Shown: in pieces, positions 1 through 64,000 of the stretch
How positions within the stretch are numbered: the stretch's first letter is position 1
How the letters are laid out: every line of letters begins with the position of its first letter
DNA from: Corynebacterium aquilae DSM 44791
Lineage (GTDB): Bacteria; Actinomycetota; Actinomycetes; Mycobacteriales; Mycobacteriaceae
Reading direction: 5' to 3'
NCBI RefSeq assembly: GCF_001941445.1
Contig: NZ_CP009245.1
Location: 1,945,992-2,009,991 of the forward strand
DNA: 64,000 nt
The notes under the pieces: generated by a model
The model's input: only the letters and a program-made list of their open reading frames with translations
Told to the model about the DNA's origin: nothing
The model's database searches: none
Program-made: the position numbers and the translations under genes

Positions 1-69
1 TGGAAAAAATTCACAACACAGCCCTTTTCCAGTCAAGAAGCTGCACCCCCACCCCCTTTAACATGCTTA

Positions 70-357
70 CTACAGCATGGTTCGCAGCAGGATTTGGGCC
101 AGCATGATGGCGAGGAACAGCACCATGACCGATAGGTCCAGGCCCACATTGCCCATCCGCACCGGGGGAATCAGGCGACGCAGGGCACGCACCGGCGGAT
201 CAGTAATGATGAATAGCGGTTCGCTGATGAGCGCAAACCAGCGGGGCGGGCGGAAATCGCGCGAAAAGGACGCGATCATCTCCACGATGATGCGCCCGAG
301 CAGGATGTAGCTAAACAGCTGCAGCGCGATGATAAGGATCGAAATTACGGTCGTCAC
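70..357 (-). CDS. YggT family integral membrane protein
   Basis: A 95-residue protein with two hydrophobic stretches, one at the N terminus (about residues 2-24) and one at the C terminus (about 70-93). They flank a short loop containing DPPVRALRRLIPP, the pattern seen in YggT/YlmG proteins. Members of the family sit in dcw clusters downstream of sepF and are thought to help place the division or envelope machinery; the biochemical role is not settled. I chose the GTG start because it lies right before the first membrane segment; a longer in-frame reading adds a poor N terminus. It is the last gene of the dcw series visible here, and a divIVA (wag31) gene would be expected just beyond the left edge. 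Confidence 0.85.
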   Translation of the reverse strand: MTTVISILIIALQLFSYILLGRIIVEMIASFSRDFRPPRWFALISEPLFIITDPPVRALRRLIPPVRMGNVGLDLSVMVLFLAIMLAQILLRTML

Positions 358-467
358 AGTTGACCACCCTACAAAAAATCCCACCCGAACTCCCGCCCCA
401 CCCGCCACACGCCGAAAGTCAGCTGGGCACAAAGCGATTGCTTGCGGCAGGTATAGACATGAATAAA

Positions 468-541
468 CCCCACGTGGGCTGCCTCGCCGGCGCGACCGCG
501 ACAGTCGCGCAGACGCCTCAAGAAAAGTCAGCCACGTGGGG
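468..541 (-). terminator. Nested hairpin region between sepF and yggT
   Basis: The outer arms CCCCACGTGGGCTG (468-481) and CAGCCACGTGGGG (529-541) are complementary apart from one extra base. Inside them GCGCGAC (490-496) pairs with GTCGCGC (504-510). On the minus strand the structure is followed by TTTATTC. It could be a terminator or processing site after sepF. The long loop is unusual for a simple intrinsic terminator. Confidence 0.5.
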
Positions 542-579
542 TGGAAAAGGTGCGGGGCGCGCCCCGCCGACCGCAGGGT

Positions 580-966
580 TTAACGCTGGAAGAAGGTTTC
601 CTGCAGGTCGTGGTCGCTGAAGGGGGTGTTCTTGTCCATCAAGGCCCACACCCCGTCGGTCACCTTCCGCAAGGTGCCACTGAGCGCGAAGGCCAGGCCG
701 GTGGCGAAGTCGAAGATGCGGTTGCGGTCAGCCGGAGACATTCCAGCCATGTCGAAGATCACTGCATCGCCCTCGGTGAAGGGGGTGCCGATCTTCGGGG
801 CGTCCTCGTAGCGGTTGACAACCACCGTCACGATGGCGTTCGTGGTCGGGCGAATGTAGTCGCGCGGGGAGGAAAGCTCCTCGCGGGGGGCAACATCGGC
901 GTAGTCGTCGTGGTACTCGTTCGGGTTGAGTCCGAAGAATTCTTTGACGGAGTTCATCATGGTCAT
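580..966 (-). CDS. sepF: SepF, cell division protein / FtsZ membrane anchor
   Basis: A 128-residue protein. The N terminus (MTMMNSVKEFFGL) is a short amphipathic helix of the kind that tethers SepF to the membrane. An acidic linker follows, then the SepF core (about residues 42-120) with VVVNRYEDAP and GDAVIFDMAGM, ending in a variable tail. In actinobacteria, which lack FtsA and ZipA, SepF binds the FtsZ C-terminal tail and links the Z-ring to the membrane. The ATG at 966 has AAGGA five bases upstream; ATGs at 960 and 957 are also possible. In related genomes a yggS-type gene usually lies between pgeF and sepF. Here there is only a 244-base gap. Confidence 0.93.
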   Translation of the reverse strand: MTMMNSVKEFFGLNPNEYHDDYADVAPREELSSPRDYIRPTTNAIVTVVVNRYEDAPKIGTPFTEGDAVIFDMAGMSPADRNRIFDFATGLAFALSGTLRKVTDGVWALMDKNTPFSDHDLQETFFQR

Positions 967-1258
967 GAGGTTCCTTAATGGGGTGTGGTTGGGGGTGCGC
1001 GCCAACGAAGAAGAAAAAGCTTCACCAGTCAATGCAAACGCCGCAAGCGCTTTAAACAACCGGGCCTGAAAAGCTCAAGCGCAATGGCGGTAAAAAGCCC
1101 TCAAAGCGACCGCGTTTTCCTGCTTAAGGCTAGTCAGCAGCTCGCTGTGGAGTGTGCGTGACACGCGCGTGAATGGGACAAGTTGTCAATGAAATTTTTA
1201 GTGGTTTTGCCGCCACCGGCCGGGCACCTACCGGCCGGTCGCGAACAACGCCCGGCAC
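967..1258. other. Intergenic region sepF-pgeF without a gene
   Basis: About 290 bases with no convincing coding frame. On the minus strand a TTGACA hexamer (complement of 1183-1188) could be a -35 box for sepF, but I see no matching -10. The pgeF hairpin lies at the right end. Confidence 0.4.
1215..1239 (-). terminator. Hairpin after pgeF
   Basis: A perfect 9-bp inverted repeat, ACCGGCCGG / CCGGCCGGT, with a 7-base loop, lies 20 bases downstream of the pgeF stop codon. On the minus strand it is followed by GCGGCAAAACC, so it lacks a strong T-run and could be a weak terminator or a transcript-stabilising stem. Confidence 0.5.
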
Positions 1259-2014
1259 TTAGATGGCCTGCAGTGGCTGACCCGTCAACCAGGTCACGCA
1301 CGCCTGCCGGCCACAGGTGCCTTGGCGGCGGTAAGAGAAGTAATTCTCATCCGCAATGGTGCAGTCGGGGTTGACGGTGACATTGTCGACACCCAACTGC
1401 CCCAGCTGGTGCAGCACGCCCCGCCGAATATCCAATCCGGTAGAGCCCGCCACCGTGGTGGTGCGGCTGCCCGGCAGTTTGGCTTCAACGTCGCGGGCCA
1501 TCGCCTCAGGCACCTCGTAGAGCGCCCCAGAGGCCGCAGCACCCAACAGGGCGTGCGTGGTCGCCGGGTCCGCGCCGAGATCCCGCATGGCTTCCACGGT
1601 GCGACGCACGATCCCGTTGCGCGCACCGATCCGCCCAGCATGCACGGCAGCTACCACCCCATGCACCGGGTCGCTAAGAAGCACCGGCACACAGTCCGCG
1701 GTCAACACCACCAAAGCCAAGCCACTGCGGGTTGTAACAATGGCGTCGGTTGCGGGCACGATGTGCTGGCTGCCGTCGACCTCAGTGACAGTGTTGGTGT
1801 GCAGCTGCTCCATGTAAATCACCTGCTGCTCATCAACCCCAATAATCTCGGCCAAGCGGCGCCGATTCGCGGCAACACTTCTCGGGTCGTCGCCGACATG
1901 ATCGCCGAGGTTAAAAGAGTCATAAGCCCCGGAGCTAACACCACCATGACGGTTGGTGTAGACGGTACGCACCGGCCGCGCATCGGCTGCCGACTGCTGA
2001 AACTGTTCAACCAT
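1259..2014 (-). CDS. pgeF: YfiH/LACC1 (PgeF) family multicopper purine nucleoside enzyme
   Basis: A 251-residue protein of the YfiH (DUF152) fold. Recognisable parts are the N-terminal TNRHGGVSSG and FNLGDHVGDD, the central TADCVPVLL with the conserved Cys, AAVHAGRIGA with the metal-binding His, and the C-terminal CTIADENYFSYRR. Members are reported as purine nucleoside phosphorylase/adenosine deaminase-like enzymes (LACC1, YlmD) and, in E. coli, as a factor limiting wrong amino acids in peptidoglycan precursors. The usual HAGWRG reads HAGRIG here, which I believe is common in actinobacteria. It follows ftsZ by 107 bases. The ATG at 2014 is preceded by AAAGGAG at a rather long distance; a GTG start eight codons upstream is possible. 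Confidence 0.88.
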   Translation of the reverse strand: MVEQFQQSAADARPVRTVYTNRHGGVSSGAYDSFNLGDHVGDDPRSVAANRRRLAEIIGVDEQQVIYMEQLHTNTVTEVDGSQHIVPATDAIVTTRSGLALVVLTADCVPVLLSDPVHGVVAAVHAGRIGARNGIVRRTVEAMRDLGADPATTHALLGAAASGALYEVPEAMARDVEAKLPGSRTTTVAGSTGLDIRRGVLHQLGQLGVDNVTVNPDCTIADENYFSYRRQGTCGRQACVTWLTGQPLQAI

Positions 2015-2121
2015 GCTGGGGTCGTCAGCTCCTTTCACAAGTGAGGGGGTGTGGGGCGGCGGTGAGGAAGAAAAGCTCAACAAAAGTTCCTCACCACAGC
2101 CCACGAGGCTCGAGGTGCGGA

Positions 2122-3504
2122 TTAGCGCAGGAAGTCCGGAACTTCCAGATCGTCCTCGCCACCGCGGTGGCTGCTGTATCCGGAACGACGATCGGTGTAC
2201 ATCCCGCCACGGGAATGCTCCTCACGCACGCTGCGGTAAATCGGCTCCTGCGGCACCTGACGCGGCTCCGCCACCGGCTGCTGCGGCTCCTCCGGCTGCT
2301 GCGCCGGCTGTGCCGGGGCCTGCTGCTGGGACTGGAAGTGCTCAGCGCGGTGCGCGCCCGACTGGCTGAAAGACAGGCCAGCAGCCGGAGCTTCCTGCTG
2401 CGGCTGTGCCTTCGGGGCGGGAGTCGGGTTCGCATCGGCAGCGGGCGCCTGGAACGCAGCGGCCGGAGCCTGCTGCGCCTGCGACTGAGTCTGCGGCTGC
2501 GGCTGTGCCGGGGTGGTGGCGGCCAGCGTCGGGCTTTGCGCCTTAGCCTCCTCATTGAAACCAGCGGCGATGACAGTGATGCGCACCTCGTCGCCCAGGT
2601 TGTCGTCCACCACAGAACCGAAGATGATGTTGGCGTCCTCGTCGCACAGCTCACGCACCACAGAAGCAGCCGCGTTGACTTCCTTCAGTCCGATATCGGA
2701 GCCACCGGCAATCGACATCAGCACGCCACGAGCACCGTTCATGGAAGACTCCAGCAGCGGCGAATTGATCGCATCGTGCACAGCCTTGGTCGCACGGTCC
2801 TCACCGCGCGCAGAACCAATACCCATCAGGGCGGAACCAGCATCCTTGATCACGGAACGCACATCGGCGAAGTCCACGTTGATGATGCCGGGGGTGGTGA
2901 TCAGGTCGGTGATGCCCTGCACACCGTTGTGCAACACATCATCAGCCTTGCGGAAAGCCTCCATCATGGACAGATCGTCCACGTCCAGCTCCAGCAGACG
3001 ATCGTTTGGAATCACGATCAGGGTGTCACACACGCTCGCCAGCTCAGTGATGCCCTCCTGCGCCTGGCGGGTACGACGCTTACCCTCGAAACCGAAGGGG
3101 CGGGTGACCACGCCGACCGTCAAAGCGCCCAGCTTCTTGGCGATAGCAGCCACCACCGGGGCAGCACCGGTACCCGTGCCACCGCCCTCACCGGCAGTCA
3201 CGAAAACCATGTCCGCACCCTTGAGGGACTCCTCAATTTCCTGCTTGTGATCCTCAGCAGAGGTGTGACCGACAGAAGGATCGGCGCCCGCGCCCAGGCC
3301 ACGGGTCGCTTCACGTCCAATATCGAGCTTGATGTCCGCATCGGAGAACATCAAAGCCTGCGAATCGGTGTTGATGGCAATGAACTCAACACCTTTGAGG
3401 CCCTGATCGATCATGCGGTTGACAGCGTTGCAACCGCCACCGCCGACACCGACAACTTTGATGTCGGCGAGGTAATTCGGGCTAGCCATACTTGGCGAAG
3501 TCAT
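2122..3504 (-). CDS. ftsZ: FtsZ, tubulin-like cell division GTPase
   Basis: A 460-residue FtsZ that polymerises at mid-cell to form the Z-ring. The GTPase domain (about residues 12-320) shows [13 protein letters not shown] at the N terminus and the tubulin signature [11 protein letters not shown] near residue 110. A long Pro/Gln/Ala-rich linker (about 325-445) leads to the conserved tail [10 protein letters not shown], the docking peptide for SepF and other partners. The linker is long for the family, giving about 18 residues more than I recall for C. glutamicum FtsZ. The ATG at 3504 has no good ribosome site; a second ATG at 3489 is possible. The 300-base gap upstream, after the ftsQ terminator, must hold its promoters. 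Confidence 0.97.
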
Positions 3505-3761
3505 AGGGGAAAATCTCGCTTTTCGAGTGGGGGATCTTGGTTGGTTTACATCTTGAAGCACGAAGCTGGAAAAACTCTGGACATTTTCCCGCGTGTTGCA
3601 CTCTCAACCATTACTTTAAGGTTAGTGACCAGGGCTTTTAATCCAATCTGCCCCAAACTTTTCTCCCCACCAACCCCCCTGCCACCACACCCCCACTCCC
3701 ATCAGAACCACCCACCAAACACCAACACCACATACAAGCACTCACCACCACCGAAAAAACA
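3505..3761 (-). promoter_or_regulatory. Probable ftsZ promoter region
   Basis: This gap sits between a strong hairpin after ftsQ and the ftsZ start, so ftsZ probably has its own promoter here. No clear -35/-10 pair can be assigned by eye. The right half (3655-3750) is a C/A-rich tract with many CACC and CCCC runs and no open frame on the coding strand. Confidence 0.4.
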
Positions 3762-3790
3762 GGCCCCACGCTAGACAAAAGCGTGGGGCC
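3762..3790 (-). terminator. Intrinsic terminator after ftsQ
   Basis: A perfect 10-bp stem, GGCCCCACGC / GCGTGGGGCC, with a 9-base loop. On the minus strand it is followed by TGTTTTTTCGG. It lies 18 bases past the ftsQ stop and separates ftsQ from ftsZ. Confidence 0.85.
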
Positions 3791-3808
3791 AAACGTCTTC
3801 GCGGCGTT

Positions 3809-4495
3809 TTAATCCTTCACCGTCACCAAAAACGGGTCAGACACATTCCAATGCTTACCCGGCTGCGTCAACACCGTCCCCGTCACCTTCGCCTTGGCCT
3901 CCGCCTCATCACTACTACCCCAATACACACTGCGATCCTCAGGCGCCAACAAGGTAATCCGATCCGGGGAAGCAATATCGATCGCGGAAATCTGCGCCCG
4001 CACCTCAGGTGCTAAAGAACGCACCACCTTCGCCGCCACCTGAAGCGTCTCCGGATCATCCTCGACAGTTCCCAACACCTCCACCGCGCCGGCAGGCGGC
4101 GGCGCAATCACAAACGGCACCCCCTGATCATCGATGAGATGATCCCCATCCGCCCGGTGCGCAAACAGCAACGGCGTGCGCTCATGCACCTCAATGTTGA
4201 TCGTCGACGGAGCCTGCCGCTCCACCCGCACCTTCGAAATCCACGGCAAATCATGCACCCGGCGGGAAGCCTGCGCCACATCCGCCGTCAACAGATTCTG
4301 GCCCTCCGTCAAACCGCTCGCCTGCAACACCTCCTCATAAGTGGTGTTCTCATTGCCCTCCACGGTGATGTTTTTCACCGTCAAAATCGGAAAACTCACC
4401 AAACACGCCACCAGCACCCCCAACACAACCACCACAGCCACCGCCGAGGTCGCGAACTTCTTCGCGGTGCTCATAGAGGAGAAAAACGCGCGCAT
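3809..4495 (-). CDS. ftsQ: FtsQ/DivIB, division septum scaffold protein
   Basis: A 228-residue bitopic membrane protein with a short basic N terminus, one membrane helix (about residues 16-38) and an extracytoplasmic POTRA domain starting at LTVKNITVEGNENT (about 39-108). A beta domain follows. It belongs to the FtsQ-FtsB-FtsL complex that regulates septal peptidoglycan synthesis by FtsW/FtsI. The gene follows murC by 53 bases. The ATG at 4495 is preceded by AGGACGGA about 12 bases upstream; ATG 4474 and an upstream TTG are alternatives. The composition matches murC: strongly G/T-rich on the coding strand. Confidence 0.9.
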   Translation of the reverse strand: MRAFFSSMSTAKKFATSAVAVVVVLGVLVACLVSFPILTVKNITVEGNENTTYEEVLQASGLTEGQNLLTADVAQASRRVHDLPWISKVRVERQAPSTINIEVHERTPLLFAHRADGDHLIDDQGVPFVIAPPPAGAVEVLGTVEDDPETLQVAAKVVRSLAPEVRAQISAIDIASPDRITLLAPEDRSVYWGSSDEAEAKAKVTGTVLTQPGKHWNVSDPFLVTVKD

Positions 4496-4548
4496 AGGAA
4501 AACAGTCCGTCCTAGAAAAAGAAGGCAAAAAACAAAGCGGCCGAACAC

Positions 4549-6033
4549 TTAGTTCGCAGTAGCCAGACGATCCAAAATCTCATCCGCGAGCATCGTCACG
4601 CTGCCCGCACCCATCGTCAAAATCAAATCATCCGGCTGCGCCAAGGACGCAACCACCTCAGCCACCCGAGAAAAATCAGGCTCATACACCACATCAGCAG
4701 TGACCTTATCCGCGATGATCCGGCCATCAACACCCGGAACCGGCTGCTCACGGGCACCATAAACATCCAACACCACGACCTTATCCGCCAAAGACAACGC
4801 CTCAGCGAACTGCTCAGAAAACTCCATCGTGCGCGAATACATGTGAGGCTGGAACACCACCACCACACGACCCGTGTTCTGCGCCTGCACCTTCGAATGA
4901 CTTGCCCGCAACACCGCAGCCACCTCCGTGGGATGATGCGCATAATCATCAAAGACACGCGCCCCCGCAAACGGACCATCAGCAATAGTGCCACGGTGCT
5001 CAAAACGACGACGCACACCGGTAAACCCGCTCAGCCCCTCCGCCAGCTTGGTCACATCGCCACCAACAATGCTGCCAGCAAGCAACGCCGCCGCAGCATT
5101 AAGCATCATGTGCTCACCCGGCACATGCATATCCACAGTCACAGTCTGCGGCGCACCTCCCGCAACCGCCGTCACCTCGCACTCAAAAGACGTGCCAAAA
5201 TCAGTCACCGTCGACGACGTAATCAACCCACGGCACTCAATATCAGGCCACTGCTGGGCAGCCTGCACCGTGCCATAGCCCGCAACCCGAATACCCCGCT
5301 GCGCAGCCCGCTGCCCCAACTCCGCAGCATGCGGATCATTCAAACACACCACCAACGTGCCATCCTCAGTGATCCGATCAGCGAACTGATCGAACACCTC
5401 AAAATAAGCCTCAGCGGTCTTGAAATAATCCAAATGATCCGGCTCCACATTCGTGACCACCGCAACCTTCGGCCGATAACGCAACAGCGACGCATCCGAC
5501 TCATCAGCCTCCGCCACAAACACATCCCCCGTGCCGTGGTGAGCATTAGTGCCAGCCTTATTCAACTGCCCACCAATCGCAAAACTCGGATCCAGGCCAG
5601 CAGCCTGCAAAGCCACCACCGTCATCGACGTCGTAGACGTCTTTCCATGCGTGCCAGCCAACAACAGCTCAGTGTGCTCACTCATCAACTCAGCCAACAA
5701 ATCAGAACGACGCAACACCGCAATACCGTTCTCCCGGGCCGCCACCAACTCCGGATTATCCTGCGGAATCGCCGCAAAACTGGTCACCACAGCCGTCGGC
5801 AACTCACCGGTCAAGCGCAAATTGTCCGCATCATGACCGATAGCGATCTGGGCCCCCATCGACCGCAACGCCAAAATCACGCGCGAATCCTTCGCATCAG
5901 AACCAGTGACAGTCGCCCCCTTCGACAACAAAATACGGGCAACACCCGACATGCCGGCACCACCAATACCAATCAGATGGACACGCGACAGGTCAACAGG
6001 AGAAGTGGTGGAAGAAGAATCTGCGGAGCTCAT
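4549..6033 (-). CDS. murC: UDP-N-acetylmuramate-L-alanine ligase (MurC)
   Basis: A 494-residue cytoplasmic ligase that adds L-Ala to UDP-MurNAc with ATP, the first step of stem-peptide assembly. The N-terminal nucleotide-sugar domain carries [14 protein letters not shown] (about 19-32). The ATP-binding loop GTHGKTSTT is at about 127-135, with EADESDAS and EPDHLDYF after it. The C-terminal domain contains DDYAHHPTE and FQPHMYSRT. Length and motifs are normal. The ATG has AAGGAC at a good distance. It lies 116 bases after murG, as in other corynebacterial dcw clusters. Confidence 0.97.
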
Positions 6034-6149
6034 GGAAGTCCTTCACAATAAAAAAGGGATGAATGCAATCAACTGTGCCACAGGCACACAACAAAACCAC
6101 AGCCCAAACACCAGGAAACAACGCACCCGGCGGCCGTGAGAAAACTCAA

Positions 6150-7247
6150 CTACTGCGCCGGCGCCACCCCAACAGCCTCAGCAACCATTTCGGCAATCAC
6201 CCGGGCAGCATCCCCCACCCCACTAGCACCCGCCGCAGCCTGCATCACGGCGGCAGTATTCTCATCGCCAAGAATCTCACGCACCTCACGCACCACCCGA
6301 TCCGGGGAAAGATCCGCATCCGCCACCAGCCGGGCCGCCCCAGCAGCCACCACATCGGAAGCGTTCAAAGCCTGCTCCCCATTGCCGTGAGGCAGCGGCA
6401 CATACACCGCCGGCACCCGAGCTGCAGTGGTCTCAGCCACCGTCATCGCCCCGGAACGACAGATCACCATGTCAGCCACCGCCAAGGCCAAATCCATATT
6501 CGAAATATAGGGCACCGGAACATAACCCGGCTGGGCGGCCGGAAGCTCATTTTTCTTACCCACCGCGTGCAACACCTGAAAACCAGCGGCCGTGATCTCA
6601 GCAACCGCCCCAGCGACCGCAGTATTGATACTGCGAGCCCCCTGGGAACCACCGGTGACCAACACCGTCCTTTTCGCAGGATCCAAACCAAAAAGCTCAT
6701 AGCCCGCGGCGGCACGCGCAGCACGCTCCGCCGGATCAGTCGTGGCCAAGCCGGCACGAATCGGCACCCCCACAACCTCGCCTGGCAAACCGGAATCAGC
6801 CACCGCATTCAAACCGCGACCGCCCAAAGCAACACCTAGCTTGTTCGCCATACCGGCCCGGGCGTTGGATTCGTGCACAAAGAAAGGAATCTTTTTCGCA
6901 CGCGCCGCCAAATACGCCGGGGCGGACACATAACCGCCAAACCCGATCACCGCATCCGCTTCATGCTCCGCGAGGACCTTTTTCGCCTGGCCGACCGCCT
7001 TGAGCACCCGGCCGGGAAGCTTGAGCAGATCCATGCTGGGTTTGCGGGGAACCGGCACCGGATCAATCAACCGCAGCTCGAATCCGCGCTCCGGGACCAG
7101 GAAAGTTTCCAAACCTTTTGTGGTTCCCAACGCCACCACTTCGGCGCCATAATGCTGCTGCAACGCCTCGGCGACCGCCAACGCAGGCTCGATGTGTCCA
7201 GCGGTGCCACCGCCCGCGACGACAACCCGGAACTTCTTCGTATTCAC
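6150..7247 (-). CDS. murG: UDP-GlcNAc:lipid I N-acetylglucosaminyltransferase (MurG)
   Basis: A 365-residue GT-B transferase that makes lipid II from lipid I at the inner face of the membrane. The N-terminal donor loop VAGGGTAGHIEPALA is at about 10-24. The C-terminal half has VTGGSQGARSIN, ICRSGAMTVAE and PLPHGNGEQALNA, which bind UDP-GlcNAc. I favour the GTG at 7247, because AAGGTGG lies 11 bases before it; a GTG at 7262 has no room for that site. A very strong hairpin separates it from ftsW, so part of its transcription probably starts in the 230 bases upstream. Confidence 0.95.
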   Translation of the reverse strand: MNTKKFRVVVAGGGTAGHIEPALAVAEALQQHYGAEVVALGTTKGLETFLVPERGFELRLIDPVPVPRKPSMDLLKLPGRVLKAVGQAKKVLAEHEADAVIGFGGYVSAPAYLAARAKKIPFFVHESNARAGMANKLGVALGGRGLNAVADSGLPGEVVGVPIRAGLATTDPAERAARAAAGYELFGLDPAKRTVLVTGGSQGARSINTAVAGAVAEITAAGFQVLHAVGKKNELPAAQPGYVPVPYISNMDLALAVADMVICRSGAMTVAETTAARVPAVYVPLPHGNGEQALNASDVVAAGAARLVADADLSPDRVVREVREILGDENTAAVMQAAAGASGVGDAARVIAEMVAEAVGVAPAQ

Positions 7248-7476
7248 CTGGGGATCAACCACCTTTACGTCGTGTCTGTGTGCGGTGCGTGGCCAGCGAC
7301 CACAGCTGCCGACAGCGAAAAATTCTGACTATCAGAAAACTTTCTTGCACCCCGGCAACAAGTGCCTAGAGATAGTGCTTCCGAGTCTAAGCGCGCAACC
7401 CTCACTCCTGCTGCTACGAAACAGCTTTCGTGGCAATTCACCGACAAGCTAGAGCACGCAACCGGGGCATAGACAA

Positions 7477-7513
7477 AGGAAAACCACCACGCCAACAGCG
7501 TGGTGGTTTTCCT
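7477..7513 (-). terminator. Strong hairpin between ftsW and murG
   Basis: A perfect 16-bp stem, AGGAAAACCACCACGC / GCGTGGTGGTTTTCCT, with a 5-base loop, begins 17 bases past the ftsW stop. Because the stem ends in A/T runs, it could terminate in either direction. About 230 bases without a gene (7248-7476) follow before murG. Confidence 0.85.
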
Positions 7514-7530
7514 CAAATCACAGCCCCCGG

Positions 7531-9381
7531 CTAGCTGCGGCGGCGACGCCGCTCCGGCGAACCCCCAGTACGTCCACCAGGTGTGTGCGGACGACCAGAA
7601 CCGGTGCGCCGAGACTGGCTCGGGCGCGGCCGGGGTGGGACAGCACCGGATCCTTTATCGCCTGCCGGCGGCGTATCGCGTCGCGCGTTTCCTCCCGCCA
7701 CACCTCTCCCCGACCGGCGTTGACGCTCATCGTCACTGGACACGCGCGCCCTGCTGCTGCGGTCGCCGCGGATTGTTTTCGACCGCGCCGTCACCGGAAG
7801 CTGGCGGGCAGTCTTGTGAGAATCCTCATCCGCACCGTCCCGGCGTCCACGTCCGGCCACGCCAGTGTGGCGACGCTGGAGGCTATCGTCTGCCGGTGCA
7901 GCCGGCACAAAAGGCTTCGGCGCCGGCAAGAACAACCACTTATCAAAGTTCGAACGACCACGATCCTGGATGGCAGACACCGTTTCCGGTTCGTGGCGGG
8001 CACAGTTAGCCACCAAGCCAAGTGACGCCAACGTGATGATGGTGGAGGTACCGCCCACAGAAATCAGCGGCAGCTGAATACCAGTCACCGGCAACAGACC
8101 CACCACGTAGCCGATGTTGTACATCGCCTGGAACACAATGCCCAGGGTCAAACCACCCGCCAGGAGCCGCAGATAGGGGTCAGCGTTGCGAGTCGCGGCC
8201 CGCATCCCAAAAAATCCCAGGCCAGCAAACAGCAGCAGCACCGCGATCGCGCCCACGGTTCCCAGTTCCTCACCGACGATGGCGAACACGAAGTCGTTTT
8301 TCGCCTCCGGCAGATAAAACCACTTCGCGCGCGACTGGCCCACACCAACACCAAACAGTCCGCCCTCCGCCAGGGACAGAAAACCCTGATACGACTGAAA
8401 GGCCTCGCTTTGAGTGTTGGTGAAGTTTCCGGTGAACGCGTCGATGAACGTCGTCAAGCGGGAAGCGCGGAAGTTCGATCCGCCGCCGTGGCCCCGCAGG
8501 ATGTAGAAGATGGCGACGGCACCACCGAAAGCGCCGGCACCGGCAATGGTGGAGTAACCAACACCTGCCAAAAACGCGACGATGCCACCGACCACCAACA
8601 CCGTGATCGCCATACCGAGGTCTTTTTCCAGCAGAATGAGAACCACAATGAGGACCAGCATGACGGTGTAGGTGGCCATGGAATCCCACCGCCGCGGCCG
8701 GTTCCGGCGTCGCGCAGCCGTAGCGCTAATACCGGCAAGAATATCTGCCCCCCACATCACCAACGCCAGCTTTGCGACCTCACTGGGCTGCAAGCGCAGC
8801 GGACCGAGCTTGAGCCAAGACTGCGAGCCTTTTTCCGCCTCGCCAATACCGATGGGGGTGAACACCAACAGCAGCAGGAACAAGGCCAGCCCAATCACCC
8901 ACGGCGACAAGCGCCGCAGCGTGGTCGGGGGAATACGCAACGCGAAATAGAAAGACACCAAGCCCAAGGTCACCATGATGGCCTGGCGGAAGAACTGCCC
9001 GTAGACGCTGGCGCCGGAAATATAGCGCCCGGAGTCGTCATAAAACGAAGACGGCCCGGTAATGCTGGCCGCCATAATCAGGCCAATAAAAGTCAATGCG
9101 CCCGTGATGATGAGCAGCATGGTGTAGTCGACGCTGGGGCGGGATAGAAAGTCCGACAGGCGATCGCCAATCTTTCCCACCACAGAAGTACCCGACGGGC
9201 GCGCAGCAGCCACCGCCTGCACCCCAGAGTCCTTCGGCGCGGCAGATGGTTGAGCCACACCTTGGCGTGTGGGGCGCCCACTGCGGGCAGCGGTGCGCTG
9301 GCGAGGCTCAGTAGTTCTGCCTTGCGCGCGCTGCGCACTACGCGCCTGGGTGCGGCGGCCGGGGCGTTGGGATTTACTCAT
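7531..9381 (-). CDS. ftsW: FtsW, SEDS-family septal peptidoglycan polymerase
   Basis: A 616-residue SEDS protein with about ten membrane helices (roughly residues 90-480) that polymerises lipid II at the septum together with FtsI. Family features include WLKLGPLRLQPSEVAKLAL and, near the last helices, GLLPVTGIQLPLISVGGTS. The enzyme is flanked by long basic extensions: an Arg/Gln-rich N-terminal stretch (1-65) and a roughly 130-residue C-terminal tail rich in Arg, Gly, Ser and Pro. It is therefore longer than most FtsW proteins. It starts 16 bases after murD, with a good GGGGAG site three bases before the ATG. Confidence 0.96.
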   Translation of the reverse strand: MSKSQRPGRRTQARSAQRAQGRTTEPRQRTAARSGRPTRQGVAQPSAAPKDSGVQAVAAARPSGTSVVGKIGDRLSDFLSRPSVDYTMLLIITGALTFIGLIMAASITGPSSFYDDSGRYISGASVYGQFFRQAIMVTLGLVSFYFALRIPPTTLRRLSPWVIGLALFLLLLVFTPIGIGEAEKGSQSWLKLGPLRLQPSEVAKLALVMWGADILAGISATAARRRNRPRRWDSMATYTVMLVLIVVLILLEKDLGMAITVLVVGGIVAFLAGVGYSTIAGAGAFGGAVAIFYILRGHGGGSNFRASRLTTFIDAFTGNFTNTQSEAFQSYQGFLSLAEGGLFGVGVGQSRAKWFYLPEAKNDFVFAIVGEELGTVGAIAVLLLFAGLGFFGMRAATRNADPYLRLLAGGLTLGIVFQAMYNIGYVVGLLPVTGIQLPLISVGGTSTIITLASLGLVANCARHEPETVSAIQDRGRSNFDKWLFLPAPKPFVPAAPADDSLQRRHTGVAGRGRRDGADEDSHKTARQLPVTARSKTIRGDRSSRARVSSDDERQRRSGRGVAGGNARRDTPPAGDKGSGAVPPRPRPSQSRRTGSGRPHTPGGRTGGSPERRRRRS

Positions 9382-9397
9382 ATACTCCCCTGTCTCC

Positions 9398-10831
9398 TTA
9401 GCTGGTGGCCGTCAAAGCGCGGGCGGCATGCGCGAACATGTCTCCGCGCTGGCTCATCCCGGTGTACATGTCCAGTGAGGCTGCCGCCGGCGCAAGCACC
9501 ACCGCAGCACCCGGCTGCGCATAACGCAACGCCGCCTGCATCGCCTCATCCATCGCCTGCGCCGGGTCGGTGGTAGCAACCACCGTATACGGCACATCCG
9601 GGGCGTACTCATCAAGTGCAGCGGCAATCAGCGGCGCGTCGACACCGATGATCGATACTCCCAACAAGCGGTGGGCATGATCGCGCACCAACCCGGCAAC
9701 CTCAGCACCTTTGAGTTGGCCTCCGGCCACCCACACGAGCTTGTCGTGGCCTGCCAACGCCTGGTCGGCGGCGTGCGGGTTGGTGGCCTTGGAGTTGTCG
9801 ATAAACACAATGGGAGGCAGGTTTTCCTCAACCACCACGCTGTGCACGATTTGGCCCCGGTGCTGGGACACTTCGAAGCTTTCCAAGGCGGAAACGATAT
9901 CGGCCGGCGGAATCGACTGAGACAACGCCACCGCGGCCGCCGCTAGCGCATCGCTGACACCTGCGGGACCGGGCGGGGAAATGCCTGCCGCAGAACACAA
10001 CGCACCATGGCCAAAGGCATTGTCGTAGAGCATTCCATCAACCACACCCAACTGGCCTTCAGCAGGCGCACCTAAGGTGAAACCCACCACGGTGGTGTTG
10101 GGATCGTTGAGTCGCTCCAGCTGAGCCACCGCGGCGGGGCAATCCAGCCCCACGACCGCCACGTCACCGGTTAACGCCTTAGCTTTCGCCGCCGCATAGC
10201 CCGGCATGCCGCCGTGCCAATCGAGGTGATCCTCAGCGATGTTGAGCAAGACTCCGGCAGCGGGGTGCAAAGTATCCGACCAGTGCAGCTGGAAGGAGGA
10301 CATCTCCGCGACCAGGATGTCGATCCGCTCCGCCGCGGTCAAAGCATCACCAATGGCAACCCCAATGTTGCCGACCGCTTGGGCTTTGGCTTGCCCGGTA
10401 TCCATCATGGCGGCCAACATGGCTGTAGTGGTGGTTTTGCCATTGGTTCCGGTGACCACCAGCCAGGTGCGGGGAGCGCCGAAGCACCCAGCCTGATCCA
10501 ACTGCCACGCCAACTCCACATCGCCCATGACGGTGTGTCCCGCCTGCTGAGCTTTTTGCAGCAGCGGGCTAGCCGGGCTCCAGCCCGGAGAAGTCACCAC
10601 GGCGCTAAACGAGTCCATGCGCTCGGCGGCGGTGGCGGTGTCAATACCGCGCGCCCCGGTCGCTTCAGTGACCCGCAAAAGCGCGGTCTCATTGTCGTCG
10701 GCGACAACGACATCCACTCCTAAGGTGGTGAGCATGTGTGCGCACCCGGCACCGGACACGCCCGCACCGCACACCAACACGGTGCCCTGAAGATTACTGG
10801 GCACTTGCTGGGAAAATTTTTCGTTCGACAC
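9398..10831 (-). CDS. murD: UDP-N-acetylmuramoyl-L-alanine-D-glutamate ligase (MurD)
   Basis: A 477-residue Mur ligase that adds D-Glu to UDP-MurNAc-L-Ala. Seen are the N-terminal VLVCGAGVSGAGCAH, the ATP loop VTGTNGKTTTTAM, the domain 2 motif LNIAEDHLDWH, and the C-terminal IDNSKATNPHAA and WVAGGQLKG. The GTG at 10831 puts the N terminus close to that of relatives. A GTG at 10855 would add eight residues and has no better ribosome site. About 200 bases separate it from mraY, with a terminator in between. Confidence 0.95.
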   Translation of the reverse strand: MSNEKFSQQVPSNLQGTVLVCGAGVSGAGCAHMLTTLGVDVVVADDNETALLRVTEATGARGIDTATAAERMDSFSAVVTSPGWSPASPLLQKAQQAGHTVMGDVELAWQLDQAGCFGAPRTWLVVTGTNGKTTTTAMLAAMMDTGQAKAQAVGNIGVAIGDALTAAERIDILVAEMSSFQLHWSDTLHPAAGVLLNIAEDHLDWHGGMPGYAAAKAKALTGDVAVVGLDCPAAVAQLERLNDPNTTVVGFTLGAPAEGQLGVVDGMLYDNAFGHGALCSAAGISPPGPAGVSDALAAAAVALSQSIPPADIVSALESFEVSQHRGQIVHSVVVEENLPPIVFIDNSKATNPHAADQALAGHDKLVWVAGGQLKGAEVAGLVRDHAHRLLGVSIIGVDAPLIAAALDEYAPDVPYTVVATTDPAQAMDEAMQAALRYAQPGAAVVLAPAAASLDMYTGMSQRGDMFAHAARALTATS

Positions 10832-10972
10832 GATACGGAAAACACAACCTTTCACCGACGCATAGGTGGTCTATACCGTGCCGATACTACTGCCCCACCC
10901 ACCACAATCGTCCCGCTGACACAGGTAGCACCGCGCATTTTTCATCCCACCCCAAGGCTTTCGCAACAAAAA

Positions 10973-11008
10973 CAGGTGCCCTCCCCCACCTTGAGGGAAG
11001 AACACCTG
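10973..11008 (-). terminator. Terminator after mraY
   Basis: On the minus strand CAGGTG pairs with CACCTG and inner CCCTC pairs with GAGGG, with a mismatched bulge; TTTTTG follows directly. It begins 23 bases past the mraY stop. Confidence 0.75.
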
Positions 11009-11031
11009 CCACAAAACTCACTACACGCGGG

Positions 11032-12132
11032 CTACACGCTGACTGCTGTCAACCATTCCGAGTAGAACAACGCGATACCCACCAAGCACGCCATCGCGGT
11101 AATCAGCCAGAAACGGATAACCACAGTGGTTTCCGCCCAGCCACCATTTTCGAAGTGGTGGTGGAAGGGAGCCATTCGGAAAAAGCGCGTACCGCGGGTC
11201 TTGAAGACAGCCACCTGGATGACCACGCTGGCGGCCTCCATCACGAACAGGGAACCGATGATGATCATCAGCAGTTCGGTGCGGCTGGCCACCGAAATAC
11301 CGGCGACCAGACCACCGAGTGCCAAAGAGCCGGTGTCGCCCATGAAGATCTTTGCCGGGGCGGCGTTCCACCACAAAAAGCCCAAGCATGCGCCCATGCC
11401 AGCAGCGGTCAAAATTGCCAGATCCAAGGGGTCTCGCACCTGGTAGCAGCCCGGCTCGGCATGCACCGCACAAGAGTTACGGAACTGCCAGAACGTGATC
11501 AACGCATAGGCGCCCATCACCATGGCCGTCGAACCGGCCGCCAGGCCATCCAAACCATCAGTCAGGTTGACCGCATTCGACCAAGCACTGATGACAATAG
11601 TGATGAACACCAGGAACATCACCAAGCCCAAGACCGTCACCGAAACCTTGATGGGGAAAGTGTCAATGTCGCGGATAAACGACAGCTTCCCGGAGCCGGG
11701 GGTCAGCCCCTGGGCGTTGGGCAGCTGCAGCACGCCCCAACCGAAAGCCAAAGACACGCCAAGCTGACCGATGAGTTTGGCCTTCTTGTTCAGACCAAGG
11801 TTTCGTCCCTTTGCGAGCTTGATGTAGTCATCGGCAAAGCCCAGAAGACCTAAGCAGACAGTCAAGCCCAAGACCATCAATCCGGAGGCGGTAAACCCGC
11901 CGGTGCCCCGGGCTAGGGAAATCAGGTTGGTCACCACATAGGCGACAACGATGCCAGTCAAGATGGCAATGCCACCCATGGTGGGGGTGCCACGCTTACG
12001 CAGGTGGGATTTCGGTCCTTCCTCGCGGATCTCTTGGCCCAAACCTTCGGCGCTGAAAAAGCGGATCAAAGCTGGGGTGAAGAAGATCGACACCAGGAAA
12101 CTTAATGCCCCACTGATAATGATCTGTTGCAC
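11032..12132 (-). CDS. mraY: Phospho-MurNAc-pentapeptide transferase (MraY)
   Basis: A 366-residue polytopic membrane enzyme that transfers phospho-MurNAc-pentapeptide to undecaprenyl phosphate, forming lipid I. Visible motifs are [10 protein letters not shown] near the N terminus, the Asp-rich [18 protein letters not shown], and [12 protein letters not shown] with the catalytic Asp residues. MAPFHHHFE closes the active site. About ten hydrophobic segments are present, and the length is normal. The GTG start has AAGGA about 11 bases upstream. Confidence 0.97.
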
Positions 12133-12228
12133 GTGTAGTCGGTCCTTTGGGTGGTTGAGCTAAGTGGCGTGTGGTTGTTTTCGTTCACTCTGAACTGCCG
12201 TGCGGTGCGCGACAGCAAAATGAGTAGT

Positions 12229-13725
12229 TTAGGCCGGGTTCCCGACGAGTCCGTGTGCGACTCGCCACAGTCCTTCGGCGTAGGAGGCCTTCACCAAGAC
12301 CACTGGGGAGGGTACACCGTCGGCAATCACCGTGGCGAGTTCGTTTTCGACGAGATTGATGGCGGCATCCACACTGTCGGCGGTCATGGTGTGAACTCCG
12401 ATCTCGGCGGCGCGGTTCGCCAAAGCCCCAGTGTGCACCCCAGTTCCCACCGCGACCAGCGTGCTAATACCACGCTCGTGCAGCACCTCCGCCAGGGCGA
12501 CGTGCTCCTCGGTGGAGGCCTCGCCGAGCTCGCCCATTTGGCCCAACACGGCGATGGTGTGTGCCCCACCACGTGCCGCGCTAATTCGAGCCAGCGCATC
12601 AATGCCGGCGCGCATGGAGTCGGGGTTAGCATTGTAGGAGTCGTTGATCACGGTGAGCCCATCCGGGCGGGACTGGATGTCCATGCGGTTGGCACTTGCG
12701 GCGGTGTGGTGTGCCATCGCCTCCACCGCCTTTTCCAGGGCGATCCCGGATTCCACGGCGGCGGCGATCGCGGCCAAGGCATTGGCAACCTGATGTTCAC
12801 CGGAGACGTGCAAGGTCAGCGGGATGCGGTGCTGTGCATGGCACACCACGAAGCTGGGGCGCGCCAGTTCGTCCAAGGTGATCTCGTCAGCGAAGTATTC
12901 GGCTGCCGGGTCTTGGGTGCTAAATCGCACCACTTTAGCTTGCGTGCGCTCAGCCATCGCGGAGACAAAAGCATCGTCGGCGTTGAGTACCGCCACCCCG
13001 CCGTCGGCTGCTGCGGGCAGTGCTTCGACGAGTTCGCCCTTTGCTTGGGCGATGACTTCGCGACCGCCGAATTCCCCCAGGTGTGCCGTGCCGACGTTGA
13101 GCACCACGCCGATGCGTGGGGGCGCAACCTGCGCGAGGTGGGCGACGTGCCCCAGCCCGCGGGCGGACATTTCAGCAACCAGGTACTTGGTTGTCCGGTC
13201 GCACTTCAACACCGTGTACGGGTGGCCGATTTCGTTGTTGAAGCTTCCCGGCGGCGCCACGGTGGGGCCGGCCGCGGAAAACACGGTAGCCATCATGTCC
13301 TTGGTGGAGGTCTTACCCGCAGAACCGGTGACCCCAATGATGGTCATGCCGCGGTGCACCAGATCGTCGGCGACGTGGCGGGCTAGTGCGGACATGGCGG
13401 CCAGCACTGTCGCTGCAGCACCGGTCGGATCGTTGGCGAAGGCTTCCGCGTTGTCTTCGGGCTGCTCTTGGGCGGGCGCGATGACCGCTGGGGCGTCCAC
13501 GGGACGGGCAGCCAACGCGGCCACCGCACCATGGTTTTTTACCGCGTCGCGGGCGAAATCGTGACCGTCGACCCGTAGTCCCGGCAAGGCCACAAACAAC
13601 CCGCCGGGTTGCAGTTTGCGGGAGTCGAATTCCACCCCGGCGGTGACCTGGATGCTGGGATCGTCGACAAGATCGCAGGTTCCACCGGTGATGGTTGCAA
13701 TCTCGTCCAGAGTTAAAGGAATCAT
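12229..13725 (-). CDS. murF: UDP-MurNAc-tripeptide-D-alanyl-D-alanine ligase (MurF)
   Basis: A 498-residue Mur ligase that adds D-Ala-D-Ala to the tripeptide precursor. It shows the N-terminal MIPLTLDEIATITGG, the ATP loop GVTGSAGKTSTKDM, NEIGHPYTVL, VLNVGTAHLGEFG, and VINDSYNANPDSM in the C-terminal domain. The ATG at 13725 has GAGG eight bases upstream. MurE lies 350 bases upstream rather than abutting, which is wide for this pair. Confidence 0.96.
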   Translation of the reverse strand: MIPLTLDEIATITGGTCDLVDDPSIQVTAGVEFDSRKLQPGGLFVALPGLRVDGHDFARDAVKNHGAVAALAARPVDAPAVIAPAQEQPEDNAEAFANDPTGAAATVLAAMSALARHVADDLVHRGMTIIGVTGSAGKTSTKDMMATVFSAAGPTVAPPGSFNNEIGHPYTVLKCDRTTKYLVAEMSARGLGHVAHLAQVAPPRIGVVLNVGTAHLGEFGGREVIAQAKGELVEALPAAADGGVAVLNADDAFVSAMAERTQAKVVRFSTQDPAAEYFADEITLDELARPSFVVCHAQHRIPLTLHVSGEHQVANALAAIAAAVESGIALEKAVEAMAHHTAASANRMDIQSRPDGLTVINDSYNANPDSMRAGIDALARISAARGGAHTIAVLGQMGELGEASTEEHVALAEVLHERGISTLVAVGTGVHTGALANRAAEIGVHTMTADSVDAAINLVENELATVIADGVPSPVVLVKASYAEGLWRVAHGLVGNPA

Positions 13726-14075
13726 TGGTCTCGCCTCATGGTTAAGCTGGTGCGCCCCACACATGCCTAGCGTCCCGCTAACGGGGGCGTAGGACAATGT
13801 GCAGGCTGGTGTGGGCGGTGGCGCCACTAGTTAGTGAAAAATCTACCGGCAGCAGCCGGCATAGGCTCAAAGGCGCAGTGCAACGCCCCGGAAAACTTCG
13901 GCGGGCGTACACCCACGCGACCTTTCCTTAAAGAAATCTTAGAATACTGGACGCATGGGGAACAGCGCCGCCGGCCCGGACGGGTTATTTTTTGTTAAAA
14001 CCTCAGCGCCGGTGCCCCTTCGCGTCTTGTGCCCGGGCAAGCCACACCGGGGAGACAGTGAGCTGTGGGTGGTTT
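13726..14075. other. Gap between murE and murF
   Basis: About 350 bases. On the minus strand AAGGAAAGG precedes a GTG that would open a 29-codon frame (13916 to 13827) ending about 100 bases before murF. I see nothing that identifies it. The AT-rich stretch around 13925-13950 could hold a promoter for murF. Confidence 0.3.
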
Positions 14076-15593
14076 TTATAGTCGGCCACGCTGAGCGCGC
14101 TGCATCAGGGAGCGTCGCAGCTCTACCCGATCGTCGAAGGGGTGGGTTACCCCATTAATCAACTGGCCGGTTTCGTGTCCTTTTCCGGCGACCACGATGG
14201 CGTCACCTGGTTGGGCCCAGTTGACGACCGCGTCGATGGCGCGGGCACGGTCCCCAATGACGACGACGTCGACTTCCCGGTCGAGTTCGCGGCGGGCGGC
14301 GTGGGCGCCTTCTTCCACCGCATCACGAATCAGCTCGGGGTCTTCGCTACGCGGGTTGTCATCGGTGATCACCACGAAATCGGCGCCTTTGACTGCCTCG
14401 GCACCCATGATGGGGCGTTTGCCAGCGTCACGATCGCCGCCGGCGCCGACGACGATGCCGATCCGGCCCGGTACTTGGCCGCGCAGAGTTTCCAATACAG
14501 CTGCGATTGCAGCGGGCTTGTGGGCGTAGTCCACCACGGCGATGAACCGCTGGCCGACGTCGACGCGTTCCATCCGGCCGGGTACCGCCAGCTCGCGCAG
14601 TGCGTTCGCACACGAGTGCAGGTCTTCGCCCACCTCGGCCAGCATGCCCAGGGCGAGCGCCGCGTTGGCGACGTTGAAGCGGCCGGGCAACGGCAGGGTG
14701 ACCACGGTTTGTTTGCCGGTTTTTTCGTCCACGAAGGTGAAACTGTGCCCGCCACCCTCGGTGGGGATGGCATCGCGAACGACGAAGCGTGCGGGAGCAT
14801 CGATGCCCGCGTTGACGTCTACGGCGTCGGCGAAGTCGGCGTGTTCTTCGGCCAGTCGGGCACCCCACTGGTCGGCGAGGACCACCACGGCTCGGCAGTC
14901 GTCGTTGAGGTCGGTAAACCATTGGGCTTTCGCCTCGTAGTACTCCTGCATGCTGTGGTGGAAGTCGAGGTGGTCTTGGGAGAGGTTGCTAAAACCTTTG
15001 ACCGCGAAGCGGGTGCCCGCGACTCGACCGAGGGTAATAGCGTGGGAGGACACTTCCATGACTACGTGGGTGACCCCCTTGTCGACCATGGTGGCAAACA
15101 GCTGCTGCAGGGTCGGGGCCTCCGGGGTGGTCAGGGAGGTCGGGATTGGTTCGCCGTTGATGCGGGTGCCGGTGGTGCCGATCAAGCCCACGGAGTGTCC
15201 GGCTTTCATCAGCGCTGCCTCCACCAGGTAGCTGGTGGTGGTTTTGCCACTGGTTCCGGTCATGCCGATGATGGTCAGTTTGTGGCTGGGGTTGCCGTAG
15301 AGTTCGGAGCTGGTCGGCCCCAGGACGCGGCGAACGTTGTCGACCACCACCAGGGGGCGGGTATCGCCGGCGGCTTGCAGGATTGCGGCGCCGTCGGCGT
15401 CGGTGATAATGACCCCGGCAGCGCTGTCGGCGGCATATTCAGCGCCGTGGGCGCGGGTGCCGGGGACGGCCGCAAATACGTCTTGCTGGCCGCATGCCTG
15501 GGCGTTGATGCTGATTCCGGCGACGGTTAGCTCGGCGGGGTGAACAATACGGCCACCGGCAACTTCAGCGAGATGCTCCAAGGTAATCGACAC
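14076..15593 (-). CDS. murE: UDP-MurNAc-L-Ala-D-Glu:meso-DAP ligase (MurE)
   Basis: A 505-residue Mur ligase adding the third stem-peptide residue. The ATP loop GMTGTSGKTTTSY is followed by TTPEAPTLQQ and SNLSQDHLDFH. Near the C terminus ITDDNPRSEDP contains DNPR (about 412-415), the signature for meso-diaminopimelate rather than lysine, which fits corynebacterial walls. The GTG start has GGGAG four bases upstream. ftsI lies 286 bases upstream, with a strong hairpin in between. Confidence 0.97.
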   Translation of the reverse strand: MSITLEHLAEVAGGRIVHPAELTVAGISINAQACGQQDVFAAVPGTRAHGAEYAADSAAGVIITDADGAAILQAAGDTRPLVVVDNVRRVLGPTSSELYGNPSHKLTIIGMTGTSGKTTTSYLVEAALMKAGHSVGLIGTTGTRINGEPIPTSLTTPEAPTLQQLFATMVDKGVTHVVMEVSSHAITLGRVAGTRFAVKGFSNLSQDHLDFHHSMQEYYEAKAQWFTDLNDDCRAVVVLADQWGARLAEEHADFADAVDVNAGIDAPARFVVRDAIPTEGGGHSFTFVDEKTGKQTVVTLPLPGRFNVANAALALGMLAEVGEDLHSCANALRELAVPGRMERVDVGQRFIAVVDYAHKPAAIAAVLETLRGQVPGRIGIVVGAGGDRDAGKRPIMGAEAVKGADFVVITDDNPRSEDPELIRDAVEEGAHAARRELDREVDVVVIGDRARAIDAVVNWAQPGDAIVVAGKGHETGQLINGVTHPFDDRVELRRSLMQRAQRGRL

Positions 15594-15834
15594 GCTGCTC
15601 CCTCTCTTCGTTCCTCTCAGTGCGCACCGTCGCCCTTAGGTGTTTTCAACCACTGGGTGAGCGGCCCGGTGGGTCTGGTGCGCGCCAGCCATGCCATATG
15701 CATGGCTGTGTTCTAGTCGTCTAAGCCTAGCCGAAAAGATGAATGTGCCGAAGATGATCAGGCAGTGTTGCCGGTGCACTGCGGTAGTGTTCGCACTCCC
15801 GGCGGGCAGTGGGCCTTGGGGGTTTGAAAAGCTT

Positions 15835-15873
15835 CACCCCACCGCATCGGCGGGTTGCCGATGCGGTGGGGTG
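15835..15873 (-). terminator. Intrinsic terminator after ftsI
   Basis: A perfect 17-bp stem, CACCCCACCGCATCGGC / GCCGATGCGGTGGGGTG, with a 5-base loop starts six bases past the ftsI stop. On the minus strand it is followed by AAGCTTTTC. Confidence 0.88.
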
Positions 15874-15879
15874 GGGTTG

Positions 15880-17922
15880 TCAGTTGGGGGCTTGCAGAAT
15901 CAGTTGGCCCGGGGGCGGCGGCGACAGGGGCACGTTGTCTCGGTCGAGTAGCCAGGAGGCAATGTCGTGGAACAGCGGCGCGGCGGATTGTCCGCCTTCA
16001 CCGTGGACGCCGCGCTGGGGGTTATCGAGCATGAGCGCGATGACGAAGCGGGGGTCGTCTGCGGGGGCGATGCCGGCGAAGGTGATCCAGTAGTTGGAGT
16101 TGGAGTAGCACTTGCAGTTGGGGTCGATCTGCTGTGCGGTGCCGGTTTTACCGGCGATTTGATAGCCCTCGACGCCGGCACCCGCGCCGGTGCCTTGTTG
16201 CACTCCGGTGGGGTCGCGTTGGATGACTGCCTGGAACATGCTGCGGAGGGTGGCGGCGGTTTCTGGGGAAATCACCCGGTGGCTGGGGGCGGGGTCTGGG
16301 GTGGTGACGGTGCCGTCGGGTCCGATGACGTCTTTAATGATGCGCGGTTCGACGCGCACGCCGTCGTTGGCGACGGTTTGGTAGATACCGGCCATTTGGA
16401 GCAGGTTCAGGGAGAAGCCTTGGCCGATGGGGAGGTTGGCGAAGGTTCCGCCGGACCATTGGTCTTTCGGGGGCAGGAATCCGGGGTTTTCTCCGGGGAG
16501 TTCGATACCGGTGGGGGTGCCGACGCCGAATTTTTTCAGCAGGCTGGCGAAGCGGTCTTCGCCGACGCGCTGGGCCAGCATCAGGGTGCCGACGTTGGAG
16601 GATTTTCCGAACACGCCGGTGGTGGTGTACGGAACCACGCCGTGTTCCCAGGCGTCTTTGACGGTGGCGGATCCCATGGTGATCTGGCCCGGTACTTGGA
16701 GCACTTCGTCGGGGGTTGTTTTGCCGTCTTCGATGGCGCCTGCCGCGGTGACGATTTTGGCGACACTGCCGGGTTCAAAGGCGGCGTAGAGGGATTCGTT
16801 GGTGAAGTCTTTGCCCTCTTCAAGCTGTTTGGCGACGTCACCGTTGGGGTTGACGGTGCCGGAATTAGCCATGGCGAGGACGGTGCCGTTTTTGGCGTCG
16901 AGGACGACGGCGGAGGCGGTTTTTGCTCCGGAGTTCGCGACGGCTTGTTCGAGCTGTTGCTGGACGTAGGCCTGGAGGTCGATGTCGAGGGTCAGTTCGA
17001 TGGAGGAGCCGTTGGTGACCGGCAGGGTTTCTTCGAGGGAGCCTGGGATGACTTGGCCGCGTACGGAGACTTCTTGTTTGCGCATGCCGGCGTGGCCGGA
17101 CAGGGTGGAGTCGGCGCTGGCTTCGAGTCCGAATTGGCCGACGCCGCTCATTTCTGTGCGACCGATGATGTTTTCGCCGATGGCCCCGTTGGGGTATTGG
17201 CGGATGTCTTGGCGGTCGGCGGCGACTTCGGGAACATCGCGGGCGACGAGGGTGGCGATGTCGGGGTCGACGTTGCGGATGAGGACTTCGTACTGGCTGT
17301 CTTTGTGCAGGGTGTCCAGGATGTCGTCGACTTTGACTTTTTCGGCCATGGCGGCGCCGCCGTATTGGGCGACGGCGTCGTGGATTTTGTTGGCCAGCGT
17401 GGTCAGTTGTTTGTCGACGGTGTTGGCCGGGTTGTAGCGGGCGGGCTCTTGGGCATCGAGTCGCACTCGGTTGGGGCTGATCGTCAGGGAGCGGGCGGGC
17501 AGCGTGAACGCGAGGTTCGCCCCGTTGCGGTCGAGGATGGCGCCGCGCCGTGGGGGTTCATTGTAGATGCGGGTGCGCTGGTCGAGGGCGTTGGCTTTGA
17601 GTTCGTTGCCGTGGAAGGCGTGAAGCCAACCGATGCGGATGACGATGAGCACCACGAGGGTGAGCACCACGAGTTGCAGGATGCGGGAGCGGGAGGAAAA
17701 GGTGGTGCTGGCGTTGCGATGTTGTTGGGTCGCCGGATCGTAGGTGAGCTGTTGCCGTACCTTGCTCAGCAGGCTGGGCGCACCTTCGGCCCGGTTGTGG
17801 GGTGCGCTGGAAACACCACGACCCCCCTGACCGGCGCCTGTGGTGCGGCGCTGTTGGGGGGTTTGGTTGGGTGCGGGGCGTGGGGTTCGTCGCCGCGGGT
17901 TACGCTCGTCGCGTGGGCTCAC
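15880..17922 (-). CDS. ftsI: FtsI/PBP3, septal transpeptidase (class B PBP)
   Basis: A 680-residue penicillin-binding protein that cross-links septal peptidoglycan as partner of FtsW. It has a basic, Pro/Gln-rich cytoplasmic N terminus (1-78), one membrane helix (about 81-101), a PBP dimer domain, and a transpeptidase domain. The active-site motifs are SVAK (386-389), SSN (441-443) and KTG (592-594). The length is slightly above the family norm because of the N-terminal extension. Its GTG start overlaps the ftsL stop codon (GTGA), so translation is probably coupled. AAGGGA lies seven bases upstream. Confidence 0.96.
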   Translation of the reverse strand: MSPRDERNPRRRTPRPAPNQTPQQRRTTGAGQGGRGVSSAPHNRAEGAPSLLSKVRQQLTYDPATQQHRNASTTFSSRSRILQLVVLTLVVLIVIRIGWLHAFHGNELKANALDQRTRIYNEPPRRGAILDRNGANLAFTLPARSLTISPNRVRLDAQEPARYNPANTVDKQLTTLANKIHDAVAQYGGAAMAEKVKVDDILDTLHKDSQYEVLIRNVDPDIATLVARDVPEVAADRQDIRQYPNGAIGENIIGRTEMSGVGQFGLEASADSTLSGHAGMRKQEVSVRGQVIPGSLEETLPVTNGSSIELTLDIDLQAYVQQQLEQAVANSGAKTASAVVLDAKNGTVLAMANSGTVNPNGDVAKQLEEGKDFTNESLYAAFEPGSVAKIVTAAGAIEDGKTTPDEVLQVPGQITMGSATVKDAWEHGVVPYTTTGVFGKSSNVGTLMLAQRVGEDRFASLLKKFGVGTPTGIELPGENPGFLPPKDQWSGGTFANLPIGQGFSLNLLQMAGIYQTVANDGVRVEPRIIKDVIGPDGTVTTPDPAPSHRVISPETAATLRSMFQAVIQRDPTGVQQGTGAGAGVEGYQIAGKTGTAQQIDPNCKCYSNSNYWITFAGIAPADDPRFVIALMLDNPQRGVHGEGGQSAAPLFHDIASWLLDRDNVPLSPPPPGQLILQAPN

Positions 17923-18617
17923 TGATTATCCCTTCGCGTGGCCTCGTAGGGTGCGGTTGCTGGCAGTGGCTGCAGGTTGGCTCCTGCCCCGGGGATTGCT
18001 TGGGGTGCGGGGACGACCTGGTCGGCGACTGCGGCAACGTCTGCCGGGTTGGTGGTCGGTGCCAGTGGCTTGATTTTTTCGCCGTTGATGTCGACCAGCG
18101 GGCGGGTCTTGGACGGGTCCGCTTCTCGCAACTGTACGACTTCACCCTTATCGTTTACTGCCAAAACACCGGGTTGATCCGGAACAACCATGCCCATTTC
18201 CACAGCGCGCCGTGCGATTTCGGCGGCACTGCCGGCGTTGCGGACGTTGCGGTTGAGGGTATCGATCTGGTTGTCGAGGAGTTCTTCGTTGGCTTTGAGC
18301 TGGGCTAGTTCGAAGGATTGTTTGGTGGCTTGGCCACTGAAGAACATGGTGATGGCGACGCCCATGATGAGGAGCGCGGTGAGGATCACGGCGAAGCGGA
18401 TGAACGCCGGATCGGATTTCGGCATCGGCACTCGCCGGCCGCGGGTGCGGCTGGGCAGTACGGTGGTGCCGGTGGTGTTGGGCAGCGTAGTGGGGCGACG
18501 CACACCGGGTGTGGCCGGTCGGGTGCGCAGCGCCGCAGGCCCGGTGGTGCGCAAGGGCCGGGTCGTGCTGACGCGTGCGGTGGCCTGCTGGGACTGGTGA
18601 GGTGCTGCCATGGTCAT
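17919..18617 (-). CDS. ftsL: FtsL-like division protein
   Basis: A 232-residue bitopic protein in the ftsL position between rsmH and ftsI. A Thr/Arg/Pro-rich cytoplasmic region (1-70) precedes a membrane helix (about 72-94). A coiled-coil-like segment (about 97-142) follows, rich in Leu and Glu/Gln, and then a Pro/Ala-rich extracytoplasmic tail. FtsL forms a complex with FtsB and FtsQ that activates FtsWI. Sequence conservation in the family is low, so the call rests mainly on position and topology. AAGGGAG precedes the ATG by 11 bases. Another ATG lies two codons in. Confidence 0.82.
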   Translation of the reverse strand: MTMAAPHQSQQATARVSTTRPLRTTGPAALRTRPATPGVRRPTTLPNTTGTTVLPSRTRGRRVPMPKSDPAFIRFAVILTALLIMGVAITMFFSGQATKQSFELAQLKANEELLDNQIDTLNRNVRNAGSAAEIARRAVEMGMVVPDQPGVLAVNDKGEVVQLREADPSKTRPLVDINGEKIKPLAPTTNPADVAAVADQVVPAPQAIPGAGANLQPLPATAPYEATRRDNQ

Positions 18618-18623
18618 CGCGGT

Positions 18624-19673
18624 TTACGCTCCCTTGATGGTGTCGGGGGTGTCTGTCAGTTGTTCGGCTCGTACGCGCCGTGCGGCGCGGACTCTGACCG
18701 GCGCGGAGCGGGGGTTTCTGTCCACTTCTTCCGGGGTGGCTTTTTCTGCACCCCGGGTCAGTAGCTCATAGTCAGGTGCGGTGCCGGGCAGGTCGATGGG
18801 CAGACCCGCCGGGGTGGTGGAGGTGGTGAGGGTTTTGAGTGCCTTTTTGACGATGACGTCTTCGAGGGACTGGTAGCTCATGAACACCATCGTTGCCCCC
18901 ACCGCCATGTGTGCGCTCATGGTGGGGATGAGTTGCGCCAGCGAGTCCAGTTCGCTGTTGACCTCCACGCGTAGCGCCTGGAAGGTGCGCTTGGCGGGGT
19001 GGCCGCCGGTGCGGCGGGTGGCGGCGGGAATGGTGTTGTAGAGCAGTTCGACCAGTCGCGCAGAGGTGGTGAAGGGCTGCTTTTCACGTTCCTTGAGCAC
19101 CGCTGACGCGATTTTTCCGGCGAATCGCTCATCGCCGTATTCCTTGAGGACTCGTGCGAGATCGCCGTGGCTGTAGGTGTTGAGGATGTCGGCGGCGGTG
19201 ACGTTAAGGCGTTTGTCCATCCGCATGTCCAGGGGCGCATCGACCCGGTAGGCGAAACCTCGCTCTTCCTGGTCGAGCTGCATGGAAGAAACCCCCAGGT
19301 CGAAAAGTGCGGCGGCGACCCCGTGTGCGCGAGCGGCGTCGAAGGCCGGCCCCTGCCCTTCAGCTAGGACCTCGGCAACCCCATCGAAGCGGGTGTGCAC
19401 CCCGACGAAGCGTTCGCCAAAGCCAGCCAGCCTTTCACGAGCCCCGCTGAGCGCGATCTCATCCCGGTCGAGCCCGATCACGAAGGCGTCGGGGAAGGTC
19501 CGAAGGAAATGCTCGGTGTGTCCACCAGCACCTAAGGTTCCGTCGATGATGACCGCGTTGCTGCCCAGGGCTTGCACCCCGGGGGCGAGCAGTTCGGTGA
19601 CTCGATCCCGCATCACGGGGACGTGACCATGGTTGGCCTGCAAATCGGCATGAATGTCGTGCTGATCAGCCAT
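18624..19673 (-). CDS. rsmH: 16S rRNA (cytosine(1402)-N(4))-methyltransferase RsmH (MraW)
   Basis: A 349-residue SAM-dependent methyltransferase that modifies C1402 of 16S rRNA near the decoding centre. Motifs are [13 protein letters not shown] at the start, the SAM loop [27 protein letters not shown], and the C-terminal [14 protein letters not shown]. The ATG at 19673 has AAGGGGGG seven bases upstream. It ends six bases before ftsL, so the two are surely cotranscribed. Confidence 0.96.
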
Positions 19674-19917
19674 GATGGCACCCCCCTTAAGGCAAGGATT
19701 CGTGGTGTGAACTAGAGAAAAATGTGGCCGCCCCGGGGCGGCCAGGCAGAGTGCGTACAGAGCTCCGCTCGGACGTAGTGACCCTCTGATGTTGGGGAAG
19801 TGCACCAGAGATTGGTCCCTTACAGCCCGAGCAGAGTTCGTACACGCACTCTGACTCGAATCTCACCGCAAAAACGCGGTGAAGAATTCAGGTTGTTTAG
19901 TTGTCGAGGTTGTCCCG
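19674..19917 (-). other. mraZ-rsmH spacer with a repeated 14-mer
   Basis: A 244-base gap inside the operon. GCAGAGTGCGTACA (19746-19759) recurs as GCAGAGTTCGTACA (19831-19844), 85 bases away with one mismatch. GTACACGCACTCTG (19840-19853) is also nearly the reverse complement of the first copy, so a long-range stem can form. No open frame of interest. Confidence 0.45.
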
Positions 19918-20349
19918 CTAGAGCAGTTCCATCAGCACAGCATCCTCGCCAGCGGAAAACGTTGCTTCGTTTTCCTTCTGGTAGGTCGCCCAGGCTTCCG
20001 CATCCCAGATTTCGAGGAAATCCACGGAACCGATGACCACGCAGTCTTTCGTCAAGCCCGCGTATTCCCGGTGCTCGGCGGACAACTTGATGCGGCCGTT
20101 GCCGTCGGGGCGCTGCTCATCGGCGCTGGCCGCCAACGTGCGGATGAAGGCACGCGCCTCCGGATTGGACCGCGACTTTTCGGCCACTTTGCGCAAACGC
20201 TGCTCGAAAGCTTCCTTCGGATGCACCGCCAGGCTGCGATCCTGCCCCTTAACGATCGCCAGTCCGCCGGCAAGTTCATCCCTGAACTTGGCGGGCAAAG
20301 TCAATCGCCCTTTGTCATCCAGCTTGGGCGTGTAGGTGCCAAGAAACAC
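19918..20349 (-). CDS. mraZ: MraZ transcriptional regulator
   Basis: A 143-residue protein with two AbrB-like (SpoVT-AbrB) domains. Each carries the DxxGR core, seen as [17 protein letters not shown] in the first half and [13 protein letters not shown] in the second. MraZ controls the dcw promoter by binding direct repeats of TGGG-type boxes, and three such boxes at 10-bp spacing lie upstream here. The GTG start gives [14 protein letters not shown] at the N terminus, matching the normal family length; AAGGAC lies about 12 bases upstream. Longer in-frame starts exist but add an unrelated leader. Confidence 0.95.
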
Positions 20350-20511
20350 TGAACTGGCACCGTCCTTCCCATGCTGCAGAGTCATGATCGTCACCTGAAG
20401 GCCAAAACCTCCGGGCTGCGCAGGCGTCGTATCTCCCCGTCTCACCTCGCCGAATAGCCGAAGCAGCCAGCGACAGATATGAAACTTTGAGACACTCTTC
20501 CTTTACGCGTC

Positions 20512-20538
20512 CCCCACAATACCCCACTTTGCCCCACA
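20512..20538 (-). promoter_or_regulatory. Three phased GTGGGG boxes: probable MraZ operator
   Basis: On the minus strand GTGGGG occurs three times at an exact 10-bp period (CCCCAC starting at 20512, 20522 and 20532 on the plus strand), each preceded by A or T. This is the arrangement described for MraZ operators, several TGGG boxes separated by five or so bases. It lies about 160 bases upstream of the mraZ start. The match is seen directly; binding by this MraZ is inferred. Confidence 0.8.
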
Positions 20539-20870
20539 TTCGGAAGAAAAAACACCAAAACTTCTTTCAATTAAGCATTAAAGCGCTGGTCAACTACAGG
20601 AACTTCAGGTGGGGCGCCAACCCCACAGCACCCCCACCCAAACCACGCAACACCTCCCCCACCCACCCACAAACCCACCACCCTACAAACCCAAATAGAG
20701 CGAATAACCAGCACTTTTACCCACAGCACGAAGCAAAAACCCAAACATGCCCCACAGCAGATATGACTGGCGTGGGGCAAAGTGGGGCAAAAGGGAGAAA
20801 TCGCAAAAACCCGCGTCCCGGTGGGGCGCGGTGGGCCAGTGTGGGGCCACAACGCTTCAGGCATAAAAAA
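20539..20870. other. Non-coding C-rich region upstream of mraZ with more GTGGGG boxes
   Basis: About 330 bases with no plausible gene. The left part is C/A-rich. GTGGGG-N6-CCCCAC forms a small inverted repeat at 20609-20626, and TGCCCCAC (20748-20755) pairs with GTGGGGCA (20772-20779). On the plus strand GTGGGG occurs at 20772 and 20782, then GTGGGG, GTGGGC, GTGGGG at 20821, 20831 and 20841, again at 10-bp period. Confidence 0.55.
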
Positions 20871-20897
20871 AGAGGGCCAGCATCACGCTGACCCTCT
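20871..20897 (-). terminator. Intrinsic terminator after the DUF3040 gene
   Basis: On the minus strand AGAGGGTCAGC pairs with GCTGGCCCTCT (one G-T pair), with a 5-base loop and then TTTTTTT. It lies 32 bases past the stop codon. Confidence 0.88.
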
Positions 20898-20929
20898 GCG
20901 CGGTTGCTACACAACCAACATCACAGACG

Positions 20930-21322
20930 TTACTGTTCGAAACGCTTGCGGAAGTTATCCTCCATGCGCTGACCCAAGCCCGAATCCCCCGCAGACTTCG
21001 GCATCTTGCTCACCCCACGCGGACCACGCGACAGCGAGACGGAAGCATCCTCGGCATCATCGGAGGATCCCCCCTGCAAAACCCAAATACCGGTACCGAA
21101 CATCACCACGAAGCCGACCACAGACAGCCACATAAAGTAATGCGAAATGGTGAACAGGGCGATACCGCCAATCAGCAGCACCAGCCCGAGCAGCCCGAAC
21201 GCCACAGCCTTAGCGCTGAAACCCGGCTTGCGCGCACCAGCGCCACCAAAGGCCGGATCGTCAGCATACAACTGGGCTTCAATTTCGCGAAGCATCCTCT
21301 GCTCCTGCTCAGATAGAGCCAC
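20930..21322 (-). CDS. DUF3040 family membrane protein
   Basis: A 130-residue protein starting ALSEQEQRMLREIEAQL, the N-terminal signature of DUF3040. Two membrane helices (about 38-58 and 62-82) and a charged C-terminal tail ending MEDNFRKRFEQ follow. Such genes are common next to mraZ in actinobacteria, and their function is unknown. The GTG at 21322 has AGGAGG four bases upstream, which fixes the start. The gene is monocistronic: it has its own terminator and a 240-base gap upstream. Confidence 0.88.
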   Translation of the reverse strand: MALSEQEQRMLREIEAQLYADDPAFGGAGARKPGFSAKAVAFGLLGLVLLIGGIALFTISHYFMWLSVVGFVVMFGTGIWVLQGGSSDDAEDASVSLSRGPRGVSKMPKSAGDSGLGQRMEDNFRKRFEQ

Positions 21323-21647
21323 TGTTCCTCCTGTATGCAATGGGTAATGCAATATCGTTTGGCCTGCACTCCATTGTAGGACGAACGCAAATACCGACCG
21401 AAACGGCATCGACCTTCACCCGCCAACAGCAACGTGCACGCGGTGCCCGTGCGCCAACCATCACCACTTCCCCAACAGCCCAACACGGGGCCTGTCGACG
21501 AGTGGGCGTGTACTGCGGTGGTTTCACAGCATGGTGCGCACAGGCGGTTTATTCATGTAACGACAACACTACCGACAAAGTTCCGGCCACAGCGAACAAT
21601 TCACAGAAGTTCTACCCCAGCCTTAACACCCACAAGGATTGTCACCG

Positions 21648-22163
21648 CTATGCAGCAGCCGCAGTGTGACCTTCTCCACCAACAGTCTGCGCATTGAAAT
21701 CCTGCACCAGCGCGATGAGCTCATCTAGCACGTCCACAGGCACATGCGGCTCAATGCCACTGGCAACACGCGAACGAATCCGCGAAAACGAACCCAACTT
21801 TTCCGCCCACGCGGCAGATTCCGCACCGACGAGAGCCAACTGCTCCCACGCCCCGGAAGGAAGACGCTTGCGGGCAGCAATCACCGGGGAGGAGGCAATG
21901 CGGGCACCGGCAGTACGCAAACCCGCCTGATACGCATACTCCAAGGCAGTAGCCAGATCTTGTGAAGCTCGCGCCGCCAGCGCCTGTTCAAGCAAGGCAT
22001 CGGCGCTTTCCAAGAAAGATTCACGGCTTCGCGAACGCGTACCAGCCTTCGCAGAATGACGAATTTTCGACAGCGTCGCCGAGGGAATGCGCACCGGCGC
22101 GCGGTCATGCCCCTGCACAGCCTGTGCCGGGACCACAAAAAGTGCATTCTCCTTGACAGCCAT
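21648..22163 (-). CDS. SAV_6107-type HEPN domain protein
   Basis: A 171-residue, Ala-rich, mostly helical protein. The core (about 35-150) has FLESADALLEQALAARASQ and ALEYAYQAGLRTAGARIA, a pattern I associate with the SAV_6107-like HEPN family found near the dcw cluster in actinobacteria. HEPN domains are often RNases, but I see no clean Rx4-6H motif (R and H in RVASGIEPH are seven residues apart), so activity is uncertain. The ATG at 22163 has AAGGAG six bases upstream; the ATG at 22169 is too close to that site. Confidence 0.7.
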   Translation of the reverse strand: MAVKENALFVVPAQAVQGHDRAPVRIPSATLSKIRHSAKAGTRSRSRESFLESADALLEQALAARASQDLATALEYAYQAGLRTAGARIASSPVIAARKRLPSGAWEQLALVGAESAAWAEKLGSFSRIRSRVASGIEPHVPVDVLDELIALVQDFNAQTVGGEGHTAAAA

Positions 22164-22500
22164 GGCCATCTCCTTTTCGTCAAACTCTTATCACCGCGCT
22201 CACCCATTGGCGCGAGCAAGCATGTGGTGTTTTTGTTAGCCGTCACTCTAAGAGGACGTCCGCAAGACCATTCTACAAATCTTCGAACAAGTTTTCTATC
22301 CCCTGTGGAAAACCATCCCTCCCCCACCTCGCTTCTCTCGAGCAAAAACCCCGCCCAATCGAAACACTGCTAGTCCCCCAATCCCGAACAAGCTGGCGAA
22401 GACCCCAAAAGCACAAAGTAGCACCACCAACCGACTGCACTCCGGGGAAGAAATCCAGTAATGCCCAGACAAAAATCTCCACACGTGCCACGATGGAAAA
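22164..22500. other. Divergent promoter region, HEPN gene and GNAT gene
   Basis: About 340 bases between two divergent genes. It should hold promoters for both. I see no clear operator, repeat or small gene. Confidence 0.35.
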
Positions 22501-23088
22501 GTGAGTTTTTCCGTCGAGCACGTTGCACCCCACCAGTTCGCGGCCCTATGCCCCCGACTGGTGGACATCTATCTCTCGGCAATGGACTACCCCAAAGAGA
22601 TGTTCGACCACCGAGTCCCCGCCTGGATCCGGGCTATCTACCAGCCGGGTTTCAGCGCTGTTGTGGCCTTCCACACCGAGGTCGACGACCCCAATAGCCT
22701 CCCAACCCCCATCGGCGTGGCCTACGGCTCCCTCGGCACCCACCTCGACTGGTGGCACAGCAACGTCCGCCAAGGACTCATCGAACGGGGCTTAAGCACC
22801 GACGTCCTGCACAACTACTTCGAACTCACCGAAGTTCACGTCCACCCCACCCAGCAGGGACAAGGCATCGGCAGGCAACTGATCGAAAAACTTGCCCAGA
22901 CCACCAGCGCTGAGAAAATACTGCTGTCCACACCGGAAGTCCCGGATGAGCACAACAGGGCCTTCCACCTCTACCGGGATCTGGGTTTCACGGACGTTCT
23001 CCGACACTTCCACTTTCCCGGCGACGAACGACCCTTTGCCATTTTGGGCGCCCCGCTACCCCTCGCCGAGCGCCAACCCCACCCCTAA
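22501..23088 (+). CDS. GNAT family N-acetyltransferase
   Basis: A 195-residue acetyltransferase with the acetyl-CoA binding motif QQGQGIGRQL (about 118-127), preceded by the beta-strand ELTEVHVHP. The C-terminal NRAFHLYRDLGFTDVLR is also typical of GNAT proteins. The substrate cannot be read from sequence. The GTG start follows GGAAAA closely. It converges on metF with a 29-base gap. In related genomes a GNAT gene occupies the same place next to the dcw cluster. Confidence 0.85.
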   Translation: MSFSVEHVAPHQFAALCPRLVDIYLSAMDYPKEMFDHRVPAWIRAIYQPGFSAVVAFHTEVDDPNSLPTPIGVAYGSLGTHLDWWHSNVRQGLIERGLSTDVLHNYFELTEVHVHPTQQGQGIGRQLIEKLAQTTSAEKILLSTPEVPDEHNRAFHLYRDLGFTDVLRHFHFPGDERPFAILGAPLPLAERQPHP

Positions 23089-23117
23089 GTCGCACCCGAC
23101 AAGAACAACAGGGGAAA

Positions 23118-24101
23118 TTAACGCAAAACGTCCTGGCCGTGGGCTGCATCCCACGCCGGCGCCATACCCAAATTGTGCAGCACCTCCTGCGTAGCGCGCG
23201 CAAAGTTCAGCGTCATGAAGTGCAAGTCCGGCACTCCTTCTGCAATGAGACGCTCCGCCATCGCGGTGGAATATTCAATACCCACCTTGCGGATGTCATC
23301 GCGATTGGCTTGTTCATCGCCACGGGCGGCCTTTTCTAGACGCTCCTCCAACTCTCGGGGAAGGTGTGCACCCGACAGCTCGACCTGGCGACGCACGGAT
23401 CGTAGAGAAGTAATCGGCATCAGACCAGGAATGATCGGCTTTTCTCCCTGCACCGGATCCAAAGCTGCGATCCTGTCTCGAAGCCGCAGATAGTACTCCG
23501 GGTCGAAAAACATCTGAGTGATGGAGTAATTCGCGCCAGCCCGCAGCTTATTGACCGTGTGCAAAGTATCTTCTTCGAGAGTGCTCGCCCGATAGTGACC
23601 TTCGGGGAAAGATGCGATACCGATATCAAAGTGCGCGCACTCATCAATCGAACGCACCAGCTCGATCAGTTCGCTGGCATAGCGCAGTCCGCCTTCAACC
23701 GGAGTCCACTCCCCCAACGGGTCCCCGGGCGGATCGCCGCGAAGCGCCAGCAGATTAGATAAGCCCGCGTGAGCGTAAGCCTTGAGGATGTCACGCAACT
23801 CGTCTTCAGTGTGCTCCACCAAAGTCAGGTGCACGAGAGTCGTTAATGGCTTCTGGGCAAGCTGTTCGGCAACACGCTGCGTGCGTGCCCTCGTGCTGCC
23901 GCCGGCACCATAGGTGACAGAGACGAAACTTGCACCCAAGTCATGGAAAGTTGCTGCGGCACGATTCAGCCGCTGTTCGGCAGTGTCGTCTCGTGGTGGC
24001 ATAAATTCCACCGAAAAAGGCACCCGACCAGCCGGTGTCCTGCGGAGCACGTCCGTGATTCCGAGTTGATAATTTTCCATAAGTGGACTTTGTGATGACA
24101 T
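23118..24101 (-). CDS. metF: 5,10-methylenetetrahydrofolate reductase (MetF)
   Basis: A 327-residue TIM-barrel flavoenzyme that reduces methylene-THF to methyl-THF for methionine synthesis. SVEFMPPRDD near the N terminus carries the conserved Glu. Further motifs are SVTYGAGGSTR, LLALRGDPPGD, ASFPEGH, and ITQMFFDPEYYLR. LIPGLMPITSL in the second half is also characteristic. I chose ATG 24101; ATG 24080 would shorten the protein by seven residues. It diverges from the prenyl synthase gene with about 300 bases between. Confidence 0.95.
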   Translation of the reverse strand: MSSQSPLMENYQLGITDVLRRTPAGRVPFSVEFMPPRDDTAEQRLNRAAATFHDLGASFVSVTYGAGGSTRARTQRVAEQLAQKPLTTLVHLTLVEHTEDELRDILKAYAHAGLSNLLALRGDPPGDPLGEWTPVEGGLRYASELIELVRSIDECAHFDIGIASFPEGHYRASTLEEDTLHTVNKLRAGANYSITQMFFDPEYYLRLRDRIAALDPVQGEKPIIPGLMPITSLRSVRRQVELSGAHLPRELEERLEKAARGDEQANRDDIRKVGIEYSTAMAERLIAEGVPDLHFMTLNFARATQEVLHNLGMAPAWDAAHGQDVLR

Positions 24102-24397
24102 AGACGCCCATTCTAGGTGCCAAAAGACGATTGTGTACAGCACAAACACACCCTTAATGGACAGCTTTGTTCAGTTTTACTTGCCCAAGCTGTTCACATG
24201 CGGTTAAGCACCCCAAAGTCCCAACGACACCACCACCCCACTACGACCAGCAATACCCCCAGTTACCCCCATTCGGGCGCCGACGCAGAACTTCAGCAGT
24301 TCCCACAACACTAACAAACAGCCAGGCATATACGAGGGGCAGGTACCCCCGCGGTCCGTTGCTGGGCCGGTGGAAAAACATGGAAGAATAGGAAGCC
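24102..24397. promoter_or_regulatory. metF / prenyl synthase divergent intergenic region
   Basis: About 300 bases between divergent genes, expected to contain both promoters. I could not assign boxes with confidence. Confidence 0.35.
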
Positions 24398-25495
24398 ATG
24401 AGCACCGCTGACGTTTCCGCCCTCACCCCAGACAACTTGCCTGCCGCTGTCACTCAGCGCCTGGACGAATTCCTCACCGCCCAATGCGCCGTTGTCGATG
24501 ACATTGACAATTCTATTTCTTATGCGGGTCAACTGCTCAAGGATTTTTGCCTGGGTGGCGGTAAACGCATTCGCCCCTTGTACGCATGGGCCGGTTTCGT
24601 TGGCGCCGGCGGACTCGACACGTCAATCAACCCCGATCACGTGCTTTCCGCTATCTCCTCCCTGGAACTCATCCAGGCCTGCGCGCTCATCCACGATGAC
24701 ATCATTGATGCCTCCGATACCCGCCGCGGGCAGCCCACCGTGCACAAAGCGGTGCAAGCCCGCCACTCAGCCCACAGCCTCGCCGGGGACGGCGCAGACT
24801 TCGGCGCCGCCGTGGCCATCCTCCTCGGAGACTTAGCCCTTGCTTGGTCGGACGACATGCTTTTAACCTCCGGCTTGGACGGGGAAATCCTCGCCCGCGT
24901 GCGCACCCCTTGGCAGGCCATGCGCACAGAGGTCATCGGTGGCCAGATCCTCGATATTTCGGCCCACGCCGCCGGGGACGAATCCATGGAGGAAGCCTGG
25001 AAGATTAATCGCTTCAAAACAGCGGCGTACACCATCGAGCGCCCGCTGCACATCGGGGCCGCTATCGCCGGCGCCGACGCCGACATCATCCAGGCCTACC
25101 GCGCTTATGGCCGCGACATCGGAATCGCTTTCCAGCTACGCGATGATCTCCTCGGCGTTTTCGGCGACCCCGCCGTCACCGGCAAACCCGCCGGCGATGA
25201 CCTGCGCGAAGGTAAACGCACCGTGTTGTTCGCCACCGCCGTGCAGCAGGCCGACAAAACCAACCCCGAAGCAGCTCGCTACCTGCGGGACAACATTGGA
25301 CGGGTGGAAACCCCCGAGGACATCCGCACCATGTCCAACCTCCTTATTGAACTTGGCGCCGTCGACCGGGTAGAAGAACACATCTCCCAGCTAACGGCTT
25401 CGGGGCTTGCCGCCCTGGAAAACGTCACGCTGGCTGAAGGTGTGGGAGAAATGCTCACCAACCTGGCCATCAAAGCCACCGCCCGGCGCGCATGA
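24398..25495 (+). CDS. idsA: Polyprenyl (geranylgeranyl-type) diphosphate synthase
   Basis: A 365-residue all-helical trans-prenyltransferase that condenses IPP with allylic diphosphates. GGGKRIRP (about 53-60) binds IPP. The first Asp-rich motif HDDIIDASD is at about 99-107, and the second is RDDLLGVFGD at about 249-258. Product length cannot be read reliably; relatives in this position make GGPP used for decaprenyl or menaquinone precursors. The ATG has AGGAAG three bases upstream. The stop codon overlaps the start of the mannosyltransferase gene (ATGA), suggesting coupled translation; the pairing suits polyprenyl-phosphate-mannose chemistry. Confidence 0.92.
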   Translation: MSTADVSALTPDNLPAAVTQRLDEFLTAQCAVVDDIDNSISYAGQLLKDFCLGGGKRIRPLYAWAGFVGAGGLDTSINPDHVLSAISSLELIQACALIHDDIIDASDTRRGQPTVHKAVQARHSAHSLAGDGADFGAAVAILLGDLALAWSDDMLLTSGLDGEILARVRTPWQAMRTEVIGGQILDISAHAAGDESMEEAWKINRFKTAAYTIERPLHIGAAIAGADADIIQAYRAYGRDIGIAFQLRDDLLGVFGDPAVTGKPAGDDLREGKRTVLFATAVQQADKTNPEAARYLRDNIGRVETPEDIRTMSNLLIELGAVDRVEEHISQLTASGLAALENVTLAEGVGEMLTNLAIKATARRA

Positions 25496-27066
25496 GGACC
25501 GCTCAGGTGAATGAGACCGCCGTGGCATCGGGTGCCGCTGATAGTGGGGAGTTTCCCGATGCTGCGCATTCGCGCCTGCTGCAGGTTGCGGGTGTCGTTG
25601 GTGCGGTAGGTGCTGCGCTGATTGCGCTGGGTTCTTATGGTGCTGGGGCGATTCGTTACCGGGGTGGTGTGGCGGATGCTGTGGGCTTGGTGTGGTTGAC
25701 CTATGGCCATGGCGCGAATGTGTCCAACGTTGCTTTTTGGTCTGGTTTGACGTTGCTTGTCGCTGGCTGGGTGTTGTTGGGCAAGGGCGCCATTTTTGAT
25801 GCTGGTGGGGTGGTTGTTGAGCATGTGTTGCGTACTCGGGCGGTGGTGCGTTGTGTGGTTTTGTGGACGGTTCCTTTGGTGTTTGCGGCCCCGGTGCTGA
25901 GTAGGGATGTGTATTCCTATTTGATGCAGGGCGCGATGACGCGTGATGGTTTTGATGCTTATAGCCAGGGCGCGATTGCGGATCCGGGTGTGTATCTCTA
26001 TGAGGTGTCGCATGATTGGCGCACTACGACGACGCCTTATGGTCCTTTGCATTTGTTTATTGGCAAGGTGGTGACCAGCATTGCGGGCGATAATGTGTCG
26101 CTGGGTGTGGTGTTGTTTAAGGCGTTGGCGGTTTTTGGTTTTGTGTTGATTGGGTGGACGTCTGCGCGGATTGCGGTGGAGTTGGGTGGGAATCCGGCTT
26201 TGGCTTTGTGGTTGGGGGCTGCGAATCCGGTGGTGCTGACGCATTTGATTGGTGGTCTGCACAATGAGGCGTTGATGGTGGGGGCCTCGGGTGTGGCGGT
26301 GTTGTTGGCGGTGCGGCGCCGGTTGGTGTTGGCGACGGCGGTGTTGGCTGTGGCTATTGCTATTAAGGCGACGGCGATTATTATTTTGCCGTTTTTTGCG
26401 TGGATGGCTGTGGATCGTTTGGTGGCGTCGCGCTCTTTGGGGTGGGGTTTTCCGGCCCGGGTGGGTGCTGCTGTGGGGGCTGGGGTGGCTTTGGCTGCGG
26501 AGTTGTTGGCGGTGTTGGCGGTGATTACTGCTGTGACTCGTACGAGTTGGGGGTGGGTTGGTGAGATTAGTGGTAATGGGAAGGTGATTAATCCTTTGGC
26601 GGCGCCGTCTTTTGTGGCGGGTGCGGTGATTCCTTATGTTCGGCTTTTTGATGAGGATGCGTCGTTTAACACGGTGTTGGCGCTGACCCGGGTGGTCTCG
26701 GGTGTGTTGTTGTTGGTTGGTTTGGCGGCGTGTTGGTTTGTGTTTCACGGCTCGGCGCGGCGTGCGGTGGCTGGCATGGTGGCGGCTTTTGCGGTGGCGA
26801 CTGTGTTTAATGCGGTGGCTTTGCCGTGGTATTACATCAGCCCGTTGGCGTTGGTGGGTGCGGTTCGTCCTTCTCGCCGGGTGGTGGGTTTTGTGGTGTG
26901 GGCGTCGATTGTGGTGGGGATGTCGTTTACGGCGTCGGGTAATCACAAGTTGTATGACGCGCCGTGGATTGTGCCGTTGGGGTTGTTGGCGTGGGGTGTG
27001 ACGTTGTGGTTGTTGGGGGCGCGGGTTCCGCTGAGTGTGCGGGTGGGGTCAGCCTCGCAGCGTTAG
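25492..27066 (+). CDS. mptA: Alpha-(1->6)-mannopyranosyltransferase, MptA type
   Basis: A 524-residue GT-C membrane glycosyltransferase with about twelve hydrophobic segments. The first extracytoplasmic loop contains SRDVYSYLMQGAMTRDG with the Asp typical of GT-C enzymes, and DWRTTTTPYGPL follows. MptA elongates the alpha-1,6-mannan backbone of lipomannan/lipoarabinomannan from polyprenyl-phosphate-mannose on the outer face of the membrane. Assignment to MptA rather than the paralogue MptB rests on its place next to idsA, as I recall for C. glutamicum. Codon use is very rich in G- and T-ending codons, unlike idsA just before it. Confidence 0.85.
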   Translation: MRTAQVNETAVASGAADSGEFPDAAHSRLLQVAGVVGAVGAALIALGSYGAGAIRYRGGVADAVGLVWLTYGHGANVSNVAFWSGLTLLVAGWVLLGKGAIFDAGGVVVEHVLRTRAVVRCVVLWTVPLVFAAPVLSRDVYSYLMQGAMTRDGFDAYSQGAIADPGVYLYEVSHDWRTTTTPYGPLHLFIGKVVTSIAGDNVSLGVVLFKALAVFGFVLIGWTSARIAVELGGNPALALWLGAANPVVLTHLIGGLHNEALMVGASGVAVLLAVRRRLVLATAVLAVAIAIKATAIIILPFFAWMAVDRLVASRSLGWGFPARVGAAVGAGVALAAELLAVLAVITAVTRTSWGWVGEISGNGKVINPLAAPSFVAGAVIPYVRLFDEDASFNTVLALTRVVSGVLLLVGLAACWFVFHGSARRAVAGMVAAFAVATVFNAVALPWYYISPLALVGAVRPSRRVVGFVVWASIVVGMSFTASGNHKLYDAPWIVPLGLLAWGVTLWLLGARVPLSVRVGSASQR

Positions 27067-27102
27067 GGCGCGGGTGCGGCGTTTGAGGGGTGCGGATACA
27101 CT

Positions 27103-27153
27103 ACAGCCCGGCCTGGCGGTTTCCCTGTGTGGGTAACTGCCGGGTCGGGCTGT
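27103..27153. terminator. Bidirectional terminator between mptA and the Rv2175c-like gene
   Basis: ACAGCCCG (27103-27110) pairs with CGGGCTGT (27146-27153), and inner GGCGGTT pairs with AACTGCC. It sits midway between the convergent stop codons. No long T-run is visible. Confidence 0.65.
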
Positions 27154-27169
27154 GCTGTGTGGTGGTGGG

Positions 27170-27676
27170 TTAGAGGGCCATTGCTTGGGCGCGGCGCATG
27201 ACTTCGCGGGCGAGGTGTCCGTGGAGGGCGTCGACGGGGCGGCCGGGGAGGGAGTCGTCTTCGGTGAAGAGGAATTGGAGGATTTCTTCGTCGGTGTAGG
27301 AGCCGTCGGAGAGGAGTTTGATGACTCCGGGGACGAACTTGTTGATGGTGCCGTCTGCGTGGAAGTACTTTTCTGGCAGTTGGGCGACGCCGTCTTTGGT
27401 GACGGCGATGAGTTCGTGTTGTTTGAGGAGGTTTTGCAGGCAGGTGACGACGACGCCCATGCGTTCTGCGGCATCTGGCACGGTGATGACGGGTTCGCCG
27501 TCGGGCAGGATGCTGTAGTCGGGGCGGCTAGCGACGGCGGGTGCGAGGTCTTTGTCGTCTACGCTTCCGCGGAGGTCGCGGCCTTGTCCGCGGGGCACGA
27601 AGGTCATTTGTGGGCGACGTCGGCCGCGGGCGGAGTTTTTGAGGGTCTTTTTCTTTCCAGACACGTTTCCCAACAT
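27170..27676 (-). CDS. Rv2175c-like DNA-binding protein
   Basis: A 168-residue protein with a basic N terminus (GKKKTLKNSARGRRR). A helix-turn-helix-like region follows around VPDAAERMGVVVTCLQNLLKQHELIAV. The conserved C terminus is RPVDALHGHLAREVMRRAQAMAL, close to the M. tuberculosis Rv2175c tail as I recall it. Rv2175c is a DNA-binding substrate of the neighbouring kinase PknL, and here too pknL lies divergently 123 bases away. The start could be ATG 27676 (no ribosome site, possibly leaderless) or GTG 27664 (GGGAA upstream). The frame stays open far upstream across pknL, but that is antisense noise. Confidence 0.85.
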   Translation of the reverse strand: MLGNVSGKKKTLKNSARGRRRPQMTFVPRGQGRDLRGSVDDKDLAPAVASRPDYSILPDGEPVITVPDAAERMGVVVTCLQNLLKQHELIAVTKDGVAQLPEKYFHADGTINKFVPGVIKLLSDGSYTDEEILQFLFTEDDSLPGRPVDALHGHLAREVMRRAQAMAL

Positions 27677-27799
27677 TAGTTGTTGTTGGTGTGTTGGTGG
27701 CAATTTTTGGGGTGTTTTTGGATGCGTGGTGGTGGGTTTTGGGGGTTGGGTGGTGTGCCGGAGGTGTCGTGGCGGGGGATGTTCTGTAACACTTGGCGT

Positions 27800-30166
27800 A
27801 TGGCTTTGCTTAACCAGGGTGATCTTCTCGACGGTCGTTATCGTATTGATACTCCGATCGCTAAGGGCGGTATGTCTGTTGTGTACCGCTGTATTGATAT
27901 GCGTTTGGGGCGTGCTGTTGCGGCGAAGGTGCTCAATGAGGAGTTTGCGGGCGATGAGCTGTTTCGGGCGCGGTTTCGGCGGGAGGCGCGTTCGATGGCG
28001 CGGTTGTCGCATCCGTGTTTGGTGAATGTGTATGACACGTCGTCGTCGGGGGAGCATGTTTTTTTGATCATGGAGTTGATCACGGGGGGCACGTTGCGGG
28101 AGTTGTTGGCGGAGCGTGGTCCGATGCCGCCGTATGCGGCTGCGGCGGTGTTGCGCCCGATGTTGACGGGGTTGGCGGTGGCGCATCAGGCCGGCATGAT
28201 TCACCGCGATATTAAGCCCGATAATGTGTTGATTAATGCTGATCATCAGGTGAAGTTGGCTGATTTTGGGTTGGTGCGGGGCACGAATCGGGGTGATGAG
28301 GTTGAGCAGACGATTATGGGTACGGCGGCGTATTTGTCGCCGGAGCAGGTGCGTGGTCAGCAGTTGTCGCAGTCTAGTGATGTGTTTGCCGCTGGGGTGG
28401 TGCTGTATGAGTTGTTGACGGGGCAGACGCCTTTTGGGGGTGATTCTTTGAAGGAGGTGGCCTATGCGCGGCTGTCGCAGCGGGTGCCTGCACCGAGTGG
28501 GGTGATTGATGGGGTGCCGCCGGAGTTTGATGAGTTGGTGTTGCGGGCGACCGAGCCGGAGTCTTTTGATCGTTTTGGCGATGCTGGGGAGTTTTTGGAG
28601 GCGCTGGATGGGGTGGCGCGTGCAGTGGGGTTGCATGATTTTGAGGTGCCAGTGCCGACGAATGCGGCGGCACATCGGGCGAGTGCGGTGCCGACGGAGT
28701 TTACGGATTTGTTGACGGCTCAGATTGATCGTTGTGGTGAGCAGTCTGACGGGGTAGCGGATGCGGCGACTGAGGTGTTGCCGCAGTCGGCGGCGGGGGT
28801 GGCTGCTGATGCTGAGCCGACGTCGATAATCGCTGGGCACCAGCCTGGTGCGCAGCAGGTGTCCGGGGTGGATGAGACGGCGGTGATTCCGGCGCAGGAG
28901 TATTACCCGGAGGTTGAGCCGGAGACGGCGGTGTACCCGTCTTCGCAGCCGGCGGCCGAGGTGGATGTGGCGCCGGCGCAGGCGCCGCGCCCGCATTATG
29001 TGCGCCACGATGAGCAGGAGGGGTTGGCCGGCCCGGGCCGGTTGCCGCAGGCCCCTGCGGTGGTTGATGAGCCGCCGGAGCTGGCGCCGGTGCGTAATCG
29101 TTCGGCGGTGTCGGTGGTTTTGTGGATTGTGATTGTGGTGTTGTTGTTGGGCACGTTGGGTTTGGGGGGCTGGTGGTTGGGTTCTGGTCGCTATGGGGAT
29201 ATTCCGATCGTGGTGGGCCAGGATTCTGCGCAGGCGGTGGTGTCTTTGGAGCAGGCGGGTTTTTCCCCGGAGACGGTCAAGCAGTATTCGGATACGGTGC
29301 CGGTGGCGGAGGTCATCGGTACGGAGCCCGCGGGTGGTGAGCGCCTCCCAAAAGGTAGGACGGTCCGGCTGCTGTTGTCGCTGGGCCGGCCGACGGTTCC
29401 GGATTATCCTGCAGATCGCGATGTGCAGGCGTTTTATGAGCAGTTGTCGCAGCGCACGTTGGTGCCCACCCGTGGGGAGGATAAGTTCAGCGATGAGGTT
29501 CCGGCGGGTCAGGTGGTTTCCACTGAGCCGCCGCCTGGCGCCGCGTTGAACGTCGGCGCTAAAGTGATAGTTCACGTTTCGAAGGGGCCTGCGCCGGTGA
29601 AGGTGCCGGACCTGAAAAACGTCACTGTTGACAAGGCACGTCAGCTGCTGGACAAGGCCGGACTCATCGTGGGAAACACCCGAGAAGAGTTCGACCCCAA
29701 CGCCGACGGCGGCAACGTCGCCGGTTCCTCCCCGGCCGCCGGGGAGGAACTCCTGCGTGGCTCTAGCGTCGACTTGATCGTGTCCACCGCGCTCAAGGTC
29801 CCGAAGGTCGCTGGCCTGTCCAAGGATACGGCCGAGAAAGCCCTGCAGGATGCTGGGCTGCGCGTCGGTAGCGTGACCTACTCCGATAAGCCGGCCCGTG
29901 CTGCCACCGTCGTCGAGTCCTATCCCGCCGCCGGTGAACGCGTGGATCCCGCCTACCCGGACGTGGATTTGGTGCTGCCCGCCAAGGTGCAGGTCCCTTC
30001 CGTGACGGGCAAGAAAGTCAAAGACGCCCGCAGCGTGTTGGAAAAGGCCGGCTTTAAAGTCGACGCCGACGGCGCCGGCGACGGCGCCAGGGTCATCACC
30101 ACCAGCCCCAAATCCGGTGAGGATGCCGCGGCCGGGTCAACAGTGGTTTTAAAAACGCTCGGATAA
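27800..30166 (+). CDS. pknL: PknL-type Ser/Thr protein kinase with PASTA domains
   Basis: A 788-residue membrane kinase. The kinase domain (about 12-275) has the glycine loop AKGGMSVVY, Lys43 in AAKVL, HRDIKPDN (135-142), DFG (155-157) and SPE (180-182). A long Pro/Ala-rich juxtamembrane segment leads to one membrane helix (437-460). Five PASTA repeats (about 466-788) follow outside the cell, where such domains sense muropeptides or lipid II. M. tuberculosis PknL lacks PASTA domains, whereas corynebacterial PknL has them. Base usage changes sharply near position 29,560, between PASTA repeats 2 and 3. The start is the ATG before ALLNQGDLLDGRY; the ribosome site is weak. Confidence 0.93.
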   Translation: MALLNQGDLLDGRYRIDTPIAKGGMSVVYRCIDMRLGRAVAAKVLNEEFAGDELFRARFRREARSMARLSHPCLVNVYDTSSSGEHVFLIMELITGGTLRELLAERGPMPPYAAAAVLRPMLTGLAVAHQAGMIHRDIKPDNVLINADHQVKLADFGLVRGTNRGDEVEQTIMGTAAYLSPEQVRGQQLSQSSDVFAAGVVLYELLTGQTPFGGDSLKEVAYARLSQRVPAPSGVIDGVPPEFDELVLRATEPESFDRFGDAGEFLEALDGVARAVGLHDFEVPVPTNAAAHRASAVPTEFTDLLTAQIDRCGEQSDGVADAATEVLPQSAAGVAADAEPTSIIAGHQPGAQQVSGVDETAVIPAQEYYPEVEPETAVYPSSQPAAEVDVAPAQAPRPHYVRHDEQEGLAGPGRLPQAPAVVDEPPELAPVRNRSAVSVVLWIVIVVLLLGTLGLGGWWLGSGRYGDIPIVVGQDSAQAVVSLEQAGFSPETVKQYSDTVPVAEVIGTEPAGGERLPKGRTVRLLLSLGRPTVPDYPADRDVQAFYEQLSQRTLVPTRGEDKFSDEVPAGQVVSTEPPPGAALNVGAKVIVHVSKGPAPVKVPDLKNVTVDKARQLLDKAGLIVGNTREEFDPNADGGNVAGSSPAAGEELLRGSSVDLIVSTALKVPKVAGLSKDTAEKALQDAGLRVGSVTYSDKPARAATVVESYPAAGERVDPAYPDVDLVLPAKVQVPSVTGKKVKDARSVLEKAGFKVDADGAGDGARVITTSPKSGEDAAAGSTVVLKTLG

Positions 30167-30179
30167 AAAAGAGGTACCG

Positions 30180-31442
30180 GTGACGTCCTTTGCGGCCAGA
30201 AACCACACCATCGCCCGCTGGCTAACCCGACCCTTCGTGGCCTACCTTCTCGGGTTGGCCGGCATAGCCGGGTTCTTCCTCTTTCACCCCTGCCCCACCG
30301 GGCCCGGGCTGTGTCTGAGCATTCGCCGCGTCATCGACACCGGTGTTTACTGGGCGGGCGCCCGCGCCTTCATCACCGGCGCGCCCCTCTACGACGTGGG
30401 TTTTCCCACCGTCGGCACCACCCTGCCGTTTACCTATCCCCCCAGCGCCGCCCTCGCGTTTGTGCCGCTGACCATCTTCAACCAAGACACCGCCGGCTGG
30501 GTGTTCAGCGCCGTCAACCTGTGCTGGCTTGCGGTGATCCTCCGGATGCTGCTGCCCCAGGCCAGCCCCCGGCTCCGGGCCTGGCTGTGGTGCCTGGCAC
30601 TGCTGGCAGACCCCGTGATCAACACCATCGGCTACGGCCAAATCAACCTCGCCCTCATGGCCCTGGTTCTGCTCGACATCACCCGCGGCCGGGGCCTCGG
30701 TCGCGCCCAAGTACTTATCAAAGCCATCCCACCCGGAATGCTCATCGGCGTGGCCGCCGCCATCAAACTCACCCCCTTAATTTTTGTGCTGGTCTACCTC
30801 ATCCGCCGTGAGCCCAAAGCAATCCTCGGCATGATCGCCGGCGCCGGGATCTCCATCGCCGCCGCAGCAGCACTACGCCCCAGCCTGACCTGGACGTTCT
30901 ACACCAACACCATCTTCCACGCCGGGCGCATCGGCGACCCCGCCTACGCGCTCAATGTCTCCGCCCGCGCCATCGCGGTGCGCGCCACCGACAACCCCAC
31001 CACCCAACTGCTGCTGTGGGCGGTCTTGTGTGCCACCACCCTGCTGCTAGTCAGCTGGGCCGGCTGGCGCCACCGGGCAAACCCCACCACGCTAACCACC
31101 ATCGTCGCCCTCGGCGGGCTCATCATCTCCCCCGTCAGCTGGGCCCACCACTGGGTCTGGCTCATCGCTGCCGCCATCGTGTGCTGGGCGAGCGCCCGCT
31201 GGTTAAGCGTCTGGATCGCCATCGCCACCATCATCGCCCCCACCCACGACTTCCTGCCGCGGGGCAACATGGTCGAATACACCTACACCGCAGCCCAGCA
31301 ACTCGCCTGCGCCCACTACGTCATCCTGGCACTAATCATCTGCCTCACCCTCGCCATCCGAGGTCCCGAAAAGCCGGGCACTCACTGCAAGAACTCATCC
31401 ACCTCGGCCACAAACTTCATGATCTCAAAACGCAACGGATGA
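30180..31442 (+). CDS. mptC: Alpha-(1->2)-mannosyltransferase, MptC / Rv2181 type (GT87)
   Basis: A 420-residue GT-C membrane enzyme of the DUF2029/GT87 family with about ten hydrophobic segments. The first periplasmic loop contains DTGVYWAGARAFITGAPLYD, with the catalytic-type Asp, followed by FTYPPSAAL. The C-terminal half has SPVSWAHHWVW, also typical. Relatives add alpha-1,2-mannose branches to lipomannan. GAGG lies five bases before the GTG start, 13 bases after pknL. The last 61 bases overlap the 3' end of the helical-repeat gene on the other strand, so the C-terminal tail (about 20 hydrophilic residues) may be a recent extension. Confidence 0.85.
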   Translation: MTSFAARNHTIARWLTRPFVAYLLGLAGIAGFFLFHPCPTGPGLCLSIRRVIDTGVYWAGARAFITGAPLYDVGFPTVGTTLPFTYPPSAALAFVPLTIFNQDTAGWVFSAVNLCWLAVILRMLLPQASPRLRAWLWCLALLADPVINTIGYGQINLALMALVLLDITRGRGLGRAQVLIKAIPPGMLIGVAAAIKLTPLIFVLVYLIRREPKAILGMIAGAGISIAAAAALRPSLTWTFYTNTIFHAGRIGDPAYALNVSARAIAVRATDNPTTQLLLWAVLCATTLLLVSWAGWRHRANPTTLTTIVALGGLIISPVSWAHHWVWLIAAAIVCWASARWLSVWIAIATIIAPTHDFLPRGNMVEYTYTAAQQLACAHYVILALIICLTLAIRGPEKPGTHCKNSSTSATNFMISKRNG

Positions 31443-34111
31443 GAGACCAGCTCCGCGTCGGAAAAACACTCCAACGCCTCCATGGCTAAACTGCGCGCCT
31501 GCTCCAGTGCGCCCTGCGAACCCGCAATACGGCCCCGCACATACAACACCTCAGCCCGCTTCACCGCGAAACCAGTCTGCTCGAACCCATCTACGGCGGC
31601 CACCAAGAAATCCGCCGCCTGCGTCGGATAGCCCGCATTAAAACTGGCCAACCCCATCTCCAACGCCCACTGCGCCTCCCGCGCCACCGGTGTGGTCTCC
31701 GCATCGCCCGGAACATTCGCGATCTCCGCACCATGCACCGGATCCAGCAGCAAACGCCGGCGCCTATCCATCAGCTCCTCAATGGTTGCCATATCCTCCA
31801 CCGACGCCGTACCCGGCCGCTGCGACAAGCCAGAAACCAACGCCAGCAGCGCATCCGCATACTCCCCCATCACTCCCTCATCACGATCCGGCGCCTGGGA
31901 AAGGCGCTGCAAAATGTGCACCGCCTCCCGCAAACAACTCACCCCCTCGTCGTACAACTGCGCCTCGAAGAACTGACGCGCAGCCATCGACAACGCCTCC
32001 TGGCTGCTGCGCGGCGACTCCACCTGGCCCGCCAATTGGGCCTGCTCCACCAGGGCGCGGGCTGCGGTCTCGTGGTGGCCGAGTTCCACACTCGCATTAG
32101 CCAACGCGCCATAAAGATGCGCCCGCACCAACACCGCATCCCCCGCGAACCCGGCGCGCTCGCACGCATCCAAGGCATTCTGGGCCACATCGGCGGCCTC
32201 AATAAATCGCTCCTGCCGGTCCAGCAGCAGCGACAAACTCAACCCCGCGGCGGCGTGTGCGAAATTCAGCCCCGCGGCCGCTGAGAGGTTGACCATGTGG
32301 CGCAAGTGCTCAGCCGCGTCCCCCAGCTCTCCCAAAGCCACCGCGGCGCGGGAGGAGAACCGGGCGGCACAAAAACGCACCGCCAGGCTGGATGTGGTTT
32401 CGCTGCGGCAGGCCCGGTCGCTGGCCTCAATGACGGTGGGGAAATCGTCATACATCAAGGCGGTGGCGGCCTCCACTAGTGTGGCCCATGCCGGCTCCAT
32501 CTCGTGGGGTTCCTGGCCGATGACGTCCTCGAGCTGTTCCAGGCTGGGGCCTCCCACCACCCGCTCGATGGGGGCCAGCCACAGGGCTGCCCGCAACGCG
32601 TTAAAGGCGTGCAGCCAGGCTAGGGCCTGCAGTTCGGAGAGCTGGTCGACGATGTTGGGGTCTTGCAGTGCGCTATCTGCGGCGATTTTTTCGATGGCGA
32701 CCAGGGTGGCCATGTCGGTGTACAGCATCCCGCGGCGGGCCATGTCGTCGAGGAGTTGTTCAAATTGCCAGCCCAGTTCCGGCGGGTGTACGTCCAGGGC
32801 CACGTAGGGCTGCTGCTGGGATGCCGGATCTTTCGGGCTGGTTGCGGTGTCGCCACTGCTCGTCGGTGTCTTTGAGGCAGCGGTGGATGGTTGCCAGGCG
32901 GCTGTCATGCCGCTGACGTCGGCGACTTGGTTTGCGCTTGCACCCGTTGGGGCGGGTACGGGTTCGACATCGTAGAGGGCGTCGATTTCTTGGGTTGCGA
33001 GATAGGGGTGTGGGTGGCCTGGGCGCGCGTCGAAAGCTTCGGCGATGTCGCGGGCGAGGGTTTCGAAGAAGCCGCGGGCTTGGGCGACGGTGGGCTGTTC
33101 CAGATCGGCCCGGGCGAAAAAGGGCAGGCTGGCGCCGGGGATGGTGGTGCTAAGGATTTGGTCGGGGTGGGTGCTTTCGACCGCGTGGAGGAGCAGCGCG
33201 GCGGCGGTGGCGGCTTCCAATAGGACCAGCGGTGATTCGGCGTGTTTAAACCAGGGCATGTGGCGCTGCAGGATGCGCACACCACGGTCGAGCCGGTCGG
33301 GGCGGCCAGCCGCCCCGGAGATCGCCAGGTAGCGCAGGTGCAGGGGCAAGCTTTCGAAGAAGCGGGGCGATTGTTGGTAGCGGCGGTAGGCCCGGATGTG
33401 GGCGGCCCAGGCCCGGTCGTCGCGGCCGGTGCGCAGCCAGGGTTCCAATAGGATGCTCAGGAGTTCTTCCGGGTTGCGGTCGCATTGGGGGGCGTCGACG
33501 GCGAGTGCCTGGTCGCCGAGTTCGACAGCTTTTTCCCATTGCTTGTCCCTGATGGCGTGCATGATTTCGTAGCCGGGTTCGCAGCCGAGGCAGTCGCTGA
33601 GTTCGCTGCGGGGGGCTGCGAGGTATTTGTGGAAGTAGGTTTCGGCGGCAGCGGTTTCGCCCATTTCGCGCAGCCAGCTGTAGCGGCGGATGTAGACGGG
33701 GCGCAAGGATTGGCCGCGGGAGAGGTAGAACTTCTCCATGTGGTCGAAGATGTCTTCGCACTGTTGGTAGGGCACCGTGGGCACGGAGCGGACGGCGACG
33801 AGGACGTACTTGTAGTACCAGCCGACGTCGTTGCGGGCGTCGTCGTCGAAGAGTTCCGGGTGGCTGTTCAGCGTGGATTCTAGCCACACGAACGGGGCGA
33901 TGACCTCGGTGAGTTGGCCGCCCATGGCATAGGCCCCGCAGAGTTGGCTGTAGCAGTAGACGGCGAGTTCCATCTCGCCTGCGTCTTCGGCGGCGGTGGC
34001 GGCTTGGGCCCATAGGGCGGAACAGCTCGGCCCCCAGGGTGCGCCGAGCGCACGGTCGATGAGGTCGTCAAGATCGCGGTCGGGGCTTTGGGGGTTTTGC
34101 TGTTCGTCCAT
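31382..34111 (-). CDS. Large helical-repeat (TPR-like) protein, function unknown
   Basis: A 909-residue soluble protein with no signal peptide or membrane segment. It is built of helix pairs of roughly 34-40 residues with TPR-like patterns, such as ALWAQAATAAEDAGEMELAV near the N terminus. EVLYVRGRIAGSQGALEQAR near the C terminus is similar. A low-complexity Pro/Thr/Ser linker (about 395-440) splits it into two helical halves. TPR proteins usually act as scaffolds, and TPR is a classic partner fold for Hsp90, whose relative is encoded 74 bases upstream in the same direction. No enzymatic motif was found. The ATG at 34111 is preferred over a TTG two codons upstream. Third-position base use flips near 32,350. 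Confidence 0.75.
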   Translation of the reverse strand: MDEQQNPQSPDRDLDDLIDRALGAPWGPSCSALWAQAATAAEDAGEMELAVYCYSQLCGAYAMGGQLTEVIAPFVWLESTLNSHPELFDDDARNDVGWYYKYVLVAVRSVPTVPYQQCEDIFDHMEKFYLSRGQSLRPVYIRRYSWLREMGETAAAETYFHKYLAAPRSELSDCLGCEPGYEIMHAIRDKQWEKAVELGDQALAVDAPQCDRNPEELLSILLEPWLRTGRDDRAWAAHIRAYRRYQQSPRFFESLPLHLRYLAISGAAGRPDRLDRGVRILQRHMPWFKHAESPLVLLEAATAAALLLHAVESTHPDQILSTTIPGASLPFFARADLEQPTVAQARGFFETLARDIAEAFDARPGHPHPYLATQEIDALYDVEPVPAPTGASANQVADVSGMTAAWQPSTAASKTPTSSGDTATSPKDPASQQQPYVALDVHPPELGWQFEQLLDDMARRGMLYTDMATLVAIEKIAADSALQDPNIVDQLSELQALAWLHAFNALRAALWLAPIERVVGGPSLEQLEDVIGQEPHEMEPAWATLVEAATALMYDDFPTVIEASDRACRSETTSSLAVRFCAARFSSRAAVALGELGDAAEHLRHMVNLSAAAGLNFAHAAAGLSLSLLLDRQERFIEAADVAQNALDACERAGFAGDAVLVRAHLYGALANASVELGHHETAARALVEQAQLAGQVESPRSSQEALSMAARQFFEAQLYDEGVSCLREAVHILQRLSQAPDRDEGVMGEYADALLALVSGLSQRPGTASVEDMATIEELMDRRRRLLLDPVHGAEIANVPGDAETTPVAREAQWALEMGLASFNAGYPTQAADFLVAAVDGFEQTGFAVKRAEVLYVRGRIAGSQGALEQARSLAMEALECFSDAELVSHPLRFEIMKFVAEVDEFLQ

Positions 34112-34185
34112 ACCCAAAACTTACCCGTTTGCGGGGTTGGTTTTTGTACTTTGCGGGTCGTGGTGTGGCGGGGTTTAGCCCGGTG

Positions 34186-36000
34186 TTAGGTGGATAGGCA
34201 GCGGGCGATGAGGGTGCTGAAGACACTGGTGGACCAGGATCTAGCTTGGGCGTTCATGGGGTGGCGGCCCGCCAGGAGGGCTTGGACGTAAAAGCCGCGG
34301 ATGGCGGAGAATACGATTTCTTCGTCGCTGATTTTGCCGGCGAGTTCGTAGACGATGGTGGCGTGGGCGTTAAAGACGAGCATGCCGCGCCCCCGGCTGG
34401 CGGAGGTGGCGGAGCGGGCTTTGTCCATGGCGTCGACGAGCCCGGCGAAGGGGCCACTGGCGGTGTCTTTGGATTGGGTGGAGATGACCCGGCCGGCGAT
34501 GTCGGCGTCGGGTAGGAACAAGACCGGCAGGGTGGTGGGTTCGAAGCTGCGGATTTCCACGGTGATGTTTTGTCCGGCCAGGGCTCGTTCGGCGAGTGCT
34601 TTTAGTGGCAGCAGCGCGGCTTCGTCGGCGATGTCTAGCGGGTCGAGGACACCGATGATTTCTTCGATATCCAGGGCGCTGATGCGTGCCTGTGGCCGGT
34701 CGAGGGCGTATTGGCCGAGGAGTTGTTCATCGAAGGCGTATCCGGCGTTGATGATGCATAGCCCGTTGGCGGCCGCGACGGGTTCGATGGTGCGGAATTG
34801 GGTGTCGTTGGGGCAGTAGCGAACGGCCCCGTATTCCTCGATGATGGCGTCGAGGGTTTTGCTGCCGACGGTGGTGCTGAAGGGCACGGTGCGGGCGATC
34901 AGGTCGCGGGTGTCGCGGTCGGCGATGGCTAGCGATTTGAGGCCTTGGATGTGGGCGGCGGCAAAGCGGGAGAATTTTTCGGGGTTGCTGTCGGCGAGGG
35001 TGTTGAGCCAGTCGCGGATTTGGGCGCCAAGCGCCTCGCGGGTGTCGGCGAGGAGTTCGTCGTCGAAGAGTTGTTCCCGGGAGGCGGTGGGTTTGAGTTG
35101 GTCGCTGTCGATGACCAGTCGCACGAAGTAGGCCCAGGGTGGCAGCAGGTTGGTGATGTTGTCGCCGAGCAGCATGCGGCGCAGGTAGACGCGGTGGTTT
35201 TGGATGGAGCCGGGGGCTACTCCCCCATCGACGATGTAGGCAACCCCCACCAGGCCTGCGGCGGGAACGTCGACGGTGAAGGAGTCTAAGGGGTTAAAAC
35301 CGAAGTTGCTGGCGCACCAGGCGTCGCGTTCGCGGCTGCGCATCTCAAAGGGGGCGGGCTGGCGGCACAGTTGTGAGGAGGTGAAGCTGTCGCTTGCGCG
35401 TTCCACGGTGACGTCGAGCGGGAGGTAGCGGCCGTAGTGTTCGATCAGGCGGCCGAGTACGCCGATGGTGTTGAGGCGGTCGCCGGGGCGCAGGGTGAGT
35501 ACGACGGCGGTGCCGGCTTCGGGTAGCTGGGTGGGGGCGGTGTCGGCGGCTGCTTGGCGCACGCTCCAGGTGCCGCCGGCGTGCCCGGACCAGACGATGG
35601 TGTCGGGGTTGGGGGTGCGGGCGCTGCGGGAGTAGACCTCGATGGTGGAGGACACCATGAAGCAGGACAGAAGGCCGATGCCGAATTGGCCGAGGAAGTC
35701 TTGGCGGGCCATGCCCCATTCGTCTTTTTTCGACGATGCCCCGATGGTGGACAGGAGCTGTTCGGCGTCTTCAAGAGTGAGCCCGATGCCGGTGTCGATG
35801 ATGGTGAGGGTGGTTTCGCCCAGGATGAAACGCATCCGGGTGGGGCAGTCGGGGTCGATGTCTTGGCGAGCGGTGATGGCGTCGAGCCCGTTTTGGAGTA
35901 GTTCCCTGACGAATACGGTGGGCCCCGAATAAAGGTTGGTGCTGAGCAGTTCGACGATGCCTGCGAGATCCACTTGGAAGTTGTGAACAGGTGTGGTCAT
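34186..36000 (-). CDS. Divergent Hsp90 (HtpG-like) family ATPase
   Basis: A 604-residue protein with an N-terminal GHKL (Bergerat) ATPase domain. The N-box is ELLQNGLDA (Glu33, Asn37, Asp40), the G1 box is DTGIG (69-73), and the G2 box is GQFGIGL (104-110). The middle domain carries VYLRRMLLGDN and SRE (307-309), matching the HtpG catalytic Arg region. The C-terminal third diverges and shows no clear HtpG dimerisation motif. Hsp90 proteins are ATP-driven chaperones. This one is probably a specialised member working with the co-encoded TPR-like and YbjN-like proteins. It is 60 bases from the gene upstream and 74 from the one downstream. Confidence 0.87.
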   Translation of the reverse strand: MTTPVHNFQVDLAGIVELLSTNLYSGPTVFVRELLQNGLDAITARQDIDPDCPTRMRFILGETTLTIIDTGIGLTLEDAEQLLSTIGASSKKDEWGMARQDFLGQFGIGLLSCFMVSSTIEVYSRSARTPNPDTIVWSGHAGGTWSVRQAAADTAPTQLPEAGTAVVLTLRPGDRLNTIGVLGRLIEHYGRYLPLDVTVERASDSFTSSQLCRQPAPFEMRSRERDAWCASNFGFNPLDSFTVDVPAAGLVGVAYIVDGGVAPGSIQNHRVYLRRMLLGDNITNLLPPWAYFVRLVIDSDQLKPTASREQLFDDELLADTREALGAQIRDWLNTLADSNPEKFSRFAAAHIQGLKSLAIADRDTRDLIARTVPFSTTVGSKTLDAIIEEYGAVRYCPNDTQFRTIEPVAAANGLCIINAGYAFDEQLLGQYALDRPQARISALDIEEIIGVLDPLDIADEAALLPLKALAERALAGQNITVEIRSFEPTTLPVLFLPDADIAGRVISTQSKDTASGPFAGLVDAMDKARSATSASRGRGMLVFNAHATIVYELAGKISDEEIVFSAIRGFYVQALLAGRHPMNAQARSWSTSVFSTLIARCLST

Positions 36001-36060
36001 GCTGGGTTACCAACCTTTCGTGCGTCTTAAGGTGTCGGGGCCGGGTGGGTGGGTTGGGGG

Positions 36061-36507
36061 TTAGGGTGCGGCGATGAGTTGGGGGTCGAAGGTGGCGACG
36101 TAGTCTTCCATGCTTTCCAGGCAGGCGGCCAGGGCGGTCATGAGGAATTCTTCGAGTTGCTCGTCGGTGAGTCCGTGGCGGACTTCGAGGTTGCATTCGA
36201 CGCGGGCGAAGATGTGGCCGCTGTCGAGTTGGTCGGGGAAGGCCATGCCGTAGACGGTGGAGGCGTTCCATTTGTTGGCCCACGCCGCCAGCGAGGATAG
36301 GGCTTCGGCGGGCAGCATTTTGTTGCTGGAGGCCATCGACACGGTCAAAAAGGGGCTTAAGGTGGCGGGGTCGATGATGGTGCCGAAGGAGGAGAAGGCG
36401 GTGACGATGAGGTTGGGGTTGTCCTCGCTGGTGTCGTAGCGGACGTTTTTGTTGTCGAGCAGCTGCGTGACACGGGCGCGGGTGATTGCTGGGGTGTTGT
36501 CTGCCAT
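36061..36507 (-). CDS. YbjN-like (type III secretion chaperone fold) protein, second copy
   Basis: A 148-residue protein with alternating strands and helices. It starts ITRARVTQLLDNKNVRYDTSEDN and has FLTVSMASSNKMLPAEAL in the middle. A C-terminal helix region follows DEQLEEFLMTALAACLESME. The pattern fits YbjN-domain proteins, which resemble type III secretion chaperones and are usually small binding proteins. It shares the DEQL-(E/T)-x-F motif near the C terminus with the preceding gene, so the two are probably an ancient duplication. It starts only four bases after that gene. Confidence 0.7.
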   Translation of the reverse strand: MADNTPAITRARVTQLLDNKNVRYDTSEDNPNLIVTAFSSFGTIIDPATLSPFLTVSMASSNKMLPAEALSSLAAWANKWNASTVYGMAFPDQLDSGHIFARVECNLEVRHGLTDEQLEEFLMTALAACLESMEDYVATFDPQLIAAP

Positions 36508-36511
36508 GGTG

Positions 36512-36994
36512 CTAGTTCTTTTCGCTGGTGTCGTTGAGGTTCATGCCGGCGTTGCCGCGATTGCTGTCGGCGCTGTCGGGTGCTGGTGGCGCGATGTCGG
36601 GGAAGTGTTCGGCTAGCCGTTGCGCCATGTGGCCCATGCTGCCGATGGAGGAGCGGAAAAAGCCGGTGAGTTGCTCATCGGTGGCGCCGGTGCGGGTGGG
36701 AAGTGCGGTCGACATGAGGATGCGGGAGGGTTTCTCGTCGACGATGCACAGTTTTGGCACCAGCATTTCTTTGTTGAGTTCGGGTACGAGCCGGTGGGCG
36801 CGGGTGAGGTGTTCGCCGGTGATTTCTGCTTGCCACATGGCGTAGATGTGCAGGTAGTTGTCGGTGATTTTGACCCAGGTGACCAGGTTGATGAAGGGGA
36901 TGATGATTTCGTCGTCGCCTTCGGGCCGGTAGTTGAGGTTGTCGGCGGCCGCGATGGCGGCGATGCGTTGTTGGGTGCAGGCTGGCAATGTCAT
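36512..36994 (-). CDS. YbjN-like protein, first copy
   Basis: A 160-residue protein resembling its downstream neighbour. The N-terminal part RIAAIAAADNLNYRPEGDDEI is followed by beta-rich segments and a helical stretch around TDEQLTGFFRSSIGSMGHMA. A short disordered C terminus ends it. It is the promoter-proximal gene of the four-gene set, with GGGA about eight bases before its ATG. About 250 bases upstream separate it from aroG, so the promoter of the set may lie there. No enzymatic motif is seen. Confidence 0.68.
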   Translation of the reverse strand: MTLPACTQQRIAAIAAADNLNYRPEGDDEIIIPFINLVTWVKITDNYLHIYAMWQAEITGEHLTRAHRLVPELNKEMLVPKLCIVDEKPSRILMSTALPTRTGATDEQLTGFFRSSIGSMGHMAQRLAEHFPDIAPPAPDSADSNRGNAGMNLNDTSEKN

Positions 36995-37252
36995 TGTGTG
37001 TCCCTTGGGGTGGCGGGCTGTGGGCGACGGTGGGGTTCGCCGTGGGGTGGTTGTCGCGGCTTACAGTCGCCGGGTTGTGGCGGGCCCTGGGCCGGCTGCG
37101 GCTGGCTGGGCGGGTGGTTTCTAGTGTATCGGCGTCTTTGTGGCCAACTGGGGTGGTGGGTGCTTGGGTGGGGCGGGATATGCCACACCCCGCAGGCGCG
37201 GGTTGGGTGCGCGTGCGGGGTGTGGGGGCTACCGCGTGGTGCGGCGGGGGTT

Positions 37253-38701
<1,449 letters not shown>

Positions 38702-38814
38702 CTACCCTTCCTGCGGGTTTTGCGGCTATCTTTCCCATAGTGCTGCAGCAGTTGTGCTGGTCGCGGGCGTTTTTCTGCGCAAAAATACCCGGCTGTTTGC
38801 TCAGGGCACTGCCG

Positions 38815-39330
38815 TTAATCCCGGCTGGTGCGGGCGGTGCCGTCGGGGCGCAAGTTCAAGGTTTTAGAGATGACCTCGTATTTGGCTTTGTTATGCCGGG
38901 CATCGACCAGTGCGTCGTGGGCGCCCTGCGGGATGGGGGGAAGCTGGGGCCGGCCGGCCAGCACCCACAGTTGTTTCAGCTCCCCGGTGTAGTGGGGCAG
39001 CCCCTTGGGCATATCCGGCATCGCCCCATACAGTTGCGCCAGCACGACGTGGTCGTAGGACCCCACCCAGGCAAACAGCTCGCAGCGCCCTTTGGCGGTG
39101 AGGAAGTCTTTGACCTCCCGGGCGATGGTTTCTTTGGACCGCCACGCCTTATCCGCCGGGCTGGGCAGCTGGTTCAGCACGTGGGTTTTCACCCACGAGT
39201 TGGCTTTTTTCGCATCGAAGTCCGTGGACACGGCGTAATATTCGCGGCCGTCTTCGGCAACGATTCCGATCGAGACCAGCTCAATGGTGGTGCCGTCTTC
39301 GATGAACTCCGTGTCGTAGAAATAGCGCAT
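38815..39330 (-). CDS. RNase AS-like 3'-5' exoribonuclease (Rv2179c family)
   Basis: A 171-residue DEDDh-type nuclease. MRYFYDTEFIEDG carries the first metal-binding Asp/Glu pair (D6, E8). AWVGSYDHVVLAQLYG provides the second Asp region, and AHDALVDARHNK gives the conserved His/Asp near the C terminus. The M. tuberculosis homologue Rv2179c degrades adenylate-containing RNA and also adjoins the class II DAHP synthase gene. The ATG at 39330 matches the known N terminus of relatives; a GTG two codons upstream is possible. Confidence 0.9.
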   Translation of the reverse strand: MRYFYDTEFIEDGTTIELVSIGIVAEDGREYYAVSTDFDAKKANSWVKTHVLNQLPSPADKAWRSKETIAREVKDFLTAKGRCELFAWVGSYDHVVLAQLYGAMPDMPKGLPHYTGELKQLWVLAGRPQLPPIPQGAHDALVDARHNKAKYEVISKTLNLRPDGTARTSRD

Positions 39331-39494
39331 GGCCACCTACTCTAGCCCCGGGTGGATCGGCGGCCAGCGTTTAGCCCCACTCGATCGGTGCGGATCCCCA
39401 CTATCGGCACCGCGACCGTCCGCCATCAGCCCCGTGGTGTTCAACGCCAAAAAGGTAGGGCGGCCACGGAGGTGAGGGGTTCGTGGCAGCTGGG

Positions 39495-40622
39495 CTATCC
39501 GGTGGTGGTTGAGGTGCGGGTGGCGGGCGCGCCGGCAGCGGCGGTGGTGGGAGTAGCCGCCCCAGCGCCGCGGAGGCGGGGGAAGAACTTCGCGATCGGT
39601 GGGGGCGCCACGATCCAGCCCGCCACCGGCACCATGGACAGAAAGTACACGGCGGCACACCCCGTGAGGCACATCGCCAGCTGCAGCAGGAACCACAGGT
39701 TCAGGTGGGGTTCGAAGTCGATGCCGCGCACCGTGAAAAGGTGCATGAAGGCGAACATGCCCAGCGGGTGGCCAATGTAGAACACCAAAGTGTTGCGCCC
39801 CAAAAACTGCACAAAGGTGGTGATTCCGGGCAGCTTACTGACCACCACCGCCACCGCCACCGCGGTGGGAATTAACGCCAAACGGTAGATGAATTCCACC
39901 AGGATATTGACGTCGTTTTGGTCGATAACGGCAGGACCCAAAACCATCGGATCGAACAGGGCCCCGTCGCTGGACAGGCCCCGAAACACCCGATACCGGG
40001 CCTCAATGAGAACCCCCATGGCAATCAGCCCGGTCGCCACCAGCGGATGGTGGGAAAAGTCCGCGATCACGGTCACCAGGTCTTTACCGCGGGCACCCAG
40101 CATGAAGATCGGTACGAACACCATGATCTTGAACTGCCAGTCCGGCACCATCTGTTCCTGGGCGAGCAAGAGCAGCGGCGCCAGGGAGGCGATGAGAACG
40201 AAGAAGGTGTTCAGCCTGCGGGTCAGCCACAAAAAGAGGTTGGCGACCACCAGCATCTGGAAAAACCAGTACACGGTAATGCCCTGGAGCACCCGGTCAC
40301 CCCAGGCTGCAAAGGTTAGGGCACCGGTGGACTGCATTGCGGTGGATGCTGCCGCAGATTGCACGATGTCCACGCTCGCCCACACCAGGTAGGGCACCAG
40401 GAAAAACCACAGGCGCTTCACGCACAATTCGCTCAAACTTTGGCGCAGCACCTTGCCGGAAAAATAGCCACTGATGAGGAAAAATAGCGGCAGGCGAACC
40501 GGGGTGAGCGCCTCGTTAAGGGGCTGGATGATGGTGGAGGATTCCGCCGGAATCGAGGTCGAGGCGTGCAACAGCACCACCCCCAGAATCGACAGGCCAC
40601 GACCAATGTCCGGCCACGCCAA
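39495..40622 (-). CDS. Membrane acyltransferase (acyltransferase 3 family)
   Basis: A 375-residue polytopic protein with about ten hydrophobic segments. The N terminus LAWPDIGRGLSILGVVLLH has the His-ended first helix typical of acyltransferase 3 (OafA-like) proteins. LPLFFLISGYFSGK is the second hallmark. These enzymes usually O-acetylate or succinylate envelope sugars or lipids, and the substrate here is unknown. The TTG at 40622 is the only start available in frame; GGGGGG lies just upstream. It follows plsC by 53 bases. Confidence 0.82.
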   Translation of the reverse strand: MAWPDIGRGLSILGVVLLHASTSIPAESSTIIQPLNEALTPVRLPLFFLISGYFSGKVLRQSLSELCVKRLWFFLVPYLVWASVDIVQSAAASTAMQSTGALTFAAWGDRVLQGITVYWFFQMLVVANLFLWLTRRLNTFFVLIASLAPLLLLAQEQMVPDWQFKIMVFVPIFMLGARGKDLVTVIADFSHHPLVATGLIAMGVLIEARYRVFRGLSSDGALFDPMVLGPAVIDQNDVNILVEFIYRLALIPTAVAVAVVVSKLPGITTFVQFLGRNTLVFYIGHPLGMFAFMHLFTVRGIDFEPHLNLWFLLQLAMCLTGCAAVYFLSMVPVAGWIVAPPPIAKFFPRLRGAGAATPTTAAAGAPATRTSTTTG

Positions 40623-40675
40623 ACGCCCCCCGGAGCGTTGCGCTGCGGGGGTGGGGGTGATGGTGCGTTGCTTCG

Positions 40676-41419
40676 TTAGGAAAGAGATGACGGCTCGGCT
40701 CCCTCGGGGTAGCCCAAGCCTTGCGCCAGGTGGGCTTTCACATCGGCGGCGTACATGTCGACGTACTCGTTGCCGGTCATGTCGGTCAGAATGCGCTGCA
40801 CATGATCCGCCAAGGCGCGCTGCGCCTCGCGGGAGGCGGGATCCAGCCCCTTGGACTCCACGTAGGCGATCGGATCAATCGGCGCGCCCAAAGCGATGCG
40901 CACCTTTGCGGGGCGCACGATCCACGAGCCGATGGGGTTGGCCTTGCGGGAACCAAACATCGCCACCGGAACGATGGGAGCGCCAGTGTTCAGCGCGATG
41001 CGGGCCATGCCAGTCTTCGCCTTGTAGATGCGGCCATCCGGGGAACGGGTGCCTTCGGGATAAATGCCCAACACATCCCCCTTGGCCAGCACCTTCTCCG
41101 CCGCATCCAGGGCGTCCTTGGCGGCGCTTTCGTTGCCACGCTCAATCGGCACCTGGCCCACGGAGGTGAAAAACCAGCGCTGCAGCGCGCCGACGAAGCC
41201 AGTGCCAGTGAAGTATTCGCTCTTGGCCAAGAAGGTGATCTGCCGGGAGACCAGCAGCGGAAGATAGAAGGAATCCATCACCGACTGGTGATTGGACGCC
41301 AAAATGGCGGGTCCGGAGGAAGGGAGATTAGACAAACCGGTGATTTCGGGCCGGTTGTACACCCGCAAAGCGGGGCCGAACAGGATGTTCTTAAAAACCC
41401 AGTACCACTTGTTATGCAT
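40676..41419 (-). CDS. plsC: 1-acyl-sn-glycerol-3-phosphate acyltransferase (PlsC family)
   Basis: A 247-residue acyltransferase with the NHQSVMD motif (His44-x4-Asp49) and the glycerol-phosphate binding YPEGTRSPDG. VPVAMFGSRKANP is the third motif region. It most likely makes phosphatidic acid from lysophosphatidic acid at the membrane. A role in PIM acylation is also conceivable, since pimB is two genes upstream. The ATG has AAGG about 12 bases before it. Confidence 0.9.
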   Translation of the reverse strand: MHNKWYWVFKNILFGPALRVYNRPEITGLSNLPSSGPAILASNHQSVMDSFYLPLLVSRQITFLAKSEYFTGTGFVGALQRWFFTSVGQVPIERGNESAAKDALDAAEKVLAKGDVLGIYPEGTRSPDGRIYKAKTGMARIALNTGAPIVPVAMFGSRKANPIGSWIVRPAKVRIALGAPIDPIAYVESKGLDPASREAQRALADHVQRILTDMTGNEYVDMYAADVKAHLAQGLGYPEGAEPSSLS

Positions 41420-41570
41420 GGTGATTGGCTGCCTTCCGAAGCTCGCGTGGGGTGAAAAGTACCCCAGTAGTTGCCCAAAAACCCTACCCCGCCGCGGGGG
41501 ATGATGCCCTACCCGCAGGGGTGATTTCAGGGGTAGTAAAAAGATTGATTAGGGGCGGGTTTTTTCTCAT

Positions 41571-42596
41571 TTACTGCCGGGGGTCGCCCGCAGCATCCGC
41601 GCTGGCGGCACGCCGCGCCAAATCCGCCACCCCAATGAGACCCGCATGCGAACCCAAAGCCGCCACCTCAACCACCGGTTTCGGCCGGAACTGTCCCCCC
41701 ACCATCGTCTGTCCCATCACCTCCACCGCACGCTGAAGATACATATCAGCATCACCAACCACTCCCCCACCCAACACGATCAACCCCGGCTCAACAATGT
41801 CGGCAACCATCGCAAAACCCCGCCCCATCCAGGTCGCAAAATCCGCCACCGCAGCCTCAGCCAACTCATCACCTTCCCGGCAGGCCACCATCACGTCCTT
41901 GCCAGAGACCGCATCCGCAGTCAACCGCGTCGACAGTCGCCCCTCATGAATCAGCTCCACCGCGGTCGTCGCCAAAGCCGTACCCGAACAATAACGCTCC
42001 AAACACCCCCGCTTCCCGCAAGAACAGGGACGGCCATCCGGAACTGCCGCAATGTGGCCGAACTCCCCCGCCGTGCCAAAAGCACCGCGCATAATGCGCC
42101 CATCAATAACGATCGCACCCCCAATACCGGTGCCCACCGCAAACAGCACCCACATATCCTGGCCCTGGGCCGCGCCATAGCGGTACTCGCCCCACGCCGC
42201 CGCATTAGCGTCGTGCTCCAGCACCACCGGCAGGCCCAACCGGGCACTCAAACGCTGCTTCACCTCGGTATCGCGCCACGGCAAGTGCGGGGCAAAACGC
42301 ACCGTGTCACACTCACGGTTCAAAAAACCCGCCACCGCCAACCCCACAGCATCCACCTCATAAGAGGCACGCAAAAGGTCAACAACCTCAACGATCGCAT
42401 CAAACAAGCCATCGGAATCCGCCGGGGTGGGCCGCTGCACCTGCGCAATAATGCGGCCCGCGCTATCGACCACCCCACCACGCAAATTCGTGCCGCCAAT
42501 ATCAAAACCGATGGTCAACGGCAGCTGCGCATCCGCGCGCAACACCGCGATCTCATCAAGGGCCTTGGGCAACTCACGACAGGACTGGGAAATCAT
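41571..42596 (-). CDS. glk: ROK family glucokinase
   Basis: A 341-residue sugar kinase. GFDIGGTNLRGGVVD is the phosphate-binding loop, EHDANAAAWGEYRYG holds the catalytic Asp, and AVGTGIGGAIV is the second nucleotide motif. GEFGHIAAVPDGRPCSCGKRGCLE is split here as GEFGHI and CSCGKRGCLERYCSG, the ROK zinc-binding signature. It probably phosphorylates glucose with ATP or polyphosphate. The N terminus has about 25 residues before the first strand, so a later start is possible. The gene order with plsC and pimB is as I recall from C. glutamicum. Confidence 0.92.
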   Translation of the reverse strand: MISQSCRELPKALDEIAVLRADAQLPLTIGFDIGGTNLRGGVVDSAGRIIAQVQRPTPADSDGLFDAIVEVVDLLRASYEVDAVGLAVAGFLNRECDTVRFAPHLPWRDTEVKQRLSARLGLPVVLEHDANAAAWGEYRYGAAQGQDMWVLFAVGTGIGGAIVIDGRIMRGAFGTAGEFGHIAAVPDGRPCSCGKRGCLERYCSGTALATTAVELIHEGRLSTRLTADAVSGKDVMVACREGDELAEAAVADFATWMGRGFAMVADIVEPGLIVLGGGVVGDADMYLQRAVEVMGQTMVGGQFRPKPVVEVAALGSHAGLIGVADLARRAASADAAGDPRQ

Positions 42597-42691
42597 GAAA
42601 AAAAGTCTTTGCTTTCAAAAAAGGGACGGGCCACAGGGGATCATGGCTGGCTAGTAGGGTACCCGGATTCTGCTAGGGAACAGCAATCCCC

Positions 42692-43861
42692 TCAAAGCCC
42701 CAATGCCCGCTTAAGCCGCGCGCACTGGCGGCCCCACGACCACTGCTGTTGCACATGCTGCCGGCCAAGCCGCCCCATCGCCCGTCGATGCTGTGCAGGC
42801 GCCGACAGCAGCTCGATGAGCTGATTGGCCAACTCAACGGTGTCACGGCCGGACACCACCACGCCCGCCCCATCCCCGACGGTTTCCGGCGCCCCACCGG
42901 AATCCCCCGCGATGACCGGAACGCCACAGGCCTGCGCCTCCAAAAACACAATCCCCAAACCCTCCACATCCAAACCGGCACCCCGGGTACGGCACGGAGT
43001 AGCCGCCACCCATGCGCTAGCCAAAAGATCCCGCATCTCCCCCCGATCCAAACGACCGCAAAACATCACGCTATCGCGACACTGCTCCGGCAAACCCGCA
43101 CGCAGCTTCTCCAATCGGCCACGATAAGGCCCTTGACCGACGAACAATAGATGCGCGTCCCCCGCCACCTGACGCACCGCAGGCCACGACCGGATGAGTT
43201 GATCCTGCCCCTTGCGGGCAACCAGCCGCGAACAGCACACCACCAGCGGTGTGGACGCGTTTAAGCCAAAACGCCTAAGGACAGCATCGCGCGCCTCATC
43301 CGACACAGGGGCAAAAAAGTCAGCATCGACCCCGCTGGGCATGCGCATCCACGTGGTCGCAGGGCCAAAAGCGCCCCGCAGGCGCCCAAGGGTGTAATCG
43401 GAGATAAACGTGACCACATCGCAACCGGATCCAATGCGCCGGAGCAGCTGGCGGGCCACGGGCACCATTGACCACCCCACCTCATGACCGTGTGTAGAGG
43501 CCACGATGCGGCGGGCCCCCGCCGCACGCGCTGCTGAGGCCAAAAGCCCCAACGGGGCCGCCGCCCCGAACCACACCACCTCGATCCCCTCCGCGGCAAT
43601 GAGCTCCCGCATACGGCGCGCCACAGCAGGCGTCGGCAGCATCACCGCACCCGGATACCGCACAACCCGATACGGCACCTGAGCGTCATACGCGCGGGCG
43701 GCCTCCGCATCCTGGGTAGAGGCGAAAACGATAACGCTGTCCGGATCCAAACAGCCTACAAAATCCGCCAAGTACGACTGAATCCCGCCCACAGTGGGCG
43801 GGAAATCGTTAGTTACCAGCAGAATCTTCGGTCCCGGCGCATGCTTTTTCACACCAGCCAT
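42692..43861 (-). CDS. pimB: GDP-mannose-dependent phosphatidylinositol-monomannoside mannosyltransferase (PimB type)
   Basis: A 389-residue GT4 (GT-B) transferase. The N-terminal LLVTNDFPPTVGGIQSYL binds the acceptor side. SRLVARKGQDQLI opens the donor domain, and EGLGIVFLEAQACGVPVIAG carries the E-x7-E nucleotide-sugar motif. In corynebacteria the enzyme adds the second mannose in the PIM pathway, the anchor of lipomannan; together with the MptA- and MptC-like enzymes in this window it covers several steps of that pathway. AGGGG lies about 12 bases before the ATG. Confidence 0.88.
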   Translation of the reverse strand: MAGVKKHAPGPKILLVTNDFPPTVGGIQSYLADFVGCLDPDSVIVFASTQDAEAARAYDAQVPYRVVRYPGAVMLPTPAVARRMRELIAAEGIEVVWFGAAAPLGLLASAARAAGARRIVASTHGHEVGWSMVPVARQLLRRIGSGCDVVTFISDYTLGRLRGAFGPATTWMRMPSGVDADFFAPVSDEARDAVLRRFGLNASTPLVVCCSRLVARKGQDQLIRSWPAVRQVAGDAHLLFVGQGPYRGRLEKLRAGLPEQCRDSVMFCGRLDRGEMRDLLASAWVAATPCRTRGAGLDVEGLGIVFLEAQACGVPVIAGDSGGAPETVGDGAGVVVSGRDTVELANQLIELLSAPAQHRRAMGRLGRQHVQQQWSWGRQCARLKRALGL

Positions 43862-43885
43862 GCTAGTGAAAGCCCCTAGCGGACT

Positions 43886-44920
43886 CTAATAGCGACGTGC
43901 GCCGACAAAAGGCATCGCATCGAAAGAGACGACCTGAACCGGAATGCCGTAGTCGGCAGCGTGAACGACCTTGCCGTCACCGATGTACATGCCCACGTGG
44001 GTGGCGCCCGGGTAGTAGCCGATGAGGTCACCCGGCTGAAGTTTGTCTTTGGGAATCGGGATACCCGAACCCATCTGCGCCTGGCTGGTTCGCGGAATGG
44101 ACTTGCCCTGCTGTTGGTAGGCCCACACCATCAAACCCGAACAGTCAAAAGCATCAGGTCCGGTAGCGCCCCAGGAATATGGGGAGCCAACTTTGCTCAA
44201 CGCCGCCTTGACTGCATCGACACCGGCGGGGTTCTCCCCGTTAATCAGCTCCGGATCGAACTCGAAGGTCGGGCCGTTTTTATTCTCCCAACGCTGACGC
44301 TGCTCTGCTTCTAAAGCATCAACCCGGGAACGAATTTCGTTGGTGCGCTGCTCCAGCTCGGCGCGTTTCTCGTCGAGAGTTTCGCGCTCTTTGCGCAACT
44401 GGGCCAGTTGGAACTGGGCCTCGGCCTGCGCACGAGAAGCCTGGCTATGCGCCTCAGAAGCCTCCGCAGCAGCCTTTTCTAGCTCTTTACTGGCATGCTC
44501 GGTGCGGCGTGCAAGAGCCTGCAAGTAGGCGGTGCGATCGATCGCCGATTGGGGGCTAGTAGCGGAAGCCACTGAAGTAATCGGGTCAACGTTGGCGCCA
44601 CGATACTTCGCCAGCGCAATACGATCGACTTCTTCCTGGGTACGACGGGCGTTTTCCTTAGCCTCGTCGGCCTTCTTGGTGGCCTCATCGACGCGTCGCT
44701 CATAGTCGGCGACCTCGGCCTCCTTGGCCTCCAGGTCCTGCTCCAGGTGCTTAACTTGCTCAGCCTGCGCCTCAGCCTCGCGGCTGACCTGCTCCATCGT
44801 GGCAATTAGGGTATCCAGGTTTTCCGGATCGCCGAAGGCGCTCGGAAGCGGGGCGAGCCCGATGACGAGTGCGGTAGCGACGGAAATGGCACCGAGCCGC
44901 AAACGGTGACTGGTCTGCAC
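43886..44920 (-). CDS. Secreted NlpC/P60 peptidoglycan hydrolase with coiled coil (RipC-like)
   Basis: A 344-residue exported protein. A signal peptide (about 1-31, ending PSAFG) is followed by a long coiled coil rich in Glu, Ala and Lys (about 35-215). The C-terminal NlpC/P60 domain (about 230-344) has catalytic Cys in FDCSGLMVWAY, His in GATHVGMYIG and a third polar residue in KVVHAADYG. It should cleave stem peptides during cell separation; such coiled-coil hydrolases are often activated by FtsEX. The GTG at 44920 has GAGGA eight bases upstream, a better start than the TTG at 44935. Confidence 0.9.
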   Translation of the reverse strand: MQTSHRLRLGAISVATALVIGLAPLPSAFGDPENLDTLIATMEQVSREAEAQAEQVKHLEQDLEAKEAEVADYERRVDEATKKADEAKENARRTQEEVDRIALAKYRGANVDPITSVASATSPQSAIDRTAYLQALARRTEHASKELEKAAAEASEAHSQASRAQAEAQFQLAQLRKERETLDEKRAELEQRTNEIRSRVDALEAEQRQRWENKNGPTFEFDPELINGENPAGVDAVKAALSKVGSPYSWGATGPDAFDCSGLMVWAYQQQGKSIPRTSQAQMGSGIPIPKDKLQPGDLIGYYPGATHVGMYIGDGKVVHAADYGIPVQVVSFDAMPFVGARRY

Positions 44921-45175
44921 GACGAGCGTCCTCAAATCTTTTGAGCAGGAGAAATCTTGATTCCTAAGAATAGCCTAAGTGTGAGCGCGTGAGCAACACC
45001 TTCAAATTCCATCGGTGGTATTTGCGCGAAAATCACCCCAAAATGGGGTTTCCCCCGGCCAGAGAGACGAAAAGAGCGCGAAAACCCCGCCAGTGGAACC
45101 AAGAAAACCATGCACCCAGCCTTAAAAATGTTCAGCAAAGCCCCCGCATTCGGAACGAACACACAGCAAAGAAAA
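44921..45175 (-). promoter_or_regulatory. Gap between the two NlpC/P60 genes
   Basis: About 250 bases after the terminator of the upstream hydrolase gene, presumably with the promoter for the RipC-like gene. AT-rich around 44935-44985; no clear operator recognised. Confidence 0.35.
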
Positions 45176-45206
45176 AAGGCCAGCCCCAAAAGTAGGGACT
45201 GGCCTT
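45176..45206 (-). terminator. Intrinsic terminator after the second NlpC/P60 gene
   Basis: On the minus strand AAGGCCAGTCCC pairs with GGGGCTGGCCTT (one G-T pair), with a short loop, followed by TTTTTCTTTG. It starts 28 bases past the stop codon. Confidence 0.85.
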
Positions 45207-45234
45207 GCACGCTAGGCGCGCAACTCAGCTTCGC

Positions 45235-45864
45235 TTAGAAGCGGACAGCAGAGTGGAAAGGCATGTAGTTGACGCTGGTCTCGCCCAGCGGAGTGCCGGA
45301 GTTGATGGCGTGGATGACGGTGCCGTGGCCGGTGTAGATACCGACGTGGGAGGCGCCAGAGTAGAAAGCGACAATGTCGCCAGCACGCATGGCGTTGAAG
45401 GGAACCGGGGTACCCTGTGCGGCCTGCGCGTAGGAGGTGCGCGGAATGTGCTTACCAACCTGAGCATATGCCCAAGAGGTCAGGCCAGAGCAGTCGAATG
45501 CGTTCGGGCCGGTTGCGCCCCACACGTAGGGAGCGCCGATCTTGGAGGCTGCGGCGTTGACGATGGCCTGACCCTGATCGGGGGCCGGGGCCGGAGCCGG
45601 AGCAACGAAGTTGGCAACGGCGTTGTAGTTAGCCGGTGCAGCCTGGTTTGCGAGGGAGGGAACCCAAGCGGCAACGCCAGGAACGTTGGCGATGTTCGGA
45701 ACATTCTCGAGGCCTGCAACCTCGAAGCGGATGTCGCTGTTAGGAACAACGACCTCAGCGGCCTGTGCCGGCTGCGCCAGGCTGGCGGCGGCACCAATGG
45801 TCAGAGCAGATGCAACGGCGGTGTTGCGAGCGGTGCTCGACGTCCGGCGGCTGTGCTTACCCAC
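45235..45864 (-). CDS. Secreted NlpC/P60 family peptidoglycan hydrolase
   Basis: A 209-residue exported protein. The signal peptide (about 1-35) ends at AQAA. A variable Ala/Pro/Val-rich spacer (about 36-100) leads to the NlpC/P60 domain with Cys in FDCSGLTSWAY and His in GASHVGIYTG. HAINSG supplies the third site. It should cut the stem peptide of peptidoglycan. GGAGA lies seven bases before the GTG. The leader contains a ydaO-type riboswitch ending 23 bases before the start codon, so expression is probably turned by c-di-AMP. Confidence 0.92.
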   Translation of the reverse strand: MGKHSRRTSSTARNTAVASALTIGAAASLAQPAQAAEVVVPNSDIRFEVAGLENVPNIANVPGVAAWVPSLANQAAPANYNAVANFVAPAPAPAPDQGQAIVNAAASKIGAPYVWGATGPNAFDCSGLTSWAYAQVGKHIPRTSYAQAAQGTPVPFNAMRAGDIVAFYSGASHVGIYTGHGTVIHAINSGTPLGETSVNYMPFHSAVRF

Positions 45865-45887
45865 GAATAATTCTCCAAATCTTCCTG

Positions 45888-46044
45888 TTTCCTACCGGGT
45901 TAGCTGTCGGGTTCGGAAACAGAAAGCTCCCTACCTCTTCACTCCACTCCGACGTGTCGTCGGCAGCTCTCGTATTAAAGAAGAGGATTCACCCCAGAGG
46001 AATTCTTGGTTCCCCGGCCCGCCACCATCCTTCGGCGGCGGAAA
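45888..46044 (-). promoter_or_regulatory. ydaO-yuaA (c-di-AMP) riboswitch
   Basis: The minus strand shows the conserved ydaO core in order: CCGGGGAACCAA, GGGGTGAATCC, GGTAGGGAGCTTTC and CCGAACCCGACAGCTAACC. The closing P1 helix can form between TTTCCGCC (46044-46037) and GGTAGGAAA (45896-45888). Such riboswitches bind cyclic di-AMP and, in actinobacteria, often precede genes for cell-wall hydrolases and Rpf proteins; they usually switch the gene off when the ligand is bound. The element ends 23 bases before the start codon, near the GGAGA site. Confidence 0.92.
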
Positions 46045-46353
46045 GGTATATCAAATTGTTCGGTCATGAAGCGAACCGCCCTTAGGGGGCTGCTGCAATG
46101 TCTCGATAAGGTTACGAAACGGTCACGGGCACTGTCCAACGGTTTGCCAAAACTCGGCTTGTTATCAGTTCGTTATCAAGCCGTGTCCAAAGCGCCACAA
46201 ACTCCCCCATTGGTCTGACAACACCGCCCCAAAGAGAAAACTCGGGGACGGATAGCTCCACGTCATGAAACCCTTTTCAGCCTGCTTTCAGGAATTGTGA
46301 CGATTCGACAATACTGCGTCAGCAGTCTTTCGCAGCACCTTCAAAAACACTAT

Positions 46354-46369
46354 TGTGTTCCTTATCACA
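46354..46369. promoter_or_regulatory. CRP/GlxR-like palindrome
   Basis: TGTGTTCCTTATCACA has the TGTG-N8-CACA pattern of CRP-family sites such as corynebacterial GlxR (consensus TGTGA-N6-TCACA), with one imperfect position in the left arm. It lies about 310 bases upstream of the riboswitch, so it could control the NlpC/P60 transcript. Binding is inferred. Confidence 0.6.
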
Positions 46370-46429
46370 CAACCCCTAGGGGGAGCGGTTTGCCCGGTTT
46401 TCGGCTCGAAAAACTCGCCTCCAGCCCAC

Positions 46430-46825
46430 CTAACAACAGTGCACAAAAACCTCACAAACCACAGTAATTAGACCGGTATAAACCGCAGCCCAGAACACCT
46501 TTCCCCCCAAAAATGCACTTTTGGTCACTAAGCTGCATCTTTCACCATCCAACGACCACCGCAGGGCTTTAACACCGATCCCCAACCCACACGCTGTGGC
46601 ACCCCACAGGTAATTCGCCTGGCTCAAAAGTTGCGAAGTCTTGACCTTTGCACGATTTTCACCCCGGATCTCCTCTGCATTATCTAACTGATCCGGCGCT
46701 ACACATGAACGTGCGCCTACGGACTGAAGTCCCTTTATAGAGACCTCCGACGTTTGCGCCAGGACAAAAAGGGCTCCTCCCCCACTAACCAGCCGTGAAT
46801 TCGGGAGACTTGCTCCCCAAAACAC
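46430..46825 (-). CDS. Possible small protein, unknown
   Basis: An open frame of 131 codons with a hydrophobic C-terminal segment (KVFWAAVYTGLITVVCEVF). GGGGAG lies six bases before its GTG, and TATATATAGG lies about 50 bases further upstream as a possible -10. The protein resembles nothing I know and its composition (many Cys, Trp) is odd. It may be a chance frame in the long nlpC upstream region, or the leftover of a gene disturbed by the nearby insertion element. Confidence 0.25.
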   Translation of the reverse strand: MFWGASLPNSRLVSGGGALFVLAQTSEVSIKGLQSVGARSCVAPDQLDNAEEIRGENRAKVKTSQLLSQANYLWGATACGLGIGVKALRWSLDGERCSLVTKSAFLGGKVFWAAVYTGLITVVCEVFVHCC

Positions 46826-46886
46826 CCCAGACTCCCCGCCCGAGAGCGCCTAAAGTTCTCGGCGCTTGCACGGCACCTATATATAG

Positions 46887-46894
46887 GTATTAGG
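46887..46894. repeat. Left target-site duplication of the IS element
   Basis: GTATTAGG, identical to 48340-48347 on the other side of the element. Eight bases is the usual duplication length for IS256-family elements. Confidence 0.9.
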
Positions 46895-48339
46895 GAGTGT
46901 GTCAAGTTTTTTGTGTGTGAACTTCGGCTTACAGGTAAGGCTCGAACCGATCCGGGTAATGTGCTGACAGCTGATTGATGGCCGCAACCCACCCAGTCAC
47001 ACGCACCCCCTCAACAAACCGGCTCGTTCCCGCACGGGCACGCCCGGCCTTCTTTTTCGTTTTCTCCGCCTGCCGGTCCTCGATGTGGCAGATCATCAAC
47101 CACAACGCCTTGACCGCGGCAGCATCATTAGGAAACTGCCCCCGATTCCTTGTCGCTTTACGCAACTGCGCATTCATCGACTCGATCGCATTCGTGGTGT
47201 AGACAACCTTCCTCGCCTGCGGCGGGAACTGCAAAAACGGTATGAAACGCTCCCACGCATCCCGCCAAGCCTTCACCGCCTGCGGATACTTCAGCCCCAT
47301 GTCGCTGGCATCAAACTCGTCCAAAAACGCAAGCGCCTGCTCTGCCGTTGCAGCGGTGTAGATCTTCTTCAAAGCAGCCGCGACCGCGCTACGGTCCTTT
47401 GCCGCCACCCACCGCAGTGCGGTGCGGATCAGGTGCACCACACAGGTCTGCACCATCGCATCAGGCCAGGTGGCCTGCACCGCCTGTTCGAAACCTTTCA
47501 GCCCATCACAGCAGACGATGAACACATCTTTGACCCCACGGTTAGCCAACTCCGCACAGACCTGGGCCCAAAACGCCGCGCCCTCATTGTTTGCGATCCA
47601 CAGCCCCAAGATCTGCCGGGTACCCTCCATGGTGATGCCGACCGCCATATAGCAGGCCTTGTTGACGACCCGGGCACCATCACGGATTTTGATGCGCAAA
47701 GCATCCAGGTAGATCACCGGGTAGAACTCCTCTAAGTCCCGGTGCTGCCAGGCAAGTACCTCATCTAGGACCTGGTCGGTGATCTGGGAGATCGTCTCAT
47801 GCGACAAATCCACACCCAACGTGGTGGCCAGGTGGTGCTGGATGTCACGAAGGCTGGTGCCTGCGGCATACAGAGAGATGATCAGGTCGTCGACATCGGT
47901 GATCCTGCGGGCTCCTTTGGGCACCATCCGTGGGGTGAAGCTGCCGCTGCGATCCCTGGGCACGGTGATGTCGATAGGCCCGTACTGGGACTGGACGGTT
48001 TTGTTGTAGGAGCCGTTGCGGTGATTGTCGGCCGTGCCGTGGCGGGCTTTGCCTGTGCGGTCTCCTGCTTGGTAACCGAGGTGGGCGTCCATTTCGGCTT
48101 GCAGTGCGGTGTTGATCCCGGTCTGGATCATCGAACGCACCATGTCGTTGATGTCGGTTGATGATGTGGCGAACTCTTTGAGGATCTCGGCGAGTTCAGG
48201 GCTGGACATCAGTCGCTTCTCTAGTTGTTTAAGCCGGGCTTTGTCTTGCGGGTCGCGGGTGGTCATGGTGGTCATTGTGGAGCATCCTCCTCGATGGGTG
48301 GTGATTTAACACGTCACACACAAACCATCTGACACTCTC
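46895..48339 (-). mobile_element. IS256-family insertion sequence, complete
   Basis: A 1445-bp element bounded by imperfect terminal inverted repeats. The left end begins GAGTGTGTCA and the right end, read inward, begins GAGAGTGTCA. Both continue to TTTGTGTGTGA, with about 21 of 26 positions matching. Both ends are flanked by the same 8-bp GTATTAGG. It carries one intact transposase gene. The element has separated the conserved nlpC and qcr loci. Intact ends, gene and duplication suggest a recent insertion that may still be mobile. Confidence 0.93.
46929..48275 (-). CDS. IS256-family (Mutator-like) DDE transposase
   Basis: A 448-residue transposase. The DDE triad is probably the Asp in VIYLDALRIKI, the Asp in FIVCCDGLKGFEQAV, and the Glu in TTNAIESMNAQLRK. 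The middle CVVHLIRTALRWV is the C/D(2)H signature of this family. The N-terminal helical region binds the DNA ends. The frame is complete, with AGGAGG about 11 bases before the ATG. Confidence 0.95.
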   Translation of the reverse strand: MTTMTTRDPQDKARLKQLEKRLMSSPELAEILKEFATSSTDINDMVRSMIQTGINTALQAEMDAHLGYQAGDRTGKARHGTADNHRNGSYNKTVQSQYGPIDITVPRDRSGSFTPRMVPKGARRITDVDDLIISLYAAGTSLRDIQHHLATTLGVDLSHETISQITDQVLDEVLAWQHRDLEEFYPVIYLDALRIKIRDGARVVNKACYMAVGITMEGTRQILGLWIANNEGAAFWAQVCAELANRGVKDVFIVCCDGLKGFEQAVQATWPDAMVQTCVVHLIRTALRWVAAKDRSAVAAALKKIYTAATAEQALAFLDEFDASDMGLKYPQAVKAWRDAWERFIPFLQFPPQARKVVYTTNAIESMNAQLRKATRNRGQFPNDAAAVKALWLMICHIEDRQAEKTKKKAGRARAGTSRFVEGVRVTGWVAAINQLSAHYPDRFEPYL

Positions 48340-48347
48340 GTATTAGG
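48340..48347. repeat. Right target-site duplication of the IS element
   Basis: GTATTAGG, the partner of 46887-46894. Confidence 0.9.
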
Positions 48348-48935
48348 TTTCTGCGGAACTACCGCGCCTTCTGTGATTAAAGACCTGTCGTTAAACCAGT
48401 TGTCCACAGCGTGCTCATGTAGCGGAAGAATTCGAGATTCGCTCGGAAAGCACCCCACGGACCTGAGCACAGACGAATTCCTACAGCTGGGTCCAAAGCC
48501 GTGCACCGCACTTCTTCAGCGTTGCATTGCTCATACAGATAGGGGGAGTTCCCGCATGAACCGTCAGGCAGGCATTGAGAGCGCTTTACCGCCCCCAACC
48601 CGATGGAGGCGCCATAGCGCCGATGAAGACGTTTTAGCTGTGCAGTATCCACCCCGTCGGACCCCAAAACCGAGAACCTGGAAAACCGTACGGCAGACAG
48701 TGCGCGAGAGAAATGATGAAGGGCATTACGAGCGCTTCGTTCTACCGTGGCTTGTAGCACGTGAATCGGTGGTCACTTTGCTATGGAGTTTGTAGCGAAG
48801 CCTCCGCGGGACTCATTTCTTGCGCCCTAGTCCGACAACGGAGTCTCGAACGAGTATGCAGCTAGCAGCGCTGTGCGCGATTTGGGCTGATGTTGTGGCT
48901 AGGACTTCCGGGGTATTGATTAGTACGCAACGCCG
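48348..48935. other. Non-coding stretch between the IS element and qcrB
   Basis: About 590 bases. Frames of 127-140 codons exist on both strands but have no recognisable domain, no good ribosome site and unlikely composition. Before the insertion this was part of the long region upstream of the nlpC gene. Confidence 0.4.
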
Positions 48936-48973
48936 AAGCCCCCAAGCTCTTCCGGGGAAGGGCTTGGGGGCTT
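48936..48973 (-). terminator. Hairpin after qcrB
   Basis: A perfect 12-bp stem, AAGCCCCCAAGC / GCTTGGGGGCTT, with a 14-base loop lies 54 bases past the qcrB stop. The following T-run is weak on the minus strand. Confidence 0.65.
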
Positions 48974-49027
48974 GTGAGGCAGTTGGTACGTTCTATCCCT
49001 CGCAGTGGTGGGGATGAAACGAACTGT

Positions 49028-50650
49028 TTAGTGCTTCTCGGCGTCGGCTGCGCGGTTGCGCTCGTTGAGAGCGTCGAGCATTGCAACCTCTTCTTCGTGG
49101 TTTGCGTGCTCGATGGCTGCAGCCTTGTCGGCAATCTCCTTGGAGTCGGGGCTGAAGAAGGAGCCACGACCCGGGTGACCGGCGAAGCCGAGCTGGTTCA
49201 TCTGCTTCGGGACAGCAGCACCGGCGTACTCGAGCGGGATCGGGTGACCGTGCTCGTCGACCGGACCCAGCGGCTGGTGAACCTCGATGAAGGCACCGTT
49301 GGGCAGCTGGTTGATGACACCGGTCTCGATACCGTGCTCCAGGACCTCGCGGTCGGAGCGCTGCAGGCCGATGCAGATGCGGTAGGTAGCCAAGTACACC
49401 AGCGGCGGAACGATGATCAGGCCGATACGACCAACCCAGGTCATCGCGTTCAGCGAGACGTGGAAGTGGTAGGCCCACAGGTCGTTACCACCGGAGAGGG
49501 TGAGCAGGGCGTAGAAGGACAGTGCCATCATGCCCAGGGAGGTACGAACCGGAACGTCGCGGGGACGCTGCAGGATGTTGTGGTGTGCGTCGTCGCCGGT
49601 GATCTTCTTTTCGATCCAGGGGTATGCGAACAGCAGGACCACGAGGATACCGAGGAGAACAGCGACCCAGAACACGGCCGGGACGGTGTAGTTACCGAGG
49701 TAGAGCTCCCATGCCGGCATGACACGAGCAGCACCGTCAGTCCACAGCATGTAGATATCCGGCTGGGAACCAGCGGAGACCTGAGACGGGTTGTAGGGGC
49801 CGAGGTTCCAGATGGCGTTGATCTGGAAGGCACCTGCCATGAAGGCCAGAAGGCCGAAGGTGATAGCACCGAAGGCGACGGACTTGACGGCGAAGACCGG
49901 CAGGATGCGGACGCCGACGACGTTGTTCTCGGTACGACCAGCGCCCGGGAACTGGGTGTGCTTCTGGTACCAGACCAGAGCCAGGTGGGCTGCGATGAGG
50001 CCGAGCAGGATGCCCGGAATCAGCAGCACGTGGGCGATATAGAAGCGGTCCAGCATGATTTCGGACGGGAAGTCGCCGCCGAAGATCATCCAGTGCATCC
50101 AGGTACCGATGACCGGGATGGAGATGACGATTGCGGACATGATTCGCAGACCAACACCAGAGAGCAGGTCGTCCGGCAGGGAGTAGCCCATGAAGCCTTC
50201 GGCCACGGACAGCAGCAGCAGGACGCAACCGATGATCCAGTTGGCCTCACGCGGGCGACGGAATGCGCCGGTGAAGAAGATGCGGAACATGTGGACCATG
50301 ATGGACACGGCGAACATCAGTGCAGCCCAGTGGTGGAGCTGACGGATGAACAGGCCACCACGAACCTCGAAGGAGAGGTTCAGTGCGGTCTCGTAAGCAC
50401 GAGACATCTCCACACCACGCAACGGCAGGTAAGCGCCGTCGTAGATGACCTTGGTGATGGAGGGGTCGAAGAACAGGGTCAGGTAGATACCCGAGAGCAG
50501 CAGCACTACGAAGGAGTAGAGCGCGATCTCACCCAGCAGGAAGGACCAGTGGGTCGGGAAGACCTTGTTAATTTGGGTACGCAGGCCGCCAGACAGGGTG
50601 TAGCGGGAGTCTACGTTGTTACCGATTTGGGCTAGTTTCTTGTTGCTCAT
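49028..50650 (-). CDS. qcrB: Cytochrome bc1 complex cytochrome b subunit (QcrB)
   Basis: A 540-residue membrane protein with about nine hydrophobic segments. It is longer than mitochondrial cytochrome b because of an actinobacterial C-terminal extension. Heme-ligand His residues occur in [13 protein letters not shown] and [16 protein letters not shown]. The quinone-site loop region and conserved [12 protein letters not shown] at the N terminus fit QcrB. It oxidises menaquinol in the bcc-aa3 supercomplex. Its ATG overlaps the qcrA stop (ATGA), showing tight coupling. Confidence 0.97.
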
Positions 50651-51852
50651 GAACGACGCTCCCAGAATGCCGGGCCGACGGGCTCGACGAAGTTGCCGGC
50701 GGCGACGAGGTACCCCTCGTCATCAACGGTGATGGGCAGCTGCGGCAGTGCACGAGCGGCGGGGCCGAAGACCGGCTTGCCGTAGTGCAGCGCGTTGAAC
50801 TGCGACTGGTGGCACGGGCACAGGATGCGGTTGGTCTGCTGCTCGTACAGAGACGTGGGGCAACCGATGTGCGTGCAAATCTTGGAGTAGGCGTAGTAAT
50901 CGCCGTAGTGGAAGTCCTCTTGGCCTTCACGCTGCACAGCCTTGAGCGCATCTTCGGTGCGCAGGCGGATCAGCATGACGGGGTTACGGGGACCGTGCAC
51001 GGAGTGCATCTGCATCTCGTAGACGTCGCGGTTGGGGTCGTAGGACTCGCCATCGTTGACGTACTCAGCGGGAAGCGGGAAGACGGTTTCCATGGAGCCG
51101 GCGGACAGATCCTCCGGGCGCATACGGACCAGGCGGGAAATGCCCTGGGTGCTGTAGTGGCCGTGGTGCTCCTCGGCGATGGCGCCGGTGTCGCGACCTA
51201 GGTACAGCTTGACGCCTTCGTTGGACAGGGTCCAACCGGAGGTCCACAGGGTGCCGTCGCCCTGGATGCCCAGCGGGCCCTTCTTCCAGGGGTTCTTGAT
51301 CATGCCGCCGAGCGGAGCCATGACAGCCAAGCCGGCGAGCACTGCGCCGCCAGCCATGGCACCCTTGAGCACCTTGCGGCGACCCAGGGTGGAGGTCTCC
51401 CAAGAGTCGTTCAGCAGTGCGACCAGGGTACGGCGGTCGACCTCTTCGGAGGGGCCGTCGTGGCGACGCTGAACGGAAATCTCTTCCGGAATGAACTTCT
51501 TGACGTACTGCACGGCGCCCACACCCATGGACATGATGGAAAGACCCATCGTGATGCCCAGCAGCGGGGTGTACAGGGTGTACTGCCAGAGGCCTTCGGA
51601 TCCAAGATCCTTGTAGTGCCACGGCCAGAACAGGTAGATGGCCATGAATGCCAAGGCGAGGACGATGCCGAGCACGAACCAGATGGTGATGGCGCGTTCT
51701 GCGCGCTTTTCAGCCGGGTCGTTGGCGATCGGGAAGCGTTCCTTGCGGTACGCAACGGTGACCTCGTCGAGCTCGGTGCCGAGGCGGGCGAGCTCTTCGT
51801 TACTCATGGAGTTCAGCTCCTGAGTGGTGTACTTCTTTTGTTCTTTACTCAT
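50647..51852 (-). CDS. qcrA: Cytochrome bc1 complex Rieske iron-sulfur subunit (QcrA)
   Basis: A 401-residue protein with three membrane segments in the N-terminal half, an actinobacterial feature, and a C-terminal Rieske domain. CTHIGC (326-331) and CPCH (345-348) supply the two Cys and two His ligands of the [2Fe-2S] cluster and the stabilising disulfide. It passes electrons from menaquinol to the QcrC hemes. Its start overlaps the qcrC stop by four bases. The ATG before [10 protein letters not shown] was chosen over a longer reading. Confidence 0.97.
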
Positions 51853-52739
51853 GAGCGGGATCCAATCCACAGTGCTGCGACAACACAAACAACGATGCCG
51901 AAGAGCCACATCATCAGACCTTCAGCCACGGGGCCGATGCCGCCGAGGCCCCAGCCACCCTGGGAGGGGGTGTCCTTCTGGGACTTGATGAAGGCGATGA
52001 TGTCCTTCTTCTCGTCAGCGGTGAGCTGACGATCGGAGAACTTGGGCATGTTCTGCGGGCCGGTCAGCATAGCCTGGTAGATCTCCTGCTCGTTTGCGGG
52101 ATCCAGAACCGGGGCGAACTTACCGGAGGACAGTGCGCCACCACGACCGGTGAAGTTGTGGCAAGACGCACAGTTCAGGCGGAAGAGCTCGGAGCCACGG
52201 GCAACGTCGGCCGGGTCGATCTTGCCGTCTTTGTAGTGAGCGCCACGGAGGTCTTCCATGGCGATGGTGCCGTCCTCGTTGCGGACAATGCCGGGGCCGC
52301 CACCGTTGGCGTCAACGTAAGCGGCGAGGGCGAGGGTCTGCTCCAGGTTGTAGCGAGGCGCCTTGCGCATCGCCTGGGAGCTGTTGCTCAGCATCGGCAT
52401 ACGGCCGGAGTGCACCTGGAAGTACACTGCGCCTTCGCCAACACCGATGAGCGAAGGGCCGCGGCCCTTGACGCCCTGCAGGTTCGCACCGTGGCAGGTG
52501 ATACAAGCAACGTCGTAGAGGTCTTTACCCTCAGCGACGAGGGCTTGCTTGTCCTGGCTTGCGGTGGCGACCTGTGCATCGGGGGTAAGTGCGTTGGCCA
52601 ACAGGCCAGCGCCGGTCAGACCCAGGGTCAGCGCAGCAGCACCAGCGATGGTGCGGCGGGCCTTCCGGCGGGCCTTGACCTTTTTCGCCGAGGCGGCTGC
52701 CGGAGCAACCTTCTCGGTGGTCTCGGGGGTGGTTTCCAT
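51849..52739 (-). CDS. qcrC: Di-heme cytochrome c subunit (QcrC)
   Basis: A 296-residue protein with a basic N terminus and an uncleaved-type membrane segment (about 31-51). Two cytochrome c domains carry CITCH (79-83) and CASCH (190-194), and a C-terminal membrane helix (about 272-292) follows. This di-heme cytochrome cc replaces both c1 and soluble c, passing electrons straight to cytochrome aa3. AAGGGA sits four bases before the ATG at 52739. Confidence 0.97.
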
Positions 52740-52840
52740 CATTTCCCTTATGTCTCTGGTCGGAAAGTGAAGGGCTGTAGGCCGCAGGTCTCGCTCCTCC
52801 CCTGGGTGAAGGGGCGGGCGTGGCCTGTTGCCACTACGGC

Positions 52841-53455
52841 CTACTTAATGAAGTAAATGGTGATGAACAGGCCGATCCAGACGGCATCGACGAAGTGCCA
52901 GTAATAAGACACAACCATCGCTGCGGTCGCCTGGGCCGGAGTGAACTTCGACTTCGAGACGCGAAGAAGCACGACCACGAAGGCGAGAACACCAGCCAGA
53001 ACGTGTGCTGCGTGGAAGCCGGTCGTAATGAAGAAGACCGATCCGTAGACACTGTTCTGAATGGTGAGACCCTCGTGAACGAGGTGGTAGTACTCGTAGC
53101 CCTGTGCACACAGGAAGACTGTGCCCATCAGAGCCGAAAGTGCGTACCAGCGTCGAAGTCCGAAGACGTCACCGCGTTCAGCCGCGAATACGCCTGCCTG
53201 TGCCGTAAAGGAGGAACTGACCAGAATGATCGTTGCCACCGTGGCATAGGGGACGTTGAGATGGCCGGCGTCGACCTCCCACTGGTTTCCCTGGCCGTTT
53301 GCGCGAGATACGAAGTACATCGCGAAGAGGCCAGCGAAGAACATCAATTCCTGAGACAGGAACACAACGGTGCCGACACTGACCATATTGGGTCGGTTCA
53401 GTGCCGCAACACGTTGTGGTGCTGCCATATCTGTGTTTCCAACTGCGCTCGTCAC
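52841..53455 (-). CDS. ctaE: Cytochrome aa3 oxidase subunit III (CtaE)
   Basis: A 204-residue membrane protein with five hydrophobic segments. [20 protein letters not shown] contains the conserved Glu of subunit III, and the C terminus has [14 protein letters not shown]. The GTG at 53455 gives [15 protein letters not shown], which matches the N terminus I recall for C. glutamicum CtaE. It heads the ctaE-qcrCAB operon, 101 bases before qcrC. Confidence 0.96.
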
Positions 53456-53515
53456 GCCTTCTAGTATGGCGGTTTCACTACGCAATGTCACCTCGTTTGG
53501 GGGCGAGTTTTCCAC

Positions 53516-54025
53516 AGGCGACTGACAAAAATGCTGGTTGAGGGCTGACAGGTAGTTCTCAAAATTTTTTTGAAACTTTCGGGAACTTTTTGCCCGAGCT
53601 AAACGACGGCTTGTTTATGCAGGTTGATTAGCCATTCGCGCGAACCAGCCACATTCGGGGGCAGTTTTTCACACCTGGTTTGAACATTGGGCGAGTTTTT
53701 TCAATTTTCCCCCACCCCGACCGGGCGTGATACATCTCTCAATCCCATACGGGAACTGGCACACGTGCATACAACTTTCGATTGATAATGGCCTCATACC
53801 TTAGCGTGTAATGGGGGCTAATCCAACGGGCTATTGCCTACCGCCCCTCCCCTACCCGTCCCGAACGCGACAGCATCAAAGGTTAGCGCTTGCGCCACTC
53901 GCAGCAGCCAACCGAAAGCATCGCCGGTTTCCCTTTTAAGCAGTTCTAAAATCAGCTTGCACCCCTTCACAACCCAGCGCTTCCAATGACCGGCAGTCGG
54001 CCCAAAATCAAGGCCCACGCATAGA
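53516..54025 (-). promoter_or_regulatory. Upstream region of ctaE
   Basis: About 510 bases with no convincing gene. An AT-rich stretch with A/T runs (53555-53600) should contain the ctaE promoter. A small frame at 53818-54066 runs through the ctaF terminator and is judged spurious. Confidence 0.4.
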
Positions 54026-54058
54026 AAAGCCCGCCACATGAAACATGTGGCGGGCTTT
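54026..54058 (-). terminator. Intrinsic terminator after ctaF
   Basis: A perfect 15-bp stem, AAAGCCCGCCACATG / CATGTGGCGGGCTTT, with a 3-base loop and a TTTTC run on the minus strand, lies 38 bases past the ctaF stop. Confidence 0.92.
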
Positions 54059-54096
54059 CGACTCACCTCGAAGGCATCATCGAGGCGGGGAAAGTT

Positions 54097-54528
54097 CTAG
54101 TGCTTCTCGCGCGGAAGACCGTACTGCAGGTTCAGCATGGTGCCGGCCCAAATCAGAACCACGGCACCCAGAACGATCAGCCAGTAAGCCATGAAAGCGA
54201 TACCGTAACCCATCAGTGCGACAGCGACGGTCATCACGAAGGGCCAGATGGAACCCGGGCTGAAGAAGCCCAGCATGCCGGCACCGTCTTCGATCTCTGC
54301 CTCTTCCCAATCCTCAGGAAGAATGTCGATGCGACGCTCAGTGAAGTGGAAGTAAGCGCCCAGCATCAGAGTCAGCAAGGTGGCCAGAACCAGGCCAGTA
54401 GCACCAGCCCACTCGAGACCTTCAATGCTGCCGGTGTCTGAGACGTGCTTGGTGGCCAGGATGTAGATCACGGTCATCACGGCGAGGAACACCGTCACAC
54501 CGTAGAAAATTTTGGCGGAAGACTTCAT
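54097..54528 (-). CDS. ctaF: Cytochrome aa3 oxidase subunit IV (CtaF)
   Basis: A 143-residue actinobacterial subunit with four hydrophobic segments. The second loop [22 protein letters not shown] and [11 protein letters not shown] are family marks. It stabilises the oxidase in the bcc-aa3 supercomplex. It follows ctaC by 13 bases, with AAGGA about ten bases before its ATG. Confidence 0.95.
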
Positions 54529-54541
54529 GTCAGCACATTCC

Positions 54542-55675
54542 TTACTTGTTCAGGTCGACCGTGTTGCTGTCAGCCTCAACACCACGAGTGTCGGTACGGC
54601 CGGACAGGAACGGGCTGGTGGAGGTTGCGTAGGCAGCCTCGCCGATGGACTTCAGAGCCTCAGAGTTCGGAGCATCCGGGTTGTCCATGCGGAACTTCAT
54701 GTAGTCCTTGAACTTCTCCGGAGAAACAACACGAATCTCAAAGTTCATCATTGCGTGGTAGGTACCGCACATCTCAGCACAGCGACCAACAAAGGCGCCT
54801 TCCTTTTCAATCTTCTCGATCTGGAAGACTCGCTGAGACTTGTTGCGCTCCGGGTGCGGGAAAGCATCGCGCTTGAAGAGGAACTCCGGAACCCAGAAGG
54901 AGTGGATCACGTCTGCGGACGCAAGGTTGAACTCGATCGCAGTGTTGGAGGGGAGCACCAGAACCGGAACCTCATCGGTGGAACCGAGGGTCTCGATCTT
55001 GTTGAAGTGGAGGTAGCTCATGTCCTCCTTGGACTTGCCGTGAATCGGACCGACCGGCTTCTCGTGACCCTCAGCCTCACCGTGTGCGGTGCGGGTGGTG
55101 TCGACGAAATCTGCAGCCTTGTCGAGGTGCTTCTGTGCAGCCTCATCGGTGCCGTTGTAGGCCTGGCCGGTCGGAGACAGCTCAGGAGCGATCTCGTTGT
55201 AACCGAACTTCCAGTTCCACTGGAACGCGGTGACGTCAACGGTAACCTTCGGATCCTTATCCAGCGCAGTGACCTTGTCCTGCGTCTGAACAGTGAAGAA
55301 GAACAGGCTCATCACGATGATGATCGGGATGATGGTCAGCACAATTTCCAGCGGAACGTTGTACTCGAACTGCTTCGGGAACTCGCCCTTGCCAGCCTTT
55401 TCAGCCTTCTTAGCGGAGAAAGCCACCAGGCACCACAACATGAGTGCCCACATAATGATGCCGATAATCCAGGCAGTCACCCAGGTCCAAACCCAGAAGT
55501 TGCCCATTGCCGTTGCCTCAGGGGTAATACCCTCTGGCCAGCCCATACGAAGGGCCTTGCCGAAGCTGCCACCCGGAGGGGCAACGTCACAGCCGGCGAG
55601 GACCATGGTGCTAGCGCCGGCAGTGGCGGCAAGCATGGCCTTGCGCGAAAATACTCGCGTAAAACGCTGTTTCAC
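54542..55675 (-). CDS. ctaC: Cytochrome aa3 oxidase subunit II, lipoprotein (CtaC)
   Basis: A 377-residue subunit. The N terminus is a lipoprotein signal with lipobox LAGC (Cys29). Two membrane helices follow (around 55-80 and 105-130). The extracytoplasmic cupredoxin domain binds CuA through [14 protein letters not shown] near residue 320. A charged insertion (around 165-215), rich in Glu, Asp and Lys, is typical of actinobacterial CtaC. AAGG lies about seven bases before the GTG. Confidence 0.96.
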
Positions 55676-56373
55676 GTGTGTCTGCCTTCCTGTCCACACA
55701 GTACTTAAGAACTTTCCAAAACGCCCCGTGACCTGGGTTAATTAGCCTCCAAAAGGGGGCCATTTCCGTGTCACAAGGCAGCAACAGGCAATAAAAGTGC
55801 CCGTTAAACACCTGTGAGTTTACTGCATGCGTCCATATTGCACCCAACAGGTTCCGGGCCGTTGTTGCACAACTCACACCAGTTTGTGCTGATAGATAGG
55901 GCAGCCCACCCCAAGCAGCCCGAGCACTACACCCCTTTAGCCATGCCCTTTAGCCCACACCCCCACCCACCACCTCCACATCCATCCCACACGCACCCAG
56001 ACCGACGCAGCGGACCTAGCCAGCACCCACAGCGCCCAGCTACCCCCATTGGGGGGCACTCTTATTGTTGATACGTTCTTGTGGCACTGCCAAAACTCGC
56101 GGAAATCCTCACCCACCCAACCCCACCGAACCAACCGCCAGCGCCACATCGCCCACCACAGCGTTTTGCGCACCTTATATATAGGCATATATAGACAACA
56201 TTCCACCCACGCCCCCAGGCCTGGCGCGCCAAGAAAACCTTCTCGTGCGTCGAAGCGTAAAGTGTATGCAACACACCCGCCCACGCCAGCAGCTATCTGC
56301 CTCACAAAAGGCTTCCCAGACACTGCCCAGGCGCGTGGGCATTGTCACGAATGAATTGAGGACACCTAGTTCT
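55676..56373. promoter_or_regulatory. ctaC / ltsA divergent region
   Basis: About 700 bases between divergent genes. The middle (55940-56060) is C/A-rich and has no gene. On the plus strand TTATATATAGGCATATATAG (56172-56191) is a strong AT-rich element that could be the -10 region of an ltsA promoter. TAAAGT at 56258-56263 is a second candidate. No clear operator was found. Confidence 0.45.
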
Positions 56374-58296
56374 ATGTGCGGCCTTCTCGGACTCCTCACA
56401 GCCCACGGCAATGCCGGAGAATTCACCTCCGCTATCGAAACCGCCCTGCCCTGCATGCGGCACCGCGGCCCTGACGAGGCAGGCACCTGGAATGACGGCG
56501 ACGCCATTTTCGGGTTCAACCGACTGTCCATCATCGATCTGGAACACTCCCACCAACCCCTCCAATGGGGTCCGGAGGACGAACCGGATCGCTACGCAAT
56601 GACCTTCAATGGCGAGATCTACAACTATGTAGAACTCCGCGAAGAGCTCACCCAGCTCGGCTACACCTTTAATACTTCCGGTGACGGCGAGCCCATCGTG
56701 GTTGGTTTCCACCACTGGGGCGTCGACGTCGTCAAACACCTGCGCGGCATGTTCGGAATCGCCATCTGGGATTCCAAAGAGCGCAAACTCTTCCTCGCGC
56801 GCGACCCCTTCGGCATCAAGCCCTTGTACTACGCCACCACCGACGCTGGCACCGTTTTCGCCTCCGAGAAAAAGTGCATTCTCGCCATGGCTGAAGATCT
56901 TGGTCTCGACCTGAGCCTGGATTTCCGCGCTATCGAGCACTACGTCGACCTGCAGTACACGCCAGAGCCAGAAAGCCTGCACGCCAACATCCGTCGACTA
57001 GAGTCCGGCACCTACGCGCTGGTTTCCCCCGGCGGTCAACTGGAACAGCACCGCTACTTTGAACCCACCTTCCCCGCAGTGAAGGTCACCAAAGATAAGG
57101 AGCAGGATCTTTTCGACCGCATCGCGGCCGCACTGGAGGACTCCGTTGCCAAGCACATGCGCGCGGATGTCACCGTCGGCTCCTTCCTGTCCGGCGGCAT
57201 CGACTCCACCGCCATCGCGACCCTTGCCAAACGTCACAACCCCAATCTGCTGACCTTCACCACCGGCTTCGAGCGGGAGGGCTACTCCGAGGTTGACGTG
57301 GCCGCCGAATCCGCAGCCGCAATCGGCGCTGAACACATCGTTAAAGTCGTCTCCCCAGAGGAATACGCCGACGCAGTACCGAAGATTATGTGGTACCTGG
57401 ATGACCCGGTGGCGGACCCCTCGCTGGTTCCGCTGTACTTCGTCGCAGCTGAAGCCCGCAAACACGTCAAGGTCGTACTTTCCGGCGAAGGCGCCGACGA
57501 ATTGTTCGGCGGCTACACCATCTACAAGGAACCGCTTTCCTTGGCGCCTTTCGAAAAGATGCCCTCTCCCCTGCTCAAGGGACTTAACAGGCTCAGCCAG
57601 GTATTGCCCGACGGCATGAAGGGCAAGTCTTTGCTGGAACGTGGCACCACCCCCATGGAGGAGCGCTACTACGGCAATGCTCGCTCCTTCAATTGGGAAC
57701 AGCTCAAGCGAGTACTTCCTGAAGCCCGCCACGAATGGGATCACACCGATGTGACTGCCCCCATTTACGCCAAATCCAAGGGCTTCGACCCGGTGGCTCG
57801 CATGCAGCACCTGGATCTGTTCACCTGGATGCGCGGCGACATCCTGGTCAAGGCAGACAAGATCACCATGGCCAATTCCCTGGAATTGCGCGTGCCTTTC
57901 CTCGACAAGGAAGTTTTCGCCGTCGCGGAAACCATTCCCTACGATCTCAAGATCACCGAAGGCACCACCAAGTACGCACTGCGTAAAGCCATGGAGCAGA
58001 TCGTTCCGGCACACGTGCTCCACCGCAAGAAGCTCGGCTTCCCCGTCCCGATGCGCCACTGGCTGGCCGGTGAGGAGCTCTACGGCTGGGCACAAGACCA
58101 GATTCAGGCCTCTGGCACCGAGCACATCTTCGACAAGAAGGCCGTGCTGGAAATGCTTGCGGAACACCGCGCCGGCGTCTCCGACCACTCGCGACGTCTG
58201 TGGACCGTGCTGTCCTTCATGATCTGGCACGGCATCTTCGTCGAGGATCGCATCGACCCGAAGATTGAAAACAAGGACTACCCCGTCAAGCTCTAA
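56374..58296 (+). CDS. ltsA: Glutamine-hydrolysing asparagine synthetase, LtsA type
   Basis: A 640-residue AsnB-family enzyme. MCGLLGLL gives the N-terminal nucleophile Cys2. The glutaminase domain (about 1-210) has RHRGPDEAG and FNGEIYNYVELREEL. The synthetase domain holds the ATP loop SFLSGGIDSTAIA and the later VVLSGEGADELFGGY. In C. glutamicum LtsA affects lysozyme and temperature sensitivity and is thought to amidate a cell-wall component. The length matches that protein as I recall it. GAGGA lies 11 bases before the ATG. Confidence 0.94.
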   Translation: MCGLLGLLTAHGNAGEFTSAIETALPCMRHRGPDEAGTWNDGDAIFGFNRLSIIDLEHSHQPLQWGPEDEPDRYAMTFNGEIYNYVELREELTQLGYTFNTSGDGEPIVVGFHHWGVDVVKHLRGMFGIAIWDSKERKLFLARDPFGIKPLYYATTDAGTVFASEKKCILAMAEDLGLDLSLDFRAIEHYVDLQYTPEPESLHANIRRLESGTYALVSPGGQLEQHRYFEPTFPAVKVTKDKEQDLFDRIAAALEDSVAKHMRADVTVGSFLSGGIDSTAIATLAKRHNPNLLTFTTGFEREGYSEVDVAAESAAAIGAEHIVKVVSPEEYADAVPKIMWYLDDPVADPSLVPLYFVAAEARKHVKVVLSGEGADELFGGYTIYKEPLSLAPFEKMPSPLLKGLNRLSQVLPDGMKGKSLLERGTTPMEERYYGNARSFNWEQLKRVLPEARHEWDHTDVTAPIYAKSKGFDPVARMQHLDLFTWMRGDILVKADKITMANSLELRVPFLDKEVFAVAETIPYDLKITEGTTKYALRKAMEQIVPAHVLHRKKLGFPVPMRHWLAGEELYGWAQDQIQASGTEHIFDKKAVLEMLAEHRAGVSDHSRRLWTVLSFMIWHGIFVEDRIDPKIENKDYPVKL

Positions 58297-58312
58297 GCAG
58301 GACAGTCCTTTC

Positions 58313-58355
58313 GGCCCCCACGACATTGGATCGATACATCCGGTGTGTGGGGGCC
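58313..58355 (+). terminator. Hairpin after ltsA
   Basis: GGCCCCCAC (58313-58321) pairs with GTGGGGGCC (58347-58355). It starts 16 bases past the ltsA stop. No T-run follows. Confidence 0.6.
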
Positions 58356-58378
58356 GCACCATTTCCGCCCGCGCAAAA

Positions 58379-58416
58379 GGCCCGGGTGGGGCAGCTGAAA
58401 CTATCCCACCCGGGCC
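58379..58416 (-). terminator. Terminator of the Fe-S carrier gene
   Basis: A perfect 12-bp stem, GGCCCGGGTGGG / CCCACCCGGGCC, with a 14-base loop; TTTTGCG follows on the minus strand. Confidence 0.78.
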
Positions 58417-58488
58417 TAAAGGATTTACTGCGACAACCGGCCCCAGCCTAAAAAGCTAAGGAGGCAGCGTCACAGCGTCTGCAATGTC

Positions 58489-58833
58489 TTAGTTGAAGGA
58501 GTCACCGCAAGCGCAGGAACCCGAGGCGTTCGGGTTGTCAATGGTGAAGCCCTGGCTCTCAATGGTGTCGGCGAAATCGATGCGGGCACCGGTCAGGTAC
58601 GGGGCGCTCATCTTATCCACGACCAGGCGTACACCGCCGACTACGTCGACCTTGTCACCATCGAGGTCACGATCGTCGAAGTACAGCTGGTAGCGCAGGC
58701 CAGCGCAACCGCCGGGCTGCACGGCAATGCGCAAAGACAGATCGTCACGGCCCTCTTGGTCGAGAAGGGCCTTCGCCTTAGCGGCGGCAGCGTCGGTCAG
58801 GATGACACCGGTTGCGGTCTCGGGAGCAGTCAT
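58489..58833 (-). CDS. erpA: A-type iron-sulfur cluster carrier (ErpA/HesB family)
   Basis: A 114-residue protein with the three conserved cysteines: Cys43 in PGGCAGLRY, and Cys107 and Cys109 in GSCACGDSF at the C terminus. These proteins carry Fe-S clusters to target enzymes, here perhaps including the nearby respiratory complexes. The ATG has AAGGAG ten bases upstream. It converges with ltsA. Confidence 0.95.
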   Translation of the reverse strand: MTAPETATGVILTDAAAAKAKALLDQEGRDDLSLRIAVQPGGCAGLRYQLYFDDRDLDGDKVDVVGGVRLVVDKMSAPYLTGARIDFADTIESQGFTIDNPNASGSCACGDSFN

Positions 58834-59460
58834 AGGAAGCTTTCTCCTTGAAGTGTGGTTGTTCGTCAGCGTGCTCAGCCTTTGGTGCACACAACGCCCG
58901 CCACCCGAAGGAATATTCCATACGAGAAGCAACGTCGAATGTTCAAGCCAGCGACGCTAGCGTCGCGACACGCTCACTGAGCGTCGATACCCCTGTGTTT
59001 AACTCCACAAGACGATGGCACCGGCTCATTGATAACACACCACGGTACTACGCGATTGCTTTCCCCGCAGCGCTGTGGTGAACAAAACCTTAGTTTTTTC
59101 AAACCATCTCCTACCCGAGGCCCACGGCGAGGCGCCCCAGTGCACACCACAGTCATTAATGGGGTCTTCCACCCCGCCTACATCACAGTGACCTTTATGC
59201 TGCTGGTCGGCCTCATCGGCTACCGCCGGGTAGTCATTTTTCCTACGCTACTGCCCCCGCCCACAGCTTCTTTCGACATCTTCCACCCTGGGCGAGAAAT
59301 GTAGTGTCGGAATAGCGCTAAGCCACCAGGGGCGCATGTGGCGTTGTTCCCAAGCCGATTCCGTTGGGCGATCACCATAGCCGTGTTTTCCGCAGTGGGA
59401 TCATCGGCGAGGCTTTAGGCGAGCCAAACTCACCGTTGTTGGCTTGAGCCTTGTAGCCTT
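58834..59460. other. Divergent intergenic region with a 16-bp palindrome
   Basis: About 630 bases between the Fe-S carrier gene and the DUF3043 gene. GCGACGCTAGCGTCGC (58951-58966) is a perfect 16-bp palindrome. It is followed by CGCTC-ACT-GAGCG and another GCGTCG. This looks like an operator or a structured site about 120 bases upstream of the Fe-S carrier start. No gene is supported. Confidence 0.5.
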
Positions 59461-60135
59461 ATGCCTGTGAAAAACAGCGAATCTGAGCACGCAAACGAAA
59501 GCGCGAAGACCGACGCGGAGCAGACCCTGCCCAAGGGCTACACCCCTCCCAAGGGTCGCCCGACACCGAAACGCAATGAGGTGGAAAGGGCGCACGGCGT
59601 TCGTCGTGGGCCGGTCAAGCCCCCGGAGACCCGCGCCGAGGCACGTCGTCGCCGCAAAGAACTGAAAAATTCCATGTCCAAGGCCGAGTACAAGGCCCTG
59701 AAGGATAAGGAGCGCGAAGAGCGCCTGGCGCACCGCAAGGCGGTGCAGGCCGGCATCGACCGCGGCGATGAACGGTACCTCCTCGAGCGCGACAAGGGAG
59801 AAGTCAAGGCGTTTGTCCGCGATTGGGTCGACGCCCGCCGTTTCGTCAACAACCTGGTCATGCCCGCCGCGCTGGTGCTGTTGGTGCTGATGCTGGTGTC
59901 CCAGTACCAAACCCAAATCGCCGGCCCCATGGCCTCGGTCGCGCTGATCGTGATGGCGATCTTCTTTATCGAAGGCATCATCATCGGCTCCCGCGCCAAC
60001 CGGGCTGTCCGCGCAAAGTTCCCGAAGACCACCGAAACCGGTTTCGGTCTTGGTTTCTACGCCTACTCCCGCGCAAACCAGCCCCGCAACTGGCGCTCCC
60101 CGAAGCCCCGCGTCGCCATCGGCGACAAGGTTTAG
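59461..60135 (+). CDS. DUF3043 family membrane protein
   Basis: A 224-residue protein. A long, highly charged cytoplasmic N terminus (1-125) with GRPTPKRNEVERA is followed by two membrane helices (about 131-148 and 155-176) and a basic C-terminal tail (GFYAYSRANQPRNWRSPKPR). The family is actinobacterial and has no known function. No ribosome site is visible before the ATG; a GTG two codons later is an alternative. The cobUTS genes follow 36 bases later in the same direction. Confidence 0.88.
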   Translation: MPVKNSESEHANESAKTDAEQTLPKGYTPPKGRPTPKRNEVERAHGVRRGPVKPPETRAEARRRRKELKNSMSKAEYKALKDKEREERLAHRKAVQAGIDRGDERYLLERDKGEVKAFVRDWVDARRFVNNLVMPAALVLLVLMLVSQYQTQIAGPMASVALIVMAIFFIEGIIIGSRANRAVRAKFPKTTETGFGLGFYAYSRANQPRNWRSPKPRVAIGDKV

Positions 60136-60171
60136 CAGCCCCCACACTCCGTACGAAAGCGGTGGCAGGCG

Positions 60172-60702
60172 ATGACGAAAACTCTCGTTTTAGGTGGGGC
60201 GCGCTCGGGTAAGTCCGACCACGCGGAAGGTCTCATTGGGGATCGTCCCTGCACTTATGTCGCCACGGCACGCCCCTGGCCGGGTGATGCGGACTTCGCG
60301 GCCCGCATCGCACGGCACATCCAGCGTCGCCCAGCACACTGGGTGACCGAGGACCGCATCAACGCCACCGAGGTTCTCACCCACCCCGAAAACACGACTG
60401 GCTGCGTGCTCATTGACGACATGGGCACGTGGCTAACCCACCTCATCGACGAGCGCGACGCCTGGTCCAAGCCCCGCGGAACCGTAGCTGACGCGGCAGA
60501 TGCGTTCCTTGCGGCGCTGCGGGACTGGCCGGCGGACCGCGACGTGGTCATCGTGTCCCCCGAAGTCGGGATGGGGGTCATCCCAGAACACGCCTCCGCC
60601 CGCCTGTTTCGCGACGAGATCGGTTTGCTCAACGCCCGCATCGCCCAGGAATGCGACCACGTGCTGTTAGTGGTTGCAGGTTTAGCCCTCGAATTGAAGT
60701 AA
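60172..60702 (+). CDS. cobU: Adenosylcobinamide kinase / adenosylcobinamide-phosphate guanylyltransferase (CobU)
   Basis: A 176-residue bifunctional enzyme that phosphorylates adenosylcobinamide and then makes its GDP derivative. The P-loop GGARSGKS is at 8-15. YVATARPWPGDADFAARIARH holds the guanylylation His region, and the C-terminal part has VSPEVGMGVIPEHASARLFRD. With cobT and cobS downstream it completes nucleotide-loop assembly of cobalamin. These genes can also serve salvage. Confidence 0.93.
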   Translation: MTKTLVLGGARSGKSDHAEGLIGDRPCTYVATARPWPGDADFAARIARHIQRRPAHWVTEDRINATEVLTHPENTTGCVLIDDMGTWLTHLIDERDAWSKPRGTVADAADAFLAALRDWPADRDVVIVSPEVGMGVIPEHASARLFRDEIGLLNARIAQECDHVLLVVAGLALELK

Positions 60703-60794
60703 GAAGCCGGCACAGTTTTCGCTGTCCGCACGTTTTTCATCTACGACCCACGATTCCTCGCGGGCCTTGTCCCACTCACTCTTAGGAGTACCCC

Positions 60795-61838
60795 ATGATG
60801 CAAGCAGAACTGTTCCCCCTAGTGGACGCCCCGCAGGAATCGGTGGCCGCCGAAGCGCGCGCCCGACAGCTGATCTTGACCAAGCCCGCCGGTTCGCTCG
60901 GACGGTTGGAGGAACTCGGGGTGTGGATGTCTGCCTGCCAGGGCCAGTGCCCGCCGCGCGCTATCACCTCCCCCAAAATCGTGGTCTTTGCGGGTGACCA
61001 CGGCGTCGCCCAAGCCGGGGTTTCCGCGTTCCCCACCGAGGTGTCCATCCAGATGGCCGCGAACATCGCGGGCGGCGGTGCAGCCATCAACGTGCTGGGC
61101 AGGGCTGCCGGCGCCAGCGTGCGGGTCGCCGATATTTCCCTCGACCACGACACCGATGCTCCGGAACATCTGCAGCGTTCCTGTGGCAACATCGCCGTGG
61201 AGGATGCCATGACCCAAGAGCAGGTCGTCGCGGCCATCAAAATGGGCATGAAGATCGCCGACGAGGAAGTCGATTCGGGGGCCGATCTGCTGATCGCCGG
61301 CGATCTCGGTATCGGCAACACCACCCCGGCTGCCGCCCTGATCGGGGCGCTAACCAACGAAGAACCCGTCGTGGTGGTAGGCCGCGGCACGGGCATCGAT
61401 GATGAGGGCTGGAAGCGCAAGGTCGCAGCGGTGCGCGACGCGATGTTCCGCGTTCGCACCCACACCCACGATCCCATCGCCGTGTTGCGCATGATCGCCT
61501 CCCCGGATTTGGCCGCCATGGCCGGCTTCCTGGCGCAGGCCGCTGTTCGCCGCACCCCCGTCATCCTCGACGGGGTGGTCGTTACCAGCGCCGCACTGGT
61601 CGCCAACAAGCTGGCTCCCGGCGCCCGCCGCTGGTGGGTAGCTGGGCACAAGGGCGCGGAACCGGCTCACTCTTTCGCGTTGAACAAGCTCAAGCTGGAA
61701 CCGGTGGTGGAGTTCGAGATGCGTCTGGGCGAAGGCTCTGGCGCCGCGGTTGCGTTGCCGATTGTGAAGGCTGCGACCGATATTTTGATTGATATGGCGA
61801 CCTTCGAGTCTGCCGGCGTGTCCGATAAGGACGCTTAA
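60795..61838 (+). CDS. cobT: Nicotinate-nucleotide-dimethylbenzimidazole phosphoribosyltransferase (CobT)
   Basis: A 347-residue enzyme that activates the lower ligand base of cobalamin to its alpha-ribotide. [14 protein letters not shown] opens the domain, [15 protein letters not shown] and [15 protein letters not shown] are family motifs, and the catalytic Glu is in [14 protein letters not shown] near the C terminus. AGGAG lies seven bases before the first of two ATG codons. It follows cobU by 92 bases. Confidence 0.95.
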
Positions 61839-61903
61839 GGTCGAATGCGCTTATGCCCTCGCTGTGTGCGGGGGCAGCGCTGTTTTTCTAGGAGGCGTGG
61901 TTC

Positions 61904-62776
61904 GTGTCCGGTAAAGCTGGTCCCGAAAACATCTCAGGTGTGCATGGCCCGGCCGTGGTCGAGGGCCTGGGTACTGCCTTTGCGTGGTTGACGGTATTCC
62001 CTGCCCGGGGTGCGCAGGTGTTCGACACGATCACCGGTCGTCGCGCCATGTTGAGCATGCCGGTAGTCGGCGCGGTGATTGGGGTGATTTTTGCGGTGCT
62101 TAGCAGCGCTGCGGTGAGGCTGAATCTGCCCGCTTTTTTCACCGCCGCTGTGCTGGTCATTGTGGGCGAATTGCTGACCCGGATGATGCACCTTGATGGT
62201 TTAGCGGATGTGGGCGATGCGCTGGGTTCTTATGCGGAGCCGGTGAAGGCTAGAGAGATTCTTGCCGATAAGTACACCGGCGCGCTGGGGTTCGGTGCAG
62301 TGTTGTTAACGCTTGGGGGCCTGTGGGCGGGGTTGTCCGCATTGTCCGCGGTGGGGCCGCTGGCGGGGTTGTTGGTGGGGTGTGTGCCTTTTGTGGCGCG
62401 TTTGGCTGCGTTGGCTGGGTGCACGGTGGCGTATGCGCCGTTGTCCGCGACGGGCTTTGGGGCGTTGGTTATTGGGACGGTGCCGTCGCTGTGGCACCGG
62501 GTGTGGGTCGTGGTGGGGGTGCTGGTGTGTGGCGGGGTGTCGGCCGCTGCCCTAGCCCCGGTGCTTCCACTGTCCTCGTGGGTGGTTGCGATGGTGGTTG
62601 TGGTGGTGGTGTTAGTGGTGTTGGCTCTGGTCAACGGGTTGTTGATGCATATGAGGCGTCGTTTTGGCGGTTTGAATGGGGATTGTTTGGGGGCGGCTAT
62701 CGAAATTGGTGGCGCGGTGTGTGCGGTGTTGTTGACTGTGGCTGTCTATGGTGTGGCGGCGGTAGCGACCGTCTAG
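61904..62776 (+). CDS. cobS: Adenosylcobinamide-GDP ribazoletransferase, cobalamin synthase (CobS)
   Basis: A 290-residue membrane enzyme that joins adenosylcobinamide-GDP and alpha-ribazole. About seven hydrophobic segments surround MHLDGLADVGDALGS, the Asp-rich motif, and RRFGGLNGDCLGA near the end. AGGAGG lies eight bases before the GTG, giving a firm start. The second half of the gene is unusually rich in G/T. It ends 81 bases before convergent ilvE. Confidence 0.95.
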   Translation: MSGKAGPENISGVHGPAVVEGLGTAFAWLTVFPARGAQVFDTITGRRAMLSMPVVGAVIGVIFAVLSSAAVRLNLPAFFTAAVLVIVGELLTRMMHLDGLADVGDALGSYAEPVKAREILADKYTGALGFGAVLLTLGGLWAGLSALSAVGPLAGLLVGCVPFVARLAALAGCTVAYAPLSATGFGALVIGTVPSLWHRVWVVVGVLVCGGVSAAALAPVLPLSSWVVAMVVVVVVLVVLALVNGLLMHMRRRFGGLNGDCLGAAIEIGGAVCAVLLTVAVYGVAAVATV

Positions 62777-62790
62777 GTGGGGGCTGCTAG

Positions 62791-62833
62791 CACTTTGGCC
62801 CCCACCACAGTGAGTGTGGTGGGGGCCAAAGTG
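62791..62833. terminator. Bidirectional terminator between cobS and ilvE
   Basis: A perfect 19-bp stem with a 5-base GTGAG loop. The arms are CACTTTGGCCCCCACCACA and its reverse complement. It lies between the convergent stop codons. Confidence 0.9.
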
Positions 62834-62857
62834 TTGGTGTTTGTTCGGGGGTGTCGT

Positions 62858-63961
62858 TTAGTCGACGAGGGTGACCATCCAGTTGTGGGTGTCGGCGACG
62901 GTGCCGCGTTGGATGCCGGTGAGGGTTTCGCGCAGCTGCATGGTGATGGGGCCGGTGGCGGCGTTGTTGATGTCGAAGTCGCCGCCCTTGCTCTTGACGT
63001 GGCCGACGGGGGTGATCACGGCGGCGGTGCCGCAGGCGAAGGTTTCGCTCATCTTTCCGCTGAGGGCGGCTTCTTGCCATTCTGCGGTGGTGATGATGCG
63101 TTCTTCGGTGGCGTAGCCGAGGTCGCGGGCGACCTGCAGCAGGGAGCGGCGGGTGACGCCGGGCAGCAGGGAGCCGGACAGTTCCGGGGTGACGATGGTG
63201 GCGTCTGCGCCTTCGCCGAAGACGAAGAAGAGGTTCATGCCGCCCATTTCTTCGACGTTGGTGTGGTGGATGGCGTCGAGCCAGACGACTTGGTCGCAGC
63301 CTTTTTCGGCGGCTTGTGCTTGTGCCAGCAGGGAGGCGGCGTAGTTGCCGGCGAATTTTGCTGCACCGGTGCCACCGGGGCAGGCGCGCACGTAGTCTTC
63401 GCTGAGCCAGACGCTGACGGGGTTGATGCCTCCGGAGAAGTAGGCGCCGGCGGGGGAGGCGATGACTGCGTAGGTGTAGGAGTTGGCGGGGCGCACACCC
63501 AGGGATGCTTCGGTGGAGATCATGAAGGGGCGCAGGTAGAGGGATTCTTCACCGCCGGCGGCGGGCACCCAGTCCTGGTCGACCTCGACGAGGACGCGCA
63601 GGGATTCGATGAAGTCCTCCACCGGCAGCTCGGGCATGGCCAGGCGGCGGGCGGAGTCGTTGAGGCGTTGGGCGTTGGCTTCAGGGCGGAAGGTTTTGAT
63701 GCTGCCGTCGGCCTGGCGGTAGGCCTTAAGGCCTTCGAAGATGGCCTGTCCGTAGTGCAGGACGCTGGTGGCCGGGTCGAGGCTGAGGTTGTGATAGGGC
63801 TCGATGCGGGCGTTGTGCCAGCCTTTGTCGGCGGTGTAGTCGATCAGTGCCATGTGATCGGTGAAGACGCGACCGAATCCGGGATTTGCCAGGATGCGTG
63901 CGAGTTCCTCGGCGCTGGTGGGGTGTTCGGTGCGGGTGATGGTGAAGTTCAGGTTCGACAT
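62858..63961 (-). CDS. ilvE: Branched-chain amino acid aminotransferase (IlvE)
   Basis: A 367-residue class IV PLP aminotransferase for the last step of Val, Leu and Ile synthesis. [14 protein letters not shown] is near the N terminus. [15 protein letters not shown] contains the PLP-binding Lys, and [14 protein letters not shown] and [14 protein letters not shown] complete the cofactor site. The ATG at 63961 follows AAAGA closely; an upstream GTG adds seven residues. The gene is complete, and only 39 bases remain before the right edge. Confidence 0.95.
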
Positions 63962-64000
63962 GTCTTTAAAACTTACACTCACTGGGCTGGGCGCGCCCTG

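Follow-up and report, generated by a model that had tools for sequence, protein, structure and literature searches.

A non-HtpG Hsp90 paralogue and its near-obligate helical-repeat partner in an accessory gene cluster of Corynebacterium aquilae

Gene content and accessory position of the locus

Four intact open reading frames lie in tandem on the minus strand of the window, by which we mean the whole 64,000-nucleotide stretch analysed from the single-contig, 2.93-Mb genome of Corynebacterium aquilae DSM 44791. They encode a YbjN-like protein of 160 residues (YbjN-1, 36512..36994, the first gene of the cluster), a second one of 148 residues 4 bases downstream (YbjN-2, 36061..36507), a 604-residue Hsp90 paralogue of the PRK14083/NF010683 family (34186..36000), assigned from its profile score, residues and structural model, and a helical-repeat protein (31382..34111; 909 residues counted from the ATG), supported by reading frame, alignment and model; successive genes are separated by 4, 60 and 74 bases. 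The preliminary description had these frames and families right, in that both YbjN proteins exceed the Pfam cut-off, the N box, glycine boxes and SRE arginine of the Hsp90 are intact and the 909-residue protein is helical; of its gaps, 4 and 74 stand and 53 should read 60. The 3' end of the helical-repeat gene overlaps by 61 bases a convergent GT87-type glycosyltransferase gene (30180..31442, plus strand), which lies outside the system and is mptC-like, to use the name given in that description. The upstream flank is aroG (37253..38656, minus strand), encoding a class II DAHP synthase.

An empty site is seen in four relatives, where the convergent aroG is the next gene after pknL and the two matched stretches lie ~75–120 bases apart wherever the match reaches the end of pknL; in the window, the GT87 gene and the four cluster genes stand between the two. 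The locus is thus accessory, as had been supposed, and the pknL–aroG junction is otherwise empty, although the earlier remark that C. glutamicum lacks these genes between mptC and aroG needs correcting, since the ancestral junction is pknL–aroG and not mptC–aroG. C. glutamicum, as a control, gave a signal in the family search and appears among the species with HTPG sequences in Chen et al. 2006 (PMC1525184). The Hsp90 family cut-off was exceeded in 21 of 201 Corynebacterium genomes, the named sequences nearest to the window Hsp90 are mostly from this genus, and the neighbours of the cluster vary from lineage to lineage. A GT87 relative (33–42% identical) is found beyond an orn-like gene in several relatives, the window copy lying between pknL and the cluster. 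In two genomes (G212, locus L179, and G524, locus L314) a frameshift that reflects decay or sequencing error splits the Hsp90 gene, and the partner frame is still open.

The Hsp90 paralogue and its helical-repeat partner

The window Hsp90 matched the NCBIfam model NF010683 (PRK14083, 'HSP90 family protein') with 588 bits over residues 5–602 of 604, well above the curated cut-off of 455 bits, whereas the HtpG model NF003555 (cut-off 371 bits) gave 149 bits over residues 6–385 only. Scores against NF010683 were bimodal across the class genomes, with 46 of 395 above the cut-off and most other matches at ~165–200 bits, as for HtpG. In a tree of 61 Hsp90s, the PRK14083 family and the Listeria and Paenibacillus proteins fell on one side of a branch with 100/99 support, and HtpG lay elsewhere on a branch of 2.2 substitutions. 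Model scores and tree together rule out an ordinary HtpG, an identity whose finding the preliminary description had set against its own proposal. The window protein shares with HtpG its fold and ATPase residues; the family was already known by sequence, although in the literature found it appears without its downstream partner. Chen et al. 2006 recognised three groups of bacterial Hsp90 (A, B and C) and assigned two HTPG genes to Streptomyces coelicolor (PMC1525184); NF010683 is probably their 'HTPG group C', a link that we infer.

Residues E33, N37, D69, G71, G73 and R308, which comprise the GHKL ATPase residues and the catalytic arginine of the middle domain, are invariant among 36 aligned sequences, and the ATPase site is intact. 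The structural model (pLDDT 84.5) gave a full-length Foldseek match to Hsp90, TRAP1 and HtpG (E ~1e-34), consistent with a complete N-M-C Hsp90 architecture. Neither MEEVD nor any other conserved C-terminal tail was present in the 36 sequences. The HtpG residues that contact DnaK and bind clients appear diverged in the window protein, an observation to which we give no weight. NF010683 has a single match in the host genome and a search with the HtpG model returned only the window gene and one marginal 34-residue stretch, with no HtpG found; the window protein is therefore the only Hsp90 found in this genome.

Across 60 Hsp90 loci of the genus and the wider class (L158–L217), a helical-repeat gene lay immediately downstream on the same strand in 59 and after one extra open reading frame in the remaining one (L168). 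A family HMM placed the partner within 122 bases of the Hsp90 gene in 58 loci, most commonly at a spacing of −4, that is, a 4-base overlap; at L201 there is no N-domain partner, and a different, 297-residue TPR-like frame overlaps the Hsp90 gene by 4 bases. Public genome records gave the same pairing in 79 of 80 named loci, all from Actinomycetota. Among 395 class genomes, counted by hand, the N-domain of the partner was present in 45 of 46 genomes with a PRK14083-family Hsp90 versus 4 of 349 without (Fisher p ~2e-53), absences being slightly soft because only a few candidates are scored in each genome. The repeat protein is rarely found without the Hsp90, the opposite of the outcome that the preliminary description had set against its proposal. 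Only 1 of 55 genomes with HtpG alone contained the N-domain, and none of the 11 HtpG loci scanned had one nearby. The helical-repeat protein is thus a near-obligate partner of the non-HtpG Hsp90. Full-length orphan partners without a nearby Hsp90 were seen at L308, L309, L310 and L313, the neighbourhoods of L308 and L309 being alike. An apparent Hsp90–partner fusion in one genome (G440, a 1,637-residue frame) was rejected as merely a long frame, the partner being encoded in another.

The partner is modelled as almost wholly helical (pLDDT 84.7), with two solenoids joined by a low-confidence linker. The N-terminal solenoid, or N-domain (residues ~10–380; 32972..34084, minus strand), matched no Pfam or NCBIfam model and aligned in hhalign comparisons with the Listeria partners (E 1.5e-28 and 2.2e-29) and the Paenibacillus partner (E 5.4e-37). 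The C-terminal solenoid (residues ~540–908; 31388..32494, minus strand) is predicted to be a TPR superhelix whose nearest PDB entry by Foldseek is the TPR domain of LGN/Pins (E 6e-8, ~13% identity); Pfam TPR matches to the protein stay below the cut-off. Partner length varies from ~380 to 1,000 residues in the surveyed loci. Three cysteines of the N-domain (C174-x2-C177 and C210; 33482..33592, minus strand) occurred together in 39 of the 41 Actinomycetota and Bacillota N-domains compared and are placed by the model in two inter-helix loops, two helices apart, positions that make a metal or disulphide site likely.

Relatives in other phyla and the YbjN genes

In Listeria (L324, 7989–11774), the Hsp90 family gene is followed by two tandem N-domain partner genes; the next gene codes for an SMI1/KNR4 protein, and the ferritin gene fri adjoins the locus. 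In Paenibacillus, the partner consists of the N-domain alone (353 residues) and its gene overlaps that of the Hsp90 by 4 bases. Judged by the profile alignments above, both are homologues of the window partner, and since the N-domain is the sole partner in Paenibacillus and occurs as two tandem copies in Listeria, it is the conserved core of the protein.

Salmonella, Escherichia coli, Pseudomonas aeruginosa and Xanthomonas also have an Hsp90-like gene with a 764–774-residue repeat protein encoded 1–36 bases further on (L319, 4962–9109; L320, 8001–12144; L323, 11881–16122; L322, 8947–13170). The Salmonella Hsp90 scored 286 bits against NF010683, below the family cut-off, and profile–profile comparison of the Pseudomonadota and window partners gave a probability of 68% (E 4.6e-5) over ~200 columns that include a Cys-x2-Cys. 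These pairs are analogous to that of the window, the homology of their partners to the window partner being suggestive only. The E. coli pair lies between fdhD and yiiG and occurred in 149 of 5,426 genomes, and the gene order suggests that the P. aeruginosa pair is PA1068–PA1069. A Pseudanabaena plasmid (L325, 7210–12792) has an 877-residue Hsp90-like ATPase next to a TIR protein, and two genes further downstream a TPR gene; the ATPase was set aside as it groups with a long-branch ATPase.

Both small proteins of the window exceed the gathering cut-off of Pfam YbjN (PF10722, 22 bits), with 41.8 bits for YbjN-2 and 24.1 for YbjN-1, and belong to the YbjN/TY-chaperone superfamily as set out in PMC9503650 (TY-Chap1-3). 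The YbjN fold, chaperone-like according to PMC9503650 and the papers cited there, resembles that of type III secretion chaperones. YbjN-1 and YbjN-2 lie on opposite sides of a split with 100/96 support in the YbjN tree, which points to an old and probably heteromeric pair. Of 22 Corynebacterium loci, 15 have YbjN genes adjoining the Hsp90–partner pair, in varied order, and these 15 represent about eight gene contexts that are unrelated; the order YbjN–YbjN–Hsp90–repeat recurs in Actinobaculum, Gleimia, Actinomyces and Schaalia (Actinomycetaceae), and in Cellulomonas YbjN genes stand beside the pair. Streptomyces and most other loci have no YbjN gene at the pair. Conversely, an Actinomyces oris plasmid carries YbjN–YbjN–repeat without an Hsp90, and at two loci (L311, 7532–9609; L312, 7969–10019) a YbjN gene overlaps an N-domain–YbjN fusion with no PRK14083-family Hsp90 nearby. 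The core consists of two genes, Hsp90 and helical-repeat, and the YbjN pair is optional. The self-contained four-gene chaperone complex of the preliminary description keeps its dedicated repeat partner and its YbjN linkage and loses the status of an obligatory four-gene unit; its observation is confirmed and its interpretation partly supported. Arrays with eight YbjN frames were seen at L161 (4431–16401) and L178, upstream of a repeat protein, an Hsp90 and a second, short N-domain protein. The search found four YbjN genes in the host genome, two of them in the cluster, and a second, divergent YbjN pair lies away from any Hsp90 (C1:124590–125375, L369).

A candidate chaperone system and its alternatives

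We consider it probable, with some reserve, that the cluster encodes an accessory machine built on Hsp90, with a co-chaperone or client adaptor dedicated to it. Gene pairing, an intact ATPase site and the folds are observed; complex formation, docking of the N-domain and client handling by TPR and YbjN elements would be the further steps of this reading. The helical-repeat protein would act as co-chaperone or client adaptor, its N-domain, the cross-phylum part that contains the three-cysteine site, docking on the Hsp90 dimer and its C-terminal TPR superhelix presenting client segments; the LGN/Pins TPR domain binds extended peptides. The YbjN heteropair may hold an exposed client segment before hand-off, and the client would then be remodelled or activated when ATP drives the Hsp90 to close. 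Docking cannot use the MEEVD–TPR grip of eukaryotes, since no tail is conserved on this Hsp90, and the mode of contact must differ. We caution that the YbjN step is not general, since Streptomyces loci lack these genes, and the few N-domain proteins that occur without a PRK14083-family Hsp90 count against this reading. A recurrent third gene that might encode the client was not found among 104 neighbouring proteins, whose most frequent family has three members. Nor is the behaviour that of a classical heat-shock system: a search upstream of the cluster gave no HAIR, CIRCE or SigH-like site, and the transcript of PA1069, the presumed Pseudomonas partner, drops at high temperature, when that of htpG increases (PMC4957987).

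The arrangement recalls that of eukaryotic Hsp90 with its TPR co-chaperones (Hop, FKBP51/52, PP5, AIP), in that an Hsp90 is likewise combined with a TPR or helical-repeat protein and TPR repeats are present in the partner model, but the window Hsp90 lacks MEEVD and the partner TPR is nearest to LGN/Pins rather than Hop. To our knowledge, dedicated Hsp90 partners of the helical-repeat kind are usually thought to be confined to eukaryotes; the recurrence of the two-gene pair in actinobacteria and Bacillota suggests that some bacterial Hsp90s have one too. AtcJ of Shewanella (PMC6715715) is also a dedicated bacterial co-chaperone, but a J-domain partner of DnaK and not a helical-repeat protein that serves Hsp90. 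No description of the partner was found in the open-licence literature, in which PRK14083 is named only in work on a fish, and an earlier description elsewhere is possible. The arguments seem to us about evenly balanced for the broader proposition that these genes represent a second, old bacterial Hsp90 system, in which a non-HtpG Hsp90 would work with its own helical-repeat co-chaperone, marked by the three-cysteine N-domain, independently of the eukaryotic Hop/FKBP route. Such a system would span Actinomycetota and Bacillota and would extend, with a partner that is either analogous or very remote, to Pseudomonadota, among them P. aeruginosa, Salmonella and some E. coli, the YbjN heteropair having been added in corynebacteria and Actinomycetaceae. 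The conserved pair offers a concrete candidate co-chaperone, and Listeria, P. aeruginosa, some E. coli and Streptomyces, all easily grown, have such a pair as well. How Hsp90 partners evolved and what the non-HtpG bacterial Hsp90 does can therefore be tested directly, and a function comes within reach for some YbjN proteins and for a 350-residue domain so far undescribed.

The strongest rival to a co-chaperone role, though an unlikely one, is that the helical-repeat protein is the private client of the Hsp90, which would exist to fold or activate it; the repeat protein would then perform the actual job, as a scaffold or sensor regulated by the YbjN pair. Near-obligate pairing and translational coupling would fit a chaperone and its client equally well. 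The large, two-lobed and variable form of the partner (~380–1,000 residues) is client-like, and orphan partners that have YbjN genes and no Hsp90 give the impression that the partner itself does the work; however, the orphans at L308–L310 and L313 would then need another folder, and the 320–350-residue partners of Listeria and Paenibacillus seem too simple to require an Hsp90 of their own. We think it improbable, more so than a private client, that the locus is a stress- or redox-sensing module in which the three-cysteine site binds metal or senses oxidation, the Hsp90–repeat complex switches a signalling target and YbjN acts as a regulator, as its Pfam name has it. The near-invariance of C174, C177 and C210 in the modelled loops and the ferritin gene next to the Listeria copy would suit such a module, but structural zinc might alone account for the cysteines, and among the 104 lineage-dependent neighbours there is no recurrent regulator, sensor kinase or redox enzyme.

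A role in defence, which the preliminary description had entertained, is not supported, and we regard an anti-phage or conflict system as very improbable. The distribution is patchy, as the empty site and the minority of Corynebacterium genomes with the family show, YbjN-like TY-chaperones are present in conflict systems (PMC9503650), and the N-terminal domain of the Hsp90 resembles TmtA and restriction-associated ATPases. However, PADLOC matches of the Hsp90 are confined to that shared ATPase domain, with none for the partner or the YbjN proteins, and no defence family matches more than one of the 104 neighbours, one such match being the PASTA tail of PknL. The window YbjN also differs from the ARG-centric TY-Chap1 systems, scoring 17.3 bits against the TY-Chap1 model PF22551 (cut-off 27) with no ADP-ribose-processing gene seen alongside. 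Partner matches occurred in only 5 of 72,556 plasmid records and, among 2.9 million viral contigs, as one weak and partial match; the E. coli pair, moreover, sits at a chromosomal site amid housekeeping genes. Least probable of all is that four unrelated genes are neighbours by chance or operon convenience: YbjN genes do occur elsewhere in Corynebacterium genomes, but only four were found in the 2.9-Mb host genome, two of them here, their linkage is seen repeatedly, in contexts that are unrelated and also in a fusion, and for the Hsp90–partner pair, present in all 60 class loci and in Bacillota, chance is already refuted.
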